The notes under the pieces are model-generated. The model was not told the origin of the DNA, did no database searches, and worked only from the letters and a program-made list of their open reading frames with translations. Position numbers and translations under genes: made by a program. Below are positions 1 through 64,000 of a DNA stretch of 64,000 nucleotides, one piece after another (within the stretch, counting starts at the first letter, position 1; each line of letters starts with the position of its first letter). Source of the stretch: Prevotella sp. Lineage in GTDB: Bacteria; Bacteroidota; Bacteroidia; Bacteroidales; Muribaculaceae. Where the stretch lies: the NCBI GenBank assembly GCA_023662865.1, contig JAMPIK010000002.1:1-64000 (forward strand), given 5' to 3'.

Positions 1-1066
1 AATTATAGAACATCGGGAATCTAAAGTTGTAATGCTTGATGATGTCAAGGGCGAACAGCATAAGAGGAGTAGTCTTCTCCTTTCGCCCCGATGATGTGTT
101 AGTCGTTTTCTTTGCCACATAGTGGACGTAAGGAATGCCCTCATCAGATACCGATACGTTGGACATATCCATTCTCATAAAGTCACTGATACGGCATCCT
201 AACGCGCATTGAAGAAGAAACGCATCCTTTACTTCCTTCAAGTCATCGGGTACTTCAGCGTTCATTATTGTCATGAACTCCTCTCTTGTCAAAGAATACG
301 GCTCATCGTAATGTTCAGACAGGACATTTTGTCTCCGGGTCTTGGACAGACGGCGAAATGGAGACTTTAATATTTCGTCATTATTCTCCAATTCGTTGAA
401 AAAGGTTGACAGTACCCTCAGGGTGAGCGTGACTGAATTGGGGTGCATAGGCTTTTTAGGCAATGTCCGCCTGTCCATATGGTTGTAAAGAAGAGGGTAT
501 TTCTCAACGAATTTATATTCGTTCAAGAGGAATTCCCTAAGACCGAGAATATCTTCGGGCTTGAAATCTTTGGGAAGATATGAGGTCTTCTTAAAGATAG
601 TGAGGAAGCGTGTCATTTTTGCCTTGAAAGTGCGATATTGCACAAGGCGGCTTTCACTGACTGTCTTATATTCTGTCAGTTCTCTGACATATCTGTCAAA
701 TCTTGACAACAGCGTCTCTGCGCACTTTCCTGATGCGAGATTGTATTTGTCGGGGTTTAGAATCATGTCGATTCTCTCTTCAAAGACATCCGTGGCTATT
801 TCACTCAACCCGGCGGTTTTCAGTTCCCGGTACGCAGTACGTATGGCATCTATCTCCTCAATGATAGAAATCCTCAAATCCTCATTATAAATGGTAACGC
901 GAGGTTTGAGTGAGCCGTCAATGTCAAACTTCTTCAAGTCGGCAAGGTCTGCCTCTATTTGGCTCTTGTGAAAGAGCTGCACCGCACGCCCCTCGGTAAG
1001 ACGAAACCGAAGTTTTATCTTACCTGCCGTTTTAGTTGTGCGGATGTAAAGTGTTATTCTTTCCAT
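1..1066 (-). CDS. Tyrosine recombinase/integrase, C-terminus beyond the left edge
   Basis: An open frame runs from the ATG at 1064-1066 leftward out of the window, about 355 codons. The product begins MERITLYIRTTKTAGK, like the N-terminal arm domain of Bacteroides transposon integrases. A SAM-like core-binding region follows. The start of the catalytic domain is visible near positions 150-220, where the motif CALGCRISDF holds the first catalytic Arg; the HxxR, His and Tyr motifs lie off-window. It should catalyse integration and excision of an element that extends to the left. Its start is about 150 bp from the truncated end of the neighbouring helicase gene, the usual place of an integrase next to its att site. 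The family call is firm; whether the enzyme is intact cannot be judged here. Confidence 0.85.
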   Translation of the reverse strand, partial: MERITLYIRTTKTAGKIKLRFRLTEGRAVQLFHKSQIEADLADLKKFDIDGSLKPRVTIYNEDLRISIIEEIDAIRTAYRELKTAGLSEIATDVFEERIDMILNPDKYNLASGKCAETLLSRFDRYVRELTEYKTVSESRLVQYRTFKAKMTRFLTIFKKTSYLPKDFKPEDILGLREFLLNEYKFVEKYPLLYNHMDRRTLPKKPMHPNSVTLTLRVLSTFFNELENNDEILKSPFRRLSKTRRQNVLSEHYDEPYSLTREEFMTIMNAEVPDDLKEVKDAFLLQCALGCRISDFMRMDMSNVSVSDEGIPYVHYVAKKTTNTSSGRKEKTTPLMLFALDIIKHYNFRFPMFYN

Positions 1067-1218
1067 GTGGTTTTGCTTGCAATATCGTAGTGCAAATATA
1101 ACGCTTTTGCACAACAAAAAGTGCGTCCAAATGAAAGACTATAGAATATTTAACATTCATATTAGTTTAATTATGTTGATGTTAGATAGTGACTCCATTC
1201 ACGAGCATTCGCACGAAT
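1067..1218. other. Probable element end (att region) between integrase and interrupted helicase gene
   Basis: This 150-bp AT-rich gap separates the integrase start from the abrupt end of the methylase-helicase frame. The helicase homology stops after a Phe-Ile-Gln-Glu motif near 1230. The last three codons (Trp-Lys-Tyr) and the stop look foreign, so the insertion junction is placed at about 1219-1235. The matching direct repeat at the other end of the element would lie outside this window. Confidence 0.45.
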
Positions 1219-4200
1219 TCAATATTTCCACTCCTGTATAAACCGGATCTCATGCGCCGGAATACCATAGTCCTCAATCAGTTTTCGCTTGATTTCGGAA
1301 TAGATATTCCACTCGCCGGGCTTATATGTCGATAAATCGCTGAATACAAACTGTGTGCCCTTCTGCTCGTCATATCGGCGGTAATATTCCGCTATCATAC
1401 GGGCGCAGTGGCTGGCTTTGTTGTTCGGATCATCGCCATATTCAGGGTCAATCATACGCATATCAAGAGCCATCTTTCGGGCATAGTCTGTGGCTATGAG
1501 CATCTTCGCCTTTTCCTCGGTCTCAGACAACGGCGCTCTGCCGAGAATTGTAGCATCTCCGGTTTTGGCAAACTCCATCAGCTTTTGGATGAAATCCTCC
1601 TGTGCTGGTGTCGGCGGTATGTTGTGGAGTATCTCGTTTTTATGCGGACGGTCAACACCGACATCCTCCGCAGTCCTATAATCCGTGATTTCATTATAGA
1701 ACGCCGCTAATTCCGGCACCTTGATAAAGTAGCGGAAACGCTCCTTCTGCACAATATTATTGGTAACATTGAACTCGAAGTCAGTTGTCTTTTTTGCGAA
1801 GATTGCAGCCCACGCATCGAAGCAACGAATCTCCTGCCTTTCAAGCTCATTCGGACGCAGATACTTGAAAAGCAAGTACAGTTCAGTCAGGCTATTGGAT
1901 ATGGTAGTACCACTGAGAAAAGTAGCACCCAAATCCTTGCCTGTACGCTCCTGAATGGTGCGTATGGCATACAACAGATTGAGTGCCCTCTGGCTTCCCT
2001 CGCTGTTGCCCAGTCCCGCCACTCGGTCATGCCGGGTGTTGAACATAAGGTTCTTGAACTGGTGACTCTCGTCCACAAATATGTGGTCGATGCCCATCTG
2101 CTTGAAATCCACGATACTGTCCTTGTTCTGCTCCATCTGATACTGTATGGTGGCAATCTTGGCAGTAAGGTTCTCCTTACGCTTGATAAGACCTTTGAGC
2201 ATACCGCGCGAGACATCATGTCCTTGTTGCTTCACCACTTCGAGATTTTCCTCAACGGTATCAAGTTCAGCCTGAAGAATCTGCTGCTGCATCTCAGGCG
2301 ATTGAGGTATCTTGCCAAACTGGTCGTGCGACATGATAACGCAGTCATAGTCGTTGTTCTTGATATTGTTGAAGAAATCCACTCGTTTGTCTGCCTTGAA
2401 ACTCTTTTCATCGGCGAACAGTATGCGGGCGTTGGGATAGGCTGACTGATAGGTCATGGCTATTTCGGCTACGTTGGCTTTAAGTCCGATAATCATCGGT
2501 TTGTGTGCCAGCCCCAGACGCTTCATTTCATGTGCCGCAATGCACATTATCAGCGTTTTACCACAGCCCACCTCAAAATCACAAATACCGCCGCCGTTCT
2601 GTTTCAGCATCCAGATACAGTCCTTCTGGCTCTGATAAATGGAGTTTATTCCATAGCGGTCTCCCAACATTTTCATGTTGAGGTCGGAAAATGTCTGATG
2701 GCTGCCGTCATATTTAGGACGCACAAAGCAGTTGAACTTGTTGTTATACAAATCCACTAACCGTTCTTTGAACTCCGGGCTTTGAGCCTCCAGCCAGTCT
2801 GTAAATCCGTTTCGGATTTCATCAATCTTGGCATTGGCAAGCTGTATCGCCTCATTGTCGGGAACCTTTATGTCGTGCCCGTCATCATCTTTGCCGATTG
2901 ACTTCTTGATGTCGGGTACAGTGTTGTGCAGGGCGTGTTTCAGAAGGCTCATGCCGTCATATGTGCGATAGTAACCTCTGACACAGAATTCCTCCCATAT
3001 CTTCATATTTTTGTTGGATGCGTCTGCCGAATACTCATCCATAGAGGAAGAATAGGCAATCTTCACATCGGTTTCGTACAGATGCGACATATAGGCGGAG
3101 TAGATGCCGGTTGGGATCCATCGTTCACCGAAGTTGAAATCAAGCTCGTCGAACTCAATACGGCGGGGCCGGGCTTCCTCCAGAGCTTTGAGTGAGTCCT
3201 GCGCCATTGCAATAAACGGCTCCATGCCGTCATAACCGGGGAAGCCTTTGATACGTTCTTCCTCACGGTCTATCCATGCCTTGACTGCCTCGGCTTTGGC
3301 AACCACGTTTCCGGCGATGAAGCGGTCTTTTATCTCATAGTTCTCCACTAATGGATTGTAATAGATGTGTCCTTCAAGGTTTTCAACCATTGCGTCCTCG
3401 TCCATATCCACAAGCGACGACATATATTCGAGATTGACCTCGCCGTATTTGTTGAGCGATGCCGTCAGTGCCTCCATCGGAGTATCGACCGAAGTAACCT
3501 CGTCAATGGCGAATGAAACAGGATGGTCGAAGATGTCAGCCTTGACAAATTGACCGTTCTCGCCGCGCTCCAGTGCCAGTGCGTCACGACCGTTGGCGTC
3601 CATCATTATGAACTTGACATTCTGCTTCTCGTTGAGATTACCGTACTTGACGACAAACTCATCATAATATTGATTGAGGTGTTTACGCAGATGTTCCGAA
3701 GGCTCATGGGTCTCCGCCTCGTAGTTGTAGAGCTGCTGATATGTCTCCGATAGAGTAATATACAGCATGGCGCGTTTCTCCTGCTCCGGTTTGAGGTTGA
3801 GCGGCGTGAATGTTGCACCGGTTTTACGCACATCGGAGAGAAAGCCTACCATGCCGTCGGCAACGACCATTGAGCCGTTCTTGTGGAAGAATTGTATGTC
3901 CTCCGGGAAAGGACGGGGCGACATATCGCGCTCAATCGGAATAGCCGTAACCTTTGCGGTACGGTTGCGACCGCCGGGAATGAAATCGCCCTCGGTCTTT
4001 TCGATATAGGTTTCGCCGGGTGCGATACCGGCGGCTTGTGCCGCCTCCTGAGCTTCTTTCTCCAGACGCATTTCCTCCATTTGGCGATAGGCAATCGACA
4101 TCATTGTTTCATAGAATCCGTTGATGGGCGGATTGTCCTCCCAGTTCAACGAGCCATAAAACTCCAGTTCTTTTTCTGAAAGAGGTCGGAACTTTTTTAC

Positions 4201-6018
4201 CGGAATGTCATCGACTTTTACAGTCGGACGGGGCTTTGACTCCGAGGCTTCCACTTTATGCTTCGGCTGCGGGCGCGGTTTGCCGATTGGCTCCAGCTCT
4301 CCGAAAAGATTGTAGGCGAACAGACGCGGGTCTGGATTGTCCGAATAATCGGGTCTGCCGTCGGTTTCAATCTCTTGGGTTGGTGCTTCCTTTGGCGGCT
4401 CTACAGGTTTAGGCTCAGGCTTCGGAGGTTGATTAGGCGTAACCGTCTCGACAACTTTTTGCTTGGTAGTCCTTTTCAGTTTCGGGTCTTCCAACTGCTC
4501 ACAAATAGCCACACGTTTGCCTGCCCGTACAAGTTTGGGCAGATATGTGTCGAGCGCATGATGCGGAAATCCAGCAAGCTCGATGCGGTTGTCAAGACCG
4601 TTCATCCGGCGTGTCAGAGTAATGCCGAGTATTTCAGACGCTTGCACGGCATCCTTGCCGAAAATTTCATAGAAATCTCCTACGCGGAACATCAGAATTG
4701 CATCAGGGTGTTTCTTTTTCATCTCCTGATACTGTTTGAGCAAAGGCTCGTTTCTCTGCTCAATCTTCTCTGCAAGCGGTTTCTGTTTCGGTGGTTCCGG
4801 CTTGACTTCAGGTGTCGGCTTTACTGGGTCAGGCGTAGGCGGATTGATACCGTTGGAGTTATACAGTTCCAGATTAAGACGCAGGCGCAGCGACTCATCG
4901 ATCGCTTTGCGTAAATCCTCGGAGATACCATCAATACCGCCTTCGTGCTTGTAGATGATAGCGGGTTTTCCGTACTGATCGGTCCCAACCTTGGCATCGG
5001 TGCATATTACATTCTGAGGAAAAGCCTGAAAGAACTTGTTGCCCGGCACCTTCGTACCTCGGTCAACAACAGACTGAATGAAAAATTCCTCGTCGGCAGA
5101 TAACGCTTTCTTCCCCGTGTGCTTCTGGAGTATAATCAGGTCGGATCCTGCATCCGTTCCGGCATTATCGGAGAATGTATTGTTGGGCAGTCGTAACGCT
5201 GCTACAAGGTCGGCACGTTTCACAAGCTCCATCCTCACGAAAGGACTGCCCGCGTTCATAACACCTTGCGAAGCAATAAAGGCAACCAATCCTCCCTCGC
5301 GCACTTGGTCGAGTGCCTTCAGAAAGAAATAATTGTGGATTGTTTTGGTAGCCTGACGATAGGCAACATCCTTGCTCACGGCATACGCCGGATCTGCGAC
5401 AGCAAAATCACCGAAAGGAACATTAGAGGCGGCGACATCGAAATAGCCATTGAAGTCACTCTCAATCTTCTCAAAGCCTTCAATGCGAGTCAATATTGAA
5501 GGATGCAACGCCGACAGTATTTTGCCTGTGAGCAAATCCTTCTCATACGCCAGCACCTCAGCCCCGGGGTATCGGTCGTTGAGCAGGAATGAATCGATAA
5601 ACGCTCCCTGTCCGGCAGAGGGTTCAAGAAAACTCTTTACCTCTATGCCAGACTGTTTCAGTGAGCCTGAAATGGCGTCAATGACGGGAGCCGGAGTATA
5701 GAACGCCGTCAGCACAGAGGCTTTAAGTGAGTCCATATACCGCGCAAACTCCCTGTCGTCCTTTGAATAATCATGGATAAGACGGCGCAGTTCAACGGTC
5801 GGGGCAAACAACTCAATGTCCGTTTTGCTCCATTTGGCGGCATCCTCCAAATCGTTGGCATCGTTGAGGATACATTTCAGTCCTCCGAATCCGGCATACT
5901 TGCGAAGCACCGCTATTTCATCAGCGGTTTGCGCTCCACGCCCGGCAACATCGAGGCGAAAGGCAAGCCTTATCGCCTCAATGTTGTCGCGCATGGTCTG
6001 GAGGCGGTTATAAGCCAT
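1219..6018 (-). pseudogene. N6-methylase / MutS-I / SNF2 helicase fusion of a conjugative element, 3' truncated
   Basis: This giant element-borne protein (1599 residues remain) begins [12 protein letters not shown], as its relatives in Bacteroides conjugative transposons do. The order is: a class I methyltransferase fold with [10 protein letters not shown] (about 131-140) and SNVPFGD (about 198-204), a Pro-rich linker, a MutS mismatch-recognition domain I copy (about 426-510, with [10 protein letters not shown]), a second Pro-rich linker, a long middle region, and an SNF2-type helicase. The helicase has a P-loop GCGKT near 1150 and a DESH box near 1310. The C-terminal helicase lobe has just begun (FVFSDLSTY) when the frame ends, so motifs V and VI are missing. 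This fits disruption by the element whose integrase lies immediately to the left. Intact relatives are thought to act in element DNA processing or defence evasion. The ATG overlaps the 3' end of the DUF1896 gene by 11 bp, indicating translational coupling. Confidence 0.85.
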
Positions 6019-6454
6019 AGCCGTCCAGTATTTCAGTGATTGTTCCGAGCAGTTCTGTCAGCATCGGCTGATGGGTCTCCCTGTCAAGAAAGTCGCCGTT
6101 GACCTCGTAGCGGTCGAGTATGTCGCTGACGGGTTTCTGTCCGAGCAGATGCACGGCGAAGTCAGGCATATACTCCGGCGGCAGACGCAGCCAGAGGTTT
6201 TCCTCCACCACATTATATATTATGTCGTAGCGCGACACATACAGTCCTGCAAGGAGAGTGCGCATCGCCAGCTCACGGGCAATCGGCACTGGCTTGCCCT
6301 CCAGACGCGCCGACACGAATGTGTCGTATGCGTCGTCCGAGCGGGTTTCAATAAATCTCTTGTTGTTTCTCTGGGGAAAATGATGGTCAATGAGATGACC
6401 TCGGAGATAGACTTGGAAAAAGTCTGCCTCCGGCAATTCTATGTTATGTTTCAT
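6008..6454 (-). CDS. DUF1896 family protein
   Basis: A small acidic protein of about 148 residues from the chosen ATG ([17 protein letters not shown]). It resembles DUF1896 proteins, which sit directly before the methylase-helicase gene in Bacteroides conjugative elements. The frame is open further upstream, and ATGs at 6499 and 6550 are possible. I chose 6454 because family members begin shortly before the [11 protein letters not shown]-type segment. No clear Shine-Dalgarno sequence is present, which is normal in Bacteroidota. Its stop overlaps the helicase start. No catalytic residues are recognisable and the function is unknown. Confidence 0.7.
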
Positions 6455-6673
6455 CGGGGGATGCGGATATAGTGGTTGCCGATGTCCTATAATTTTCATA
6501 GTACAACGACGCAATGAAAAAGGACACCGGGTATCCCTCCCGATGTCCAACCACTAAATCCGCGTCAAAAATGAAACAAAAAACATAATGACGCCGAATC
6601 AATGGCAAAGATAATAAATTATCCTGACACGGGAGGAATAGTTATGGTTATTCTGTCTTGATTTCAAGAGAGT

Positions 6674-7840
6674 TTAAGCGGTTTTAACCGTTTTTGCCTT
6701 CTTCTCCTTGCGGTAACGGCGGCTTTTCTTCTTGCCGCCTTTGGACTTGCGACCGCAGCCGTAGCTGTCGGGAGCGAAGGCGTCGATGACGCGCTTGACT
6801 ATGAGGTTGTATAGCTTTTCCTCGTCGCGGCTGAGATCCGTGGGGTGCAGCCCGGTGGTGACTATGCCGAATCCGTTATAGACTGTCTCGCCGTTGCGGA
6901 AGTTGTGGCACTTGGAGGGCTTGCCTTCGGGTATCAACCGGCCCCACCTGCTGTTGTAGCGCAGCATTTCCATATTGCGGAGCATCGCCTTCCACACTCC
7001 GCCGGGGATGGTGTTCTGCATCACCATCGGGTAGGATATGAGTTTCTTGGCATACAGGCGGTATGCGGTGAGTATTGTCTTTTCGTGGGTATAGTCCAGC
7101 TCACAGGCAGCCTGAATCATCAGGGCCGGGAGGTTGAACAGCGGGCAGCGGTCGGTTATCAGACCGATATAGTTGTCGCCTTCACGACGTTCTCCGGCAG
7201 TCGGGGCTGATATACCGGCACATTCAGCATCGACGGCGGCTTCCGTTACGGATATTTCCTCAACCGTAGGCGCACCCTTCAGTTCGGCACATTCCTCGGC
7301 AGCCTGTATGATGGCGTTGTAGATGGATTCCTCCAGCCATTTCTCGTATTCCTTACGGTTCTGAGGCCCGTGGTTCACGGCATGGACGATGGCTTTCTTT
7401 TTCAGCACGGGGAGCCATGCGCGACGCGTATCCACTGGGCAGCTGATGAAGTAGTAGAGGCTCAGGAAGTCGAGGTCGCCGGCAATGTCGGGGTGCATGG
7501 CGTTCACGACCGTCTGGCTCATCTTCCACAGCGACTTGATTGTTTCGAGCTGTCGGGTGTCCTCTGCTGATTTCTTGTAGCCGACCAGCTCATCGTAGTC
7601 ACGCATGGCGAACTTGAAGTTATGTGCGTAGGCGAGGCGGCTGTCCATCGTGGTGGAGAGGACGAAACTCTCCTCCGGTGAGAAGGTCGCCTCCACGAGC
7701 TGTCCGTTTGTCCATGTCACGGCATAGCCGTTGCCGAGATAGTAGCCGTCGTGTTTTTCATTCGCGCCGATGGCTTTGGCGATTGTGTCCGCAGTGATCT
7801 GATGGTCTGTCACGACGGTTATGAGATTTTTCTGTTTCAT
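6674..7840 (-). CDS. Degenerate topoisomerase III-like (type IA) protein
   Basis: The 388-residue product keeps the outline of topoisomerase III at roughly half the usual length. Residues 24-48 (GANEKHDGYYLGNGYAVTW) match the N-terminal TOPRIM strand. Residues 230-275 match the region around the active tyrosine, with LISYP retaining Tyr270. Residues 325-358 match the end of the core (GLHPTDLSRDEEKLYNLIV). The TOPRIM metal motif, normally TDAGREGE, is replaced by MHPDIAGDLD (115-124), the first Glu is replaced by TDH, and the RTDS after the tyrosine is lost. Strand passage therefore looks impossible. The tail (364-388) is very Lys/Arg-rich and could bind DNA. It lies between the DUF1896 and DUF3945 genes on the same strand. 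It may be a structural or accessory derivative in element transfer. Confidence 0.65.
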   Translation of the reverse strand: MKQKNLITVVTDHQITADTIAKAIGANEKHDGYYLGNGYAVTWTNGQLVEATFSPEESFVLSTTMDSRLAYAHNFKFAMRDYDELVGYKKSAEDTRQLETIKSLWKMSQTVVNAMHPDIAGDLDFLSLYYFISCPVDTRRAWLPVLKKKAIVHAVNHGPQNRKEYEKWLEESIYNAIIQAAEECAELKGAPTVEEISVTEAAVDAECAGISAPTAGERREGDNYIGLITDRCPLFNLPALMIQAACELDYTHEKTILTAYRLYAKKLISYPMVMQNTIPGGVWKAMLRNMEMLRYNSRWGRLIPEGKPSKCHNFRNGETVYNGFGIVTTGLHPTDLSRDEEKLYNLIVKRVIDAFAPDSYGCGRKSKGGKKKSRRYRKEKKAKTVKTA

Positions 7841-7967
7841 TTTTGCTTTTTTTATTTGGGTGGATATTTTTTTGGATGTAGTGGTTTCTTTGAAATAGCA
7901 CCGGAGATTCCGGACTCTCCGGGGTGCCGTTTCGGGGGTGCAGGGTCTTATCCCTGCTTTTTGAAGA
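7841..7967. other. Intergenic spacer with GC hairpin
   Basis: A short gap between the DUF3945 gene and the topoisomerase-like gene, both on the minus strand. It contains a GC-rich inverted repeat (GCACCGGAGA/TCTCCGGGGTGC, about 7898-7925) and a T/A-rich run near the downstream start. It may be an intercistronic hairpin; no promoter box is obvious. Confidence 0.3.
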
Positions 7968-9464
7968 TTACATCTTCGGACCTTTCGGCTTACGCTGCTG
8001 ACGCATCTGGTCCTCGTTCTTGGGTGCCGTCTGATATTTCTGGAGAGGCTCGGCGACGTGCTTTGTCGCCTCGTTGGTCAGTCCGTCGTTGTTGACGGCC
8101 TTCTGTGTCTTGGATTCATTGGCTACCTGAACACGCGGGTCGTTGAGTGATATGTTGGGACGCTGTTTCTCCGGATTGAACCAGAGATAGACGGTGCATG
8201 GCTGCCCCTTGTCGTCGATGCGGTTTGTAAGTTCCGCCACGCGACCCTCGGAGTAATCCTTCTGCTGTTGTTCGGTAAGCGGGATTTTCGCCCATTTTGT
8301 AAGAGGCTTTATCTTGCCGTCCTTCGTGAGCCACGACGACTGCTGCTGATTCGTGGTGCCGCTTTGTATCTGTGTCTGCGACTGCGCCTGTTCCTGCTTT
8401 CTGACCGCGCCGGGTACGAACTCGACGCCCTTGCGGTCTGCCGACACCTGAAGCACCACGTTGTAAGTCTTGCCGTTCTTGTCGGTTATCTCCTTCGGAG
8501 GGAGTGCCTGACCCCGCTTTAGCTGGCCTATCTCGGCATCGGTCAGTTTGGTCTGGCCCACAGTGTCGCGGATATATACATCCTTGACCGGGACGGAAAC
8601 TATTTCGTTGGTGTAGCGGTCGATACTGACGTATGACGGCACCTTCTCGCCGTTCTTGTCGGTCAATTCCACTACCTTGCCGAGATTGCCGGTTTCGCGG
8701 AGAGCCGTTTTCTCATCTTTGGAAAACTTGTAGCCTTTGAACTCCTGATCGAGTTTCGGCTCCTTGTGGATGAAGTGGGGTACCACCTTTACATTGCCGT
8801 CAGCGTCGGTTCGGAATGACAGTCGTGCGTCAATGGGGAATTTCTCTCCGGCGAATGTCGGGATGACGGTGACGACCCTTGACTTGCGGTTGTAGAGCAT
8901 CTCGCGGAGGTCTCCCGATTTTTCCAGCTCGTCGCGGTCGATGCCCCATTTCTCCTTGAGGTTCGCCCAGTCGATTTTGCTTTCGTCGATGGCGGAGTGT
9001 CTGGTCTCCTTTGCGGATGCCTGTGCGTTGGATTGTGCCTGCTGTTCCTCCTGCGGGGAGCCTGCCGGCGACTGCTTGGGCTGTTCGGCCGTCTGTGCCG
9101 CCTCCTGCCTGTTGTCCTGCGTAACCTGTGGGAGATCCACCTTGTTGTTCTTCAGCATATCGGCGTTTGCCACGGGGTCTTTTGCAAAGTCCCCGATTAC
9201 GGTGCCTACCGTCTCGTAGCGGTCGGCGGGTACTCGGAAAAATCCGAAGGTCGTGGGGTTCTTGCACTGGCGGACGAAGTTGGAGAGGAAAGCCTCAAGC
9301 GGGTTCTGACCTTTGGAGAATTTTACAAGGTCAGAGAGTTTTGCCGACTTGACATCGGTCATCTTTGGTGTGCCGTCCTCGTTGAGTCCGGTAACCGCGC
9401 CTACCTGCCCGGTATCGTTGTTGCGGGCGATAAGCACTTCTTCTAAGTTTTGGTCTTTTGCCAT
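7968..9464 (-). CDS. DUF4099/DUF3945 domain protein of a conjugative element
   Basis: A 498-residue soluble protein starting MAKDQNLEEVLIARNND. The N-terminal domain (1-110) is followed by a Gln/Ala-rich linker (about 115-160), then a DUF4099-like domain (about 165-245, IDWANLKEKWGIDRDELEK). Three related DUF3945-type units follow (about 248-300, 305-350 and 390-440), each built as K-L-T/S-x-E-x-x-x-L followed by a DKNGxxxxxxVxxD/N strand pair. Proteins of this kind are common in Bacteroides conjugative transposons next to topoisomerase and helicase genes. No enzymatic motif is visible and the role is unknown. It probably shares an operon with the two small upstream genes on the minus strand. 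Confidence 0.75.
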   Translation of the reverse strand: MAKDQNLEEVLIARNNDTGQVGAVTGLNEDGTPKMTDVKSAKLSDLVKFSKGQNPLEAFLSNFVRQCKNPTTFGFFRVPADRYETVGTVIGDFAKDPVANADMLKNNKVDLPQVTQDNRQEAAQTAEQPKQSPAGSPQEEQQAQSNAQASAKETRHSAIDESKIDWANLKEKWGIDRDELEKSGDLREMLYNRKSRVVTVIPTFAGEKFPIDARLSFRTDADGNVKVVPHFIHKEPKLDQEFKGYKFSKDEKTALRETGNLGKVVELTDKNGEKVPSYVSIDRYTNEIVSVPVKDVYIRDTVGQTKLTDAEIGQLKRGQALPPKEITDKNGKTYNVVLQVSADRKGVEFVPGAVRKQEQAQSQTQIQSGTTNQQQSSWLTKDGKIKPLTKWAKIPLTEQQQKDYSEGRVAELTNRIDDKGQPCTVYLWFNPEKQRPNISLNDPRVQVANESKTQKAVNNDGLTNEATKHVAEPLQKYQTAPKNEDQMRQQRKPKGPKM

Positions 9465-9538
9465 AAATTAAAAAGTGTTTGGGGGGTTGATACTTGCGCC
9501 ACCTTGGTGACGCGGGGTTATTTTGTGTTGTAGGTGTG

Positions 9539-9868
9539 TCATGCGTTCTGCACGGAGAATAATTCTATCACGTCGGCTTTGCGGTACTTCACCTTGCAGT
9601 TTTTGCCGGAGCCGGTCTTGATATAGGCAATCATGCCACATTTGCGATATTCGTACATCGTGCGTCTTGAAACGTGGTATCTTTCGCAGACCTGCTGTTC
9701 CGTCCACGTTTCTTCCTCCGGATCAAGGATGCCGAAGCCCTGAAAAGCCTCCGTAACCTTTTTCGCCACATGGTCAATCTTGCTGTCAAGACCAGTCTTG
9801 ACATTCCTGACCTCCGATGCCAGCTCACGGATAAGCCGGACAAGTGTCGTGTATTCCTCCGTTCTCAT
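9539..9868 (-). CDS. Small helix-turn-helix (excisionase-like) protein
   Basis: The 109-residue product has a coiled-coil-like N-terminus (about 1-45) and a MerR/excisionase-type winged helix at about 53-105. That domain includes TEQQVCERYHVSRRTMYEYRK for recognition and a KVKYRKADVIELF wing. Such genes near conjugative-element operons act as excisionases or control transfer genes. The ATG overlaps the stop of a 38-codon frame upstream (ATGA), suggesting translational coupling. The DUF3945 gene starts 74 bp downstream. Confidence 0.75.
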   Translation of the reverse strand: MRTEEYTTLVRLIRELASEVRNVKTGLDSKIDHVAKKVTEAFQGFGILDPEEETWTEQQVCERYHVSRRTMYEYRKCGMIAYIKTGSGKNCKVKYRKADVIELFSVQNA

Positions 9869-9981
9869 TGCCCGCGATTTTTGTAAAGGTGGTTCATCAT
9901 ACGGAAAAAGATTTTCATCATCAGTCTGGCCTTATACTCGCGGATTGTCTCGGCGATGTAATTGAGCATTTTTGTTATCAT
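9865..9981 (-). CDS. Small 38-residue basic protein coupled to the HTH gene
   Basis: The frame encodes MITKMLNYIAETIREYKA and continues with LMMKIFFRMMNHLYKN, a short basic and amphipathic peptide. Its TGA shares the ATGA overlap with the HTH gene start at 9868, the main reason to think it is translated. It could be a leader peptide that sets translation of the HTH gene or a genuine small protein. No family is recognised. Confidence 0.4.
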   Translation of the reverse strand: MITKMLNYIAETIREYKARLMMKIFFRMMNHLYKNRGQ

Positions 9982-10675
9982 ATTCTTTTTCGGATTTAAT
10001 GTTATGCCGCAAAGTTCGCCATAAGCCGAAACCCTGCTGAGGTATTCCTCAGGTAGTTCCCTGTTTTTTTAAGACACGTTAAGATTTGGTGGTGGCTATC
10101 CATACTCCTTTTGAAAGAGTATAGAGGTCAGTCTGCCAGTCCGTTATAACGGATTGACATGACGGTGTGTGTCGTTAAAAATTCAGGGATAAATCCAATA
10201 AGGCGAGATTAATGGTCTATCAGGAAATGTCATGACTTATATCCTGAAAATGCCCAATCGGTTATCATGGGGAAAGCCCGGCACCGTATCGGATTCGATA
10301 TAGAAACAACCGGAATATGGCTGTTTGTTTCCGACAAATTTCCAAGTTGGGAAATGTTGGGAAACTTCATTGAAATATCGGGAACCCGCTGACAGACAGT
10401 AATCTTTTTCGCCACAGAGATGGTTACACGTTCAAAGCGTAAGACAGGCGAATGCCTCATACGCTTTACTCAAAATCCCAGCCGAAATATAGATACCGGC
10501 GACCCGCAGTCCGGAATGTGGGCCACCCTCTCTGTATTCGGTCAAGTCACCCACTAATTCCGTTAAAAGATGAAAAGAACATACACAATCCGTGGTGATT
10601 CTATATTACCACAATGGGCAGATACACCCTCGAAAAGCAATAAATTTACGTTTCCGTATTTGACATACCAAAGAG
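9982..10675. other. Control region between divergent element genes
   Basis: About 690 bp lie between the minus-strand element operon and a plus-strand HTH gene. It holds short palindromes, including CCGTTATAACGG near 10140 and a TTTCCAAGTTGGGAAA-type operator-like repeat near 10342-10357. A 76-codon minus-strand frame (10230-10460) lacks family features and is not called. A promoter and operator region is likely, but I cannot assign boxes with confidence. Confidence 0.4.
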
Positions 10676-10975
10676 ATGCCTATGGCAAAGCAAAACGGAG
10701 AATCGACTGATAGAGATATTCTAAACAGAATACTCTCAATCCTCGAAAAACAAGGAAAACCCTGTGAAAACTCTCTTAAAAATAGGGTGTATGATAATCA
10801 GGCGATAATGGAATTACTCAATATCAAACATAAGTATCTTAAAATGCTCCGTGATAAAGGATTTCTTGGATATTCCAGATGCGGAGACAAATACTGGTAC
10901 TCTCAATCCGATGTGGATCTTTTTCTCAGTCGGTTCCATTATGAGGCTTTTGCCACTCCATTATCTTCCGTATAA
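10676..10975 (+). CDS. Helix-turn-helix DNA-binding protein
   Basis: The 99-residue product has an N-terminal amphipathic helix (about 12-28) and an excisionase/MerR-like domain (about 42-90: YDNQAIMELLNIKHKYLKML, then GFLGYSRCGDKYWYSQSDVDLFL). The Met at 10682 is an equally good start; a purine-rich AAAGAG precedes the first ATG. It converges on the integrase gene and is separated from it by a terminator hairpin. Small HTH proteins beside an integrase are usually recombination directionality factors or regulators of the element. Confidence 0.7.
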   Translation: MPMAKQNGESTDRDILNRILSILEKQGKPCENSLKNRVYDNQAIMELLNIKHKYLKMLRDKGFLGYSRCGDKYWYSQSDVDLFLSRFHYEAFATPLSSV

Positions 10976-10977
10976 AT

Positions 10978-11017
10978 AAAAAACAGTTGACTCACAATCG
11001 GGTCAACTGTTTTTTTA
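10978..11017. terminator. Bidirectional terminator between HTH gene and integrase
   Basis: A perfect 10-bp inverted repeat, AACAGTTGAC (10982-10991) and GTCAACTGTT (11002-11011), has a run of A before it and a run of T after it. It therefore forms an intrinsic terminator for both converging genes. Confidence 0.85.
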
Positions 11018-11032
11018 TGGATAATAATATGT

Positions 11033-12388
11033 TTATAATCTAAACGAGGATAAACCAGAAAGTCTGTTAAGTTCAGTGGACAAAGTTTCAGGAAGAAAAC
11101 GAGCATACACTTTCTCCGTTATATCTGTGCTTCCATGACCGAGAAGACGGCTGACAACAGACATAGAAAGGCCTTCATTCAAGGCATAAACGGCGAATGT
11201 ATGTCTCGCAACGTGCATAGTCAGCGGGAAACTAAGCTCCAGTTCCTCTCCCACAACAGTCAAGGACTGGTTAATACTTCTTGTCGCCGTATTTCTGACT
11301 TTATATAATGCCTCATCATCATCTATATCCAGATTCTCTTTTACAAGGTTGAATACAAATTTGGAATCCCCGTTTTTCTCTTTCCATGCTTCAAGTAATT
11401 CAATAGCCGGGTCAGACAACGGAATTATATGGCGTTTCCCTGTCTTAATCATGACCTTTCTTAATTCTTTTTTCTTCAAATCGACATTAGTCCATTGAAG
11501 CGTCATAATATCTACGACTCGAAGACCGCAAGCGTGAAAGGCGAAAAGAAACATTTCGATATATTCCTTACGACGGGGTTCCTTACAATGATGGTAGTAT
11601 TCTATCAACTTTGCCAATTCTTCTTGCGAAAGGCTCTTGCCATCATAAGAAGACTCATCACCGGATAGATTAGGCTTGACTGCAATACGCATGTCTTGTA
11701 TTCTCGCATTTAATGCCGCATCTATTATATGTAGTTCTGCGGCATAAGCACAGGCTTTGAGAATAGGGGTCAGAGCATGGTTGATGGTGTGGTCGCTATT
11801 CTGTTTTATTTCACGACGCCATTCTATATATTCTTCAAGCAGCTCAATAGAAATCTCTCCAAGATAGATTCCATCGGATTTATATGTTCCACGTTCTTTT
11901 GAACGCAGGAACTCCTTAAACATATTCATGCCGCTTTTCCCGTTTTCATAGCGACTACGGCCGATACGGTTTCGGGAATATTCGGAATCCAGCCTGTCAG
12001 TAACGAACTCAACAAAGTCCTTACCGTTATCTTTCCTTACGGCAACAGGCTTTTCAAGAAGGAAGCCATCTATGACTTCTTCCGTTATTTGATGCGGATT
12101 GTTTTGGGCAAATTCGGCAAGTAAAGAATCTGTCCTTTCTACTCTGGCAAGTAATACACTGTTGATGCGCTTGGACTCCGAGCCGTAGGATGGGCGAACA
12201 CCACCGCGCCCGGCGTGAAGATTCTGGTTCCAGTCTGCAATCTTCACGAAGATATTGGTAGTGCGTCGGATCACCTTACGGTTCCAAGTATATTCTATGT
12301 CCACCGGATAAGCCTTGTTCTTATCCGGATTTTTTGGTGTCCTGAGACGGTATTTCCCTAATGGGTATAATCTCTTTGTCCTTCCCAT
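11033..12388 (-). CDS. Site-specific tyrosine recombinase (integrase)
   Basis: A full-length integrase of 451 residues. The N-terminal arm-binding domain (about 10-110) and SAM-like core-binding domain (about 120-235) precede a complete catalytic domain. The catalytic set is visible: Arg290 (CGLRVVD), His392 and Arg395 (HVARH), His418 (LLGHGS) and the nucleophile Tyr428 (EKVYARF). It should recombine the ends of the 1.2-12.5 kb element with the chromosome. Copies of ACAAACAAA occur just upstream of its start (12396-12546), as expected for arm-type binding sites. The gene is intact, unlike the helicase of the same element. Confidence 0.93.
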   Translation of the reverse strand: MGRTKRLYPLGKYRLRTPKNPDKNKAYPVDIEYTWNRKVIRRTTNIFVKIADWNQNLHAGRGGVRPSYGSESKRINSVLLARVERTDSLLAEFAQNNPHQITEEVIDGFLLEKPVAVRKDNGKDFVEFVTDRLDSEYSRNRIGRSRYENGKSGMNMFKEFLRSKERGTYKSDGIYLGEISIELLEEYIEWRREIKQNSDHTINHALTPILKACAYAAELHIIDAALNARIQDMRIAVKPNLSGDESSYDGKSLSQEELAKLIEYYHHCKEPRRKEYIEMFLFAFHACGLRVVDIMTLQWTNVDLKKKELRKVMIKTGKRHIIPLSDPAIELLEAWKEKNGDSKFVFNLVKENLDIDDDEALYKVRNTATRSINQSLTVVGEELELSFPLTMHVARHTFAVYALNEGLSMSVVSRLLGHGSTDITEKVYARFLPETLSTELNRLSGLSSFRL

Positions 12389-12395
12389 AGGCCGT

Positions 12396-12566
12396 TATTT
12401 GTTTGTACTTTTACGATATTCCCACATGTCTGCAAAGGTAGTGAATTATATACAAACAAAACGGAAAAATCGGGGCAAATGTTGTATTTTACACAAACAA
12501 ATTCGGCTATTTTAGACCATAAAACACCAGCCATACAAACAAATTCTAATTGCTTATATGGCTGGT
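12396..12566. repeat. Att-like region with repeated ACAAACAAA sites
   Basis: The 12-mer ACAAACAAATTC occurs twice in direct orientation (12493-12504 and 12535-12546), 42 bp apart. A shorter ACAAACAAA copy lies at about 12452, and an inverted copy (TTTGTTTGT) at about 12399-12407, next to the integrase start. A 10-bp inverted repeat, ACCAGCCATA (12526-12535) and TATGGCTGGT (12557-12566), encloses the second copy. It may also serve as terminator for the DUF2795 gene. Position and layout suggest the right end of the element. Confidence 0.55.
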
Positions 12567-12595
12567 AATCAGTATGTTGCGTGTAAATTTGAGTC

Positions 12596-12817
12596 TTAAT
12601 ACTCGTCCTCGTTGAAGAAGAAGTCGTCTTTGGAGGGGTAGTCGGGCCAGATGTCTTCTATGCTTTCGTAGGTGTCGCCTTCGTCTTCTATCTCTTGGAG
12701 GTTTTCTATTACTTCCATGGGGGCTCCGGAACGCATGGCGTAGTCTATGAGTTCTTCACGCGTGGCGGGCCAGGGTGCGTCTTCAAGTTTTGATGCAAGT
12801 TCAAGTGTCCAGTACAT
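12596..12817 (-). CDS. DUF2795 domain protein
   Basis: The 73-residue acidic protein begins MYWTLELASKLEDAPWPATREEL and ends in an FFFNEDEY tail, as conserved DUF2795 proteins of Bacteroidota do. It is a single small helical domain with no catalytic motif. It is the first chromosomal gene beyond the integrated element, and its 3' end faces the att-like repeats. The function is unknown. Confidence 0.85.
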   Translation of the reverse strand: MYWTLELASKLEDAPWPATREELIDYAMRSGAPMEVIENLQEIEDEGDTYESIEDIWPDYPSKDDFFFNEDEY

Positions 12818-12956
12818 TGTTATCTATGTTTATTTGTTTGCTTTTGTGGAAAATTTGCGCGAAATTAGTGTTTTTTCTTTGTCTACACAAATTTTCCGTT
12901 CTGTTTTTATCACTATTTTTTCAGAAAACACTTCGGGTGTTTCCGAAATTTTTTGT

Positions 12957-14195
12957 TCAGCCTTTCTCTACGGCGGGGCCGGAGAGTTCAGGGGCTATGC
13001 GCCTAGACATGAATGCGAAGATTACGGTTATGATTACCAGGCCGGTATATACAAATACCGTGGAGTGCAGTATGTCGCCGAGTCCGGTGAGTGGGGTGGC
13101 TATCGCTCCGAAGATGTAGCCCATTACTCCCAGTATTGCGGAGGCGCGTCCGGCATTGGCTCTGCCTTCGTTCATCGCCAGGGTGTTGCTCATAGTGAAT
13201 ATCAATCCGAGGCAAAAGAGCATAAGGCAGTTGAGCACTTCATACAGCAGGAATGAGTCAATGTGCCATAGGGCAAAGGCCTGACCTACAATTACAACGC
13301 CCAAGCCCCATGAGCCGTATACTCCGGCCTTTTTCAGAATTTCAAACTTCAAGGCTGTCAGCGAGCCTGCCACTACGAACAGCGCGTTGAAGCCCATATA
13401 CAGGCCAAAAACTATGTCGGAATATCCGTAATGGGTCTGAATTATGAATGGTGCGGAGGCTATGTAAGCGAACAGCAGTCCCAGTGCCGCCCCTTTCAGC
13501 ATTACGTGAGTCATGAATTTGTATTGCTTGAACAGCGAGCCGTATCCCTCAAATGTGGAGATGAGGGAGCCTTTGGCTCGGCGGTCGGGGGGGAGTGTCT
13601 CTTTTACTCGTGTATTGACAAGGAGCATTAGTAATGCCATGGCTGTGAGGAAGATAAATATGCTTCTCCAGCCGAAAAGATGTGCGAACAGACCGCCGAG
13701 CACCGGGGCGGAGGCGGGAGCCACTCCGTTTATGGCGCCGGTCAGAGCCATGATTTTGGCCAAAGCTCTGCCGGAGCTCACGTCTGCCGGCATGGTGCGT
13801 GCGAGGAAGTAGCCGGTGCTGGCTCCTATGCCTTGTACCAATCTGCACGCTATAAAGTACCATATATTCGGGGAGAATATACTTGCCGTACCACCAACGG
13901 CGAAAATAATCATGCCTGCATTCAGTACTCCTTTGCGTCCGTATTTGTCGCTTATCGGGCCGAAAACAATCTGGCCTATGCCCAGGCCTATCATGCCGAA
14001 CGAAAGGCCAAGCTGCACGGTGGAGACGGAGCAGCCGAAGGCGTGTGTCATCTCAGGGAGTGCAGGTATGTACATGTCGTTCACAAAAGAGCCGAACATA
14101 CTCAACAGTACCATAAAGAGAATGAAGAACCAGTAATAAGACGGACTCATACCGGCATATTTATCGTTTGCGAGAGTAGTGGAAGTGTTGTTCAT
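12957..14195 (-). CDS. Bcr/CflA-type MFS drug-resistance transporter
   Basis: About 412 residues with roughly 12 membrane segments. After the N-terminal segment SPSYYWFFILFMVLLSMF comes FVNDMYIPALPEM, the signature of the Bcr/CflA (DHA1) drug:H+ antiporters. The loop motif GPISDKYGRKGVL (motif A) and LVQGIGASTGYFLARTM follow. The frame is open to 14285, but residues before MNNTSTTLAND are not transporter-like, so I start at 14195. It probably exports drugs or metabolites across the inner membrane. It is divergent from ogt, with about 120 bp between them for the two promoters. Confidence 0.88.
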   Translation of the reverse strand: MNNTSTTLANDKYAGMSPSYYWFFILFMVLLSMFGSFVNDMYIPALPEMTHAFGCSVSTVQLGLSFGMIGLGIGQIVFGPISDKYGRKGVLNAGMIIFAVGGTASIFSPNIWYFIACRLVQGIGASTGYFLARTMPADVSSGRALAKIMALTGAINGVAPASAPVLGGLFAHLFGWRSIFIFLTAMALLMLLVNTRVKETLPPDRRAKGSLISTFEGYGSLFKQYKFMTHVMLKGAALGLLFAYIASAPFIIQTHYGYSDIVFGLYMGFNALFVVAGSLTALKFEILKKAGVYGSWGLGVVIVGQAFALWHIDSFLLYEVLNCLMLFCLGLIFTMSNTLAMNEGRANAGRASAILGVMGYIFGAIATPLTGLGDILHSTVFVYTGLVIITVIFAFMSRRIAPELSGPAVEKG

Positions 14196-14319
14196 AGTAA
14201 ATAAGAGTGTGTCTGTTTGTAGAACAACCGTTGCAGCATGCGAGTTCATTTGGCCGACTGCGATAAATTCACTAATTTTGTTCACACCTTGCCAACTATT
14301 AGGATAACAGCGACTTTGA

Positions 14320-14853
14320 ATGAAAACAATAAAAATTACACGCTATAGGTCTCCGGCCGGAGATATGATTCTCGGCTCTTTGGGGGGTAAGCTCTGCTTG
14401 TGCGATTGGGCTGTTGAGAAACGCTGCGGCGCGATTGACCGCCGTGTATGCCGACATCTCAATGCCGAATATGAGGAGGGCTCTTCGGATATAATCAGGC
14501 TTGCAACAGCGCAACTTGATGAATATTTCGCCGGGGAGCGCAAGGAGTTTTCCATATCATTGATTTTTAGCGGATCTCCGTTTCAGTGCCGCGTTTGGGC
14601 TGCATTGATGAAAATACCTTATGGAGTCACCATATCCTACGCAGAACAGGCACGGCTCATCGGCAATCCGAGGGCAGTGCGAGCCGTAGCTTCTGCCAAT
14701 GCTGCAAATCCGATTTCAATATTTGTGCCGTGTCATCGGGTAATTGGCAGCAACCGCAAGCTCACGGGGTATGGCGGGGGATTGGATGTCAAGCAGAAGC
14801 TTCTTGAGCTTGAAGGGCGAGATTTACAGTTATTCGGAGTCACTGTTTTCTGA
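14320..14853 (+). CDS. ogt: Methylated-DNA--protein-cysteine methyltransferase
   Basis: A 177-residue suicide repair enzyme that moves the alkyl group from O6-methylguanine to its own cysteine. The acceptor is Cys138 in FVPCHRVIGS. The preceding RAVASANAANP segment and the HTH-like YGVTISYAEQARLIGNPRAV are typical of the Ogt/MGMT C-terminal domain, and the N-terminal ribonuclease-like domain (1-80) is present. It is a single gene, tail-to-tail with the AEC transporter gene. A weak hairpin (CAACCCGCG/CGCGAGTTG, about 14862-14884) lies between the two stops. Confidence 0.92.
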   Translation: MKTIKITRYRSPAGDMILGSLGGKLCLCDWAVEKRCGAIDRRVCRHLNAEYEEGSSDIIRLATAQLDEYFAGERKEFSISLIFSGSPFQCRVWAALMKIPYGVTISYAEQARLIGNPRAVRAVASANAANPISIFVPCHRVIGSNRKLTGYGGGLDVKQKLLELEGRDLQLFGVTVF

Positions 14854-14924
14854 AACAGCAGCAACCCGCGCCGGGACGCGAGTTGCAGTTTGTTCTCTAT
14901 AATTATCGTACTCACCGAAAGGGG

Positions 14925-15881
14925 CTATACGCACAAGTCGGTGAGCCACATCCAAAGCGGACACATACCCATAAACAAAATCATGGAGATTGTCAGCGAA
15001 GAGGTACCGGTTGCCACGTATTGGTCGTATTCATCGGCAATGATGATACCGGAGAATGCCGGCGGAAGGGCATTTGCGCAAACCAACATTTTCAGGTTCA
15101 TCGGGTCCATCTTGAACAGGATACCCAGCAGCAGTGTGAATGCCGGCATGAGACCCAGTTTGAGGATAGTACCGAGGATTGCCTGCCAATTGACTACAAT
15201 CTTCACGGCGCTAAGTGTGATACCGGCGCTGAAGACGGCCATTGAGGCGTTGGCTTTTGCCAAAAGGTCAAAGGACGGGCTTGCCCATTTAGGCCATGGA
15301 ATACCTATAATTACCCAAACTACGGCGAGGATAGGCGCCCATGCTACCGGCTGACACAGCGCGTGTATCACCGGTTTGTACCAGGGTTCTTTATTGCCGG
15401 AGTTCTTGGCATCTGCGGAGTTAAGCAGCGACAAGCCTACCGGAATACCGATTGCGTTGACCACGATACCTACAATGGCCACCACGAGTGCCACGCTCGG
15501 ATTGGTGCCGAAGATAGGTTCAAGTACAGCAAAACCCAAGAAGCCGATAGTAGGAGAGCCGGAAATCAATGCCATGATGGCACCGTCAGCTCCGTTGTTT
15601 TTCTTAAAGCAATAAGTGTAAATGAAGTAAACAAGCATGAAGCAGACCATAATGGAAATCAACGACACTATGGTGAGCTTTATATCCTTGACAAGCATTT
15701 CGCGGCTTGCCTGTGCGATAGAGACGAACAGGGCGGCCGGGAGGGCGAAGTCAAGCACAACCTTGTTAAACTTCTTTGCGTCGTCACCAGAGAAGGCGCC
15801 TTTCTTACCGGCGAAGAAGCCGAGAAGCATGACCACCAGAATTGGGACAATTGCGTAAATCAAAATATGACCGATGTTCAT
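14925..15881 (-). CDS. AEC family transporter in the oxalate operon
   Basis: The 318-residue protein has about ten hydrophobic segments in the auxin-efflux-carrier fold (two five-helix halves). The GFFAGKKGAFSGDDAKKFNKVVLDFALPAALF start and the second-half CANALPPAFSGIIIADEY are typical. It is the third gene of a minus-strand group after frc and oxc. In E. coli the same trio is yfdW (Frc), yfdU (Oxc) and yfdV (AEC), so a role in carrying oxalate, formate or a related carboxylate is inferred from context only. No OxlT-type MFS antiporter lies in the operon. An 87-bp gap with a strong hairpin separates it from oxc. Confidence 0.85.
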   Translation of the reverse strand: MNIGHILIYAIVPILVVMLLGFFAGKKGAFSGDDAKKFNKVVLDFALPAALFVSIAQASREMLVKDIKLTIVSLISIMVCFMLVYFIYTYCFKKNNGADGAIMALISGSPTIGFLGFAVLEPIFGTNPSVALVVAIVGIVVNAIGIPVGLSLLNSADAKNSGNKEPWYKPVIHALCQPVAWAPILAVVWVIIGIPWPKWASPSFDLLAKANASMAVFSAGITLSAVKIVVNWQAILGTILKLGLMPAFTLLLGILFKMDPMNLKMLVCANALPPAFSGIIIADEYDQYVATGTSSLTISMILFMGMCPLWMWLTDLCV

Positions 15882-15925
15882 AACAGTGTGTTTTTAATAA
15901 GTAAATAAAATAAGATTGCTTGGTT

Positions 15926-15955
15926 CATACCGACTGCATTACGGCAGTCGGTATG
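15926..15955 (-). other. Intercistronic hairpin between oxc and the AEC gene
   Basis: A perfect 12-bp inverted repeat, CATACCGACTGC (15926-15937) and GCAGTCGGTATG (15944-15955), with a 6-nt loop. It starts 13 bp after the oxc stop in the direction of transcription. No immediate U-run follows, so partial termination or 3' end protection of the frc-oxc message is more likely than full termination. Confidence 0.6.
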
Positions 15956-15968
15956 AATAAAATGATGG

Positions 15969-17705
15969 TCAGACAGTATAGTCTACGAGCGGGGCGGGGT
16001 TCAGGTAGCCGATGTGGCCGCTTTCCTTGCCGGAGTCGGCAGCGAGCTGCACATCAATCAAGGTCGGTTTTTTGGACGCGATGGCCTCTGTCATGGCCTT
16101 TTCAAGTTCATCGGGAGTCTGCACATAATATGTCTGTGCACCGAAAGCATCGCCCATCTTGTCGTAACGTGCGTGGATGTCAAGGGTTGTAGGAGCGGGA
16201 TCCGTACCACCGCCGGGGTTGACGCCGATACCGTTGTAGATACCGCCGTTGTTGAATATAACTACGGTACAGGGCAGGTTGAAGCGGCAAATGGTACTGA
16301 AGTCCATACCGGAGAATCCGAATGCGGAGTCACCCATTACGGCCACCACGCTCTTGCCGGTAGCAACGGCAGCACCGATAGTCGAGCCGATACCCATACC
16401 CATGATTGCCCATGTGGCGCAGTCTACACGGTGACGCGGCAGAGCCATGTTTACGGTGTCGCGAGTATCATCAAGAGTATTGGCACCCTCGTTGATAAGA
16501 ATTACATCGGGGTTGGCTTCAAGCACTTTCTTCACGGCTGTCAGTGCACCCCAGTGAGTCATAGGCATAAGATTGGCTTGTTCGGTAAGACGTGCGGCAA
16601 ACTTGGTATCTGCTTCTTTGGAATGAGCTGCGAGTGCCGGCAACCAAGCCGGGTCGGTACTCATAGTCTTGCCTTCCATAGCTTTCAAGATTGCATTCAT
16701 GGACTCGGCGATATCACCTACTACCGGGGCGGCGATAGGCACATTTACGTCAATTTCGGTAGGTTCTACATCTACCTGTATGAACTTCATGTTAGGATTC
16801 CACTTGCCGCGTCCGAAGGACTGCATCCAGTTGAGTCGGGCGCCCACAATAAGCACTGCATCAGACTGTTCCATAATCATGGAGCGGCATGAAATTGCGG
16901 AAAGTTCGCCATCGTCAGGCAACACGCCCTTTGCCATTGATGTGGGCAGATAAGGAATCTTGTAAGTCTCGACGAGTTTCTTGAGTTGGTCTTCCACACC
17001 GGCGTAAGCGGCACCTTTACCGATAAAGATTGCCGGGTGTTTAGCCTTGGTAAGAATATCCACGGCACGCTCCACTGATTCGGGATTAGGCACAGTCGGA
17101 GTGTAAAGGTCTACGGGTGTGTAGAAAAGCTTCTCAATGTCGGCGGCATTAACGATTTCACCGAGAGCCGGGGTGGTCATATCGATATATACACCGCCGG
17201 GGCGACCGCTCACTGCGGCACGGTAAGCACGAGCCACTGCCGAGGGTATATCCTTGGCGTGATAACAACGGAACGCAGCTTTGACGAAAGGTTTGGCAGT
17301 GTTGAATTGATCAAGTTGCTCGTAAGTACCCATATTCATATCCACCATGTGCGGGTCTGATGCACCGGAGATTTGAATCATCGGGTAGCAGTTTACGGTT
17401 GCATTGGTTGTAGCGGTAAGGCCGTTGAGGAAGCCCAGGGAAGACACGGTGAGCAATACGCCCGGTTTGCGGGTAAGATAGCCGTGGGTTGCGGCGGCCA
17501 TACCGGCCTGCTGCTCAAAGCGGAAGTTTACGAAGCGGATACCTACTTTTTGCATGGCGTAGGCAGCCTCAGTCACCGGGATACCAATCAGACCGTAGCA
17601 TGTGTCAAGCCCCATTCTTTTCAGAGATTCCGCCAATACATACATACCGGTCACTTGTTCGGGAAATTTCGGCGTATTGGCCGTATTGGGTGTTGTGTTG
17701 TTCAT
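15969..17705 (-). CDS. oxc: Oxalyl-CoA decarboxylase
   Basis: A 578-residue ThDP-dependent enzyme that decarboxylates oxalyl-CoA to formyl-CoA and CO2 in the cytoplasm. Glu64 in FRFEQQAGMAAATHGY is the expected cofactor-activating glutamate. LTVSSLGFLNGLTATTNA follows. The C-terminal ThDP/Mg motif runs from GDSAFGFSGM (about 456) to NNGGIYNG. Length and motif spacing match oxalyl-CoA decarboxylases and not acetolactate synthases. It lies 90 bp after frc on the same strand, so the two consecutive steps of oxalate catabolism are co-transcribed. A strong hairpin is present in the gap on each side. Confidence 0.95.
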   Translation of the reverse strand: MNNTTPNTANTPKFPEQVTGMYVLAESLKRMGLDTCYGLIGIPVTEAAYAMQKVGIRFVNFRFEQQAGMAAATHGYLTRKPGVLLTVSSLGFLNGLTATTNATVNCYPMIQISGASDPHMVDMNMGTYEQLDQFNTAKPFVKAAFRCYHAKDIPSAVARAYRAAVSGRPGGVYIDMTTPALGEIVNAADIEKLFYTPVDLYTPTVPNPESVERAVDILTKAKHPAIFIGKGAAYAGVEDQLKKLVETYKIPYLPTSMAKGVLPDDGELSAISCRSMIMEQSDAVLIVGARLNWMQSFGRGKWNPNMKFIQVDVEPTEIDVNVPIAAPVVGDIAESMNAILKAMEGKTMSTDPAWLPALAAHSKEADTKFAARLTEQANLMPMTHWGALTAVKKVLEANPDVILINEGANTLDDTRDTVNMALPRHRVDCATWAIMGMGIGSTIGAAVATGKSVVAVMGDSAFGFSGMDFSTICRFNLPCTVVIFNNGGIYNGIGVNPGGGTDPAPTTLDIHARYDKMGDAFGAQTYYVQTPDELEKAMTEAIASKKPTLIDVQLAADSGKESGHIGYLNPAPLVDYTV

Positions 17706-17736
17706 AATAAGTTCAGTTTAAAGGTTAATATGAAAT

Positions 17737-17764
17737 CGGGGGACGGGTTCTCTTCCGTCCCCCG
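17737..17764 (-). other. Intercistronic hairpin between frc and oxc
   Basis: A 10-bp GC-rich stem, CGGGGGACGG (17737-17746) and CCGTCCCCCG (17755-17764), encloses an 8-nt loop. It lies 31 bp after the frc stop, and the oxc ATG follows about 30 nt later on the message. It may tune the Frc:Oxc ratio through RNA processing or stability. Confidence 0.6.
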
Positions 17765-17795
17765 GCAATAAGTGTAATTCTATAAAAACGTCAGC

Positions 17796-19118
17796 TTACT
17801 TGGCGGGAGCTGCGGGTTTGGGCATGGGAGCGGTGGTACCATTGGCCGCGAACTGTGCAATCTGCGCATCGGTATAGCCGTAAGCCTTCAAGATTTCGTC
17901 TGTGTCCTGACCGATTTCAAGAGGAGCCGGAGCATATTCAGGCTGATAGTTACTCATTGTGAACGGGCAACCTACGGTTACGAATTCGCCTACTTCGCCG
18001 CCTTCGTTGATGCGGACAAGAGTGTTACCGTCATAGAGGCTTTCGTCGGTCATCACTTCCTTGGTTGAGAGCACCGGACCTACCGGAACACCGGCTTTGC
18101 CGAGGATGTCAGTAACCTCATATTTTGTCTTGTCGGCAGTCCATTCACCGATACGTTTGTAGATAGCCTGTTTGTTACGGTCGCGCGCATCGGCAGTGTT
18201 GAACTTCGGGTCGGTCAACCAGTCATTGAAACCGGTAGCCTTGCAGAAGAGTTCAAAATCTTTTGCACCACGCTGAAGCACGATGTAAACATAGTTGTTT
18301 GCATCAAGCTCGGAGTCGTAGCCACCGGCCGGTTTGCACTTGTAAGTCCAGCCAAGCACGCCGCCGCCTTCGGTATTGCCGGAACGAGGCACACAGTCGC
18401 CGAACTTGCCATCGGGATACTGCGGGAATTGGGTAAGGTAGCCGAGCTTGTCGAGAGTGAGCTGGTCACGAGTCTTGATACGGCAGAGGTTCAAGCAGGC
18501 GTTGTGCATACTCTGATATACATAGCAACCCTCGCCGGTGCGTTCACGTTGCTGCAGAGCAGCGAGCAAGCCGATAAGCAGGTGCATACCGGTGTTTGAG
18601 TCACCAAGCGCAGCACCGCTCTGTGTCGGGATGTTGTAATCGCCGTCAAACCAACCGGTAGTTGAAGCGGCGGCGGCGGTTACCTGTGCGATAGGCTCGT
18701 AAGCCTTCAGGTCTTTGTATTTTGAAGAAAGCGGGAAACCCTTGATTGTACCATAGATACATTTGGGGTTGATTTTGTGAACTTCCTCCCATGAGAAGCC
18801 CATTTTATCCATTGCACCCGGGTGGAGGTTCTCAACGAAGATGTCGGCGCTTTCAATCAACTTGGTAAGAATAGCCTTACCGTCGGGAGTCTTGCCGTCG
18901 AGGGCGAGCGACTTCTTTGCGGAGTTGAGTTGCAGATAGTAGTATGAAGGCAGATTGGGGTCAAACTGCAATTCTTTACGAGTGGCATCGCCTACACCCG
19001 GGCGCTCGATTTTGATTACCTCGGCGCCAAGCCAAGCAAGCATTTGTGTACAAGAGGGTCCGGATTGTACTTCTGTGAAGTCGATAACTTTGATTCCGGA
19101 AAGAGGTGCTGTGTTCAT
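17796..19118 (-). CDS. frc: Formyl-CoA:oxalate CoA-transferase
   Basis: A 440-residue class III CoA-transferase that moves CoA from formyl-CoA to oxalate. The start GIKVIDFTEVQSGPSCTQMLAWLGAEVIKIE is typical, with Gln18 at the position of the family's conserved glutamine. The catalytic aspartate is Asp173 in AALGDSNTGMHLLIGLLAAL, near the Asp169 of the Oxalobacter enzyme. The tail (about 425-440, Ala/Pro/Lys-rich) is longer than usual. It is the first gene of the frc-oxc-AEC operon. The 190-bp upstream gap to the divergent TPR pseudogene must hold its promoter, but I see no clear TAnnTTTG box on this strand. Confidence 0.95.
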   Translation of the reverse strand: MNTAPLSGIKVIDFTEVQSGPSCTQMLAWLGAEVIKIERPGVGDATRKELQFDPNLPSYYYLQLNSAKKSLALDGKTPDGKAILTKLIESADIFVENLHPGAMDKMGFSWEEVHKINPKCIYGTIKGFPLSSKYKDLKAYEPIAQVTAAAASTTGWFDGDYNIPTQSGAALGDSNTGMHLLIGLLAALQQRERTGEGCYVYQSMHNACLNLCRIKTRDQLTLDKLGYLTQFPQYPDGKFGDCVPRSGNTEGGGVLGWTYKCKPAGGYDSELDANNYVYIVLQRGAKDFELFCKATGFNDWLTDPKFNTADARDRNKQAIYKRIGEWTADKTKYEVTDILGKAGVPVGPVLSTKEVMTDESLYDGNTLVRINEGGEVGEFVTVGCPFTMSNYQPEYAPAPLEIGQDTDEILKAYGYTDAQIAQFAANGTTAPMPKPAAPAK

Positions 19119-19315
19119 AGTATATATAATTTAGATTGTTAATAATTTCCATCACACGGATGCAGACAGCCTTTTTTCAAGCTGCGTTTGATTTTACAAC
19201 GCCCTTGCAGAGAAAAAGTTTGCAAATTGTTTAAAATAAAAAAAGTTAAAAACTAACGGTGATTTGTACGGACGTCTAAATATTTATAATTTTGCAATTA
19301 TTTTTGCACTATCCT

Positions 19316-20158
19316 ATGACATCGTTCATGCGCTATATACTCTGCCTGATTTGTTGCATACTCTTATCCCATATTGGCTTCGCCGGTGCAGTTTCCGGCA
19401 ATATTGCGGCTCAATCGCCGGAACAGCATATGGCCGAGGGTCGTACATACTTTGAAAAGCGTGATCCTACGAATGCGCTGTTGCGTTTTCAAACCGTAAG
19501 CGAGCTCATAATTACAGAGAACCCCTCGACAGATGAGGCACATTGCGCCATACGCGCCCTCAACAATCCGGGTTGCGTGTATAAACATTTTTATTACGAT
19601 TACGCATTTATTACGATTACGCACGCGCTTACCAATACTTCACGCAGGCTTACAAGCTGTGTGAGCAATACAAATACAATGATTTTCTGCCGGTAATACT
19701 TGTAAATCTCGGTGACATGCTCAACGATTACAGCATATTTTGCAAGTCGGACACTATGCAGAAACAGGCTGATAAAATTTTCAGCGAATGTTTCGCCAAG
19801 GCAGTTGAAACGCAGAATTGGGAACTTCTGACCACCGCTTTTTTCAATAAAACAAACCGGAATTATTCGGTAAACCTTAAGGATTATGAACATTTGTTTG
19901 ACAAGGAGATACCGGCTGATACTCCGGATATTGAATATGTAAGGCTTTTGTACCGCGCCATTGAGAATATACAGAAAAAAGAGTATGACCCATAATTTTA
20001 CTCACTTACTTACATGGCAAAACCTTTCTTCCCGCTTTCATCACTTTCACAGATTTAAGAGGCTTTTTTATAGCCCATACATGCTGTGGAAGATTTGGAA
20101 CTGTCCGATGACGGAAAATGGATTCCAGCACCATGCAAACGCTTTGTCTATATCTTAA
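19316..20158 (+). pseudogene. TPR-type signalling protein, N-terminal part, two frameshifts
   Basis: The frame opens with MTSFMRYILCLICCILLSH, a signal peptide, followed by a helical repeat (PEQHMAEGRTYFEKRDPTNALLRF) typical of TPR-bearing Bacteroidota regulators. At 19590-19623 the 17-mer TTTATTACGATTACGCA is present twice in tandem. Removing one copy restores one frame through YARAYQYFTQAYKLCEQYKY into the segment at 19717-19995. A second break lies at the CCC run 19989-19991, where deleting one C continues the frame to 20158. No kinase or DNA-binding domain remains. It is therefore a recent pseudogene or a phase-variable gene. A TATAATTTTGC-like -7 box sits at about 19284-19294. Confidence 0.7.
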
Positions 20159-20183
20159 TTACGGAAATTTTTCCGTAATTAAG
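20154..20183. promoter_or_regulatory. 30-bp palindrome upstream of pckA
   Basis: CTTAATTACGGAAA (20154-20167) and its exact complement TTTCCGTAATTAAG (20170-20183) are separated by 2 bp. It ends 15 bp before the first of two TAATTTTG boxes of pckA, so it overlaps the expected -33 area. It could be an operator or the terminator of the upstream pseudogene. The absence of a T-run and the very short loop favour an operator. Confidence 0.5.
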
Positions 20184-20197
20184 CAGCTATTTCAATT

Positions 20198-20213
20198 TAA
20201 TTTTGTAATTTTG
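20198..20213 (+). promoter_or_regulatory. Tandem -7 boxes of the pckA promoter
   Basis: Two consecutive TAATTTTG sequences (20198-20205 and 20206-20213) match the Bacteroidota -7 consensus TAnnTTTG. Transcription would begin near 20215-20220, leaving a leader of about 120 nt before the pckA ATG. No clear TTTG -33 box is visible. Confidence 0.55.
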
Positions 20214-20340
20214 CACTCGGATAGAGATGCGCAGAAACTTTGCGGCAGGCTTCGGCTTTGAACCTTTGACGCATTGTTTTGTTATTTAATATGAGTTGTA
20301 GAAAATTTCAGAAAAAAATAATATAACCCTTATACAAATT

Positions 20341-21948
20341 ATGGCAGAATTAAATCTGAGCCAATACGGCATTAAGGATGTTAAGAAGATTATCCACAAT
20401 CCTTCTTACGATGACCTCTTCAAGTATGAGACTGACCCCTCTCTTACCGGCTTTGACAAGGGCCAAGTGACTGAACTCGGCGCAGTAAACGTGATGACCG
20501 GCGAGTACACCGGCCGTTCTCCCAAAGACAAATACCTCGTTAAAGACGAAACTACCGAAAACACCGTTTGGTGGACTTCCGAAGAATATAAAAACGACAA
20601 TAAGCCTATCGACACCAAGGTGTGGAACGAGCTTAAAGAGAAAGCCGTCAAGGAGCTCTCGGACAAGGTGCTTTATGTAGTAGATTGCTATTGCGGCGCC
20701 AACCCCTCCACTCGCTTGAAGGTGCGTTTCATTATGGAAGTGGCTTGGCAGGCTCATTTCGTTACAAACATGTTCATTCGTCCTTCAAAGGAGGAACTTG
20801 AAGACTTCACTCCCGACTTCGTGGTATTCAACGCTTCAAAAGCAAAGGTTGAAAACTACAAGGAACTCGGCTTGCACTCCGAAACTGTTGTTGCCTTCAA
20901 CCTTACCGAGAAGGAGCAAGTTATCATCAACACTTGGTATGGCGGTGAGATGAAGAAGGGCATGTTCTCCATGATGAACTATTTCAACCCTCTTCGCGGT
21001 ATCGCTTCAATGCACTGCTCTGCCAACACCAATATGGAGGAGACAAGCACTGCAATCTTCTTCGGCCTCTCCGGCACCGGCAAGACTACTCTCTCCACCG
21101 ACCCGAAGCGTAAACTCATCGGCGATGACGAGCACGGCTGGGACGATGAGGGCGTATTCAACTATGAAGGTGGCTGCTACGCAAAGGTTATCAACCTTGA
21201 CAAGGAGAGCGAGCCGGATATCTACAACGCAATTCGTCGCGATGCACTTCTTGAAAACGTAACCGTTGACGCTGAAGGCAAGATTGATTTCGCCGACAAG
21301 AGCGTTACAGAGAATACTCGTGTATCTTACCCCATCTATCATATCGAGAATATCGTTAAGCCCGTAAGCAAAGGTCCGGCTGCACAGCAGGTAATCTTCC
21401 TTAGTGCAGACGCATTCGGTGTGCTTCCCCCGGTAAGTATCCTTACTCCCGAGCAGGCCAAGTACTACTTCCTGAGCGGCTTCACCGCCAAGCTCGCCGG
21501 CACTGAACGCGGTATCACAGAGCCTACTCCGACATTCTCCGCTTGCTTCGGCGCAGCCTTCCTTAGCCTCCACCCCACAAAATATGCAGAGGAGTTGGTT
21601 AAGAAGATGGACAAGAGCGGTGCAAAGGCTTACCTGGTGAACACCGGTTGGAACGGTACCGGCAAGCGTATCTCAATCAAAGATACACGCGGTATCATAG
21701 ATGCTATTCTTGACGGTGCTATCCTCAAGGCTCCCACTAAGACAATTCCCTACTTTGACCTTACCGTGCCCACCGAGCTTCCCGGCGTTGATCCGAAAAT
21801 TCTCGACCCGCGCGACACTTATGCCAACTCCGAGGAGTGGAACAAGAAGGCCAAAGAACTCGCCGAGCTCTTCATCAAGAACTTCAAGAAGTTTGAGCAC
21901 AACGCAGCCGGCAAGGCTCTCGTGGCAGCAGGCCCCCACATTGACTAA
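20341..21948 (+). CDS. pckA: Phosphoenolpyruvate carboxykinase (ATP)
   Basis: A 535-residue enzyme that interconverts oxaloacetate + ATP with PEP + CO2 + ADP. The kinase P-loop is [11 protein letters not shown] (about 242-252), followed by the metal-binding [22 protein letters not shown]. The substrate-binding segment [12 protein letters not shown] (about 57-68) and [11 protein letters not shown] near 440 are present. In anaerobic Bacteroidales it usually runs in the carboxylating direction, feeding oxaloacetate to fumarate reductase, and the frdCAB operon lies 38 kb away in this window. It is monocistronic, with its own leader and terminator. Confidence 0.97.
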
Positions 21949-21970
21949 TCCATATTGATATGATACTTTC

Positions 21971-22006
21971 GGCGACTTTCTTATACGGAAAGTCGCTGTT
22001 TTTTTG
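21971..22006 (+). terminator. Intrinsic terminator of pckA
   Basis: GCGACTTTC (21972-21980) pairs with GAAAGTCGC (21988-21996) and is followed by TGTTTTTTTG. It lies 24 bp after the pckA stop. Confidence 0.9.
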
Positions 22007-22060
22007 TCAGGTCTGAAATATTAGTTAATTTTGCTCACAGAAGTAAAACGACAGACACTT

Positions 22061-22741
22061 ATGAAATTGAAACACGTTATTCTCTCACTGCTTTGCATAT
22101 CCGGCAGCCTTGGCGCGTCTGCACAAGAATGGATTGACACCGATGAGGCCGATGATTTTATCAGCTTCGGCGTACGCATGGGCTTCAACACCGCCAATGC
22201 TACCCGAGGCGGCAATAACTCACGCGCAAATCTCGATGCGTGGGGCACCGGTTTCAACGCCGGCGCGGTTATCAACTTGAACTTCAACAATGCGGTAAGC
22301 ATACAGCCCGGCTTTTTCTTTCAAAGTCGCAGCCACAATTACAGCTATGTTACCCCGGCCGGCGTTGACACTCAAAACCCTAACATTCATGAATACGGCC
22401 ACACACTGAGCCGCTCATTCATGGTGCCGATAATGGGTATCTTCAATATGTACCCCACTGAAAATATAAAATGGAGCCTTGAGTTCGGCCCGTACTTCAA
22501 CTTCGGCATTTCCGGTTCTGACAAAGGCACACAAGAAATCGGGCTCGTAAGCCGTGACTACAAAGACGGATACTTTGACAACCGCAAGAAGTTTGACTTC
22601 GGTTTCAAGATGGGTACCGGCGTAACAATCCTCGAGCACTACTACCTTGGCGTGCACTACGAATGTGGAGCCTGCGAAGTATGGAAACACGGAGGAGGCC
22701 GCAACAAAGCCTGGACTTTCACCCTCGGCTACGACTTCTAA
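22061..22741 (+). CDS. Outer-membrane beta-barrel protein (PorT-like)
   Basis: A 226-residue protein with signal peptide MKLKHVILSLLCISGSLGASAQ, then an acidic segment and alternating strands such as FGVRMGFNTANATRG, GAVINLNFNNAVSIQPGFFF and KWSLEFGPYFNFGISG, ending in an aromatic strand (WTFTLGYDF). This is the small eight-stranded outer-membrane barrel pattern. An upstream in-frame Met at 22031 would precede the signal peptide, so 22061 is chosen. A cysteine pair (HYECGACEVW) lies near the C-terminus. The ligand is unknown. It ends just before a bidirectional terminator and tRNA-Gln. Confidence 0.75.
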   Translation: MKLKHVILSLLCISGSLGASAQEWIDTDEADDFISFGVRMGFNTANATRGGNNSRANLDAWGTGFNAGAVINLNFNNAVSIQPGFFFQSRSHNYSYVTPAGVDTQNPNIHEYGHTLSRSFMVPIMGIFNMYPTENIKWSLEFGPYFNFGISGSDKGTQEIGLVSRDYKDGYFDNRKKFDFGFKMGTGVTILEHYYLGVHYECGACEVWKHGGGRNKAWTFTLGYDF

Positions 22742-22751
22742 CCTATAGCGT

Positions 22752-22787
22752 AAAAAGAGTCAAACCCTCGGGTTTGACTCTTTTTTG
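22752..22787. terminator. Bidirectional terminator between barrel gene and tRNA-Gln
   Basis: AAAAAGAGTCAAACC and GGTTTGACTCTTTTT form a near-perfect stem with a small loop. The A and T runs at its edges allow termination of both converging transcripts. It abuts the 3' end of the tRNA gene. Confidence 0.85.
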
Positions 22788-22858
22788 TTGTCTTACCAGG
22801 ATTCGAACCTGGACAAACAGAACCAAAAACTGTTGTGCTACCATTACACCATAAGACA
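22788..22858 (-). tRNA. tRNA-Gln (anticodon TTG)
   Basis: A complete cloverleaf of 71 nt on the minus strand: acceptor TGTCTTA/TAAGACA, D stem GTGT/GCAC, anticodon loop TTTTGGT with TTG, T arm CCAGG-TTCGAAT-CCTGG, discriminator A. CCA is not encoded. The pair closing the anticodon loop (31:39) is U-U. It is a single gene, with the shared terminator immediately downstream. Confidence 0.95.
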
Positions 22859-22986
22859 ATCTCTTGCATCTGCAGCCACGTGTGCGGCTCGCATTGCACT
22901 TGCAAAATTACAACTTTTTTCCGAGAACAACAAATTTTGAAAACAGATTTTTGTCGTCATAATTACAAACCGTTGTATATCAACTA

Positions 22987-24240
22987 CTAATGAGCATTGG
23001 GAAAGATGTCGGTATTTATTTGATATTGGGGCGGACTAATCAAATCCCAAAACTTACGCCATGAGCTGCGGCGGGTCTTAAACAAATCGTCAAATCCGGC
23101 AAGCCTCTTATCGGGCTGCAGATTGATGCGCCGCTGTATATGGTCAATTGCTTCTACACGGGCTATAAGTTCCTGTATCTGTGGCTGCAACGCCGGAGCT
23201 GCTGCCGGAGCGAGGATATTGACTTCGGCGGCTTCCGGCGGATTTTTCTCTTGTTCGCGAGCCTGCTTAACGGTGAGATACTCCTTGTCGGTGATGTACA
23301 GCTCGGCGTAGGTACTTACAAAATAAGGTTCATCTTTCTTGAATACTTGAAAAATGCTTCGTCCGCGCCCGGTGGACTCAATGTTAAACGACATGGATTG
23401 AAGGTCGCCGCCGCGGATTATACCATGCTGCACATCCCCAAACCGATAATGGACATTAAACTTGTCGAATTCGGCCTGACCATGCATATAAGACTCTATG
23501 GCCGGAACCCACTGCCGATTGGTACTGTCGGCAAGTATGTCTACATACACAGAGTAATCATCGCCGCAGCGCTGCCAACGCGATGCCGTGCCGTATCGGC
23601 CCGGGAGGGTGTCGGCTTGAGCCTCGGTAGTACGCAGTTTTTTCGGCACATATATCTCATCGGCAATACCTACCCAATCCGCCCATGAAAAATGACGACT
23701 GAAATAGTTGCTCACACTGTCCGGTCCGTATGGATTTGCAAACCTATAATAAGACCGCACATTGAGTATGCGCGGATTGAGCCAACCGCGGTAGTGCTTT
23801 GCGCGAGAGGTAGGTATCATGAAGTCAACCATTTTCTCGCGAAAAAGGGTAACCGTGTCTGTGTATGAAGTCAGGGTGGAATACTCACGCATATAGCCCG
23901 TGAGGTGCAGCACCTCCTGTCGGCCGGGATTGACGGTGACTTCCGGCAATGACTGTATTGTCTCGGTGAGGCGGACAACGGGTGTTCTGGGGGTGCGGAT
24001 TGTTGCCGGATTATAACCCATATATCTGATTGTCAGTGGATATACTTCCTCAAAGACAAAAGGGAGAGTGCCATCATCATTGCACACGCCAATGAGATTG
24101 CCCTTTCTGTCGAAAATAGAAGCGCGTGCAAGCGGCAAGCCGGTAGCGGCATCTGTTATCGTAGTCGTTTTCTTCTGCGCTTGGAGCGGTAATACACACA
24201 GTATTAACAAGATAATTGCTGTAATTCTAACCATAATCAA
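22987..24240 (-). CDS. Carboxypeptidase-regulatory-like domain envelope protein
   Basis: The 417-residue product has a signal peptide (VRITAIILLILCVLPLQAQ) and then a CarboxypepD-regulatory-like beta sandwich (about 24-95). This domain (TITDAATGLPLARASIFDRKGNLIG, then LTIRYMGYNP) is common at the start of Bacteroidota TonB receptors and surface proteins. The remaining 300 residues have no recognised domain and may be periplasmic or outer-membrane associated. Met3 at 24234 is an equal start. It shares the strand with pldA but is separated by about 150 bp with a short hairpin. Confidence 0.7.
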   Translation of the reverse strand: MIMVRITAIILLILCVLPLQAQKKTTTITDAATGLPLARASIFDRKGNLIGVCNDDGTLPFVFEEVYPLTIRYMGYNPATIRTPRTPVVRLTETIQSLPEVTVNPGRQEVLHLTGYMREYSTLTSYTDTVTLFREKMVDFMIPTSRAKHYRGWLNPRILNVRSYYRFANPYGPDSVSNYFSRHFSWADWVGIADEIYVPKKLRTTEAQADTLPGRYGTASRWQRCGDDYSVYVDILADSTNRQWVPAIESYMHGQAEFDKFNVHYRFGDVQHGIIRGGDLQSMSFNIESTGRGRSIFQVFKKDEPYFVSTYAELYITDKEYLTVKQAREQEKNPPEAAEVNILAPAAAPALQPQIQELIARVEAIDHIQRRINLQPDKRLAGFDDLFKTRRSSWRKFWDLISPPQYQINTDIFPNAH

Positions 24241-24389
24241 CAGTGTGGGTCTGACACTGCAAAATTATGATTACTGACTCTAACCTGCAAGATTGTTTGT
24301 GTTAAAGAAAAATAAATTATCAAAATGGATATTAAGAGCTTGTAGGGACGAACGGCCCGTGCGTCCGCTCATATAAGCATGGTTTAGCG

Positions 24390-25232
24390 TTAATAATCAG
24401 AGAAGAAACGAGGCTTGATGAGCAGACCTACCCTGAGGCGGTTGCTGAAATGATTATAGTCAATCAGGGTCTCTCCGTAACCGTTAAACCATTGCAAGAA
24501 CAGGAATTCGTTTGCTTGCTTCCACGGCCGCCAGAAGAACTGCACCTCCGTGTTAAAGCTCAAATTCCATTTGGCGCGTTTCACCAAGTGCAGGCTGCCT
24601 CCCCACCGCCGGTTGTTGCTGAACACACTGACACCGCCCTGAAACAGACCTACATATTTCAGTATATCCTTGTTATTCTGACCGTCAACAATCGGAATCC
24701 ATGCTTTGCCGTCGATGGTTACATTCTCGGTAATCATAATCGTAGCCCCCAGGGCAATACGGTTCCATGAGCGGCTCCATATGGAATCGCGTCCGTTGCT
24801 CATGTGTTCAATCATCAGGGTGGCTTTGCCTATAAACCGGTCACGGTTGAAAAGCGGTTTCACAATGCCCAAGCCCGGGTTGAATGTGAAATCGTGCATC
24901 GGCATTGAATTTTTGAACACGTCCCATGCCACCCCTTGTGTAAAACACAGAAACAGATATGTATGCCACGGCAAAACCGATTTGGTAAGCCTCTGTGCGA
25001 TAGAAATTTGGAAACGCACGTCAGAGTTATTTGCGGTGGGTTTATGCGTGGGGTCTGTGCCCACGGCAAAATAATTGTCGCGGTAGAGGGTAAAGTACGG
25101 GCCGTTATCAAACTGCTGCCGGAGCGAGTCGGTGATATCCTCCTGTGTTTCAGTCTTGATAATCTGAGCATTAGCGGGGGCGGCAGCCGCAAAGGCCAAC
25201 AGCAATATAAAAATTATTCTGATGATTTTCAT
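24390..25232 (-). CDS. pldA: Outer-membrane phospholipase A
   Basis: A 280-residue barrel enzyme that hydrolyses phospholipids at the outer leaflet. The signal peptide is MKIIRIIFILLLAFAAAAPANA. The catalytic motif EHMSNGRDSIWSRSWNR places His143, Ser145 and Asn157, the same spacing as the E. coli triad His142, Ser144, Asn156. The late strand NGYGETLIDYNHFSNRLRVG also matches OMPLA. The frame is open to 25379, but the extra N-terminal part would bury the signal peptide, so 25232 is chosen. In proteobacteria the enzyme is activated by dimerisation and Ca2+ on membrane damage. It is divergent from the DUF6056 gene. Confidence 0.85.
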   Translation of the reverse strand: MKIIRIIFILLLAFAAAAPANAQIIKTETQEDITDSLRQQFDNGPYFTLYRDNYFAVGTDPTHKPTANNSDVRFQISIAQRLTKSVLPWHTYLFLCFTQGVAWDVFKNSMPMHDFTFNPGLGIVKPLFNRDRFIGKATLMIEHMSNGRDSIWSRSWNRIALGATIMITENVTIDGKAWIPIVDGQNNKDILKYVGLFQGGVSVFSNNRRWGGSLHLVKRAKWNLSFNTEVQFFWRPWKQANEFLFLQWFNGYGETLIDYNHFSNRLRVGLLIKPRFFSDY

Positions 25233-25378
25233 AAACAACATATATCGGAGTGCGAAATTAAGAAAAATCCGGCAAATCATCAGTCCTCGCTCCAAATCAA
25301 CAGACAAATAGTACACAAAAACCGCCCAACCGACCACCCGATACCATGCAAGCTGTGTGTTAAAATATGTAAACGGCA

Positions 25379-25409
25379 TTGTTTTTAGACTGTCTTATTG
25401 CTAACTTTG
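25379..25409 (+). promoter_or_regulatory. Bacteroidota-type promoter before the DUF6056 gene
   Basis: ATTG (25379-25382) and TAACTTTG (25402-25409) are 19 bp apart, matching the -33/-7 layout. The predicted start site falls within a few bases of the GTG at 25414. Confidence 0.5.
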
Positions 25410-25413
25410 CAGC

Positions 25414-26658
25414 GTGAGGACTCTTTCTGTCAAAAATAGCGGATTAAGACGCATCGTGAGAGTGGCAATGCTTTGCAGCATGCTGTTCTTTGCCGTGGCA
25501 TGGTGTGTTTGGGCTTTGTACACCCCGCTTATGGGCGATGACGCTGTGAGCACGTCCCGCTTCAATGATTTCCACGGGGCATGGAACGCTGAATTACGCT
25601 ACGCCTGGGGAGTGTGGAATCATTGCAACGCACGCACCGGCGATATGCTTTCTCCCTTGTGGACCAACATATTGCCCCAACCGGTCACCGCTGTGCTGAT
25701 TGGGATTGCCGTTTTCCTTACTCTTTGGGGAATGTTGCGACTCTCAAGGATATGGAACAAGCCGTGGTGCGCTGCCGTGACACTGGCGGCGGCATATATA
25801 ATTCTGCCATGGAGAGACCTCGATTTCTATGTGTGTCATTTCAATTATGTGTGGGGTACGGCCCTCTTTTTACCCATACTTTCAGTACTGTTTGACTACA
25901 AGCCGCAATCGCGCAGATGGCTCTGGTGCCTGCCGATAGTATTCACTGTCACAGCTACCCATGAGGCACTGGGCTTCCCGGCCGGGGCGGCGTTTATTGC
26001 ATATTGGCTTATTAACCGCCGACATATTCAGCTTTCATGCGTGCAAAAATGGTGGATTGCCGCCATATTGGCCGGAGCTCTGTTCTGCATCACATCTCCG
26101 GCAAGCTACCGCCGTATGGGCAGCAGCGGAGAGCCGGATCTGCCCTTGCAATTGTTGCTCGTACAGACACTCCCGACCGTACTCGCCCTGTCAGTCCGCA
26201 TCGGTTGGCTCATTTTAAAACGGCGGTTACGCCCGTTGCTCCGCACACGGTGGCTTATTTTTACAACAGCGGCAATCGTATCAGCCGGATTTACCATAAT
26301 CGGCGGGATTGAAGGACGCGGAGGCTGGTACGCCCAGATATTTGCGATTATGGCGCTTGCGTATGACCTCGCCCGCTCCGGCCTGCCAACTGCAACGCGA
26401 AAATACGCAGCTCTGATTTCAGCATTGGCATGCAACGTATTCGTTTTGTGCTTTTGGTGTCTATACCTCATGCCCCAATACCGTGAAAGACAAGCAATAA
26501 TAACCTTCTACGCTCAACACCCGAACAAGGAACAGACGGCAGCCGCCTTCAACAAACAACCCGATGACTGGGAAATCCTGTGCCTGCCGCTAATCAAATC
26601 CCAACCCATATACCTGCAAGACAGCACCCTATACTACAATCCCGACACACAACCCTAA
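25414..26658 (+). CDS. DUF6056-like polytopic membrane protein
   Basis: The 414-residue protein has about 10-11 membrane segments and conserved-looking loops after the first helix (YTPLMGDDAVSTSRFNDFHG) and before the fifth (ILPWRDLDFYVCHFNYVWG). This pattern is that of DUF6056 and related glycan-polymerase-like membrane proteins. The GTG start at 25414 would leave almost no leader if the promoter call is right; ATG at 25468 (MLCSMLFFAVAW) is the main alternative. Function is unknown, and a role in surface glycan assembly would be a guess. A Pro/Gln-rich cytoplasmic or periplasmic tail follows the last helix. Confidence 0.6.
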   Translation: MRTLSVKNSGLRRIVRVAMLCSMLFFAVAWCVWALYTPLMGDDAVSTSRFNDFHGAWNAELRYAWGVWNHCNARTGDMLSPLWTNILPQPVTAVLIGIAVFLTLWGMLRLSRIWNKPWCAAVTLAAAYIILPWRDLDFYVCHFNYVWGTALFLPILSVLFDYKPQSRRWLWCLPIVFTVTATHEALGFPAGAAFIAYWLINRRHIQLSCVQKWWIAAILAGALFCITSPASYRRMGSSGEPDLPLQLLLVQTLPTVLALSVRIGWLILKRRLRPLLRTRWLIFTTAAIVSAGFTIIGGIEGRGGWYAQIFAIMALAYDLARSGLPTATRKYAALISALACNVFVLCFWCLYLMPQYRERQAIITFYAQHPNKEQTAAAFNKQPDDWEILCLPLIKSQPIYLQDSTLYYNPDTQP

Positions 26659-26773
26659 GCCCACGACCCGCTCCCCGAAAATCATTGCAAAAAAAGATAT
26701 GTGATATGCCCGAGGCAGCGGATTAGTGCAGTTCCGAATTGTTATACCTGCGCTTTGCAAGTAAAAATAATTG

Positions 26774-27358
26774 TCAGAAAGAATATGATTGATATAATTC
26801 GAATTGCCGGCAAGATGAGATTAGCATGAACACCCAAACTATCGCGGTTACAACCGCTGTGATTACCAACCATTTCGGTGCAGGTTTGCACACTCTCCAA
26901 TACGAGACCCTTCTCTTCGGAAGAAAAAGAAATGCAAAATAGACAATCACCGCTGCCATCAGCGGAAGGGAGAAGCAGATAAATTCTTCCAATTCCACGA
27001 AAACAGTGGGTATGCAGACAACACAGAATGAAACAAGCATCAGGCAAATCCCATCGCGATGTCCCCGGATTATGCGGTAATTGCTTATTCCGCTAATTAT
27101 GCATATCAACCAACCTGGAATAAAGCCTTTGCGGTAGTTGTATGAAAGCCAAGTACAGAACGTATCCTCATCTCCGTCGAACAACCAATCCCTGAAAGGC
27201 GATGAGGCAAACTCAACAAATTGATCAACTAAACCGAATGTAGCGATAAGCGAAGACAGTACAGCACTTAGAAAAATGCCGTAAAGCACAATAGTAGTCA
27301 CTATGTTGCGGTGATCAAAGAGCGGGTCACATTTTAATAATAAAGCCTTTAATTTCAT
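26774..27358 (-). CDS. Hypothetical integral membrane protein
   Basis: A 194-residue protein with about four hydrophobic segments (near 20-42, 82-90, 103-145 and 163-182) and short basic loops. No family is recognised. It is isolated: 115 bp from the converging DUF6056 gene and more than 500 bp from the next gene upstream. The clear membrane topology and single good frame support a real gene, with modest confidence. Confidence 0.5.
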   Translation of the reverse strand: MKLKALLLKCDPLFDHRNIVTTIVLYGIFLSAVLSSLIATFGLVDQFVEFASSPFRDWLFDGDEDTFCTWLSYNYRKGFIPGWLICIISGISNYRIIRGHRDGICLMLVSFCVVCIPTVFVELEEFICFSLPLMAAVIVYFAFLFLPKRRVSYWRVCKPAPKWLVITAVVTAIVWVFMLISSCRQFELYQSYSF

Positions 27359-27885
27359 TGAATTATATAGTTTCAGATTCTTACTGTCTTAACCAAGCAA
27401 TCGGCCTGCGCTTGAATAATAAGTGTCTAATAAACGTTTCCATTAGTAAGTTTAGTATGTTATAGTTCGCGCATAATCGCGTCCCTCCGGGACTTTGCTG
27501 CGCTCGATATACACATGACCTCATACTCTTTTCCTTGATGTATATTGAGTGCTTTAACTTGTATGTAAGAGAAAAGTTGGTTGATTGGGCGCTAATTTAC
27601 TGTTGTTGCGTTGTTGTTTTAAATTCACAGGTATTTGTTGTGGATTTTTAACATTTTGATAATTGATTAAGAGTCAGGAGGATATCATCTTTTTGTGAAA
27701 AATATTTTAATTTTTTTATTGTTATTCAAAAAAGAATGTCTAACTTTGGGCAAAATAATGTAATAAATCACCCTTTTGAATGGTCTAACTGCCTGTTGGT
27801 ATTAAGATTGTACAAAGTTTCATTTATTTTGCATTTATTTTCATAATTTATAATTTTTCATTTTTTAACCTAAATCCAATTTTTT
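27359..27885. other. AT-rich intergenic region before the repeat-protein gene
   Basis: About 530 bp without a gene. It contains the 13-bp palindrome GTCCCTCCGGGAC (27481-27493), which recurs in the gap at 62.9 kb. Several T-rich runs lie upstream of 27886, where the leader and promoter of the large secreted protein should be. I could not fix its promoter boxes. Confidence 0.4.
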
Positions 27886-30800
27886 ATGAAGAGATTTTCT
27901 CAATGTGGATTGCCGGTGTTACTGGCGCTACTTGCCTATTTGGGCTTCAGCCCGCAGGCAAGAGCGTATATTGTGGATCCGGCTCCATATGAAAGTGTCA
28001 CCATTGACCCGACTCCGGGGGTAATTGATGACATTACGAAACTCCAGAAGATTACATTTCTTCTGCCGGGTGGTGGAGAAGCTGACGGTGACTATTTTAT
28101 AGCCAGCTTCAATACCTTAAGTAATCCCATTATTATTAGACAAGTAAATGATGATAACTCGTTTACTACAGTAGGATCCGGGAGATACAAAGCACCTGTA
28201 AAGGTTGATGCAACCCGACGTAACGCCTGGACGGCCGAGTATAACAAAACCTTGGCAGATTTGGATTTAACTCCCGGCAAGTATCAAATATATATAGCAA
28301 AAGCCGGTACATTCCAAATAAATAAAGGAACTGATGTTATAAAAAGTTCTGCTACAGCAAACAGTCCGGCAAATATGATTTGGGAGTTCACTTATGCTCC
28401 CGGAGGTGCTGCTTCTGCTGTACCGGCTACTACTCCGACGAATGCGTCTATTATTTCGGACGACGACTTTGTCGGTGTTACCGTCTCTTTTGAGGGTGCG
28501 AAATCCGCAAGCACACAGGCTGGTGACTTAGACGGTGTTGTGCTTACTTGCAATGGTGAACCTCGCCTCCAGAACATGCAGGGCAATTTTACATTCAAGC
28601 CCACAAGAGGTGACAATATCGGTCTTTGGGAGTTTACTCTTCCCGAAGGTTTTTACAAGCTGACCCTGGAAGATGACACAACTGTGGACTCTCCGGCTGT
28701 AACTTCCTACTTCTATGTAGGAGATCTGGTTCCTGCAACAACCCCCATCAACAATGGTGAAATAGGATTCAGCGAGCTGTCAGAAGTCGGATTTACGCTG
28801 GCTTATCCCGAGGGGTGGACTGTCACTCCCAACCGTGATGTCTACAAGAATGTAGGCTACATGGAGTATGGTTCACAGAAGATGATGGCCTACTACACAC
28901 TGCTCATCGGGGATGACAACAAACTCCAGTGGGTACCCATGTTCGATACTCTGGATATCACAAATCCCACTGAGAATGTAAATGCCAATGTGTTCCTACC
29001 TGAGGGTACGTACACACTTACCTATGATGGCAAGCAGTTTAAATCTCCGGCTATCAACTTCTCATTCGTTGTAACTCCCTCGGTTGAGGTTAAACCCGCC
29101 GAGATTGTCGGTTCTATTGATCCCGCCAACGGCACGACTGTCGAGAGCGATTCCTTCGGTTCGTTTACAGTTGACTTCACATCTGTTGACCCCACTGTAA
29201 CTTCGTTTGCAATGAGCGAGAATTGCCGCGACAGCTATGTGACCCTCCAATATTCTGATACAGAGGTTTACAGCAACAACTTTGGTCTGACACTCGCACA
29301 GACCGGCGGAACAGTGACTGTCGACACTCCGCTCAAGGTGAAAGAACCCACAACCATCACAATCTCAATCCACGAGGGTGCATACACTTGCAAACTTTCA
29401 GACGGCCGCACACAAGACAGCCCGGCTGTCACTTCCACATTCACACTGAAGCCCGTGACTCCGGCCGGCCCCACTGTGATGACGGCAACTACAACACCCG
29501 CCAACGGTGCTACTCTGAAAGAGGCTGAGTTCACACGTATTGATCTCACTTTCTCCGGTGCTGAATACAACAGCCTCTCTTGTGACATAACAAAGAAAGA
29601 GGATGTCAATATAAAAATTGACGGCAAAGTGCTCACCGATACCGAGTTCTCACTTGGTATGAAAAAAGGTTTTGTCAAAATTGCAGACGGTGTTTCTCCC
29701 GTTGGCGTTTGGGACGTAACTCTTCCCGAAGGTCTGTGGGCCGGTTATGCTGATGGAGATGACCCGGTAGCGGTTTCTCCCGCCCTTCACTTTACATTCA
29801 CCGTAGAGGCCGAGGCTCCTGTTGTTGTGAACTACACAACCGTTCCGGCTCAGGATGCCCAGGTTGACGAGCTTGAGTCATTCTCAGTTAACTTTACTGA
29901 CGCTACTAACGTTGACATTGACTGGTCAAAGGTTAGCGCTGATATGGTGACCCTCAAGCATGGCGACACCACTCTGAGCTATGGCAGCGGTCTCACCGAT
30001 GATTCTGACGATCCCACTACCATCAATCTCGACTTCAAGCTCGCTCCCACTACTCCGACTCTTTGCACAGTCAACTTCAAAGAGGGCGCATATACCATGA
30101 CTCTCAATGGCAAGACTGTTGCTTCTCCCGCAATCGAGTTCTCATTCACAGTAGGCAAAGAAGTTACCGAGCCGGCAGTTGACCCGGCCAATCCGTTCAA
30201 CTCCGTAACTATCGAGCCCGCTCCCGGCCAGGTAAATGTCGCCAACCTGCAGACAGTGACACTCACTGCTCCCGAAGGCTACGGCTTCACCAAGTTCACA
30301 GGCACCGGCATGGTTGTCCAGAAGAAGGACGAGGACGGCGACTATGTCACCATTATTAACCCGAGTGACATCAATACACGTTACAATGCCTCATCCGCAA
30401 AGATCAGCGATGACAAGTCTGAGCTGACAGTAACCTTGAACTGCGACCCCACCGCTCTTGGTCTTGCCACCAACGACGAAATCCGCATCAGAGTAGCTTC
30501 CGGCACCGTCAACATGATCAAACTTGACGCTCCGAACACAGCAATTACCCAGAAGCAGGAAAAGACCTTTGAGTACACAGCTCTCGTACTCCCGAAAGCT
30601 GTCTACACAACCACTCCGGCTGACGGCGCGACTGTAGCCAATGCCGAGGACTTCACAGGTGTTACACTTGCGTTCACAAATGCCACCAAGGTTGCTCTCA
30701 ACGCAGAGACTTTCGACGATGTGACATTCAAGAAGGACGGAACTCAGGTGTCCGTCGCCCTCAGCTCTGACAACCTCACATTCACTTATCCGCGCGGTAC

Positions 30801-33468
30801 AGATGTTGAAGGCAACTGGGAGTTCGCAATCCCCGAAGGTTTCTATACTCTGACTATTGACGGTCAGTCAGTACCCTCACCGGCTATCTCAATCGTGTTC
30901 AAGGTTGGCGATACCAAACCGGTTGAACTTACTTGGACTACCACTCCCGAGGCTGATGCAGAGGTTGACGAGCTTACCGAGTTCGCCGTAAACTTCGCAG
31001 ATGTGAAAGAGTATGCATGGGCAAATGACAGTGCTCTTCCCGAGGTGACTCTCTCATACAACGGCTCCACAATGAGCTACAACGCCGGTTTTGTAGAGGG
31101 CGACGATATCAATATAATGGTATTGGATACTCCTCTCTCATTTGATACCCCGACTCAGGTAACAGCTACGTTTGCAGCCGGTCTGTACACATTGACAATG
31201 AATGACGGTTCAGAGCAGACTTCACCCGCTGTTGAGTTTACATTCACAGTAGGTAAGGCGTACACCGGCCCGGTACGCATCGCAGCCGCTTCAACTACAC
31301 CGGCAGCCAATGCACAGGTTGACGAACTCACACAGTTCTCTGTTAACTTCGCCGACGTGAAGGAGATTGCATTTATGAGCGAGGATCCCTCTAACGTACC
31401 CGCTATCACACTCAGCTATGGCAACACTACTTTGAGCTATCCCACAGACTTTGCTGAGGGCGATGACCTCAACATTATGGAGCTCAGCGAGGCTCTCACA
31501 TTCACCAAGCCCACACAGGTAACTGCCAAGTTTGCTGAAGGTATCTACAAGTTCACAATGGAAGACGGCTCAGAGGCCACCAACGAGGCTGTAGAGTTCA
31601 CATTCACAGTAGGCAAGGAAGCTCCTATCGGCGATGACGCATGGGTTCCCTTGACCGACATCAACCAGCTCGACGGTGCCGAAGTGGTATTCGCATGGTA
31701 CTATAGCGGCAAGAAGTCCGGTTTGGCTTCAGCTCCCGATATGCAGAAGATTACAGACCCCGTTACCAATGGTGTGGAAAGCTGTATCGTAATGAGCAAT
31801 CAAGCTGCTACGCTCATCTCCGGCGGCAAGTTCTACCAGAATGACTATACTGCAGACGGTATTGACGCAGACAACTTTGTAGTAGACTCCACTACAAAAC
31901 GCCTCACGGCTATCCGCGCAATCCCTGAGACTGCCACTATCGCCAAAGCAATCAAGACTGAAGGCGGTTACGCATTCCAGTGGACTAACTACACTCCGAG
32001 CGAGGCTCTCGTTAACGCTCTCGGTCTGGATGTAAATGAACCTCTGTATTTCGCTCCGCAGCTTGACAAGAACACCAACAGACAGTCATTGCAGCCGTCT
32101 AACACTGCTTATGACAATGCCGTGACAATCAGTTCTACCGGTTACGCCACAATGCGGTCTACATACCGAAAAGGCGATGAAGGCGCAAATGTGTTTACCG
32201 CAACTACTGAATGGGCGTTAACAGGCCCGAGCTACGCCAAGTTCTGCTACATGCATCAGGAACTCGACCTCGGTCATCTGTATATCTTGGTTAAGAAAGG
32301 CAGCATGGGTAAATCAGCACAGATTTCCGCTAACCCGGCTACCCAGTCAACTATCGAGGGTTCAACCGGTACGGAAGAAATCACATTCTCTGTAGAAGGA
32401 TATGAGAATGCCGCAATCAACGCTGACGTTACTCCCACCGCTACATTCAACGGCGAGGCTGCCAACGTGACATTCGGCAATACTTATCCCGTGAAAGCAA
32501 CCGTAACCGTTCCCGCCAACGCCGACGGCAAGCTCGTAATCAGCATACCGGCCGGTTGGTTGAAGGTTGAAGACGGTGAGGACGTTCTCGAAACTTCAGC
32601 TTACGAATATACCCTGAACTTCGCCACCAAGCTCGCTGTAGCTGACGTGAAACCGACTATTGACCCCGTAAGCGGCTCAACAGTACAAAGCATCAGCACT
32701 ATCACAGTGACCTTCCCGGCAGAAGTTACCGGCATTGAGGTAAGCAACAATCCTCAATATGAAGCCATTCTCAACGGTCGTGAGACAAGCACTCCGATTC
32801 TGGCGGGCAACACAACATTCCGTTATCGTCCCGAATTGACCGATGCCGGTACTTACACATTCACACTGAAAGAAGGATTCTACATTCTGACAATGGCCGA
32901 CGGCAGCAAGGCTCTCTCACCCGAGCTTTCAACTACCGTAACCATCAGTCCGTATGCTTCCGGCAGCGATGTGAAGTACACAACCACTCCCGAACAAGGC
33001 AGCACAATCAAGGAGCTCACCGAGTTCTCCGTTGCATTCGAAGGCGTGAGCGAAGTTGCATTCGGCAATATCGACCCGACAACAGCGTTCACAGTGTCTT
33101 ACGGCACAACTACCCTTACTTACGGAACAGACTTTGAAGAAGGTGCAGAAGCCACAGCCCCCGTCACCACTATGGTAATGAAGCAGGCTCTGACATTCCC
33201 CACCGCGACAACCGTTACAGTCAGAATTGCAGAAGGAGCTTATTTGCTCACACTTGCTGATGAAACAGTAGTCACTTCACCGGCTGTCGAGTTCTCATTC
33301 ACAGTAGACGAGAACCTCAGTATCTCCGCAATCCTCGGCGATGCAGAAAACCGTGACGTTTACACAACAACGGGTATCCGCGTACTCAAGAACGCTTCCA
33401 ACGAAGAGTTCAAGCAGCTCGCCCCCGGCCTGTACATAGTAGGCGGCAAGGTAGTTTACAAGAAGTAA
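27886..33468 (+). CDS. Large secreted repeat protein with Bacteroidota C-terminal tail
   Basis: A 1860-residue protein with signal peptide MKRFSQCGLPVLLALLAYLGFS ending near Ala-Arg-Ala. Most of it is about eleven Ig-like units of 95-125 residues. Each starts with a TTP(A/E)xxAxVxELxxFSVxF motif and ends with (S)PAVEFTFTVG. The units at about 1010-1130 and 1130-1250 are nearly alike. A distinct domain (about 1250-1480, WVPLTDINQLDGAEVVFAWYYS) interrupts the array. The C-terminus (VYTTTGIRVLKNASNEEFKQLAPGLYIVGGKVVYKK) is the tail seen on many exported Bacteroidota proteins, similar to type IX sorting tails. It is probably a surface adhesin or carbohydrate-contacting protein; the ligand is unknown. 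Confidence 0.75.
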   Translation: MKRFSQCGLPVLLALLAYLGFSPQARAYIVDPAPYESVTIDPTPGVIDDITKLQKITFLLPGGGEADGDYFIASFNTLSNPIIIRQVNDDNSFTTVGSGRYKAPVKVDATRRNAWTAEYNKTLADLDLTPGKYQIYIAKAGTFQINKGTDVIKSSATANSPANMIWEFTYAPGGAASAVPATTPTNASIISDDDFVGVTVSFEGAKSASTQAGDLDGVVLTCNGEPRLQNMQGNFTFKPTRGDNIGLWEFTLPEGFYKLTLEDDTTVDSPAVTSYFYVGDLVPATTPINNGEIGFSELSEVGFTLAYPEGWTVTPNRDVYKNVGYMEYGSQKMMAYYTLLIGDDNKLQWVPMFDTLDITNPTENVNANVFLPEGTYTLTYDGKQFKSPAINFSFVVTPSVEVKPAEIVGSIDPANGTTVESDSFGSFTVDFTSVDPTVTSFAMSENCRDSYVTLQYSDTEVYSNNFGLTLAQTGGTVTVDTPLKVKEPTTITISIHEGAYTCKLSDGRTQDSPAVTSTFTLKPVTPAGPTVMTATTTPANGATLKEAEFTRIDLTFSGAEYNSLSCDITKKEDVNIKIDGKVLTDTEFSLGMKKGFVKIADGVSPVGVWDVTLPEGLWAGYADGDDPVAVSPALHFTFTVEAEAPVVVNYTTVPAQDAQVDELESFSVNFTDATNVDIDWSKVSADMVTLKHGDTTLSYGSGLTDDSDDPTTINLDFKLAPTTPTLCTVNFKEGAYTMTLNGKTVASPAIEFSFTVGKEVTEPAVDPANPFNSVTIEPAPGQVNVANLQTVTLTAPEGYGFTKFTGTGMVVQKKDEDGDYVTIINPSDINTRYNASSAKISDDKSELTVTLNCDPTALGLATNDEIRIRVASGTVNMIKLDAPNTAITQKQEKTFEYTALVLPKAVYTTTPADGATVANAEDFTGVTLAFTNATKVALNAETFDDVTFKKDGTQVSVALSSDNLTFTYPRGTDVEGNWEFAIPEGFYTLTIDGQSVPSPAISIVFKVGDTKPVELTWTTTPEADAEVDELTEFAVNFADVKEYAWANDSALPEVTLSYNGSTMSYNAGFVEGDDINIMVLDTPLSFDTPTQVTATFAAGLYTLTMNDGSEQTSPAVEFTFTVGKAYTGPVRIAAASTTPAANAQVDELTQFSVNFADVKEIAFMSEDPSNVPAITLSYGNTTLSYPTDFAEGDDLNIMELSEALTFTKPTQVTAKFAEGIYKFTMEDGSEATNEAVEFTFTVGKEAPIGDDAWVPLTDINQLDGAEVVFAWYYSGKKSGLASAPDMQKITDPVTNGVESCIVMSNQAATLISGGKFYQNDYTADGIDADNFVVDSTTKRLTAIRAIPETATIAKAIKTEGGYAFQWTNYTPSEALVNALGLDVNEPLYFAPQLDKNTNRQSLQPSNTAYDNAVTISSTGYATMRSTYRKGDEGANVFTATTEWALTGPSYAKFCYMHQELDLGHLYILVKKGSMGKSAQISANPATQSTIEGSTGTEEITFSVEGYENAAINADVTPTATFNGEAANVTFGNTYPVKATVTVPANADGKLVISIPAGWLKVEDGEDVLETSAYEYTLNFATKLAVADVKPTIDPVSGSTVQSISTITVTFPAEVTGIEVSNNPQYEAILNGRETSTPILAGNTTFRYRPELTDAGTYTFTLKEGFYILTMADGSKALSPELSTTVTISPYASGSDVKYTTTPEQGSTIKELTEFSVAFEGVSEVAFGNIDPTTAFTVSYGTTTLTYGTDFEEGAEATAPVTTMVMKQALTFPTATTVTVRIAEGAYLLTLADETVVTSPAVEFSFTVDENLSISAILGDAENRDVYTTTGIRVLKNASNEEFKQLAPGLYIVGGKVVYKK

Positions 33469-33489
33469 AAATCCCTAGATATCCCGATA

Positions 33490-33523
33490 AATCCGGGCGA
33501 TGCCATTCGGCATCGCCCGGATT
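33490..33523 (+). terminator. Hairpin terminator after the repeat protein
   Basis: A perfect 15-bp stem, AATCCGGGCGATGCC and GGCATCGCCCGGATT, with an ATTC loop. It lies 21 bp after the stop. The following T-run is weak (CGTTTGT). Confidence 0.75.
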
Positions 33524-33598
33524 CGTTTGTCTGCGTAAAATAAAGAATGAATAATGTAAACGACAGTAAGTCACTGTGCTCCGAACGCCCGGAGATAC

Positions 33599-34567
33599 TT
33601 ATTGGTGTGGGTCTGCGCAGTCGGGGTTGTCGGAGTCTTCGCGGGATTCGTAGGCATCTACTATGCGTTGTACGAGGGGGTGGCGCACTATATCCTTCTT
33701 TTCGTATTCTATGTGGCCGATACCTTTTACTCCTTTCAGGATGTTGAGGGCTTGCAACAGGCCGGAGCGTGTGTGGCGAGGCAGGTCTATTTGGGTGACA
33801 TCGCCGGTGACAATCATTTTGGCGTTCATGCCGAGGCGCGTAAGGAACATTTTCATCTGATGTGTGGTGGTGTTCTGCGCTTCATCAAGAATTATGATTG
33901 CATCGTTCAGGGTGCGACCGCGCATGAATGCAAGTGGGGCAATCTGGATTACGTTGCCCTCCATGTATTCTTTCAGTTTGAGAGCCGGAATCATGTCCTC
34001 CAAGGCATCATAAAGCGGCTGGAGGTATGGGTCTATCTTATCCTTCATATCGCCCGGAAGAAAGCCTAATTTCTCTCCGGCTTCCACGGCCGGGCGCGAC
34101 AGGATAATGCGGCGTGTTTGCTTGTTTTTGAGTGCTGCCACGGCAAGAGCGATTGCTATGTATGTCTTGCCGGTACCTGCCGGACCGAGGGCGAAAGTCA
34201 AGTCATTCTCTGCGAAAGATTCCACCATGCGCTGCTGGTTGGCGTTGCGCGGCGAAATCGGCTTGCCGGTCACTCCGTAAATGATTATGCCCGAAGGCAT
34301 CGTGTGCTTTACCTCATCACCTTTTACTATGTCTATAATCACCTCGCCGTCAAGCTTGTTGTATTGCGAGGCATATTCTTCGATTTCCTTTACCTTGCGC
34401 TCGAACTCGGCGGTTTCCGTTTCTTCGCCAATCACCTTTATTACGTTGCCGCGAGCGGCGATGCGCAGCTTGGGGAAGAGATTGCGTATCAGAGATATGT
34501 TTGAGTTGTTTACCCCGTAGAAAATATGGGGATCAACACCGTCAATTATTACAATTCTTTCTATCAT
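33599..34567 (-). CDS. phoH: PhoH family ATPase
   Basis: A 322-residue cytoplasmic P-loop NTPase. The N-terminal KH-like domain (about 1-105) precedes Walker A GPAGTGKT (128-135), the PhoH signature LSRPAVEAGEKLGFLPGDMKDKIDPYLQPLYDAL in outline, and Walker B AIIILDEAQN (about 224-233). PhoH proteins are RNA-associated and often sit with ybeZ-ybeY type genes. Here the gene follows sufB by 15 bp on the same strand, so the two are probably co-transcribed. Confidence 0.93.
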   Translation of the reverse strand: MIERIVIIDGVDPHIFYGVNNSNISLIRNLFPKLRIAARGNVIKVIGEETETAEFERKVKEIEEYASQYNKLDGEVIIDIVKGDEVKHTMPSGIIIYGVTGKPISPRNANQQRMVESFAENDLTFALGPAGTGKTYIAIALAVAALKNKQTRRIILSRPAVEAGEKLGFLPGDMKDKIDPYLQPLYDALEDMIPALKLKEYMEGNVIQIAPLAFMRGRTLNDAIIILDEAQNTTTHQMKMFLTRLGMNAKMIVTGDVTQIDLPRHTRSGLLQALNILKGVKGIGHIEYEKKDIVRHPLVQRIVDAYESREDSDNPDCADPHQ

Positions 34568-34582
34568 AGGCAGTTAAGGTTG

Positions 34583-36025
34583 TTATCCGACCGAGCCTTC
34601 AAGGGTGATTTGCAGGAGTTTCTGCGCTTCGACTGCAAATTCCATCGGGAGCTTGTTCATTACCTCCTTGGCATATCCGTTTACAATCAGGCCGACAGCC
34701 TCCTCGGTAGGGATACCGCGCTGGTTGCAGTAGAAAATTTGCTCTTCGTTTATCTTGCTTGTGGTAGCTTCGTGTTCCACGGTAGAAGAGTCGTTTTGCA
34801 CATCAATATACGGGAATGTATGAGCACCGCAGTTCGCACCCATCAGCAGCGAGTCGCATTGGGTATAATTGCGGCAATTCTCCGCTCCGGGCAACATTCT
34901 GACAAGTCCGCGATAGGCGTTCTGACTCTTTCCGGCAGAGATACCTTTGCTCACGATAGTGCTTCGCGAGCCTCTGCCCACATGTATCATCTTCGTGCCG
35001 GTGTCGGCTTGCTGGTAATTGTTGGTAACGGCCACTGAATAAAATTCGCCGACACTCTCATCGCCTTTGAGCACACAGCTCGGATACTTCCATGTGATAG
35101 CCGAGCCGGTCTCCACCTGAGTCCAGCTCACCTTTGAGCGGTGTCCGCGGCAGAGGGCGCGTTTTGTCACGAAGTTATAAATACCGCCGCGGCCTTCCTT
35201 GTCGCCGGCATACCAGTTTTGCACGGTGGAATACTTCACCTCTGCTCTTTCTTCGCAGATAATCTCAACAATGGCCGCATGAAGCTGGTTCTCATCGCGC
35301 ATCGGGGCAGTGCAACCTTCAAGGTAGCTCACATATGCGTCATCATCGGCAACAATCAGCGTGCGCTCAAACTGCCCGGTACCGGCGGCATTAATGCGGA
35401 AATAGGTACTCAACTCCATGGGACAGCGTACTCCCTTGGGGATATACACGAAAGAACCGTCGGAGAACACAGCCGAGTTGAGAGCGGCGTAAAAATTGTC
35501 GCGATAGCCTACCACACTTCCCAAATATTTTTTTACCAGCTCCGGGTAGTCTTTCACCGCTTCGGAGAAAGAGCAGAATATTACACCAAGTTCAGCAAGC
35601 TTTTCGCGATGAGTGGTTTTGACAGACACCGAGTCCATAACCGCATCAACGGCCACACCGCTGAGGTGCTTCTGCTCTTCGAGCGAGATGCCGAGCTTGT
35701 TGAAAGTCTTGACAAGCTCCGGATCCACCTCGTCCATACTTTTCTTTTTCTCCGCCGGCTTGGGAGCGGCATAATAGCTTATTGCCTGAAAATCAATCTC
35801 AGGGATTGAGAGATGTGCCCAATCCGGCACCGGAAGAGTAAGCCAATGTCTGTAAGCTTTGAGCCTGAAATCCAACAGCCACTCGGGTTCTCCCTTTTTT
35901 CGGGAGATAAAACGTATCACATCTTCATTGAGGCCGGGTGGCACAATGTCAGTGTCAATATCGGAAGTGAAACCATATTTATATTCGCTTTCGGTAGCGT
36001 CGCGCAATATTTTATCGTTATCCAT
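34583..36025 (-). CDS. sufB: Fe-S cluster assembly protein SufB
   Basis: A 480-residue scaffold subunit of the SufBCD complex, which builds and delivers iron-sulfur clusters. Typical segments are [24 protein letters not shown] (about 30-55), [21 protein letters not shown] (about 208-228), the Cys-containing YLEGCTAPM, and the C-terminal [17 protein letters not shown]. It is the first gene of a two-gene unit with phoH. sufC, sufD and sufS, usually adjacent in Bacteroidota, are not in this window. Clients nearby include the FrdB Fe-S subunit. Confidence 0.95.
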
Positions 36026-36256
36026 GGAAAGTCAATTTATGTATAAACGCCAAAAGACGTTTAGCGGTTGCAAAATTAGCAAAAATTCTGCAACCGACAA
36101 GCAATAAACGCATGGCTGACTTTGCGAGTCAGCCGCCCCGGGCTGCAAGTAGGCACAGCGGCGTACGCAGCTCTCCGACTTGCGGCTGTACAAGAACGCA
36201 CCTCTCAGGTGTATCTGCTACACTATTAAGGCAGGTTCTATAAATTGAACGCTGTC
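36026..36256. other. Spacer with two inverted repeats
   Basis: A GGCTGAC/GTCAGCC hairpin near 36115-36135 and a longer imperfect GC-rich stem (GCTGCAAGT/ACTTGCGGC) follow each other. They may terminate the upstream lipoprotein transcript and carry the sufB promoter. No gene is seen. Confidence 0.35.
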
Positions 36257-36805
36257 TTAATTAAGCATTTCAAAATTATCCATTCTGCGACACAACTCTC
36301 CTATTGTTTTAGAGTCATCAAAAATGGAGCGTATCTGCTCTCCGAACTCCTGACCGAGCGCATATTGCTCATCGTAGCTCATATTGTTGTCCGGGTCAAG
36401 GTCAACGGCCTGCTGAAGGATTTCTCCCATAAGGTCAGAGAAAGCGTCCCATACTTCTTCGCTGTTCTCATCGGTTATTTTTGCCTCGCTATCGTTAAAT
36501 GCTGACAAGGCAGACTCGTTGGCGTCCAAATAATCATCAACCTCATCGTAAGAGGTACACCGTCCTATGCCCCGCGCCATCTTCTTGCACAATCGAATGA
36601 AATTCTCTGCGGACAAGTCATCGTCTTTTGCAACTGTATCCCTATCCTTGTTGTCGCGGTCTTTTTCGTCAACCTTTTCAGTTTTCTCATCGTCATCTTC
36701 GTCATCGTCCCTGTCACGTTTGCTTTTGCTGTCGCAGGCCACGGTTGCCATGGCGATGAAAGCCACGGTCAAGACGGTAGTGAGCCAAAATCTTAATGTA
36801 TTCAT
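36257..36805 (-). CDS. Acidic surface lipoprotein, unknown function
   Basis: A protein of about 182 residues with a lipoprotein signal: MNTLRFWLTTVLTVAFIAMATVAC, lipidated Cys at residue 24. A strongly charged Asp/Glu/Lys segment follows at once (SKSKRDRDDDEDDDEKTEK). An acidic stretch right after the Cys resembles the lipoprotein export signal that sends Bacteroidota lipoproteins to the cell surface. The rest is helical, with no known domain. The frame is open to 36877, but the Met at 36805 fits the signal peptide. The 94-nt element E1 starts 70 bp upstream of this start. Confidence 0.65.
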   Translation of the reverse strand: MNTLRFWLTTVLTVAFIAMATVACDSKSKRDRDDDEDDDEKTEKVDEKDRDNKDRDTVAKDDDLSAENFIRLCKKMARGIGRCTSYDEVDDYLDANESALSAFNDSEAKITDENSEEVWDAFSDLMGEILQQAVDLDPDNNMSYDEQYALGQEFGEQIRSIFDDSKTIGELCRRMDNFEMLN

Positions 36806-36874
36806 ATTAAACAAGCTCTTAGTTATAAAATTGATTATGTTGCAAAAGTAATAAAAAATCGGGGAAGTGCAAAA

Positions 36875-36968
36875 CACAACAACGGCGTGCCTCGCGGCGC
36901 GCCGTTGTTGTGTCGTAAAAATTTCGACTGAAACTAACTAATTAACCTAATATCAACATTTATCTATT
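36875..36968 (+). repeat. 94-nt structured intergenic element, copy E1
   Basis: A 13-bp hairpin (36875-36887 with 36900-36912, stem CACAACAACGGCG) and a 12-nt loop are followed by a short second stem (GTCG/CGAC) and a 37-nt tail at 36932-36968 starting AACTAACTAATTAACC. It aligns without gaps to 50263-50356 with an identical tail. Five stem pairs differ between the copies and all are compensated. It lies in a divergent gap upstream of the TonB-domain gene. It may be an RNA leader, a small RNA or a miniature repeat. Confidence 0.7.
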
Positions 36969-37167
36969 TTACCTTAAATCTTAGCCAAACCAATGACTTG
37001 TGTCTTTCATAGCGACGCCGTACGGGGAAGTTTTCTTTTCTTTTGTCGCTTCCTTTGCGGCTGTCTTACATACATAAAACGCCCGCTCACAAAAAAGGTT
37101 CGGGAAACAGCAAATTTTTTTGAAAAAAATTATTACTTTTGTGAGTTCAAACAAAAATTAAGCCACA

Positions 37168-37629
37168 ATGAACAAGCTTACTTTATACCTAATCGCTTGG
37201 CTATTAAGCGTTCCGGCTTATATTCATGCAGATATAATCAAAGAAGAGATTCTTGAGCAGACGGCGCAAAAAAGTGAATCGGTGCGTCAACCTGTACCGG
37301 AAGAGAAAATATTCACAGTATGTGAGGTGTCGCCCAATTTTCCCGGAGGTACCACTGCGATGATGAAATTCATCTCTGAGCAAATGCAATATCCGGAAGA
37401 AGCCCTTCGGAACGGTATTGAAGGCAGAACGATAGTGCAGTTTGTCGTGGAGAAAGACGGAACTATAAGTAACGTAGAGACAGCACGCGGCACAAATACG
37501 GTGCTTGATGAGGAAGCCCTGCGCATTGTGAAAGCAATGCCCAAGTTCACACGCGGTACAAACAACGGCATCCCCGTCCGCTGCCGATATTTATTGCCGA
37601 TAACTTTTAAACTTCCCGGGAAAAAATGA
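37168..37629 (+). CDS. TonB C-terminal domain protein
   Basis: A 153-residue protein with a signal sequence or anchor (MNKLTLYLIAWLLSVPAYIHA) and a complete TonB C-terminal domain (about 55-150). The domain shows FPGGTTAMMKFISEQMQYPEEALRN, then GRTIVQFVVEKDGTISNVE and VLDEEALRIVKAMPKF. It lacks the Pro-rich spacer of a classical TonB, so it may not span the periplasm. In Bacteroidota such short proteins occur as periplasmic binding or signalling modules. It stands alone, 200 bp after E1. Confidence 0.8.
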   Translation: MNKLTLYLIAWLLSVPAYIHADIIKEEILEQTAQKSESVRQPVPEEKIFTVCEVSPNFPGGTTAMMKFISEQMQYPEEALRNGIEGRTIVQFVVEKDGTISNVETARGTNTVLDEEALRIVKAMPKFTRGTNNGIPVRCRYLLPITFKLPGKK

Positions 37630-37718
37630 AAAATGCAGTCCGGATAAGAAAATTCGGTTATTTCTTATGTGGACCATAATTATCGGAATTTTACATTAGG
37701 GCAGAAGGTGCGAATCAG

Positions 37719-37904
37719 TTAGCCATACTTTGCAATCTCAGCGTTATTCATGTATCTTGCATCGTTAGATTGCCTGCTGAAACTGCCGTCACTGTTTCTT
37801 GTCCATATTTGAACATGAATTTTCCCAACCGGAAAACTTCTGCCATCCCCTTTGTTTGTGTGATTGTGACTCCAATCAAAGTCAAGAAAAGTTGCAACTC
37901 TTTG
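37719..37904 (-). pseudogene. Remnant of a polymorphic-toxin-like C-terminus
   Basis: An uninterrupted minus-strand frame of 61 codons without a start codon follows an in-frame TAA. It reads DFDWSHNHTNKGDGRSF, then GKIHVQIWTRNSDGSFSRQ, and ends DARYMNNAEIAKYG before a stop. This resembles the last part of RHS/polymorphic toxin tips, with His-rich DW-H-H and an EIxKYG end. The remainder of the gene is absent. The call is a resemblance by eye and could be wrong. Confidence 0.35.
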
Positions 37905-37914
37905 TTAAACAATG

Positions 37915-37970
37915 ACCTAAAAAATAGAGGTGTCTGAAAAAATTATCATATTTTTTTCAGACACCTTCTA
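37915..37970 (-). terminator. Long terminator hairpin downstream of the barrel gene
   Basis: GGTGTCTGAAAAAA (37929-37942) pairs with TTTTTTCAGACACC (37952-37965). On the minus strand the stem is followed by TCTATTTTTT. It lies about 55 bp after the stop of the gene at 38020. Confidence 0.75.
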
Positions 37971-38019
37971 TTTGGAATTCCTTTTGTATTGTTCCGCGGA
38001 TGTTCTAAATCTGTGTCGG

Positions 38020-38721
38020 TCAGAAGTTGTAGCCGAGGGAGACGTTGAAGGCGTTCTCGTGCATTGACACATTGCCGTCGTTGTCGTCTTTAAGCATATT
38101 TACCATACCTATATCGCCGCTTACACCGATGTAGTAGTTGGTGGCTATGTTGAAGCCGACCCCCACTCGCCATGCGCAATCCACACGGCGCATTACACCG
38201 TTGTCACCGTACAGGCTGCCGCTTTGGTGCAATTCATTGTCGGTAGTCAGGTAATAATCATTTACCAAACCTACTTTAAGCACCGGACCGGTTGATATGG
38301 CAAGCGACACATCGGGCGTAAAATCGAAGTGATAACCTACCTGTACCGGTACTTCAAAACTGAATCGGCGAGCTGATGAGTGTTTCATCTTCTTGTCGAA
38401 GAATGCCGGGAACATATCCTGAGTGTTCTTGAACGACTGTGTGGAGTAAGCCAATGTCACACCCGGTTCAAGGTATAGGTTGGCCACAAGCGGCAGGTTG
38501 TAAATGGCGCCGATGGTGAAACCCGAGCCTTTGCCGAATACCTTTGTTTTTGTGTCGAACGAATTGCCCACATTAGCTTTCACCTTGGAAGGGATTGAAA
38601 GATTATATGAGCCGCGAATACCGAAATAGCCGTGATTGTTGGGGTTGTCAAGCAGATAACTCTGCGCGTAAGCCCCGGCGGCAACGAAAAGCGATAAAAT
38701 CGCAAGTAATACCTTTTTCAT
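38020..38721 (-). CDS. Outer-membrane beta-barrel protein (PorT-like)
   Basis: A 233-residue protein with signal peptide MKKVLLAILSLFVAAGAYAQ. Alternating strands include GYFGIRGSYNLSIPSK, GFTIGAIYNLPLVANLYLEPGVTLAY and FSFEVPVQVGYHFDF, and it ends in NAFNVSLGYNF. Overall build and length match the other barrel gene at 22.1 kb, although sequences differ. It is monocistronic with its own terminator and is divergent from the efflux operon. Function is unknown. Confidence 0.75.
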   Translation of the reverse strand: MKKVLLAILSLFVAAGAYAQSYLLDNPNNHGYFGIRGSYNLSIPSKVKANVGNSFDTKTKVFGKGSGFTIGAIYNLPLVANLYLEPGVTLAYSTQSFKNTQDMFPAFFDKKMKHSSARRFSFEVPVQVGYHFDFTPDVSLAISTGPVLKVGLVNDYYLTTDNELHQSGSLYGDNGVMRRVDCAWRVGVGFNIATNYYIGVSGDIGMVNMLKDDNDGNVSMHENAFNVSLGYNF

Positions 38722-38786
38722 AATATCTTAATTAAGTGTTTCTGAGGTATCAACCCCTTACCACCCTTTTTTGTTCAAAATTTCCA

Positions 38787-38808
38787 TGTATTAAACTTTT
38801 TTAATACA
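38787..38808. promoter_or_regulatory. Palindrome upstream of the efflux operon
   Basis: TGTATTAAA (38787-38795) and TTTAATACA (38800-38808) are separated by CTTT. The repeat is 41 bp before the ATG of the outer-membrane channel gene. It resembles a dimeric repressor operator such as TetR or MarR proteins use. A role as terminator is unlikely because it is AT-only and upstream of both divergent genes. Confidence 0.45.
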
Positions 38809-38848
38809 AGCTATGTTTAGACTTTGAAATACTATAAACTGTATAGCT

Positions 38849-40318
38849 ATGAAATTCACACACATCTCATTAATATGTATGTTGTTTCCGGTTTGGATGA
38901 GTGCGCAGAGCGTTGCCGAACAGAGGCAGACTGTGTTTGATTCTCTTCCGGTAGGCGCGCGGGTTGCACCTTGGGCTGCCGGTCCCGGTCAGATGGTTGA
39001 TTCTGAAAAGATTGCACCGCCGCAGGGTTGGGGCTTTTCGCGCGTATATTCGCAAACTTTACCCTCCGATGACCGTTGGTGGCGGCAGTTTGATGACCCC
39101 ATACTCAATGATTTGATTAACAAGGCGGAGAATGCCAACTTCAATATTCGTCAGGCTCTGAGGCGTATGCAGATTGCGCGTATAACAATAGATGAGGCGA
39201 AAGCCGGATATTACCCTACCGTCGGTGTGAGTGCCGGGTATAATGTGGAGCGCAGTGCCGGAGCAATAAGCAGCCCGGCAACCAAGAGCAATACACTTAC
39301 CTATATGGACCTGGGGTTGTCCGCGAATTGGGAGATTGACCTTTTTGGACGCATACGCGAGCAGCTCAAAGCAGATAAGGCTTCGCTCAATTTAAGCAAA
39401 GCCGACTACGATGCTGCCATGGTGTCGCTCTGTGCCGAGCTGGCAAAGACGTATATTCAGCTGCGTGTACAGCAGGCCGAATTGGATTTGGCTATAAATC
39501 ATACTCGCTCGCAGGAGCAGATAGTAAGCATGACCCTCGCCCGCCAAGAGGCGGGGCTGGCTTCCGCACTTGAGGTGGCACAGGCCCGCCAAGTGTTATA
39601 CTCCACACAAGCCTCTATACCTCCGCTTGAAGCGCAGATTAAAGCCTCGATAGGAGCGATAGCCGTGTTGGTAGGTGAATACCCCGATGCTGTGGCTTCC
39701 ACGCTGGAGGAGTCAAAGCCCTTGCCCGAAGTGATTGGGTCACCGTGTGTGGGGACACCGCTTGAAATGCTCCGCCGTCGCCCGGATATAGCGCAGGCTG
39801 AGGCCGAAATGGCTGTATATGCCGCACAACTCGGTATTGCCAAAAAGGTCTATCTGCCAACTCTCAATCTCACCGGCTCTGTGGGCGTTCAGGCTCATAA
39901 ACCCGGCGACTTGTTTACCTCGAAAGGGTTTACTTATTCAGTAGCACCCACATTGTCGTGGACGGTATTCGACGGCTTTGCCCGCAAGTATAAAACCGCA
40001 GCCGCACGCGAGCAAATGGAGGCGAGTATTGACAATTATAATCAGACGCTGCTCGGAGCTGTGCAGGAGGTTGATACTTATTCAGCTGAATACGAGTCGT
40101 ATCTGAAACAAATATCCATGCTTGACAAACTCGTGAAAGAGAGCCAAACCGCTTTGGACCTTTCCGTAGATCTGTACCGAAGCACACTCACACCCTTCTC
40201 AAACGTGGTGGATGCACAGATGAATCTGCTCACATATCAGAATGACGCAATAACTGCAAAAGGCAACGCCCTGACAGCCCTTATATCCCTGTATCAGGCT
40301 CTCGGCGGCGGTTGGTAA
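38849..40318 (+). CDS. RND efflux outer-membrane channel (NodT/OprM family)
   Basis: A 489-residue TolC-fold protein with a signal peptide ending near Met-Ser-Ala-Gln-Ser. Two outer-membrane-efflux repeats are visible: WWRQFDDPILNDLINKAENANFNIRQALRRM (about 82-112) with YMDLGLSANWEIDLFG (about 150-165), and TPLEMLRRRPDIAQAEAEM with LSWTVFDGFARKYK (about 370-383). It opens the tripartite pump operon; the adaptor follows after 22 bp. In many Bacteroidota the channel gene is last, so this order is less usual. Confidence 0.92.
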   Translation: MKFTHISLICMLFPVWMSAQSVAEQRQTVFDSLPVGARVAPWAAGPGQMVDSEKIAPPQGWGFSRVYSQTLPSDDRWWRQFDDPILNDLINKAENANFNIRQALRRMQIARITIDEAKAGYYPTVGVSAGYNVERSAGAISSPATKSNTLTYMDLGLSANWEIDLFGRIREQLKADKASLNLSKADYDAAMVSLCAELAKTYIQLRVQQAELDLAINHTRSQEQIVSMTLARQEAGLASALEVAQARQVLYSTQASIPPLEAQIKASIGAIAVLVGEYPDAVASTLEESKPLPEVIGSPCVGTPLEMLRRRPDIAQAEAEMAVYAAQLGIAKKVYLPTLNLTGSVGVQAHKPGDLFTSKGFTYSVAPTLSWTVFDGFARKYKTAAAREQMEASIDNYNQTLLGAVQEVDTYSAEYESYLKQISMLDKLVKESQTALDLSVDLYRSTLTPFSNVVDAQMNLLTYQNDAITAKGNALTALISLYQALGGGW

Positions 40319-40340
40319 TAATCTGAAAAACAAATATACT

Positions 40341-41465
40341 ATGAAGACACTTATACGCATTATCGGATTAGGAGCCATGTTGGCTCTCATAGCTTGTTCC
40401 GAGAAAGACTCCAAAGACAAGAAGGACGCCGCGCAGCAGACACCCGAGGTGGCTGTGGCTGAACCGGTGGTAGACTCCGTTACTTTACACAAGGAGTATC
40501 CCGGCTTTATACAAGCTGACAATCAAGTAGATGTAGTGGCTCGCGTAAACGGCACTCTCGAGTCTGTAAACTATACCGGCGGCCAGTATGTAAACAAAGG
40601 GCAAGTATTGTTTACAATCGAGCGCACCATTTATGCAGATGCCGTGCAAAAGGCGCAAGCCGCATTGGCAAACGCTCGCAGCGAGAAGCTGTATTGCACC
40701 ACGCGCCTCGCCGCCATGGAAAAGGCGTTCAAGTCGAATGCCGTAAGCCAAATGGATGTGATTCAGGCAAGAAACAATCTGGCTCAGGCTGAAGCCGCCA
40801 TTTCCACGGCACAAGCCGAGCTGAAAGATGCGCAGACACAATTAGGCTATTGCACGGTTCGCGCTCCGCAGTCCGGATATATCACCAAGTCGACAATTGA
40901 CCCCGGCAACTTCGTGGGCGGCGGTGCTTCGCCGGTGACCCTTGCCACTATCTTTGACACCAAGGAGGTTACGGCCAATTTCTCAATCGAAGACTCGCAA
41001 TTTGAAAAAATGGTAGGGCAGGCCGGAGGCTCTAACTCCCCACTGTATCGCCATGTGCCGCTGAAGTTCCAACAGGATTTGCCTCACAAATATTTTGCCG
41101 ACTTGTATTATACCGCACCCAATGTAGACTCAAACACCGGTACGTTGAATATGCAAGCTACAATTGCAAATCCCGATGCGGAACTTAAAGACGGTATGTT
41201 TGTAAGCGTGGAGCTGCCTTACGGCTTTAACCCGAAGGCTGTTTTGGTGAAAGATGCCTCGATCTCAACCGACCAGCGGGGCAAGTTCCTGTATGTGATA
41301 GGCAAAGATGACAAAGTGGAATACCGACCCATCACTGTGGGCCAAACCTATCAAGACACTCTGCGTATCGTGGAGTCAGGCCTCAAACCGGGTGAAAAAT
41401 ATGTGACGGAAGCTCTGCTCACAGTGCGCCCGGGCATGACGGTAAAACCGCTCCTTGTCAAGTAA
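40341..41465 (+). CDS. RND efflux periplasmic adaptor (AcrA/MexA type)
   Basis: A 374-residue membrane fusion protein with a lipoprotein signal (LGAMLALIACSEKDSKDKK), anchoring it to the inner membrane. The biotinyl-lipoyl half motifs (VVARVNGTLESVNYTGGQYVNKGQVLFTIE and LGYCTVRAPQSGYITKS) flank a helical hairpin (about 95-160). The barrel and membrane-proximal domains follow, ending VTEALLTVRPGMTVKP. It bridges the permease and the channel encoded on either side, in one operon. Confidence 0.94.
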   Translation: MKTLIRIIGLGAMLALIACSEKDSKDKKDAAQQTPEVAVAEPVVDSVTLHKEYPGFIQADNQVDVVARVNGTLESVNYTGGQYVNKGQVLFTIERTIYADAVQKAQAALANARSEKLYCTTRLAAMEKAFKSNAVSQMDVIQARNNLAQAEAAISTAQAELKDAQTQLGYCTVRAPQSGYITKSTIDPGNFVGGGASPVTLATIFDTKEVTANFSIEDSQFEKMVGQAGGSNSPLYRHVPLKFQQDLPHKYFADLYYTAPNVDSNTGTLNMQATIANPDAELKDGMFVSVELPYGFNPKAVLVKDASISTDQRGKFLYVIGKDDKVEYRPITVGQTYQDTLRIVESGLKPGEKYVTEALLTVRPGMTVKPLLVK

Positions 41466-41488
41466 TAACGCTCTAAAACAGATAGGAT

Positions 41489-44400
41489 ATGTTCTCGAAA
41501 TTCTTCATAATGCGACCCATCTTCGCCACAGTATTGGCAGTGCTGATGGTTCTCGCGGGATTACTGTGCGTCACCACGCTGCCGGTAGCACAGTATCCGG
41601 ATATCACACCTCCTACCGTGATGGTTTCAGCCTCCTATCCGGGAGCTGACGCAGAGACGGTGGCTAAAACTGTGGGTGTGCCAATTGAGCAGCAAGTTAA
41701 CGGTACTGAGGGTATGCTCTACATGAGCTCGAACTCCGGCTCTGATGGCTCTTACTCTCTTACCATTACGTTTGAGAACGGTACAGACGTGGATCAGGCT
41801 GCTGTTGATGTACAGAACCGTATATCAATGGCTACGGCCACTCTCCCATCCGAGGTGCAGCAGCAAGGTATCAGCGTATCGAAAGAGAGTAGCAATCAGG
41901 TGCTTTTCTGCGCTTTGGAGACAGACCGCCCCGACCTGTACGATGCGCTGTATCTCACCAATTATGCACAAATCAATATCATAGACCCCCTCTCGCGTGT
42001 TGAGGGTGTGGGCGGTGCATCTGCCTTCGGCGGCGGCGAATACAGTATGCGCATTTGGCTTGACCCGCTGAAAATGCGGTCAAGAAATCTCACGCCGGAA
42101 GAGGTACTCGCAGCCGTGCGCGGACAGAATATGCAGGTGGGTGCCGGTACGCTCGGCGCCGAACCGCAGGCCGGCAACACTCAATTTCAGTTTACACTTA
42201 CCAGTCAGGGTAGGCTCACCACTGCCGAAGAGTTCGGCAACATCATAATACGCAGCGATGACACCGGCATACTCCGCCTCAAAGATGTGGGCACCGTGGA
42301 GTTGGGCAGCGAAAGCTACTCTCAAACGGCAAAGGTGAATGGCAAGACGGCGGCCGTAATCGGCGTGCAGCAATTGCCCGGTGCCAATGCCCTTGATGTG
42401 GTGAACGGTTCTCTCAAGGAGCTTGACCGGCTCTCACAGTATTTCCCCGAAGGGGTGCATTACCGCGTGATACTTAACACCACCGACTTTGTAAAGGCGT
42501 CAATTGATGAGGTGGTAGTGACATTCGTGGAAACCACACTGATCGTGATGCTCGTAATCCTCATATTCCTGCAAAACTGGCGGGCTGTGATTATCCCCAT
42601 GCTCACAATCCCGGTGAGCCTTATCGCCACCTTTGCCGTGATGAAGCTCTTGGGCTTCAGTTTGAACACCCTCTCGCTGTTCGGTATGGTGCTGGCAATT
42701 GCAATCGTGGTGGACGATGCCATTGTGGTGGTGGAGGACTGCAGCAGGCTTCTTGATGAAGGGAAGTTGAACCGCAAGGAGGCTGCTGTCAAGGCGATGC
42801 AGGAACTTACCGGTCCGGTAGTGGGCGAGGTATTGGTACTTCTGTCGGTGTTTATTCCTACGGCATTCATCAGCGGCATCACCGGCAAGCTCTACAAACA
42901 GTTTGCTCTTACCATCGCAGTGTCTACGGCTTTCTCCGGCTTCAATGCGCTGACGCTAACACCCGCACTCTGCGCACTCTTCCTGAAGCCTTCGAAACAA
43001 AATAAATTCTTCCTATATCGATGGTTCGATGTCGGATGGGCTAAGGTGGAAAGCCTGTATAAAAAAGTTATCAGTAAAATGCTTGCCAAGCCGGTTATTT
43101 CTCTGTGTGTTTTTCTGTTGATAGCAGGAGCCGCTATTTACGGATTTTTGAAACTCCCTACCGGGTATTTGCCGGAAGAAGACAACGGCTATTTCATGAT
43201 GGCCGTGCAGTTGCCTACCGGTGCTTCGCTTGAACGCACCGAGAAGTATACGGATGCCATAATTGAGGAAGTGATGAAGGAAGTGCCGGAGGTCAAAGAC
43301 GTAATGAACGTGAACGGTATGTCATTCCTCGGCGGCGGCGCATCGAGCAACGGCGGTACACTCTTCTTCGTGCTCAAACCCTGGAAAGAGCGTAAAGGGA
43401 AGTCGCAAGATGTGGAGAGCGTAATGGAGCGTGTGCAGGCCATTGCCGCCCGACATCCCGAAGCAATCGCTTTCTGCGTAAATCCCCCCTCAATCCCCGG
43501 ACTGGGTATGAGCTCCGGCTTGCAGATGCAGCTGCTCGACATAAACAACCTCGGACCGGTAGAGATGAAGAAGGCGATTGAAGCGCTGCAAGAAGCTGCC
43601 GCCAAAGATGACCGCATAGCCCAACTCACCTCGCTGTATGAGGGTACCGTGCCGCAATACTCCGTGAAAATAGACCGCGACAAGGTGAGCCTGTTGGGCC
43701 TTGATCTCAGCACCATTTACAGCACTCTCTCCACTTATGTGGGCGGTTCGTATGCAAACGACTTCAACGAGTTCGGGCGCACGTTCCAAGTGACTGTAAG
43801 CGGTGACGGCAACAGCCGCGACAATCCCGAGGATATTCTCAAACTCTCCGTGCAGAATTCCGAGGGCGAGATGACCCCGTTCAGCGCGTTTGCTTCAATA
43901 GAACCCTCCATGGGCGAGCCTGCCGTGAGCCGTTATAATATGTATGGCACGGCGTCTGTCACCGCGACTCTCGCACACGGCGTAAGCTCTTCCGACGGCA
44001 TCAAGGCTATGGAGCAACTTGTGAAGGACAATCTCGGTGAAAACTATTCATTTGCATGGACAGGCGAGGCATATCAGGAGACTCAAAGCGGCACTACAAT
44101 ATCGTTTGTCTTTATCTTCGCAATTGTAATGACAATCCTCGTGCTTGCGGCCCAATACGAAAGCTGGACTGATCCGATAGCGGTTGTACTCTCAATGCCG
44201 ATGGCCATTCTCGGCACGGTGGTAGGCTGTCTGGTTATGAACCAAAGTGTGAGCATTTACACACAGATCGGTGTAATCCTTCTGTTGGGTATGAGCGCCA
44301 AGAATGCAATTCTTATTGTGGAATACGCTATGGACTATCGCAAGCAGGGTCTGCCGATACGTCAGGCAGCCCTCGACGGCGGCGTGGTTCGATTCCGTCC

Positions 44401-44680
44401 GATTATGATGACTGCCCTCGCATTCGTCTTCGGTGTGATGCCCATGATGTTCGCAACCGGTGCCGGAGCGGCTTCGCGTATCGAAATCGGTACGGCGGTA
44501 GTATTCGGTATGGCCATGAACGCATTTATCGGAACGCTCTTCGTCCCCAACTTCTGGGAACTCATGCAGCGCATACAAGAAAAATACCTCAACGGCCTCT
44601 TCAAACTCAAAAAGCCGGCCGGAGCATTGCCCGGCAACCCGGATTCGTCCGGCAAGTCCGACCCGTCTGACAGCATATAA
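41489..44680 (+). CDS. RND multidrug efflux permease (AcrB/HAE1 type)
   Basis: A 1063-residue proton-driven inner-membrane pump with 12 predicted helices and two large periplasmic loops. It starts [26 protein letters not shown] and shows [29 protein letters not shown]4 carries [16 protein letters not shown], with the paired Asp needed for proton relay. The C-terminal half contains [20 protein letters not shown]. It is the last gene of the three-gene operon and probably exports drugs or bile acids; the substrate cannot be read from sequence. Confidence 0.96.
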
Positions 44681-44686
44681 CCCTTG

Positions 44687-44715
44687 CAAGGACTCGCTAT
44701 TTTGGCGAGTCCTTG
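44687..44715 (+). terminator. Hairpin after the efflux operon
   Basis: CAAGGACTCGC (44687-44697) and GCGAGTCCTTG (44705-44715) form a perfect 11-bp stem seven bases after the permease stop. The U-run is missing, so it may be a weak terminator or a 3' stabiliser. Confidence 0.6.
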
Positions 44716-44765
44716 AACTATAATGGAGAACGTGGTGTTCAACTATAAAACATAAACTTGTAACT

Positions 44766-45227
44766 ATGTCTGTATTTCTGTTCTTTGGATTAATATTTGT
44801 AATGACAATTGCATTTTGTATTGTCATGCTGATTTTTACAGCAAAGGAGCGTAAAGGAGAAGGCCGTTGGGCGCAACCCGGATATGCTTCCGGCGTGAGA
44901 ATACGCCTGTTCGTTTCGTATTTGGCAGTGTTTGCGATACTCGCCTGCATATATTTTTTTATGCCGTATCAGCACGAAACCGGACTGCCCCCCTATCAGA
45001 GTCGGGATATTTTGTCGTTTCGAAATTTCCTGTCGGCAATCATGATTGAGTTGATAGTCGTTCAATTTGTGGTAATGATACTCCGCCATCAAGGAGAGAA
45101 AAATCCACAAAGCAAGTATGCCGACCCCGACTATATGAAACGCCTTACACGCAAAGCCCACAATCTGCTGTACATAATCACCGGCCTGACTATCCTCCTT
45201 TGGCTTCTCCTCAAATTCGTTTTCTAA
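44766..45227 (+). CDS. Small integral membrane protein (153 residues)
   Basis: About four hydrophobic segments (1-23, 47-67, 87-108 and 132-153) with a basic cytoplasmic linker (TAKERKGEGRWAQPGYASGVRIRL). The linker pattern, charged residues then xPxYxxxxxxK/R before the second helix, recurs in the protein at 45943-46320, suggesting a shared family. It follows the efflux operon by 86 bp. No known domain is recognised. Confidence 0.55.
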   Translation: MSVFLFFGLIFVMTIAFCIVMLIFTAKERKGEGRWAQPGYASGVRIRLFVSYLAVFAILACIYFFMPYQHETGLPPYQSRDILSFRNFLSAIMIELIVVQFVVMILRHQGEKNPQSKYADPDYMKRLTRKAHNLLYIITGLTILLWLLLKFVF

Positions 45228-45258
45228 ACAAAAATTAAAGAATGTTGTTATAGTATAA

Positions 45259-45879
45259 AACCGTCTGAAATACATACAATCCTATGTAAACATCGCTTAT
45301 GGAGAACTTAATGGAGCTGACACAAGAGAATCTGTTCAGATTACTCCAAGCGAATACTTGCAGTATATAATAAATATGCCACAAGAGCAGCTTGATAGCC
45401 TCGCATCAATATACTGCACACCGGAGCAACTTAATCGCAGGGAACATGAGTAAGAAGCCAAACTGGAGAAACTTATTCAAATTACTTCAGCAGAAGAAGT
45501 TGCAAAGCTGTATTCATTCGCAAATGAATATTCATCCACAGGTGGTAATGACTTCTTAATGCTTCAAACCGCATCAAAGGGAATGAATCCGACAATTCAA
45601 TATGCAAAGGCCATATTCGCAGCAACTATTGACGAAATGTTAGCTGATTATGTAATGACTCGTATTAATTGGGATTGTATGCGCAGTGTCCTGGTAAGCC
45701 ATGGACTAAATATAGGAGTAGACGTAATTCTTGGATTAGCAGACTTGGAGATGTCCGCGCTTGACCCCATTATGGCTCCGGAAGATATAATGTATAGTTT
45801 GGGGGTAGATGCAGCAAACATTACAGAATGGACTTTGGAGTACCACAATTGTTGCAGAGGATTTGTCATTTATGATTAA
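45259..45879 (+). pseudogene. Decayed gene with in-frame stop, unknown family
   Basis: One frame is open from 45259 to 45879 except for a TAA at 45451-45453. Upstream it reads GELNGADTRESVQITPSEYLQYIINM; downstream it reads EAKLEKLIQITSAEEVAKLY and ends CCRGFVIYD. The two halves share an ITP/TSxEEx(A/L) helical motif, so they look like parts of one protein. No ATG starts the first half. A downstream product of 106 residues could begin at 45559, but no gene function is evident. It sits among small membrane-protein genes. Confidence 0.5.
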
Positions 45880-45942
45880 AGATGTTCATCTTGTTTTGCA
45901 TATAACTCTATTGCGATAATATAATAATTGACATAAAGAGCT

Positions 45943-46320
45943 ATGGCTGATATCCAATTTTTTTTAGTATGTTTCTTGTTACTGACGGCTATGATTGCGT
46001 TGGTCGCGAGACTTATTTACATACATATTCAGGATAATAGACGAGCCGGCAAATTTGAGAACCCACTATATGTGGCTCATGCAAAAACAAAAGCATTTGT
46101 ATATTTCGTTGTATTTGAAGTCATAGTTCTTATTGTTAACTCCATTATTCCTGATGGTAGCAATACAAGGTATCAAAATTTGGTACATTCAGGATATTTT
46201 TCATTTGCCTTATTGAGTCTGATTTTAGGAGTGGAGTTTCTTATTTTGGTTATAGTAATTCTTGTATACAAACGTAAAATTCGCATGATACCCGACTCAA
46301 AAGACATGTTCAACAGATAA
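45943..46320 (+). CDS. Small integral membrane protein (125 residues)
   Basis: Three hydrophobic segments (about 5-27, 50-70 and 85-110) and a charged linker (HIQDNRRAGKFENPLYVAHAKTK) between the first and second. The layout parallels the 44766-45227 protein: helix, basic linker with a Pro and Tyr, helix, polar loop, helix. No family recognised. It starts 63 bp after the broken gene. Confidence 0.55.
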   Translation: MADIQFFLVCFLLLTAMIALVARLIYIHIQDNRRAGKFENPLYVAHAKTKAFVYFVVFEVIVLIVNSIIPDGSNTRYQNLVHSGYFSFALLSLILGVEFLILVIVILVYKRKIRMIPDSKDMFNR

Positions 46321-46415
46321 AGAGAATATGTTAGAAAATGCAGAAAAATATTTTTTATTGCAGCGTTTGTTACCGTAATTGTTTTTTTTTATAATGAAAT
46401 TATGGGAATAAAATT

Positions 46416-46625
46416 ATGGAAAAGTTTGGATTGAATGAATATTTGGAAGTGTCGGCTTGCCTTGTAGCTGTATGTTTAATTATATACCTGATACTCCGGG
46501 TAATAGCTCAACGCAAACCCCATAGTGTATTGGCACAACCACATGCTGTGCGCGACATCAGTATTGTAATAAGCAGTGTCTTCATCGGATGTCTTTTCAC
46601 CGGTGTATTGGCAATGATAATGTAG
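46416..46625 (+). CDS. Small two-helix membrane protein (69 residues)
   Basis: MEKFGLNEYLEVSACLVAVC begins the product. Hydrophobic segments at about 11-27 and 49-69 are joined by a basic linker, AQRKPHSVLAQPHAVRD. The AQP motif also appears in the linker of the 153-residue protein. It is short but well placed in the cluster, 22 bp before the next gene. Confidence 0.5.
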   Translation: MEKFGLNEYLEVSACLVAVCLIIYLILRVIAQRKPHSVLAQPHAVRDISIVISSVFIGCLFTGVLAMIM

Positions 46626-46647
46626 AATTTTAAAAAAAGTTGAAGAT

Positions 46648-46857
46648 ATGTCATTCGGATTACTTTTAATGCTTGCCGGAGGATTGTTCATCGGCATACC
46701 CATCAGCCAGTTGGTAATGGCCCTGTTCAGACAGATGTCGCCCGACAGTGTGTTGAACGACAACAGCATAATGCGCTCAGTAGGCTTTTCAATAATATTG
46801 GCCGCCTTGGTTTTGTGTGCCGCCTTGGTAGGCATAGCCTATCTTACAAGCACATAG
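46648..46857 (+). CDS. Small two-helix membrane protein (69 residues)
   Basis: MSFGLLLMLAGGLFIGIPIS begins the product, with a second hydrophobic segment at about 46-66 and a polar loop (FRQMSPDSVLNDNSIMRS). It is the last gene of the small-membrane-protein run and is followed by a long hairpin. No family recognised. Confidence 0.5.
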   Translation: MSFGLLLMLAGGLFIGIPISQLVMALFRQMSPDSVLNDNSIMRSVGFSIILAALVLCAALVGIAYLTST

Positions 46858-46928
46858 GTCAGATAAACTGCCGCACAAAAACTGTAAATCATCGGTGAAC
46901 TTCACCACGTCCCAACCGGATACAAACA

Positions 46929-46966
46929 TATCAATCACATTTTTTATACTAAAAATGTGATTGATA
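46929..46966 (+). terminator. Perfect 16-bp hairpin after the small membrane-protein genes
   Basis: TATCAATCACATTTTT (46929-46944) and its exact complement (46951-46966) enclose a 6-nt loop. It lies 71 bp after the last stop. It may be a terminator or the trace of a small repeat element. Confidence 0.55.
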
Positions 46967-47047
46967 CTTCGATTTTGTCCAATTTTTATTAGACACACTC
47001 TAATTCAGCAGTAAATCATTCTCATTCAAACTTGTTTATAAGTACAG

Positions 47048-47090
47048 AATCCCCAAACACACTCGGCATTGCCGTGGGTGTTTGGGGATT
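47048..47090 (-). terminator. Terminator of the 979-residue secreted protein gene
   Basis: AATCCCCAAACAC (47048-47060) pairs with GTGTTTGGGGATT (47078-47090), and the inner CGGC/GCCG extends the stem. It lies 26 bp after the stop of the minus-strand gene at 47116. Confidence 0.75.
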
Positions 47091-47115
47091 TTATCAGTGT
47101 TCTGTTGTTGCGAAA

Positions 47116-50055
47116 TTATTTGCGGTTCATGATCTTTTGGGCTGAGCCGTCGGAACCTACTTTGACTACTACGCCGGAAGGGAGGCTGTCGGCCGGATAC
47201 TCTATGCCGGTGATGTCGAAGTAGCGATATGTAACTTCTTCTCCACCCAACACTTCGTCTACATCGGTGATTACACCCTGCGAACTTGTCATTGTCAGAG
47301 AGGTTTCACCGTCGCTCACTATGAAACGCTCCTGGTCCGGAGTATCGGAGATGATTGCCGACGAGGGTATTTCGAGATACATGCGTGAGCTGTGGCTCAT
47401 TGTGACGGGGTTATCCTTGGTAGCGGCATGTGCGGTAAAGTCTGTCGAGACATTTATATGCTGATTGTCGCCGTCTTTCATATCGGTGTTGAGAAGCGTG
47501 TAGTCTGTTTGTCCGACAGGCTGTCCCCATGTATGCCAGCCGTACAGCTTATAGTCTTCACCATCCGGCCCGGTCAAATCATCGGGTGCCCAGATAATAT
47601 ATGAGCGGTAGCTCTTGGTGTCGGACATTACCATGATATCCACATTCTCCGTAAGCTCGGCCACCCAATGTATCGGAGTGGGAATCGCACGCATTTGGCG
47701 GCGTGCATTGCCGTAGGTGTTGCCGTTGGCATAAGTGAGAACCAGAGAGAATTCATCGCCCGGCTCGATGTTTGCATCAAGAACTACAATCGGATTTATA
47801 CGCATACCTGACACTTCGGAGTGCGGTTTCAAAGAGCCGTTGGTATCGGCACGTGAGATTGTCAGCTTGCCGGTAGAGGCACGCACCGCGCGCATCACAC
47901 GTATATCCTTTGTAATATTGTGGATTGTATAGCTTGTGAGGCTCGGATTGGAGCGGGTTTCAAACTGAATACCAATCGGATTTACCGCGAGTCGGTTGTT
48001 GTAGTCGGTATCGAGATTGATTTCACTTTCCGTATACGGGAGGAAGCCTACTTTCAGTTCGCGGATTGGTACGGCCACATCTATCGTGTTGGAAATTGCG
48101 GTGTTATTCGTAGCTTCTCCGTTTGCATAAGCTCTGACGCCCGCTTTGGGAGAAGTTGAACTGAAGGTTACATGGTAGTGGTATGTGTCCGGGTGCCTGC
48201 TCTCGTGAGTATCGGCGGAGAATATGTCATCAAACCTGATAATAGTACCGGTGGCGGCGTCTGCGTCAAGAGCCTGAATGGGTTCATCGCCGTCAAGCTC
48301 GGGATTGTCGCGATGTCTTATGCTCTTGAAGGAAGCCGTAGTGTGGCGACTTTCATCTTCAATGCCGTCAAAATATGTAATCACTCCTTTGTATTGCCAT
48401 ACATTCCAGGGCGTTTCGTTCTTCTCGGTAACTTCAAGTGCGGCCACCGGAATTTCGTCAAGACCGTCGGCACCGTTATCTACCGAACGATACAGAGTGA
48501 ATATACTTCCGGGAGTGCCGGTTTCAGTGTCTCTTGCTTTTACCTGCGATGCAATCAGACGTCGACCGGAAGAATTTTCTCTATCGGTTACACTAATGGT
48601 ATTTCTGTAATTATTGCGCTCTGTCTTACTGTCGTAAGTTGATTTGGGCTCACCGTCAATCAGGATACAGAGTGACTCTGTGCCCTCATATCCGGGAATT
48701 GTAGTAGATACAATATTCGACTCGACAAACTCGAAGTCGGAGAAATACCGGCGTCCGGTTACGATATACTTTATGTCGCGAGCAGACTGCAACTGGTTCT
48801 CTTTCACATATATCACGCAGGTTTCGGCAGAAGATATCAACATGCCGTCTTCATAAACCTTCTGAATTTCAGTTACGGGCATATTCTCGCCGAGCGTGTA
48901 TTCTTCCGGTTTCAACGGGTTGGGATCGATTACATTGTTCTTCACGCGATATATATAGAACTCCTCACGCAAGTCGGACTTCGTGATTTCCTTATATGTG
49001 GACTTCCATTCCAGCTTAACCTGCGCGATATGGTCGTTAGTATCTACTTTGGGAGCCTCGTTGATTTCCGCCTTAATCTTGTTGAAGAAGAAGGCGGGCT
49101 GGTGGTCAAGGCTGTAATATGTGTACCATTCGTAATAATCCTTTCCGTTTTTGGTGCGGGAATCTCCGGCAAAGCGCTTGTCGGGCAGGAAGAACATGAA
49201 GTTCATTGAATACTCACGGTCTTCATTTTCCGGCGACATTGCGATGATATGATTTTGCTCCAGAATGGAGGAACAGTTGTGGTCTACGTGAAACTGCTCA
49301 CCGCTGTTCATCTGGTCGTAAGCGTTGTAAATCGGGCCGGTGTTGGCCGGGCTGTGCTTCTCATACATCATATACAACGGCGGGATACCCTCCGGGTGGT
49401 CTTTGGGCACACGGTTGTTCCCTTTTGAGATGATAAAGAAATAGTCCAAATCGCCCACATAATTATAGAGCCAACCGGGATTTTCAGAGTTCTCATCGCC
49501 GATGTGCATGTTTTTTGTGAGCAACTGCACGGCCTTGATTTTTCTGATAAACCCTTCGGCGGTAAGGTTTTGTTCAAACCTGTAATTCTCAAACAGTTCA
49601 ACGATTAGAGATGTCTCGCCGGGTATGGGTGTTTGTATCACCTCATTTTCGTCCATGTTGAACGGCGGAAAAGTGCAGGGCTTGTATTGCACCTTGCTGA
49701 ATGTGTTGCGGTCTTCGGTAGTCCAATCAGTGCCATAGCCTACCGGGTCTTCTACAAAACCGGGTATTTCGGGATTGGTGTACACGGCCTTGAGCAGGGC
49801 TACAATCTGCTCATATGTCTCGGCACGCTGAGTGAAGTCTGATGTTTGTTCCACACCGTCCTTGTCGGTCCAGGTATATGTTCTGGCCTTATAGTAGTCG
49901 TAGTCGTACGGGTTTTGTATGGGTTGAAACTCGGCTTGTGCGACCGTAGTATTATCGGCTTGTGCAAAAACGGTAGAAGGGAAACCAAGTGCAGCCACAC
50001 CAAACAAATAGGCACCGACTAATTTTTGCACCTTGTTTCGAGATTTTTGATTCAT
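47116..50055 (-). CDS. Large secreted protein with Bacteroidota C-terminal tail
   Basis: A 979-residue protein with signal peptide (KVQKLVGAYLFGVAALGFPSTVFAQ). It is mostly beta-strand-like, with no catalytic motif I recognise. The C-terminus (EVTYRYFDITGIEYPADSLPSGVVVKVGSDGSAQKIMNRK in outline) is a short sandwich tail used by many exported Bacteroidales proteins. The tail differs from that of the 1860-residue protein but has the same plan: a Y-x-D/T-x-x-G strand, then G-V/L-Y/V-V-K. It is probably exported to the surface. It is divergent from the DUF2723 operon with element E2 in the gap. Confidence 0.65.
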   Translation of the reverse strand: MNQKSRNKVQKLVGAYLFGVAALGFPSTVFAQADNTTVAQAEFQPIQNPYDYDYYKARTYTWTDKDGVEQTSDFTQRAETYEQIVALLKAVYTNPEIPGFVEDPVGYGTDWTTEDRNTFSKVQYKPCTFPPFNMDENEVIQTPIPGETSLIVELFENYRFEQNLTAEGFIRKIKAVQLLTKNMHIGDENSENPGWLYNYVGDLDYFFIISKGNNRVPKDHPEGIPPLYMMYEKHSPANTGPIYNAYDQMNSGEQFHVDHNCSSILEQNHIIAMSPENEDREYSMNFMFFLPDKRFAGDSRTKNGKDYYEWYTYYSLDHQPAFFFNKIKAEINEAPKVDTNDHIAQVKLEWKSTYKEITKSDLREEFYIYRVKNNVIDPNPLKPEEYTLGENMPVTEIQKVYEDGMLISSAETCVIYVKENQLQSARDIKYIVTGRRYFSDFEFVESNIVSTTIPGYEGTESLCILIDGEPKSTYDSKTERNNYRNTISVTDRENSSGRRLIASQVKARDTETGTPGSIFTLYRSVDNGADGLDEIPVAALEVTEKNETPWNVWQYKGVITYFDGIEDESRHTTASFKSIRHRDNPELDGDEPIQALDADAATGTIIRFDDIFSADTHESRHPDTYHYHVTFSSTSPKAGVRAYANGEATNNTAISNTIDVAVPIRELKVGFLPYTESEINLDTDYNNRLAVNPIGIQFETRSNPSLTSYTIHNITKDIRVMRAVRASTGKLTISRADTNGSLKPHSEVSGMRINPIVVLDANIEPGDEFSLVLTYANGNTYGNARRQMRAIPTPIHWVAELTENVDIMVMSDTKSYRSYIIWAPDDLTGPDGEDYKLYGWHTWGQPVGQTDYTLLNTDMKDGDNQHINVSTDFTAHAATKDNPVTMSHSSRMYLEIPSSAIISDTPDQERFIVSDGETSLTMTSSQGVITDVDEVLGGEEVTYRYFDITGIEYPADSLPSGVVVKVGSDGSAQKIMNRK

Positions 50056-50507
50056 TGTTGATTTTCGTTAGTATTATATTGCATTAAGTAGCTGTTCAAA
50101 TTCAACCTCCGAATAACAAAAATAGCGGATCTGAAATTAAAAAGTTACGAAAGTATTAAAGTGATTGCAAAGTTACGACAAAAATATTAAACAAAAGAAT
50201 ATATTCAGTTAAAAATCACAAATAAATGTTGACGTATAAAAACGTATAAAAACGTATAAAAACTACACTGCGGCGTGTCTCCCGACCTGCCGCAGTGTAG
50301 TGTCTTGTAAGTGACAAATAACTAACTAATTAACCTAATATCAACATTTATCTATTACCAAAAATCTTCTTTTATCATGAATCTTTGTTTTGAGTAACAA
50401 AGTGCTTTATCAACCTTGTTACGCTATTATAACACCGCTTGTGTTGAAAAGGTTTAGTGGGTTTGCAAAAAAAATACTAACTTTGTAAAAAATTTTTTCT
50501 CGCGGGT
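50056..50507. other. Divergent intergenic region with tandem repeats and element E2
   Basis: About 450 bp. The left part is AT-rich and should hold the promoter of the minus-strand secreted protein. Three exact 10-bp copies of ACGTATAAAA (50232-50261) run directly into E2 (50263-50356). A TAACTTTG box at 50478-50485 could be the -7 element of the DUF2723 operon, leaving a very short leader if translation starts at 50508. Confidence 0.5.
50263..50356 (+). repeat. 94-nt structured intergenic element, copy E2
   Basis: The hairpin 50263-50274 with 50289-50300 (CTACACTGCGGC/GCCGCAGTGTAG) can be extended by a G-U pair to 13 bp with the same 12-nt loop as E1. A short TGTC/GACA stem and the 37-nt tail at 50320-50356 follow; the tail is identical to E1. 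It lies about 150 bp before the DUF2723 gene. Confidence 0.7.
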
Positions 50508-53500
50508 ATGATTAATGTGCCGTGGTTATATAATATGAATTACCGGCTCTCGCGCGGACTGTGCGCGTGGGGAGTGCTGTGCGTGGCATTGCTTACATAT
50601 CTGCTCACTCTCGAACCCACAGCCTCATATTGGGACTGCCCCGAGTATATCTCCGTGGCCACCGGATTGCAACCCGGACACCCGCCCGGCAATCCGCTGT
50701 GGATGCTGGTGGCTCGTTTCTTTATCAATTTTGCACCTGCTCCGGAGTACAGGGCGTTGACTGTCAATATAATGAGTGCCCTATGCGCCGCACTCACAAT
50801 TATGCTCCTGTTTCTCACCATTGAGTTTTTTGCTCGCAAACTGGTGCGGCCGGTAACTCGTGCCGGCTCCTTGCTGTGTCTCGGCTCATCGTGTGTGGGA
50901 GCACTTGCTTTCTGTTGGAGCGACAGCTTCTGGTTCTCGGCGGTTGAAGCCGAAGTGTATGCATTCTCCTCGCTGTGCACGGCTTTGCTGTTTTGGATTG
51001 CACTCGTGTATTATGAAAAGCGGAATGAACCTCATGCGGACCGATATCTCATCTTGCTCGCTTACCTTACCGGGTTAACTACCGGAGTGCATGAACTGAA
51101 TTTGCTTTGCCTCCCGGCTTTGATGCTCGTGGTTGCTTACAGTCTGCGCGAGCGGCTAAAGCCTTGGCAGATAGTGGCGGCGCTGTTTGCCGGACTGTGT
51201 CTCATAGCCCTTGTGCTGTTCGGCATAATTCCCGGATTTATGAAGTTGGCGCAGCAGGTAGAGTTGTTGTGCGTCAACGGGTTCGGGTGGAGCTATAACA
51301 CCGGGCTGATGATTGCCTGCGCACTCGTGGCCGCATTGCTTGTCGGCACCGGCTGTTGGCTGAACTCCCGGCGGTGGAAAAGACATCGCCTGTTGCGTAT
51401 TCTCCGCGTTGGTGTGTGGTCTGTTTTTATGGTACTGTCAGGCTTTTCGTGTTATGCGGTAATCATAATCCGCGCAGCGGCTTGTCCGCCGCTCGACACC
51501 GGCCACCCGGCTGATATTTTTTCATTCTCCTCCTATTTTCATCGCGACCAATACGGCTCCGCACCACTGGTTTACGGAGCACCCTTCACTGCAAAACCGC
51601 TCCGGCGTATGATAGTGCAAGACGGCGACAGCTCGTTCACCAAACTTGCGATCGAGAAAACCGGAATTAATTACGTGAGAGGAGTACCGGGTATTCCCCC
51701 CGTGGTTGCCGGTTCGTATGCCAACAGTGCCGACTCGCTGCAAAATGCCCGGCTGCAACAGCGCGGCTGCGACTGGTATCAAGTATCCTCTTACAGCTTC
51801 GAGAAGATGTATCCGCCGGAGCTGAATATGTGGTTTCCGCGTATGCACTCCCATGCTTCCGGCGATGTCTCCGGTTATTATAACTGGACTCAGACAACAG
51901 AAGATGATATGTACGCCCCGGTCGATATAACATTGGCTGTGAATTCAGAGGGCAAACCGGTGAAGATACCCAAAGGGAAGACACCGATTAAAGAGAAACA
52001 GGTGCGTCCCACTTACTTGCAAAACCTGCAATACTTTGCAGTGTATCAATGCGCGTATATGTATTGGCGATACTTCATGTGGAATTTCGTGGGTCGCCAA
52101 AACGACTATACCGGGCACGGAGAACCTGATGCCGGCAATTTTATTACCGGTATTGATGCTCTTGACCGGCTCATGCTCGATGTGGTGGCCGATGCCCCCG
52201 CCAATGCCGGACGTGAGAACAAAGCTCGGAACGTATATTTCGCTTTGCCGTTCATTCTCGGTATCATGGGGCTTGTTTACCAGATACGCCGCGGCAGACA
52301 AGGCCGACGTCAGGCTATGCTCACAGCTACCCTTTTCTTTCTCACCGGAATGGCTATCGTAGTTTATCTCAACCAAGGGCCGGTTCAGGCTCGCGACCGC
52401 GACTACGCTTTCCTCGGTTCTTGGTATGCCTTCTGCATCTGGATCGGTTTGGGTACTGTTGCCCTCTATAATATTATGCATCGCTTCTTGCACCGCCATC
52501 CAAAACTGTGTGCCGGCTTGAGTGTTGGCCTCGCGTTGTGTGTGCCGCTGCAAATGCTCTCCCAAACATACGATGACCATGATCGATCCGGGCGCACGGC
52601 GGCACGCGACACTGCCTGCAATATGCTTGTCAGCACTGAGCCGCAGGCTGTTATCTTCTCTTCGCAAGACAATAACATATTCCCTCTGTGGTATATGATT
52701 GAGGTGGAAGAGATGCGACCCGATGTGCGCATCATCTCATATCCGTATATGACCCTCGCATGGTACCCTCCGCAATGGCTCATGCCGATGCGCGAGTCGC
52801 GCCCGGTGGAGATGACGGCACCTCCGGGATTGCTCGCCTCCGAAATTTTTACATTTGTAAAAATGGGCACCGACACCACATGGACTCCGGCTGTTGAGGC
52901 TCTTAACACCCTGTACACCACCGGTGTGAAGGAGTTTATGGCTGACAAAAACAGTATTTATCCTACATTGAAGACTCCGAGGGTATATTTCACCGTGGGG
53001 GCTGACACCGTGCGGCTTGACCTTGCTCGCGACCGAAACGGCGGCCGGGTAAATCATCTTGACGCAACCGGATTATATACCCTCGACATACTCGCAACCA
53101 ACGCCGCATCTAAAGCCCCGCGACCGATTTATTGGACTCGCCCCGTAGGTGAAGATATATTTAACGGTCAGCTCGCACCTTATCTGGAGCGCATCGGCAA
53201 TTTAACAAAATTCAACCCCCAATCTCCGGGGCTTAATGCGCGTAAAACAGCCGATCTGGCACTCAATAAATTCAAGTACGGCACCGCTCCGGGCTATCTT
53301 GAAAGCGGCAAAATGCCATATTTTGACCCCGTGGCCGCCAACAATCTCGCCCTTGTGCGTTCCGTGCTCACGGAGAGTGCGAAAGACTTGTCTGTCACCG
53401 GAAGTAAAGGAGATGCTCAAATTGCCCTGCAATTGCTTGAACTCGTGGAGAGTAAGATGCCGGAGGCTATGGTGCCGTATCAGTCCGTCGCTCTTAACTC

Positions 53501-53810
53501 CGAGGTGTATGGTATTCGCCGTGTGCCGCGTTATGCCGATGAAGGGATTATGGCTGCGGAGACATATATGAATATATCCTCTACCCTCGGTCGTCCCGAG
53601 TTGAAGAAAAAGGGGGAGACGCTGAAGTCCGACCGCATAAAGGCATTAAAAGATATTGAGCGCTACCGCAACTCCCTGCGCAAGCCGTTCAGACGCTTCT
53701 TGACTTATCGCCTGAGCCACATGCTCAATGTGTTACACCCCATACCGGCGCCTGACACCACATCATTTTTGACCCCGAAAGATACTAAGAGTTTGTTTGA
53801 CAAAAAATGA
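50508..53810 (+). CDS. DUF2723 glycosyltransferase-like membrane protein
   Basis: An 1100-residue protein with about 12 N-terminal and central membrane segments and a soluble C-terminal half. The DUF2723 signature is clear: LEPTASYWDCPEYISVATGL, then QPGHPPGNPLWMLVARFF (about 44-80), with the Asp-Cys-Pro-Glu loop of GT-C-type glycosyltransferases. The family is related to TMEM260 protein O-mannosyltransferases; in Bacteroidota a role in protein glycosylation is suspected. Met10 at 50535 is an alternative start. Its TGA overlaps the ATG of murF-alr by 4 bp, so the two are translationally coupled. Confidence 0.85.
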   Translation: MINVPWLYNMNYRLSRGLCAWGVLCVALLTYLLTLEPTASYWDCPEYISVATGLQPGHPPGNPLWMLVARFFINFAPAPEYRALTVNIMSALCAALTIMLLFLTIEFFARKLVRPVTRAGSLLCLGSSCVGALAFCWSDSFWFSAVEAEVYAFSSLCTALLFWIALVYYEKRNEPHADRYLILLAYLTGLTTGVHELNLLCLPALMLVVAYSLRERLKPWQIVAALFAGLCLIALVLFGIIPGFMKLAQQVELLCVNGFGWSYNTGLMIACALVAALLVGTGCWLNSRRWKRHRLLRILRVGVWSVFMVLSGFSCYAVIIIRAAACPPLDTGHPADIFSFSSYFHRDQYGSAPLVYGAPFTAKPLRRMIVQDGDSSFTKLAIEKTGINYVRGVPGIPPVVAGSYANSADSLQNARLQQRGCDWYQVSSYSFEKMYPPELNMWFPRMHSHASGDVSGYYNWTQTTEDDMYAPVDITLAVNSEGKPVKIPKGKTPIKEKQVRPTYLQNLQYFAVYQCAYMYWRYFMWNFVGRQNDYTGHGEPDAGNFITGIDALDRLMLDVVADAPANAGRENKARNVYFALPFILGIMGLVYQIRRGRQGRRQAMLTATLFFLTGMAIVVYLNQGPVQARDRDYAFLGSWYAFCIWIGLGTVALYNIMHRFLHRHPKLCAGLSVGLALCVPLQMLSQTYDDHDRSGRTAARDTACNMLVSTEPQAVIFSSQDNNIFPLWYMIEVEEMRPDVRIISYPYMTLAWYPPQWLMPMRESRPVEMTAPPGLLASEIFTFVKMGTDTTWTPAVEALNTLYTTGVKEFMADKNSIYPTLKTPRVYFTVGADTVRLDLARDRNGGRVNHLDATGLYTLDILATNAASKAPRPIYWTRPVGEDIFNGQLAPYLERIGNLTKFNPQSPGLNARKTADLALNKFKYGTAPGYLESGKMPYFDPVAANNLALVRSVLTESAKDLSVTGSKGDAQIALQLLELVESKMPEAMVPYQSVALNSEVYGIRRVPRYADEGIMAAETYMNISSTLGRPELKKKGETLKSDRIKALKDIERYRNSLRKPFRRFLTYRLSHMLNVLHPIPAPDTTSFLTPKDTKSLFDKK

Positions 53811-56314
53811 AAGAGAGTTTAGTTGAAATTGCAAAAGTAATTGGTGCTGAGATTGTTTCACAAACCGAAGCAGCTCAACTTTCATCAATGTGCATAGACA
53901 CATTCCTTACCGACTCACGCTCGTTTCATACCGATGCGTCCTCACTGTTTTTCGCCCTCACCACTCCCAGCAGCGATGGACACAAATATATTCCCGACCT
54001 TTACCGGCGAGGGGTGAGAGCCTTTGTGGTAAACAATATCCCGGAAGGACATTTCCCCGAGGCCGCGTTTCTTTTAGTCAACTCTCCTTTGAGAGCATTG
54101 CAGCGCCTCGGCAGTGAGTGTCGGAAATCAATGAGCCCCGGCGGCAGAGTAGTCGGAATTACCGGCTCTCGCGGCAAGACGGTGGTTAAGGAATGGCTCA
54201 ATGCCGCCTTACTGCCGGAGCCCGGGGTAGTCCGCTCCCCTCGCAGCTATAATTCTCAAATCGGCGTTCCTCTATCGTTGACGGCAATTACCCCCGACAC
54301 TAAGATCGCATTAATCGAGGCCGGAATTTCGCGTACCGGTGAGATGCCGACTCTCGCCGAAATGATAGCTCCCGGAATTGCCGTATTCACAGGTCTGGGA
54401 GATGACCATGCCGAGGGCTTCTCCTCTCTGCAAGAAAAGGCAAGAGAAAAGGCAAAGCTCGCTGAGGGTGCCTCTGTAATAGTATTCCCACTTGATAATA
54501 AGGAACTTGCCAATGCTTTAATGCCATACGCAACTTCATCCGCAATGGTGGGTTGGAGTAAGTTAGACCCTCAGGCAGCTGTATATGTCACGAGCTATGA
54601 GCGTCCGGCAGAAGGTCGGCTGAAGATTAACTATATATATGAGGGTCAGCCGGAAAGTGCGGAAATAGCCACCGACTCCGAACATGCCGAAGAGAATGCG
54701 GCAACCGTCATAGCCACCATGCTCGCATTGGGGTATGAACCCGGGCGCATTGCTTACGGCATGCGACGTATTCGCGACATTGCGACACGCATCAATGTGA
54801 GCGATGGTGTCAACGGCTGCCTGCTCGCTTATGATGCCTTCACCGCCGACATTGATTCTCTGAATTTTGCCCTCGATTTCATGCATCGCCGCATTGCCGG
54901 TGCACAGGATTCTCGCACCCCGGTTCTGATTCTTTCCGACCTTTATCTCGCCCCGGAAAGCGATCCTCACCAAGCATACAAACAGGTGGCCGATGCTGTA
55001 ACGGAGGCCGGTATCAAGCGTTTCATAGGCGTTGGGAAGCAGCTTTGTTCGTGTCGGGATTTGTTCACGGCAGACTCTCTCTTCTTCCCGGACACCCGCT
55101 CAATGATGCAAAGCCTCTCCACCTCCGACTTTACCAATGAGTTCGTTCTGATAAAAGGGGCACCGGAATTCGGTTTTGACGACATTCTGCACAATCTTGA
55201 GGCTCGCACTCATGAAACCGTACTGGAAGTAAATCTTGATGCAATAGTGCGCAATTTCAACTATTTTCGCTCTCATTTGCCGGCATCTACCGGCTTGATT
55301 GCCATGGTAAAAGCCGCCGCTTACGGTGCCGGCTCGCTTGAAATTGCCAAGACTTTGCAGAGTCAGGGTGCATCATATCTGGCCGTTGCCGTGCTTGATG
55401 AGGGTCTGGAGCTGCGCCGTGCCGGCATCACAATGCCCATTATGGTGATGAACCCCAAAGTGGTGAACTATCGCGCCATGTTTGCCGGACAACTTGAACC
55501 GGAAATCTATGATTTCGGAATGTTGTACGATGTTATCCGTGAGGCCGACAAATGCGGGGTGAAGCAATATCCGCTGCACATCAAGCTCGATACCGGAATG
55601 CACCGAATGGGGTTTTGTTGCGAGGATTTGCCGAAACTTATTGAAATATTGCAGAATACGGACACCGTACGAGCCGCTACTCTCTTCTCGCACTTGGCCA
55701 CTGCCGACTGCCCCGACATGGACGATTACACCGAGCTGCAACTCACCCGCTTCCGCGAATACACGGACACGATAATCAAAGCCATGCCTTACCCCATAAA
55801 GCGCCATGTGCTGAATTCTGCCGGAATACTCCGATATGGCCGCACTCACCATTACGACTTCGCCCGGCTCGGCATAGGCCTTTATGGCGTGAACACCCTC
55901 CCCCCGGAAATGGAAAAGCCCCTCTCGCCGATAAGCACTTTGCGCACTGTGATTATTGCGGTGCGCGAACGCAAGAAAGGTGAAACTATCGGATATGCAC
56001 GCCGCGGTGTGCTGACAAGAAACTCCCGAATTGCCACTATACCAATCGGTTATGCCGATGGTATGAACCGCAAATTCGGCAACGGACATATTCGGGTGCT
56101 GATTAACGGACGGGAGTGCCCCACGGTAGGAAACATTTGCATGGACGCCTGTATGATTGATGTAACCGATGTGCCCTGCAAGCCGGGCGATTCGGTTGAA
56201 ATCTTCGGCGAAAATATGTCGGTTGACCGTCTCGCGCAAGTGCTTGACACAATTCCATACGAAGTGCTCACCTCAATCTCCCCACGTGTAAAACGAGTTT
56301 ATTTTAGAGAATAG
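53807..56314 (+). CDS. Bifunctional MurF-alanine racemase
   Basis: An 835-residue fusion that makes D-alanine and adds D-Ala-D-Ala to UDP-MurNAc-tripeptide. The MurF half (about 1-460) has the ATP loop GITGSRGKTVVKEWL (about 118-132), a central ligase domain and AYDAFTADIDSLNFALDF. The racemase half (about 470-835) has the PLP lysine, Lys502, in AMVKAAAYGAG. It also has HRMGF, RLGIGLYGVN, and the GYADGMNRKFGNG and VGNICMDACMIDV segments around the second catalytic tyrosine region. This fusion is widespread in Bacteroidota. The usual NDxYNAN motif of MurF is altered to YDAFTAD. It starts 4 bp inside the DUF2723 gene; the next gene follows after 7 bp. Confidence 0.93.
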   Translation: MKESLVEIAKVIGAEIVSQTEAAQLSSMCIDTFLTDSRSFHTDASSLFFALTTPSSDGHKYIPDLYRRGVRAFVVNNIPEGHFPEAAFLLVNSPLRALQRLGSECRKSMSPGGRVVGITGSRGKTVVKEWLNAALLPEPGVVRSPRSYNSQIGVPLSLTAITPDTKIALIEAGISRTGEMPTLAEMIAPGIAVFTGLGDDHAEGFSSLQEKAREKAKLAEGASVIVFPLDNKELANALMPYATSSAMVGWSKLDPQAAVYVTSYERPAEGRLKINYIYEGQPESAEIATDSEHAEENAATVIATMLALGYEPGRIAYGMRRIRDIATRINVSDGVNGCLLAYDAFTADIDSLNFALDFMHRRIAGAQDSRTPVLILSDLYLAPESDPHQAYKQVADAVTEAGIKRFIGVGKQLCSCRDLFTADSLFFPDTRSMMQSLSTSDFTNEFVLIKGAPEFGFDDILHNLEARTHETVLEVNLDAIVRNFNYFRSHLPASTGLIAMVKAAAYGAGSLEIAKTLQSQGASYLAVAVLDEGLELRRAGITMPIMVMNPKVVNYRAMFAGQLEPEIYDFGMLYDVIREADKCGVKQYPLHIKLDTGMHRMGFCCEDLPKLIEILQNTDTVRAATLFSHLATADCPDMDDYTELQLTRFREYTDTIIKAMPYPIKRHVLNSAGILRYGRTHHYDFARLGIGLYGVNTLPPEMEKPLSPISTLRTVIIAVRERKKGETIGYARRGVLTRNSRIATIPIGYADGMNRKFGNGHIRVLINGRECPTVGNICMDACMIDVTDVPCKPGDSVEIFGENMSVDRLAQVLDTIPYEVLTSISPRVKRVYFRE

Positions 56315-56321
56315 TTTTGAT

Positions 56322-57242
56322 ATGAACGACCATTCAGAAGATACAAAATTCGCCTTCCCTCGCGGTAGCAACTCCCCGGAAAGACAAAATAACAAACCGC
56401 CTCGCCGCCGTACCGACAGCAACAAAATATGGCTCACGGTGGGCTGTGTCCTGATAGCTATCCTCGCCGGAGTGGCTGTGGCTCTGTATCTTATGACAGA
56501 CAAGAACGGCTCCACTACCGATGATGATTATGAAGACGGCAACCGCTATGAACGCCCGCTCCGCAAAGTCTCGGACGACAGGCTGAATGAGCCTCGCGCA
56601 GACATGATTTCCGAAGAAAACGCTCTTGCGGAAGAGGAAGCCGAGGGGCAACTCACCGCCGGAAAACCGGGTCGCCTTTTCGGTCAAGGTACAAACGGAG
56701 ATGCCTCCATTTCCATGGAATTGACTGCTGACAAGAACGGCAACCTGAGCGGTACCTACTGGAATGTGCTTTATAATCTGCAATTCTCTCTGAGCGGACG
56801 AATGCTCACCGACGGTACTCTGGATATGACCCTCACTCAGGTGAAAGACCACACGCAAACCCCTCTGTTGCTGACCACTTCCGATGGCTTTAACTACTCC
56901 GGCCGGTGGGGCAAGAACCAAAAGCCGGTAAGCATAAGGCTGAGCTCTTCGTTGCGCTCCGACAATGTGATGAACAGCGCTCCAATTGAGACATGGCACA
57001 TAAAAGGCCCGGACGGGCAGTCGGTTCTTAATGCGGATTTGTGTATAGGCCAAAACGGCCAACAGCACACGCTCTGGTATCTTGATCAGGGGGCATGGAA
57101 TTCAATGAAGTTGCGCCAAACAGCCGATGGCTATAAGGTATATAACTTTGCCGACAACCCGATTGCCGACATAACAAGAACCGGCGACCGCACCGCAGTG
57201 CTTACACACGACGGCATGACGTTCGAGATGACCCGCAAGTAG
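56322..57242 (+). CDS. Single-pass membrane protein, unknown function
   Basis: A 306-residue protein with a basic, Asn/Arg-rich N-terminus (1-38), one membrane helix (about 40-62, IWLTVGCVLIAILAGVAVALYLM), an acidic spacer and a beta-rich periplasmic domain (about 115-306). The periplasmic part has repeated strand pairs such as GNLSGTYWNVLYNLQFSLSGRM and FNYSGRWGKNQKPVSIRL. No known family. It closes the operon with DUF2723 and murF-alr. Its 3' end overlaps the converging DUF2851 gene by 41 bp. Confidence 0.65.
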   Translation: MNDHSEDTKFAFPRGSNSPERQNNKPPRRRTDSNKIWLTVGCVLIAILAGVAVALYLMTDKNGSTTDDDYEDGNRYERPLRKVSDDRLNEPRADMISEENALAEEEAEGQLTAGKPGRLFGQGTNGDASISMELTADKNGNLSGTYWNVLYNLQFSLSGRMLTDGTLDMTLTQVKDHTQTPLLLTTSDGFNYSGRWGKNQKPVSIRLSSSLRSDNVMNSAPIETWHIKGPDGQSVLNADLCIGQNGQQHTLWYLDQGAWNSMKLRQTADGYKVYNFADNPIADITRTGDRTAVLTHDGMTFEMTRK

Positions 57243-58518
57243 CCCTTAGCAGCTTGTGTCCCATGCGGCAATGCAAGCACTCGCCGCGTTCGCAGTATTG
57301 CCGCTTGATATGCAGAAGTGCTTGACTCTCAAATGCGTCAGCCGGCTGAAAACCGGCTACGTCATCCCACATTTTCATCACTGAATTGCGCTCGGCCGGC
57401 AACTTGCGCCACAGTGCTTCTCCAAGCTCTTCAAGCAAATAATCACCGCGGTACACCCCATACGCATGATAAAGAGGAGCGACAACATTTATAAGCAACA
57501 CTGCGGCCATATCCTCACTCACAGCCTTTTTGTAGCTTCGGGCAGTGGCCGGTCCAAAAGTAAAATGGTGCTCCCAATATCCGTCAAACTCCACATCAAA
57601 CAGGCTCATTAATTTCTCGACATCGGCCTGTGCCTCAATCATTTCCGAAAACAGTGACTGCACTCGCTGAAGCAGTCGTGCCAAGAAAGCCAACTTTCTA
57701 TGCGGCATATTCCCCGGGCGTGTGCCGGACATTCGCCATACCGATGCCGGCAGTGGGGTGAGGGAATATCTGTGCGCCAAAAACAGAAACTCCTCTCGCA
57801 AGGCGAAATAATAACTGTCTTCCTTTTCCGGACGTGCCGCTGTCAGCAGTCCTGCGCACCCCAACAAGAGAGCTTCAAGCTCAAACAGTGAATCGGAATG
57901 AAAGCCGATTATATTCAGTGGCAGCGAACGCGCCAATCGCTCGAAAGGCTCACTGTTAAGTCCGAACCCCAACGCACGAGCCAACGCCACAAACAGCCCT
58001 TGCGACCAGTCGCCTCCGGCACCATCGATATATCCTTTCAACCGCTCGCTCTTCTCCTCAAGCCGCTCCATGCCCGCACGCTCAAGCCAGTCAAGCATAT
58101 TCAGACGCGGCATATCCCGTATCCACGATGCACATCGTATAGGCTTCGAACTGTGGCACAACGCGCTGTATTGTTCAGCCGTCTGCTCGTTAAACGGCAA
58201 CAGAAGTTGCGGAATACCCGACCCGTCTGAGCGTGTCACATGAGTGTCGGAAACACTGACAACGTGCAGTATCACAGAGTCATACGCCAAATCCTTGTCA
58301 TGGCCATGCCGATGCCAGTCTGATGCTTTCAGATGCAACTCCACATTCCCGGCCCAGGCCATGCCGTCAATATCCACACGCGCATTGAAGAAGTCCGGCC
58401 CCGAACTCGTATTCAGAGTACCCGGGTGCACAATCCGCAGCGACCGCCCGTCCACAAGCTGCCGGTCCGACTCTCCATAAAGCCGCCACTGCCACATATA
58501 CTGCATAATCTTCTCCAT
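57202..58518 (-). CDS. DUF2851 family protein
   Basis: A soluble protein of about 438 residues starting MEKIMQYMWQWRLY. It shows HPGTLNTSSGPDFFNARVDIDGMAWAGNVELHLKASDWHRHGH, the characteristic N-terminal region of DUF2851 proteins, whose Asp/Glu/His pattern resembles nuclease-like folds. The C-terminus has a Cys cluster (CERGECLHCRMGH). An upstream Met at 58533 is possible. The overlap with the converging gene means the two transcripts are antisense at their ends. Function is not established. Confidence 0.8.
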   Translation of the reverse strand: MEKIMQYMWQWRLYGESDRQLVDGRSLRIVHPGTLNTSSGPDFFNARVDIDGMAWAGNVELHLKASDWHRHGHDKDLAYDSVILHVVSVSDTHVTRSDGSGIPQLLLPFNEQTAEQYSALCHSSKPIRCASWIRDMPRLNMLDWLERAGMERLEEKSERLKGYIDGAGGDWSQGLFVALARALGFGLNSEPFERLARSLPLNIIGFHSDSLFELEALLLGCAGLLTAARPEKEDSYYFALREEFLFLAHRYSLTPLPASVWRMSGTRPGNMPHRKLAFLARLLQRVQSLFSEMIEAQADVEKLMSLFDVEFDGYWEHHFTFGPATARSYKKAVSEDMAAVLLINVVAPLYHAYGVYRGDYLLEELGEALWRKLPAERNSVMKMWDDVAGFQPADAFESQALLHIKRQYCERGECLHCRMGHKLLRATCGSSRTSCRRV

Positions 58519-58586
58519 AACTCCGCCTGTCAAAATGCAAAGTTACAAAAAAATCACATACCCCCTTAAAAAATCATGTGAATATT

Positions 58587-58617
58587 ATTGAACTTTGGTG
58601 AAATTTCACTAATTTTG
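58587..58617 (+). promoter_or_regulatory. Promoter of the fumarate reductase operon
   Basis: ATTG (58587-58590) and TAATTTTG (58610-58617) are 19 bp apart, matching the Bacteroidota -33/-7 arrangement. The predicted leader before the frdC ATG is about 105 nt. Confidence 0.6.
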
Positions 58618-58729
58618 CACGATATTACGGATGTCGGCAATAAGCCTCGGACGTGTAGCCGCCGTTCGTCTGACCATGGAAATTAAAATAACAAAAATAA
58701 TTAACTAACCCTAAACAACAGACAACGCT

Positions 58730-59833
58730 ATGTGGTTAACAAGCTCATCTGTAGGACGTAAGTTCATTATGGCCCTTACGGGCGCAGCACTCGTCCTATT
58801 CGTAACTTTTCACTGCTTGATGAACAGCGTCGCCATTTTCTGGCCCACGGCTTACAACGCCGTCTGCGAGTTTCTGGGCGCAAATTGGTATGCCCTGATT
58901 GCCTCCGCCGGACTGGCTCTGCTCATCTTCATTCACATTATCTACGCCTGCTGGCTCACTGTGATGAACCGCAAGGCTCGCGGTAACGTGCGCTATTCAG
59001 TTGAGGTTCGCCCCAAAACTGTGGAGTGGTCCTCAAAGAATATGCTCGTGCTCGGCATCGTGGTAGTAGCCTTCCTTTGCGTACACATGTACCAGTTCTG
59101 GGCTAAAATGCAGCTCGTTGAGGTGCTTGGCTGCGAGGGTGAGTTCCCCGCTGCCGCCGGCACTCTCTTCCTGCAGGAAGCCTTCTCTTGCTGGGTAACT
59201 CCCGTATGCTACGCTATCGGTTTCATCGCCCTCTGGTTCCACCTCAACCATGGTTTCTGGTCAATGTTCCAGTCAGTGGGTTGGGACAACACCACTTGGA
59301 TTCCGCGCCTCAAATGCATCGGCAAATGCTGGGTAGGCATTGTGATGGTGCTCTTCTTCATCCAAATCGGTGTGTTCACTTTCAATGCAAACCGCAAATA
59401 TTACCTCACCGATGAGGCTCTCCGCGGTCAGTATCAGGAAATGATTATCAACAGCTTGACAAAACATGCAGATGCTTCAATGAAGCCCATGATCGAGCAG
59501 TTGGCTAATGCTGATTTCAAAACCGCTTCCGAGCAAGTACGCGTAACCGCCGCTCAGGGTGGTATCGTGTTCGGCGTATACGAAACTCCGGAATATCAAA
59601 ACGCAATCAAAGGCGTTGCCGAGCTTCAGACAGAGTATGCCAACATGAAAGAGTTTATCCCCGCTCTTGAAAGCGCAGCCAAAACATTCGAGGCTCTTGA
59701 CCCGGCTTCCGATGAACTCAAGGCGCAGATTGAAAGCATCAACAATCAGAAAGAAGTTATTAAGGATCAAATAATGCAAGGTGTTGAGCAGCTCAAATAC
59801 CGCCAACAGATGCAAGGTGAAATGCCCTACTAA
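58730..59833 (+). CDS. frdC: Fumarate reductase/succinate dehydrogenase cytochrome b subunit, extended
   Basis: The 367-residue membrane anchor holds haem and quinone sites for the FrdAB catalytic pair. The first 225 residues carry the five helices of the family with candidate haem His residues in VTFHCLMNS, IFIHIIYACW, CVHMYQFW and WFHLNHGFW. The usual length in Bacteroidales is near 225-230. Here a further 140 residues follow the last helix: a polar, helical domain with coiled-coil-like ends (QIESINNQKEVIKDQIMQGVEQL). The extension is in frame and conserved in base composition with the gene, so it is unlikely to be a frameshift artefact. First gene of frdCAB. Confidence 0.9.
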   Translation: MWLTSSSVGRKFIMALTGAALVLFVTFHCLMNSVAIFWPTAYNAVCEFLGANWYALIASAGLALLIFIHIIYACWLTVMNRKARGNVRYSVEVRPKTVEWSSKNMLVLGIVVVAFLCVHMYQFWAKMQLVEVLGCEGEFPAAAGTLFLQEAFSCWVTPVCYAIGFIALWFHLNHGFWSMFQSVGWDNTTWIPRLKCIGKCWVGIVMVLFFIQIGVFTFNANRKYYLTDEALRGQYQEMIINSLTKHADASMKPMIEQLANADFKTASEQVRVTAAQGGIVFGVYETPEYQNAIKGVAELQTEYANMKEFIPALESAAKTFEALDPASDELKAQIESINNQKEVIKDQIMQGVEQLKYRQQMQGEMPY

Positions 59834-59845
59834 TTTTCTCACGAT

Positions 59846-61870
59846 ATGGAAACTACAGAAAACAAAGTTAAAGTAATGAATCCGGCGGATTCCAAAATCC
59901 CCGAGGGTCCTGTCGCAGAGAAATGGACCAACTATAAGGCTCATCAGAAATTGGTGAACCCCGCCAACAAGCGTCGCCTTGATGTTATTGTTGTAGGTAC
60001 CGGTCTCGCCGGTGCTTCCGCAGCTTCAACTCTTGCAGAGCTCGGCTTCAATGTCCTCAACTTCTGCATATCCGACAGTCCGCGCCGCGCTCACTCCATC
60101 GCCGCTCAGGGTGGTATCAACGCTGCCAAGAATTATCAGAACGACGGCGACTCAATCTATCGCCTCTTCTATGATACTGTAAAGGGTGGTGACTATCGCG
60201 CTCGCGAAGCCAACGTTTACCGTCTGGCCGAGGTGTCGAACAATATCATCGACCAGTGTGTGGCTCAAGGTGTGCCTTTCGCTCGCGAATACGGAGGTCT
60301 GTTGGCCAACCGTTCATTCGGCGGTGCGCAGGTTTCCCGTACATTCTACGCAAAAGGTCAGACCGGCCAGCAGCTCCTTCTCGGTGCTTATTCAAGCCTC
60401 AACCGCCAGATTGAGGCCGGCAAAGTGAAGAGCTTCAACCGCTATGAGATGCACGATGTAGTGCTTATCAAAGACAAAGACGGCATTGAACGCGCTCGCG
60501 GTATCATCGCCAAGAACCTCGTTACCGGCAAGTTCGAGCGTTTCGCCGCTCACGCCGTAGTTATCGCCACCGGTGGTTACGGAAACACTTACTTCCTGTC
60601 CACCAACGCAATGGCCTGCAACGTAAGTGCAGCAATGGCTTGCTATCGCAAAGGTGCATACTTCGCAAACCCCGCATACGTTCAGATTCACCCCACTTGT
60701 ATTCCGGTACACGGCGACAAGCAGTCCAAGCTGACCCTCATGTCAGAGTCTCTGCGTAACGACGGCCGCATCTGGGTGCCCAAGAATATTGAAGATGCAA
60801 AAGCTCTTCAAAACGGTACCAAGAAGGGCTCCGACATTCCCGAAGAAGAGCGCGACTACTATCTGGAGCGCCGCTACCCGGCATTCGGTAACCTCGTGCC
60901 TCGCGACGTGGCTTCTCGTGCTGCCAAAGAGCGTTGCGACCACGGCTTCGGCGTGAACAACACCGGACTTGCTGTCTTCCTCGACTTCTCTGAGGCTATC
61001 AACCGCCTTGGCATTGACGTGGTTCGTCAGCGTTACGGCAACCTCTTCGATATGTATGAGGAAATCACCGACGTTAACCCCGGTCAGCTCGCTAATACAA
61101 TCAACGGTGTGAACTACTACAACCCGATGATGATCTTCCCCGCTATCCACTACACAATGGGTGGTATCTGGGTAGACTATGAGCTGCAGACTTCCGTAAA
61201 GGGTTTGTTCGCAATCGGCGAATGTAACTTCTCCGACCACGGTGCAAACCGCCTCGGTGCTTCCGCACTTATGCAGGGTCTTGCCGACGGTTACTTCGTA
61301 CTCCCGTACACTATTCAGAACTATCTGAGCGACCAGATTACAGTGCCTCACTTCACCACCGACACTCCCGAATTTGACGCTGCCGAAGAAAGCTGCATCA
61401 AGACAGAGAGAGACCTTATGAACATCAAGGGTAAACGTTCCGTTGACTCAATCCATAAGGAACTCGGCCACATCATGTGGGAATATGTCGGCATGGCTCG
61501 CACCAAGGAAAGTCTTGAGACGGCCCTCGGCAAACTCAAGGAAATCCGCAAAGTCTTCGAGACAGACTTGTTTATCCCCGGCAAAGCCGAAGGCATGAAC
61601 ATCGAGCTTGACAAGGCATTCCGTCTGAAAGACTTCATCACCATGGGCGAACTCATCGCTTACGATGCACTCAACCGCAACGAAAGCTGCGGCGGCCACT
61701 TCCGCGAAGAGTATCAGACTCCCGAAGGTGAGGCCAAGCGTGATGACGAGCACTACTTCTATGTCTCTTGCTGGGACTATCAGGGCAACGATGAGAAAGC
61801 TCCCGAGCTCATCAAAGAACCCTTGCACTATGAAGCAATCAAGGTTCAGACTCGTAACTACAAATCATAA
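59846..61870 (+). CDS. frdA: Fumarate reductase/succinate dehydrogenase flavoprotein subunit
   Basis: A 674-residue FAD enzyme that interconverts fumarate and succinate. The dinucleotide motif [19 protein letters not shown] lies at about 49-68. His83 in [14 protein letters not shown] is the residue expected to bind FAD covalently. QIHPTCIPV and the capping-domain active site around [14 protein letters not shown] are present. It belongs to the long (B-type) soluble-subunit family of Bacteroidota. It sits 12 bp after frdC and 24 bp before frdB. In anaerobic growth it acts as the terminal reductase, with PckA supplying C4 acids. Confidence 0.96.
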
Positions 61871-61894
61871 AACCCCCTTTAAGAATCTAAAACA

Positions 61895-62653
61895 ATGGCA
61901 GATAATATAATGAAAGTCAACCTCAAGGTGTGGCGTCAGGCCGGCCCTAAGGAGAAAGGCGGTTTTATTACATACCGCGATGTAGAGACTACTCCCGACA
62001 CTTCTTTCCTTGAGACTCTCGACATCCTCAACGAACGTCTGATTGAGGAAGGACAGGAACCCATAGTATTCGATCACGACTGCCGCGAGGGTATCTGCGG
62101 CATGTGTTCACTCTATATCAACGGACACCCCCACGGGCCGGCTACCGGTGCTACCACTTGCCAGCTCTATATGCGCCGCTTCGCCGAGGGCGAGACAATC
62201 ACAGTGGAACCCTGGCGTTCAGCCGCTTTCCCCGTGATTAAAGACCTCATGGTAGACCGTAACGCGTTCGATAAAATCCAGCAAGCCGGCGGTTATGTAT
62301 CCTTCAACTGCGGCGGTGCTCAGGATGCCAACGCAATACCAATCAGCAAGGTTGCTGCCGATGAGGCTATGGACTCCGCTACCTGCATCGGCTGCGGTGC
62401 TTGTGTTGCCGCTTGTAAAAACGGCTCCGCAATGCTCTTCGTGTCAGCCAAGGTGAGCCAGTTTGCACTCCTGCCGCAAGGTCAGGTTGAGGCAGACCGT
62501 CGCGTACGCGCCATGGTGGCACGCATGGACGAACTCGGCTTCGGTAACTGCACCAACACCGGTGCTTGCTCCGCTGAGTGCCCCAAGCAAATCAAACTCT
62601 ACAACATCGGCCGCATGAACCGCCAGTTCATCGCCGCCAAATGCAAAGAGTAA
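61895..62653 (+). CDS. frdB: Fumarate reductase/succinate dehydrogenase iron-sulfur subunit
   Basis: A 252-residue electron-transfer subunit. The 2Fe-2S site is in [18 protein letters not shown] (about 66-83, with a further Cys in TTCQLY). The C-terminal half has [16 protein letters not shown] (about 166-181) and [13 protein letters not shown] (about 216-228) for the 4Fe-4S and 3Fe-4S clusters. It passes electrons from the FrdC quinol site to FAD in FrdA. It is the last gene of the operon, with a terminator 25 bp downstream. Confidence 0.96.
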
Positions 62654-62676
62654 CCTCAACTATACCCGCAATAAGC

Positions 62677-62709
62677 AAGGAAGCTGTCCGCCCGACGGCT
62701 TCCTTTTTT
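62677..62709 (+). terminator. Intrinsic terminator of frdCAB
   Basis: GGAAGC (62679-62684) and GCTTCC (62698-62703) close a hairpin followed by a seven-base T-run. Confidence 0.85.
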
Positions 62710-63585
62710 ATCTCAATAAATCAGATCAATATACGCTCTATATCCCGGGTACGGGCGCGATATATCGCGCCCCCCCCAACAACCGCGTGCACCCCCAACC
62801 AACGTGTGCAATGCCACCCGATTACGTGTCCCCGGAGGACGAAATCACGATTAACCCCTGGCGTGAGTCAGGGGAGTGCTTGCTAATCGGACAGATGAGT
62901 CCCGGAGGGACAATCTCAAGGTAATATCAATAGCATATACACCCCAAATTTTCCAACACCCCCATATGGGATAGATATATCGCGTACCACCCACGTGTAC
63001 AAAGCACACCGATTTACTGTAATCACAGCCAACATATATAGAACTAATGCACACGAGGCTGCTTTGCTGTTCTTTCCCGAGGTCGTCAGTGGTAAATACC
63101 CCGGTACAATATGTCGGCAAGCTCCGCACTACCGTGTATGCCCGGCTTCGGCGAAAGCAATAAAAGAAACGATGGTATATCCTCGCGGACATACCACCGT
63201 TTATGTTTTTTCCTGCCGGGGAATGTTGCGGCTCCCTTCCAGGCCGGTGCACGCACCGGAAAAGTTTACCATTATTTAACCAAACATTGTAACACGATTG
63301 GTTTTTACCAATCGCGGATCTTTTCATGCTCACGCATCAGCCGACCCTTTTAACCAAACTTTACTGTCCGGCTTTCTCACGAAAGTTAATCGGACGTGTG
63401 TATTCCTAATCAAATGCCTTGATTGAGAATTAATATCTCAAAATCGTATGAAAACAAATCTATCGTGTTTTAGCGTCTACAAATTTATAATATTTTTGCA
63501 AAAAGACAATGATTTTTTTGCAAAAAATGAATATAAAACTGCAAGCAATTAGTAGTCAATGAATTGCACAGACGCAAAAATATTG
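62710..63585. other. Gene-free, palindrome-rich intergenic region
   Basis: About 880 bp with no supported gene. It has a perfect 20-bp palindrome centred on GCGATATATCGC (62753-62772), a C-run of about 10, a CCCCTG/CAGGGG hairpin (62855-62874), and a GTCCCGGAGGGAC palindrome (62899-62911). Its right third is AT-rich, next to the stop of the edge gene. It looks like accumulated small repeats. Confidence 0.45.
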
Positions 63586-64000
63586 TCAATCTTCTTTCGG
63601 GGGTACAAATTGGTAGGCTCCGAGTGTTGGTGCGCCTTGCTGCAAGCGGTCTGTTCCGTCCATATCAAAGCGGCAAAGCGGTGTGACGAACGCGGGATTT
63701 CCCGCTCCGATAGCCGGGGAGTCCGGCTTTACGCGATAGTTGAAGATATAGTCGTTGCGCACTGTGTAGAAGAGAGGGTCGGCATCCCACAGGCATGAGA
63801 TGAAGTTGGCATCATCGTTGCCGGCAGAGCGGAAAAGGGTGTTGCGGAAGTAGACATTCGAGTTGGTGAGGTCCGGCATGTTCAAATCCGCCGCAAGGCC
63901 GTATACAATGCAATTGTTAAAAGAGGCGGCTATGAGCGGAGAGGTGCTCTCTTCGGAGGGAAGCACGTTATACAATCCGATGATTGAAGCGTATGGTGCC
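63586..64000 (-). CDS. Beta-helix-type surface protein, 3' end only
   Basis: An open frame enters from the right edge and ends at 63586. The visible 138 residues show short strand-turn units (FNNCIVYGLAADL, NSNVYFRNTLFRSAG) and the ending DSPAIGAGNPAF, then RFDMDGTDRLQQGAPTLGAYQF. These are the classic last turns of right-handed parallel beta-helix or choice-of-anchor proteins in Bacteroidota. The rest of the protein lies outside the window, so substrate and export signals cannot be judged. Confidence 0.7.
   Translation of the reverse strand, partial: APYASIIGLYNVLPSEESTSPLIAASFNNCIVYGLAADLNMPDLTNSNVYFRNTLFRSAGNDDANFISCLWDADPLFYTVRNDYIFNYRVKPDSPAIGAGNPAFVTPLCRFDMDGTDRLQQGAPTLGAYQFVPPKED

Follow-up and report, generated by a model that had tools for sequence, protein, structure and literature searches.

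Two intergenic elements of 94 nt, E1 (36875-36968) and E2 (50263-50356), are present in the window, the 64-kb stretch of DNA analyzed here, and raise the question of what role would join hairpins of different sequence to an identical tail. As noted in a preliminary description of the locus, the elements align without gaps, each is situated in a gap between divergent genes, and the 37-nt tail AACTAACTAATTAACCTAATATCAACATTTATCTATT is the same at 36932-36968 in E1 and 50320-50356 in E2. The chance expectation for a second such tail in the window is 0 matches. Five pairs (2, 3, 4, 7, and 8) differ between the 13-bp stems, with compensation in every case. Compared to shuffled sequences, the stems of E1 and E2 gave folding z-scores of -7.5 and -7.0, respectively, on the plus strand and -6.0 and -6.1 on the minus strand. 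Several stem pairs are equally stable on the plus strand, and at pair 13 E2 has G-T on the plus strand and A-C on the minus strand. A structured 5′ leader, a small RNA, and a mobile repeat had been offered as explanations, among which the analysis upholds the small RNA and speaks against the other two. With a probability of roughly 0.78, E1 and E2 are interpreted as paralogous, stand-alone sRNA genes on the minus strand which belong to a genus-wide multicopy family, are controlled by an alternative sigma factor, and produce RNAs whose core pairs with mRNA start regions.

A third copy of the 37-nt tail was not found by tail search elsewhere in the 2.03-Mb genome that includes the window. The same search in relatives, proposed initially as a check, revealed further copies in genomes of the same genus: genomes G028 and G018 each possess two copies in which the tail is identical or two mismatches removed. 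The tail is identical in three species and matches at 35-36 of 37 positions in two further copies. In an alignment of six copies from three species, comprising E1, E2, and the two copies each from G028 and G018, 13 of 18 stem pairs were altered on both sides and 92.6% of cells paired. The covariation score was 0.667 compared to 0.262 ± 0.051 for shuffled controls (0/500), which leave the relatedness of the copies in place, and was ≤0.27 when the structure was slid. The covariation of nearly unrelated stems around an invariant core in six copies from three species is hard to explain otherwise, and bears out the earlier suggestion of selection for structure. Conservation is not confined to the 94-nt segments and reaches beyond the right-hand end of the tail as far as ~37101 and ~50455. 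There the six-copy alignment comprises a conserved AAAATCTT, a variable stretch, and then, on the minus strand, AAC(C/T)TTT followed after 17-18 nt by GTTnTAT.

A covariance model of the E1/E2 form, here termed type A (model R1), identified further true copies in genomes G087 (two) and G070 (one). Weaker matches to R1 in many genomes (E 1e-8 to 0.1) were considered as unrelated terminators, an idea that was dropped when most proved on reading to be a second form of the family, type B. This form consists of the core TTTCATGATGTTAGGTTAGTT, then TAAAGTATTATGGAAAACAC, and then a compensated hairpin in which 12 of 17 pairs were altered on both sides among 21 copies. The type A core is shifted, with UUGAUAUUAGGUUAAUUAGUUAGUU where type B has UUUCAUGAUGUUAGGUUAGUU. 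In a third form, found in G083 and G084, the type A core is coupled with another terminator, which has a T run. Members of the family are 105-200 nt in length. A type B model (R2) matched 110 of 111 genomes of the genus at E ≤ 1e-5, with 1-16 copies in each, and 46/46 near-complete genomes of the genus; the sole exception genome contains an exact-core copy beside a run of N. By contrast, 392 other genomes of the order gave no match to R2 at E ≤ 1e-4 with strict filters. A search with the 21-nt core TTTCATGATGTTAGGTTAGTT permitting ≤2 mismatches matched 87 of 397 genomes, 84 of which belong to the same genus, and only three isolated matches were outside the genus but within the same family, the one listed having two mismatches. 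The core is identical in copies from dozens of genomes. The genome under study possesses a third gene, of canonical type B (G000:C11:137990-138100), with GAAC-N18-GTTATAA upstream. A variant core, ATTCATGATGTTTGGTTAGTT, was observed in several genomes and is doubled at a spacing of 27 nt at G008:C4:28232-28279 and G097:C50:8617-8664. The proposed Rfam scan matched no family with either type A or type B at gathering and permissive thresholds, sub-threshold matches being chance hairpins, and a scan of the window detected a single tRNA elsewhere.

The elements were viewed originally in plus-strand orientation, which was incorrect: the hairpin is predicted to terminate, at the 3′ end, an RNA of the minus strand that is transcribed from a promoter to the right of the tail. 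Of 50 family members, 47 have an AAC-N17/18-GTTNTA pair at a constant upstream position when read on the minus strand, whereas 0.4 were expected, with a maximum of 3, in shuffled upstream sequences. The hairpin loops on this strand are of the GNRA type (GUGA, GCGA, GGGA, and GAGA), and G-U pairs outnumber A-C mismatches over the stems when read in this direction (72 vs. 32). The type B 5′ helix UUUCAUGAUGUU:AGUAUUAUGGAA similarly holds invariant G-U pairs, where the opposite strand would give A-C. Diverged copies in other species possess a plain intrinsic terminator at the minus-strand 3′ end, for example ACGGCCGAUGUGAAUCGUCCGUUUUUUUU. Between the element and their start codons, the genes at 37168 and 50508 on the plus strand have TAnnTTTG-type boxes themselves, and they therefore need no leader from the element. 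Taken together, the promoter pair, the GNRA loops and G-U excess, the G-U pairs of the 5′ helix, the terminators, and the separate boxes of the plus-strand genes favor the minus strand. Two features of a stand-alone sRNA gene can be discerned: an upstream promoter of its own, at sequence level, in the form of the promoter-like pair, and a GC-rich hairpin followed by a 3′ T run, which is clear in E2 and the diverged copies and weak or absent in E1 and two further loci (L005 and L006). A structured 5′ leader of the plus-strand genes, in which the hairpin would precede a translation-enhancing tail, was rejected as very improbable because -7 boxes belonging to these genes themselves are found past the element and the flanking genes vary between copies. 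The hairpins do fold well on the plus strand too, and the plus-strand tail of type B, AACTAACCTAACATCATGAAA, resembles a Bacteroidota start region. Nevertheless, the promoter pair is positioned on the other side with fixed geometry, the T runs are on the minus side, and a reading frame begun at the ATG of the type B tail runs for a few codons only. The ATGs at 36993 and 50377, to which attention had been drawn, are unsupported as gene starts.

E1 and E2 thus are predicted to be the 3′ halves of sRNA genes of ~165-200 nt on the minus strand, in which the original hairpin corresponds to the terminator and the original tail to the 5′ core. On this strand the promoter boxes come first, followed by a 5′ stem of variable sequence, the invariant core, a short linker, the GC-rich hairpin, and a T run (Table 1). 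The genome sequences show the anatomy of the gene, its strand, and its distribution, as well as selection on the structure and the core and the fixed canonical locus that is described below.

Table 1. Features of the predicted E1 and E2 sRNA genes (window coordinates).
Feature	Position	Strand	Evidence
E1 sRNA gene, predicted transcript ~200 nt, inferred ends	36869..37070	-	Promoter boxes, core, terminator, alignment with relatives
E1 -35-like box GAACCTTTT	37093..37101	-	AAC-N17/18-GTTNTA in 47/50 members vs. 0.4 in shuffles
E1 -10-like box GTTTTAT	37074..37080	-	AAC-N17/18-GTTNTA pair, 47/50 members
E1 variable 5′ stem-loop region	36990..37065	-	Type A 5′ segments folded: stem in each, sequences differ
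E1 conserved core, comprising the 37-nt tail and AAGATTTAAGGTAA; probable seed or region of protein binding	36932..36982	-	Identity among copies
E1 terminator hairpin, minus-strand GCGA (GNRA) loop	36874..36913	-	Inverted repeat, covariation at 13/18 pairs, strand asymmetry
E1 TTTTG after terminator hairpin	36869-36873	-	Sequence
E2 sRNA gene, predicted transcript ~165 nt, inferred ends	50257..50423	-	Same kinds of evidence as E1
E2 promoter stretch	50415..50455	-	AAACCTTTT 50455-50447, N18 spacer, GTTATAAT 50433-50426
E2 5′ stem-loop GTAACAAG...CTTTGTTAC	50394..50422	-	Fold of 5′ segment
E2 conserved core, 37-nt tail plus GAAGATTTTTGGT	50320..50369	-	Identity among copies
E2 terminator hairpin, GGGA loop	50262..50301	-	Inverted repeat, covariation, strand asymmetry
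E2 TTTTT after terminator hairpin	50257-50261	-	Sequence

The strict promoter motif occurs six times in 464 kb of the genome under study compared to 0.4 in shuffled sequences, and three of the six occurrences are the sRNA genes. The same AAC-N-GTT motif is present at 19221 (minus strand) in the window, 103 nt before the gene at 17796-19118 whose product is a CoA-transferase, Frc-like by eye; the location suggests that this gene may share a sigma factor with the sRNAs. Elsewhere in the genome, at G000:C22:125929 (minus strand, in L091), an intergenic promoter of the AAC-N-GTT type precedes a 5′ hairpin and a terminator that is GC-rich and has TTTTT. This locus lacks the family core and is a candidate for a further sRNA.

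The genomic position of the copies bears on the proposal that the elements are miniature mobile or REP-like repeats. Up to 16 copies occur per genome with some in tandem, type A copies reside at different loci in different species, and one copy is found on a predicted viral contig, all of which fit mobility. Among the type A copies, only one in G087 shares a neighbor, sufB, with E1, and non-canonical copies generally are scattered. However, the canonical type B copy is divergent from an envelope operon in 10 of the 13 genomes examined. The operon encodes a small membrane protein with a PDGYFD motif, a small secreted Spy-like protein, and an alpha-2-macroglobulin-like protein, the latter two assigned by eye; the Spy-like protein had no Pfam match. 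The operon proteins have diverged to just 26-53% identity between species, yet the copy beside them has kept its place, so that at least one member of the family is old and occupies a fixed locus throughout the genus. Moreover, identity among type B copies is 33% in the promoter spacer and 76% in the core region, a pattern at odds with the transposition of most copies as a block. A sharp-ended unit moved as a block therefore was not evident: the promoter boxes are kept at fixed spacing around an unrelated spacer, conservation stops at the terminator, and local duplication with occasional transfer suffices for the copy number. The mobile repeat was rejected on the basis of this unconserved spacer beside a conserved transcribed core, and is held to be highly unlikely. 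Three or four type B genes follow one another in tandem, ~135-180 bp apart, at G134:C4:80082-80459, G077:C28:37778-38300, and G105:C110:26260-26552. The viral contig (L108:2799; IMGVR_UViG_3300006197_000176) carries its single type B copy with a promoter, and the type A core was absent from the viral contigs searched.

In the proposed mode of action for the minus-strand sRNA genes, each would be driven by an ECF-sigma-like promoter (AACyTTT, 17-18 nt, GTTnTAT), and would be transcribed in stationary phase or under stress by means of an alternative (ECF) sigma factor. In the transcript, a 5′ stem that varies between copies would be joined to an invariant core that is mostly unpaired (UGAURUUAGGUUARUUAG...) and to the GC-rich, GNRA-capped 3′ hairpin at which transcription is predicted to end. 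By analogy with FopS and GibS, the core may pair in trans with the translation-initiation regions of several mRNAs and repress them, and base pairing with mRNA starts is the favored action. Expression, the sigma factor, and the targets are in this respect inferred features of the model. The type A paralogs E1 and E2 probably have partners that differ in part from those of canonical type B because the type A core is shifted. The core alternatively might be a very short open reading frame within an sRNA or a leader: type B reads AUG AUG UUA GGU UAG and type A AUG UUG AUA UUA GGU UAA, each with start and stop in frame, and the variant at L010 converts UAA to UGA. Nonetheless, identity runs well past the stop and upstream of the start, the codons show no synonymous variation, and the second copy in G087 alters the sense of a codon, which leaves this the least credible of the alternatives.

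Potential targets were sought in 337 start regions from 464 kb, or ~23% of the genome under study. Duplex energies at these regions were no better than those of shuffled seeds, and start regions resembling the complement of the type B core were not enriched. The strongest predicted site was in the yebC leader at -30.3 kcal/mol, compared to -21.7 ± 1.7 for shuffles, the lowest of which was -25.7 (0/60). Here, in the pheT-yebC gap (G000:C22:92622-92642), 21 nt are complementary to the type A core with two G-U pairs. A weaker site (-23.5) is present in the yebC leader of G087, and the site is missing in G028, G018, and G070, all of which have type A cores. The yebC leader therefore was left unproven as a target, the 21-nt match being confined to this species among those examined. 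FopS pairs with the translation-initiation regions of susC; the genome contains only two full SusC genes, one with a 10-nt match, CTAAACTAAC, at -25, with no overall enrichment. The lack of enrichment of mRNA pairing sites is consistent with the alternative that the minus-strand RNA presents its core to a protein as a decoy or scaffold in the manner of CsrB or 6S. Moreover, a 21-nt core identical across dozens of genomes and the many copies per genome fit protein titration. Against this, each molecule holds a single core with no repeated motifs, FopS and GibS provide a precedent for base pairing within the order (PMC11697453, PMC7366714), and no RRM_1 protein, the known class of partner, was detected in the genome under study. 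The RRM_1 search used Pfam with a positive Bacteroides control, and a diverged or unassembled gene is possible. Overall, protein binding is considered unlikely, albeit the most substantial of the alternatives to mRNA pairing.

The predicted mRNA-pairing sRNAs resemble systems characterized in Bacteroides thetaiotaomicron. The FopS family consists of sRNAs of ~65-70 nt with canonical sigma-ABfr promoters, is stated to be deposited in Rfam, and has a member on a phage (PMC11697453), which is paralleled by the type B copy on the viral contig. Although the architecture is similar, the family described here is longer at 105-200 nt and has AAC-N17/18-GTTNTA in place of the TAnnTTTG (sigma-ABfr) promoter of FopS. 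Furthermore, the FopS partner RbpB is an RRM protein, and no RRM_1 protein was identified by Pfam in the present genome. The relationship to FopS is therefore best viewed as a likeness and not as membership. GibS is a stand-alone trans-acting sRNA with a conserved 5′ seed, expressed from a single conserved locus and induced by GlcNAc (PMC7366714, PMC12596196). The family shares its stand-alone character, a likeness drawn from the description of GibS and not from an Rfam match. Permissive Rfam scans with types A and B matched neither FopS nor GibS, the scan having no positive control for the FopS model. The core may share its origin with the GibS and FopS seeds. PM2, the promoter motif of GibS, is a non-canonical, near-palindromic -30/-10 motif with TGTT at -10 that is found at stationary-phase and oxidative-stress genes and was proposed to be recognized by ECF factors (PMC7366714, PMC12596196). 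The family promoter, AAC...(T)GTTNTA, corresponds by description to PM2 in being near-palindromic with (T)GTT at -10.

As judged by sequence, the sRNA gene family is real and well supported, new to the RNA libraries searched, and of a known kind. Sibling sRNA arrays such as Qrr, OmrA/B, and LhrC consist of paralogs with an invariant core and variable terminators, some in tandem, but differ from the present family in phylum, promoters, and chaperones. No description of sRNAs in this bacterial family was found in the literature searched, which is weak evidence as coverage was incomplete. On balance it seems probable that the genes constitute an undescribed, genus-defining multicopy sRNA family with an ECF-type stress promoter that is independent of FopS and GibS, with a 21-nt core invariant over ~100 species at 1-16 copies, and that E1/E2-like copies in a few species have evolved a second core and hence a second target set or protein partner. 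Almost everything known about sRNAs in Bacteroidota comes from Bacteroides. In a single genus of Muribaculaceae-like gut bacteria, the family provides a large natural data set of several hundred copies from >100 species, in which the core is invariant, the promoter class is defined, and a founder locus is fixed beside an envelope operon. Whether multicopy sRNAs are a general strategy of the order, and which partner freezes the core, are now testable.

Two minor observations concern the surroundings of the elements. Past the E2 terminator, ACGTATAAAA occurs in three exact tandem copies at 50232-50263 of the window. The E1 gene is bracketed by a 12-nt inverted repeat, TTATTACTTTTG, at 36843-36854 and 37130-37141, both arms of which resemble the -7 boxes of the two divergent genes.
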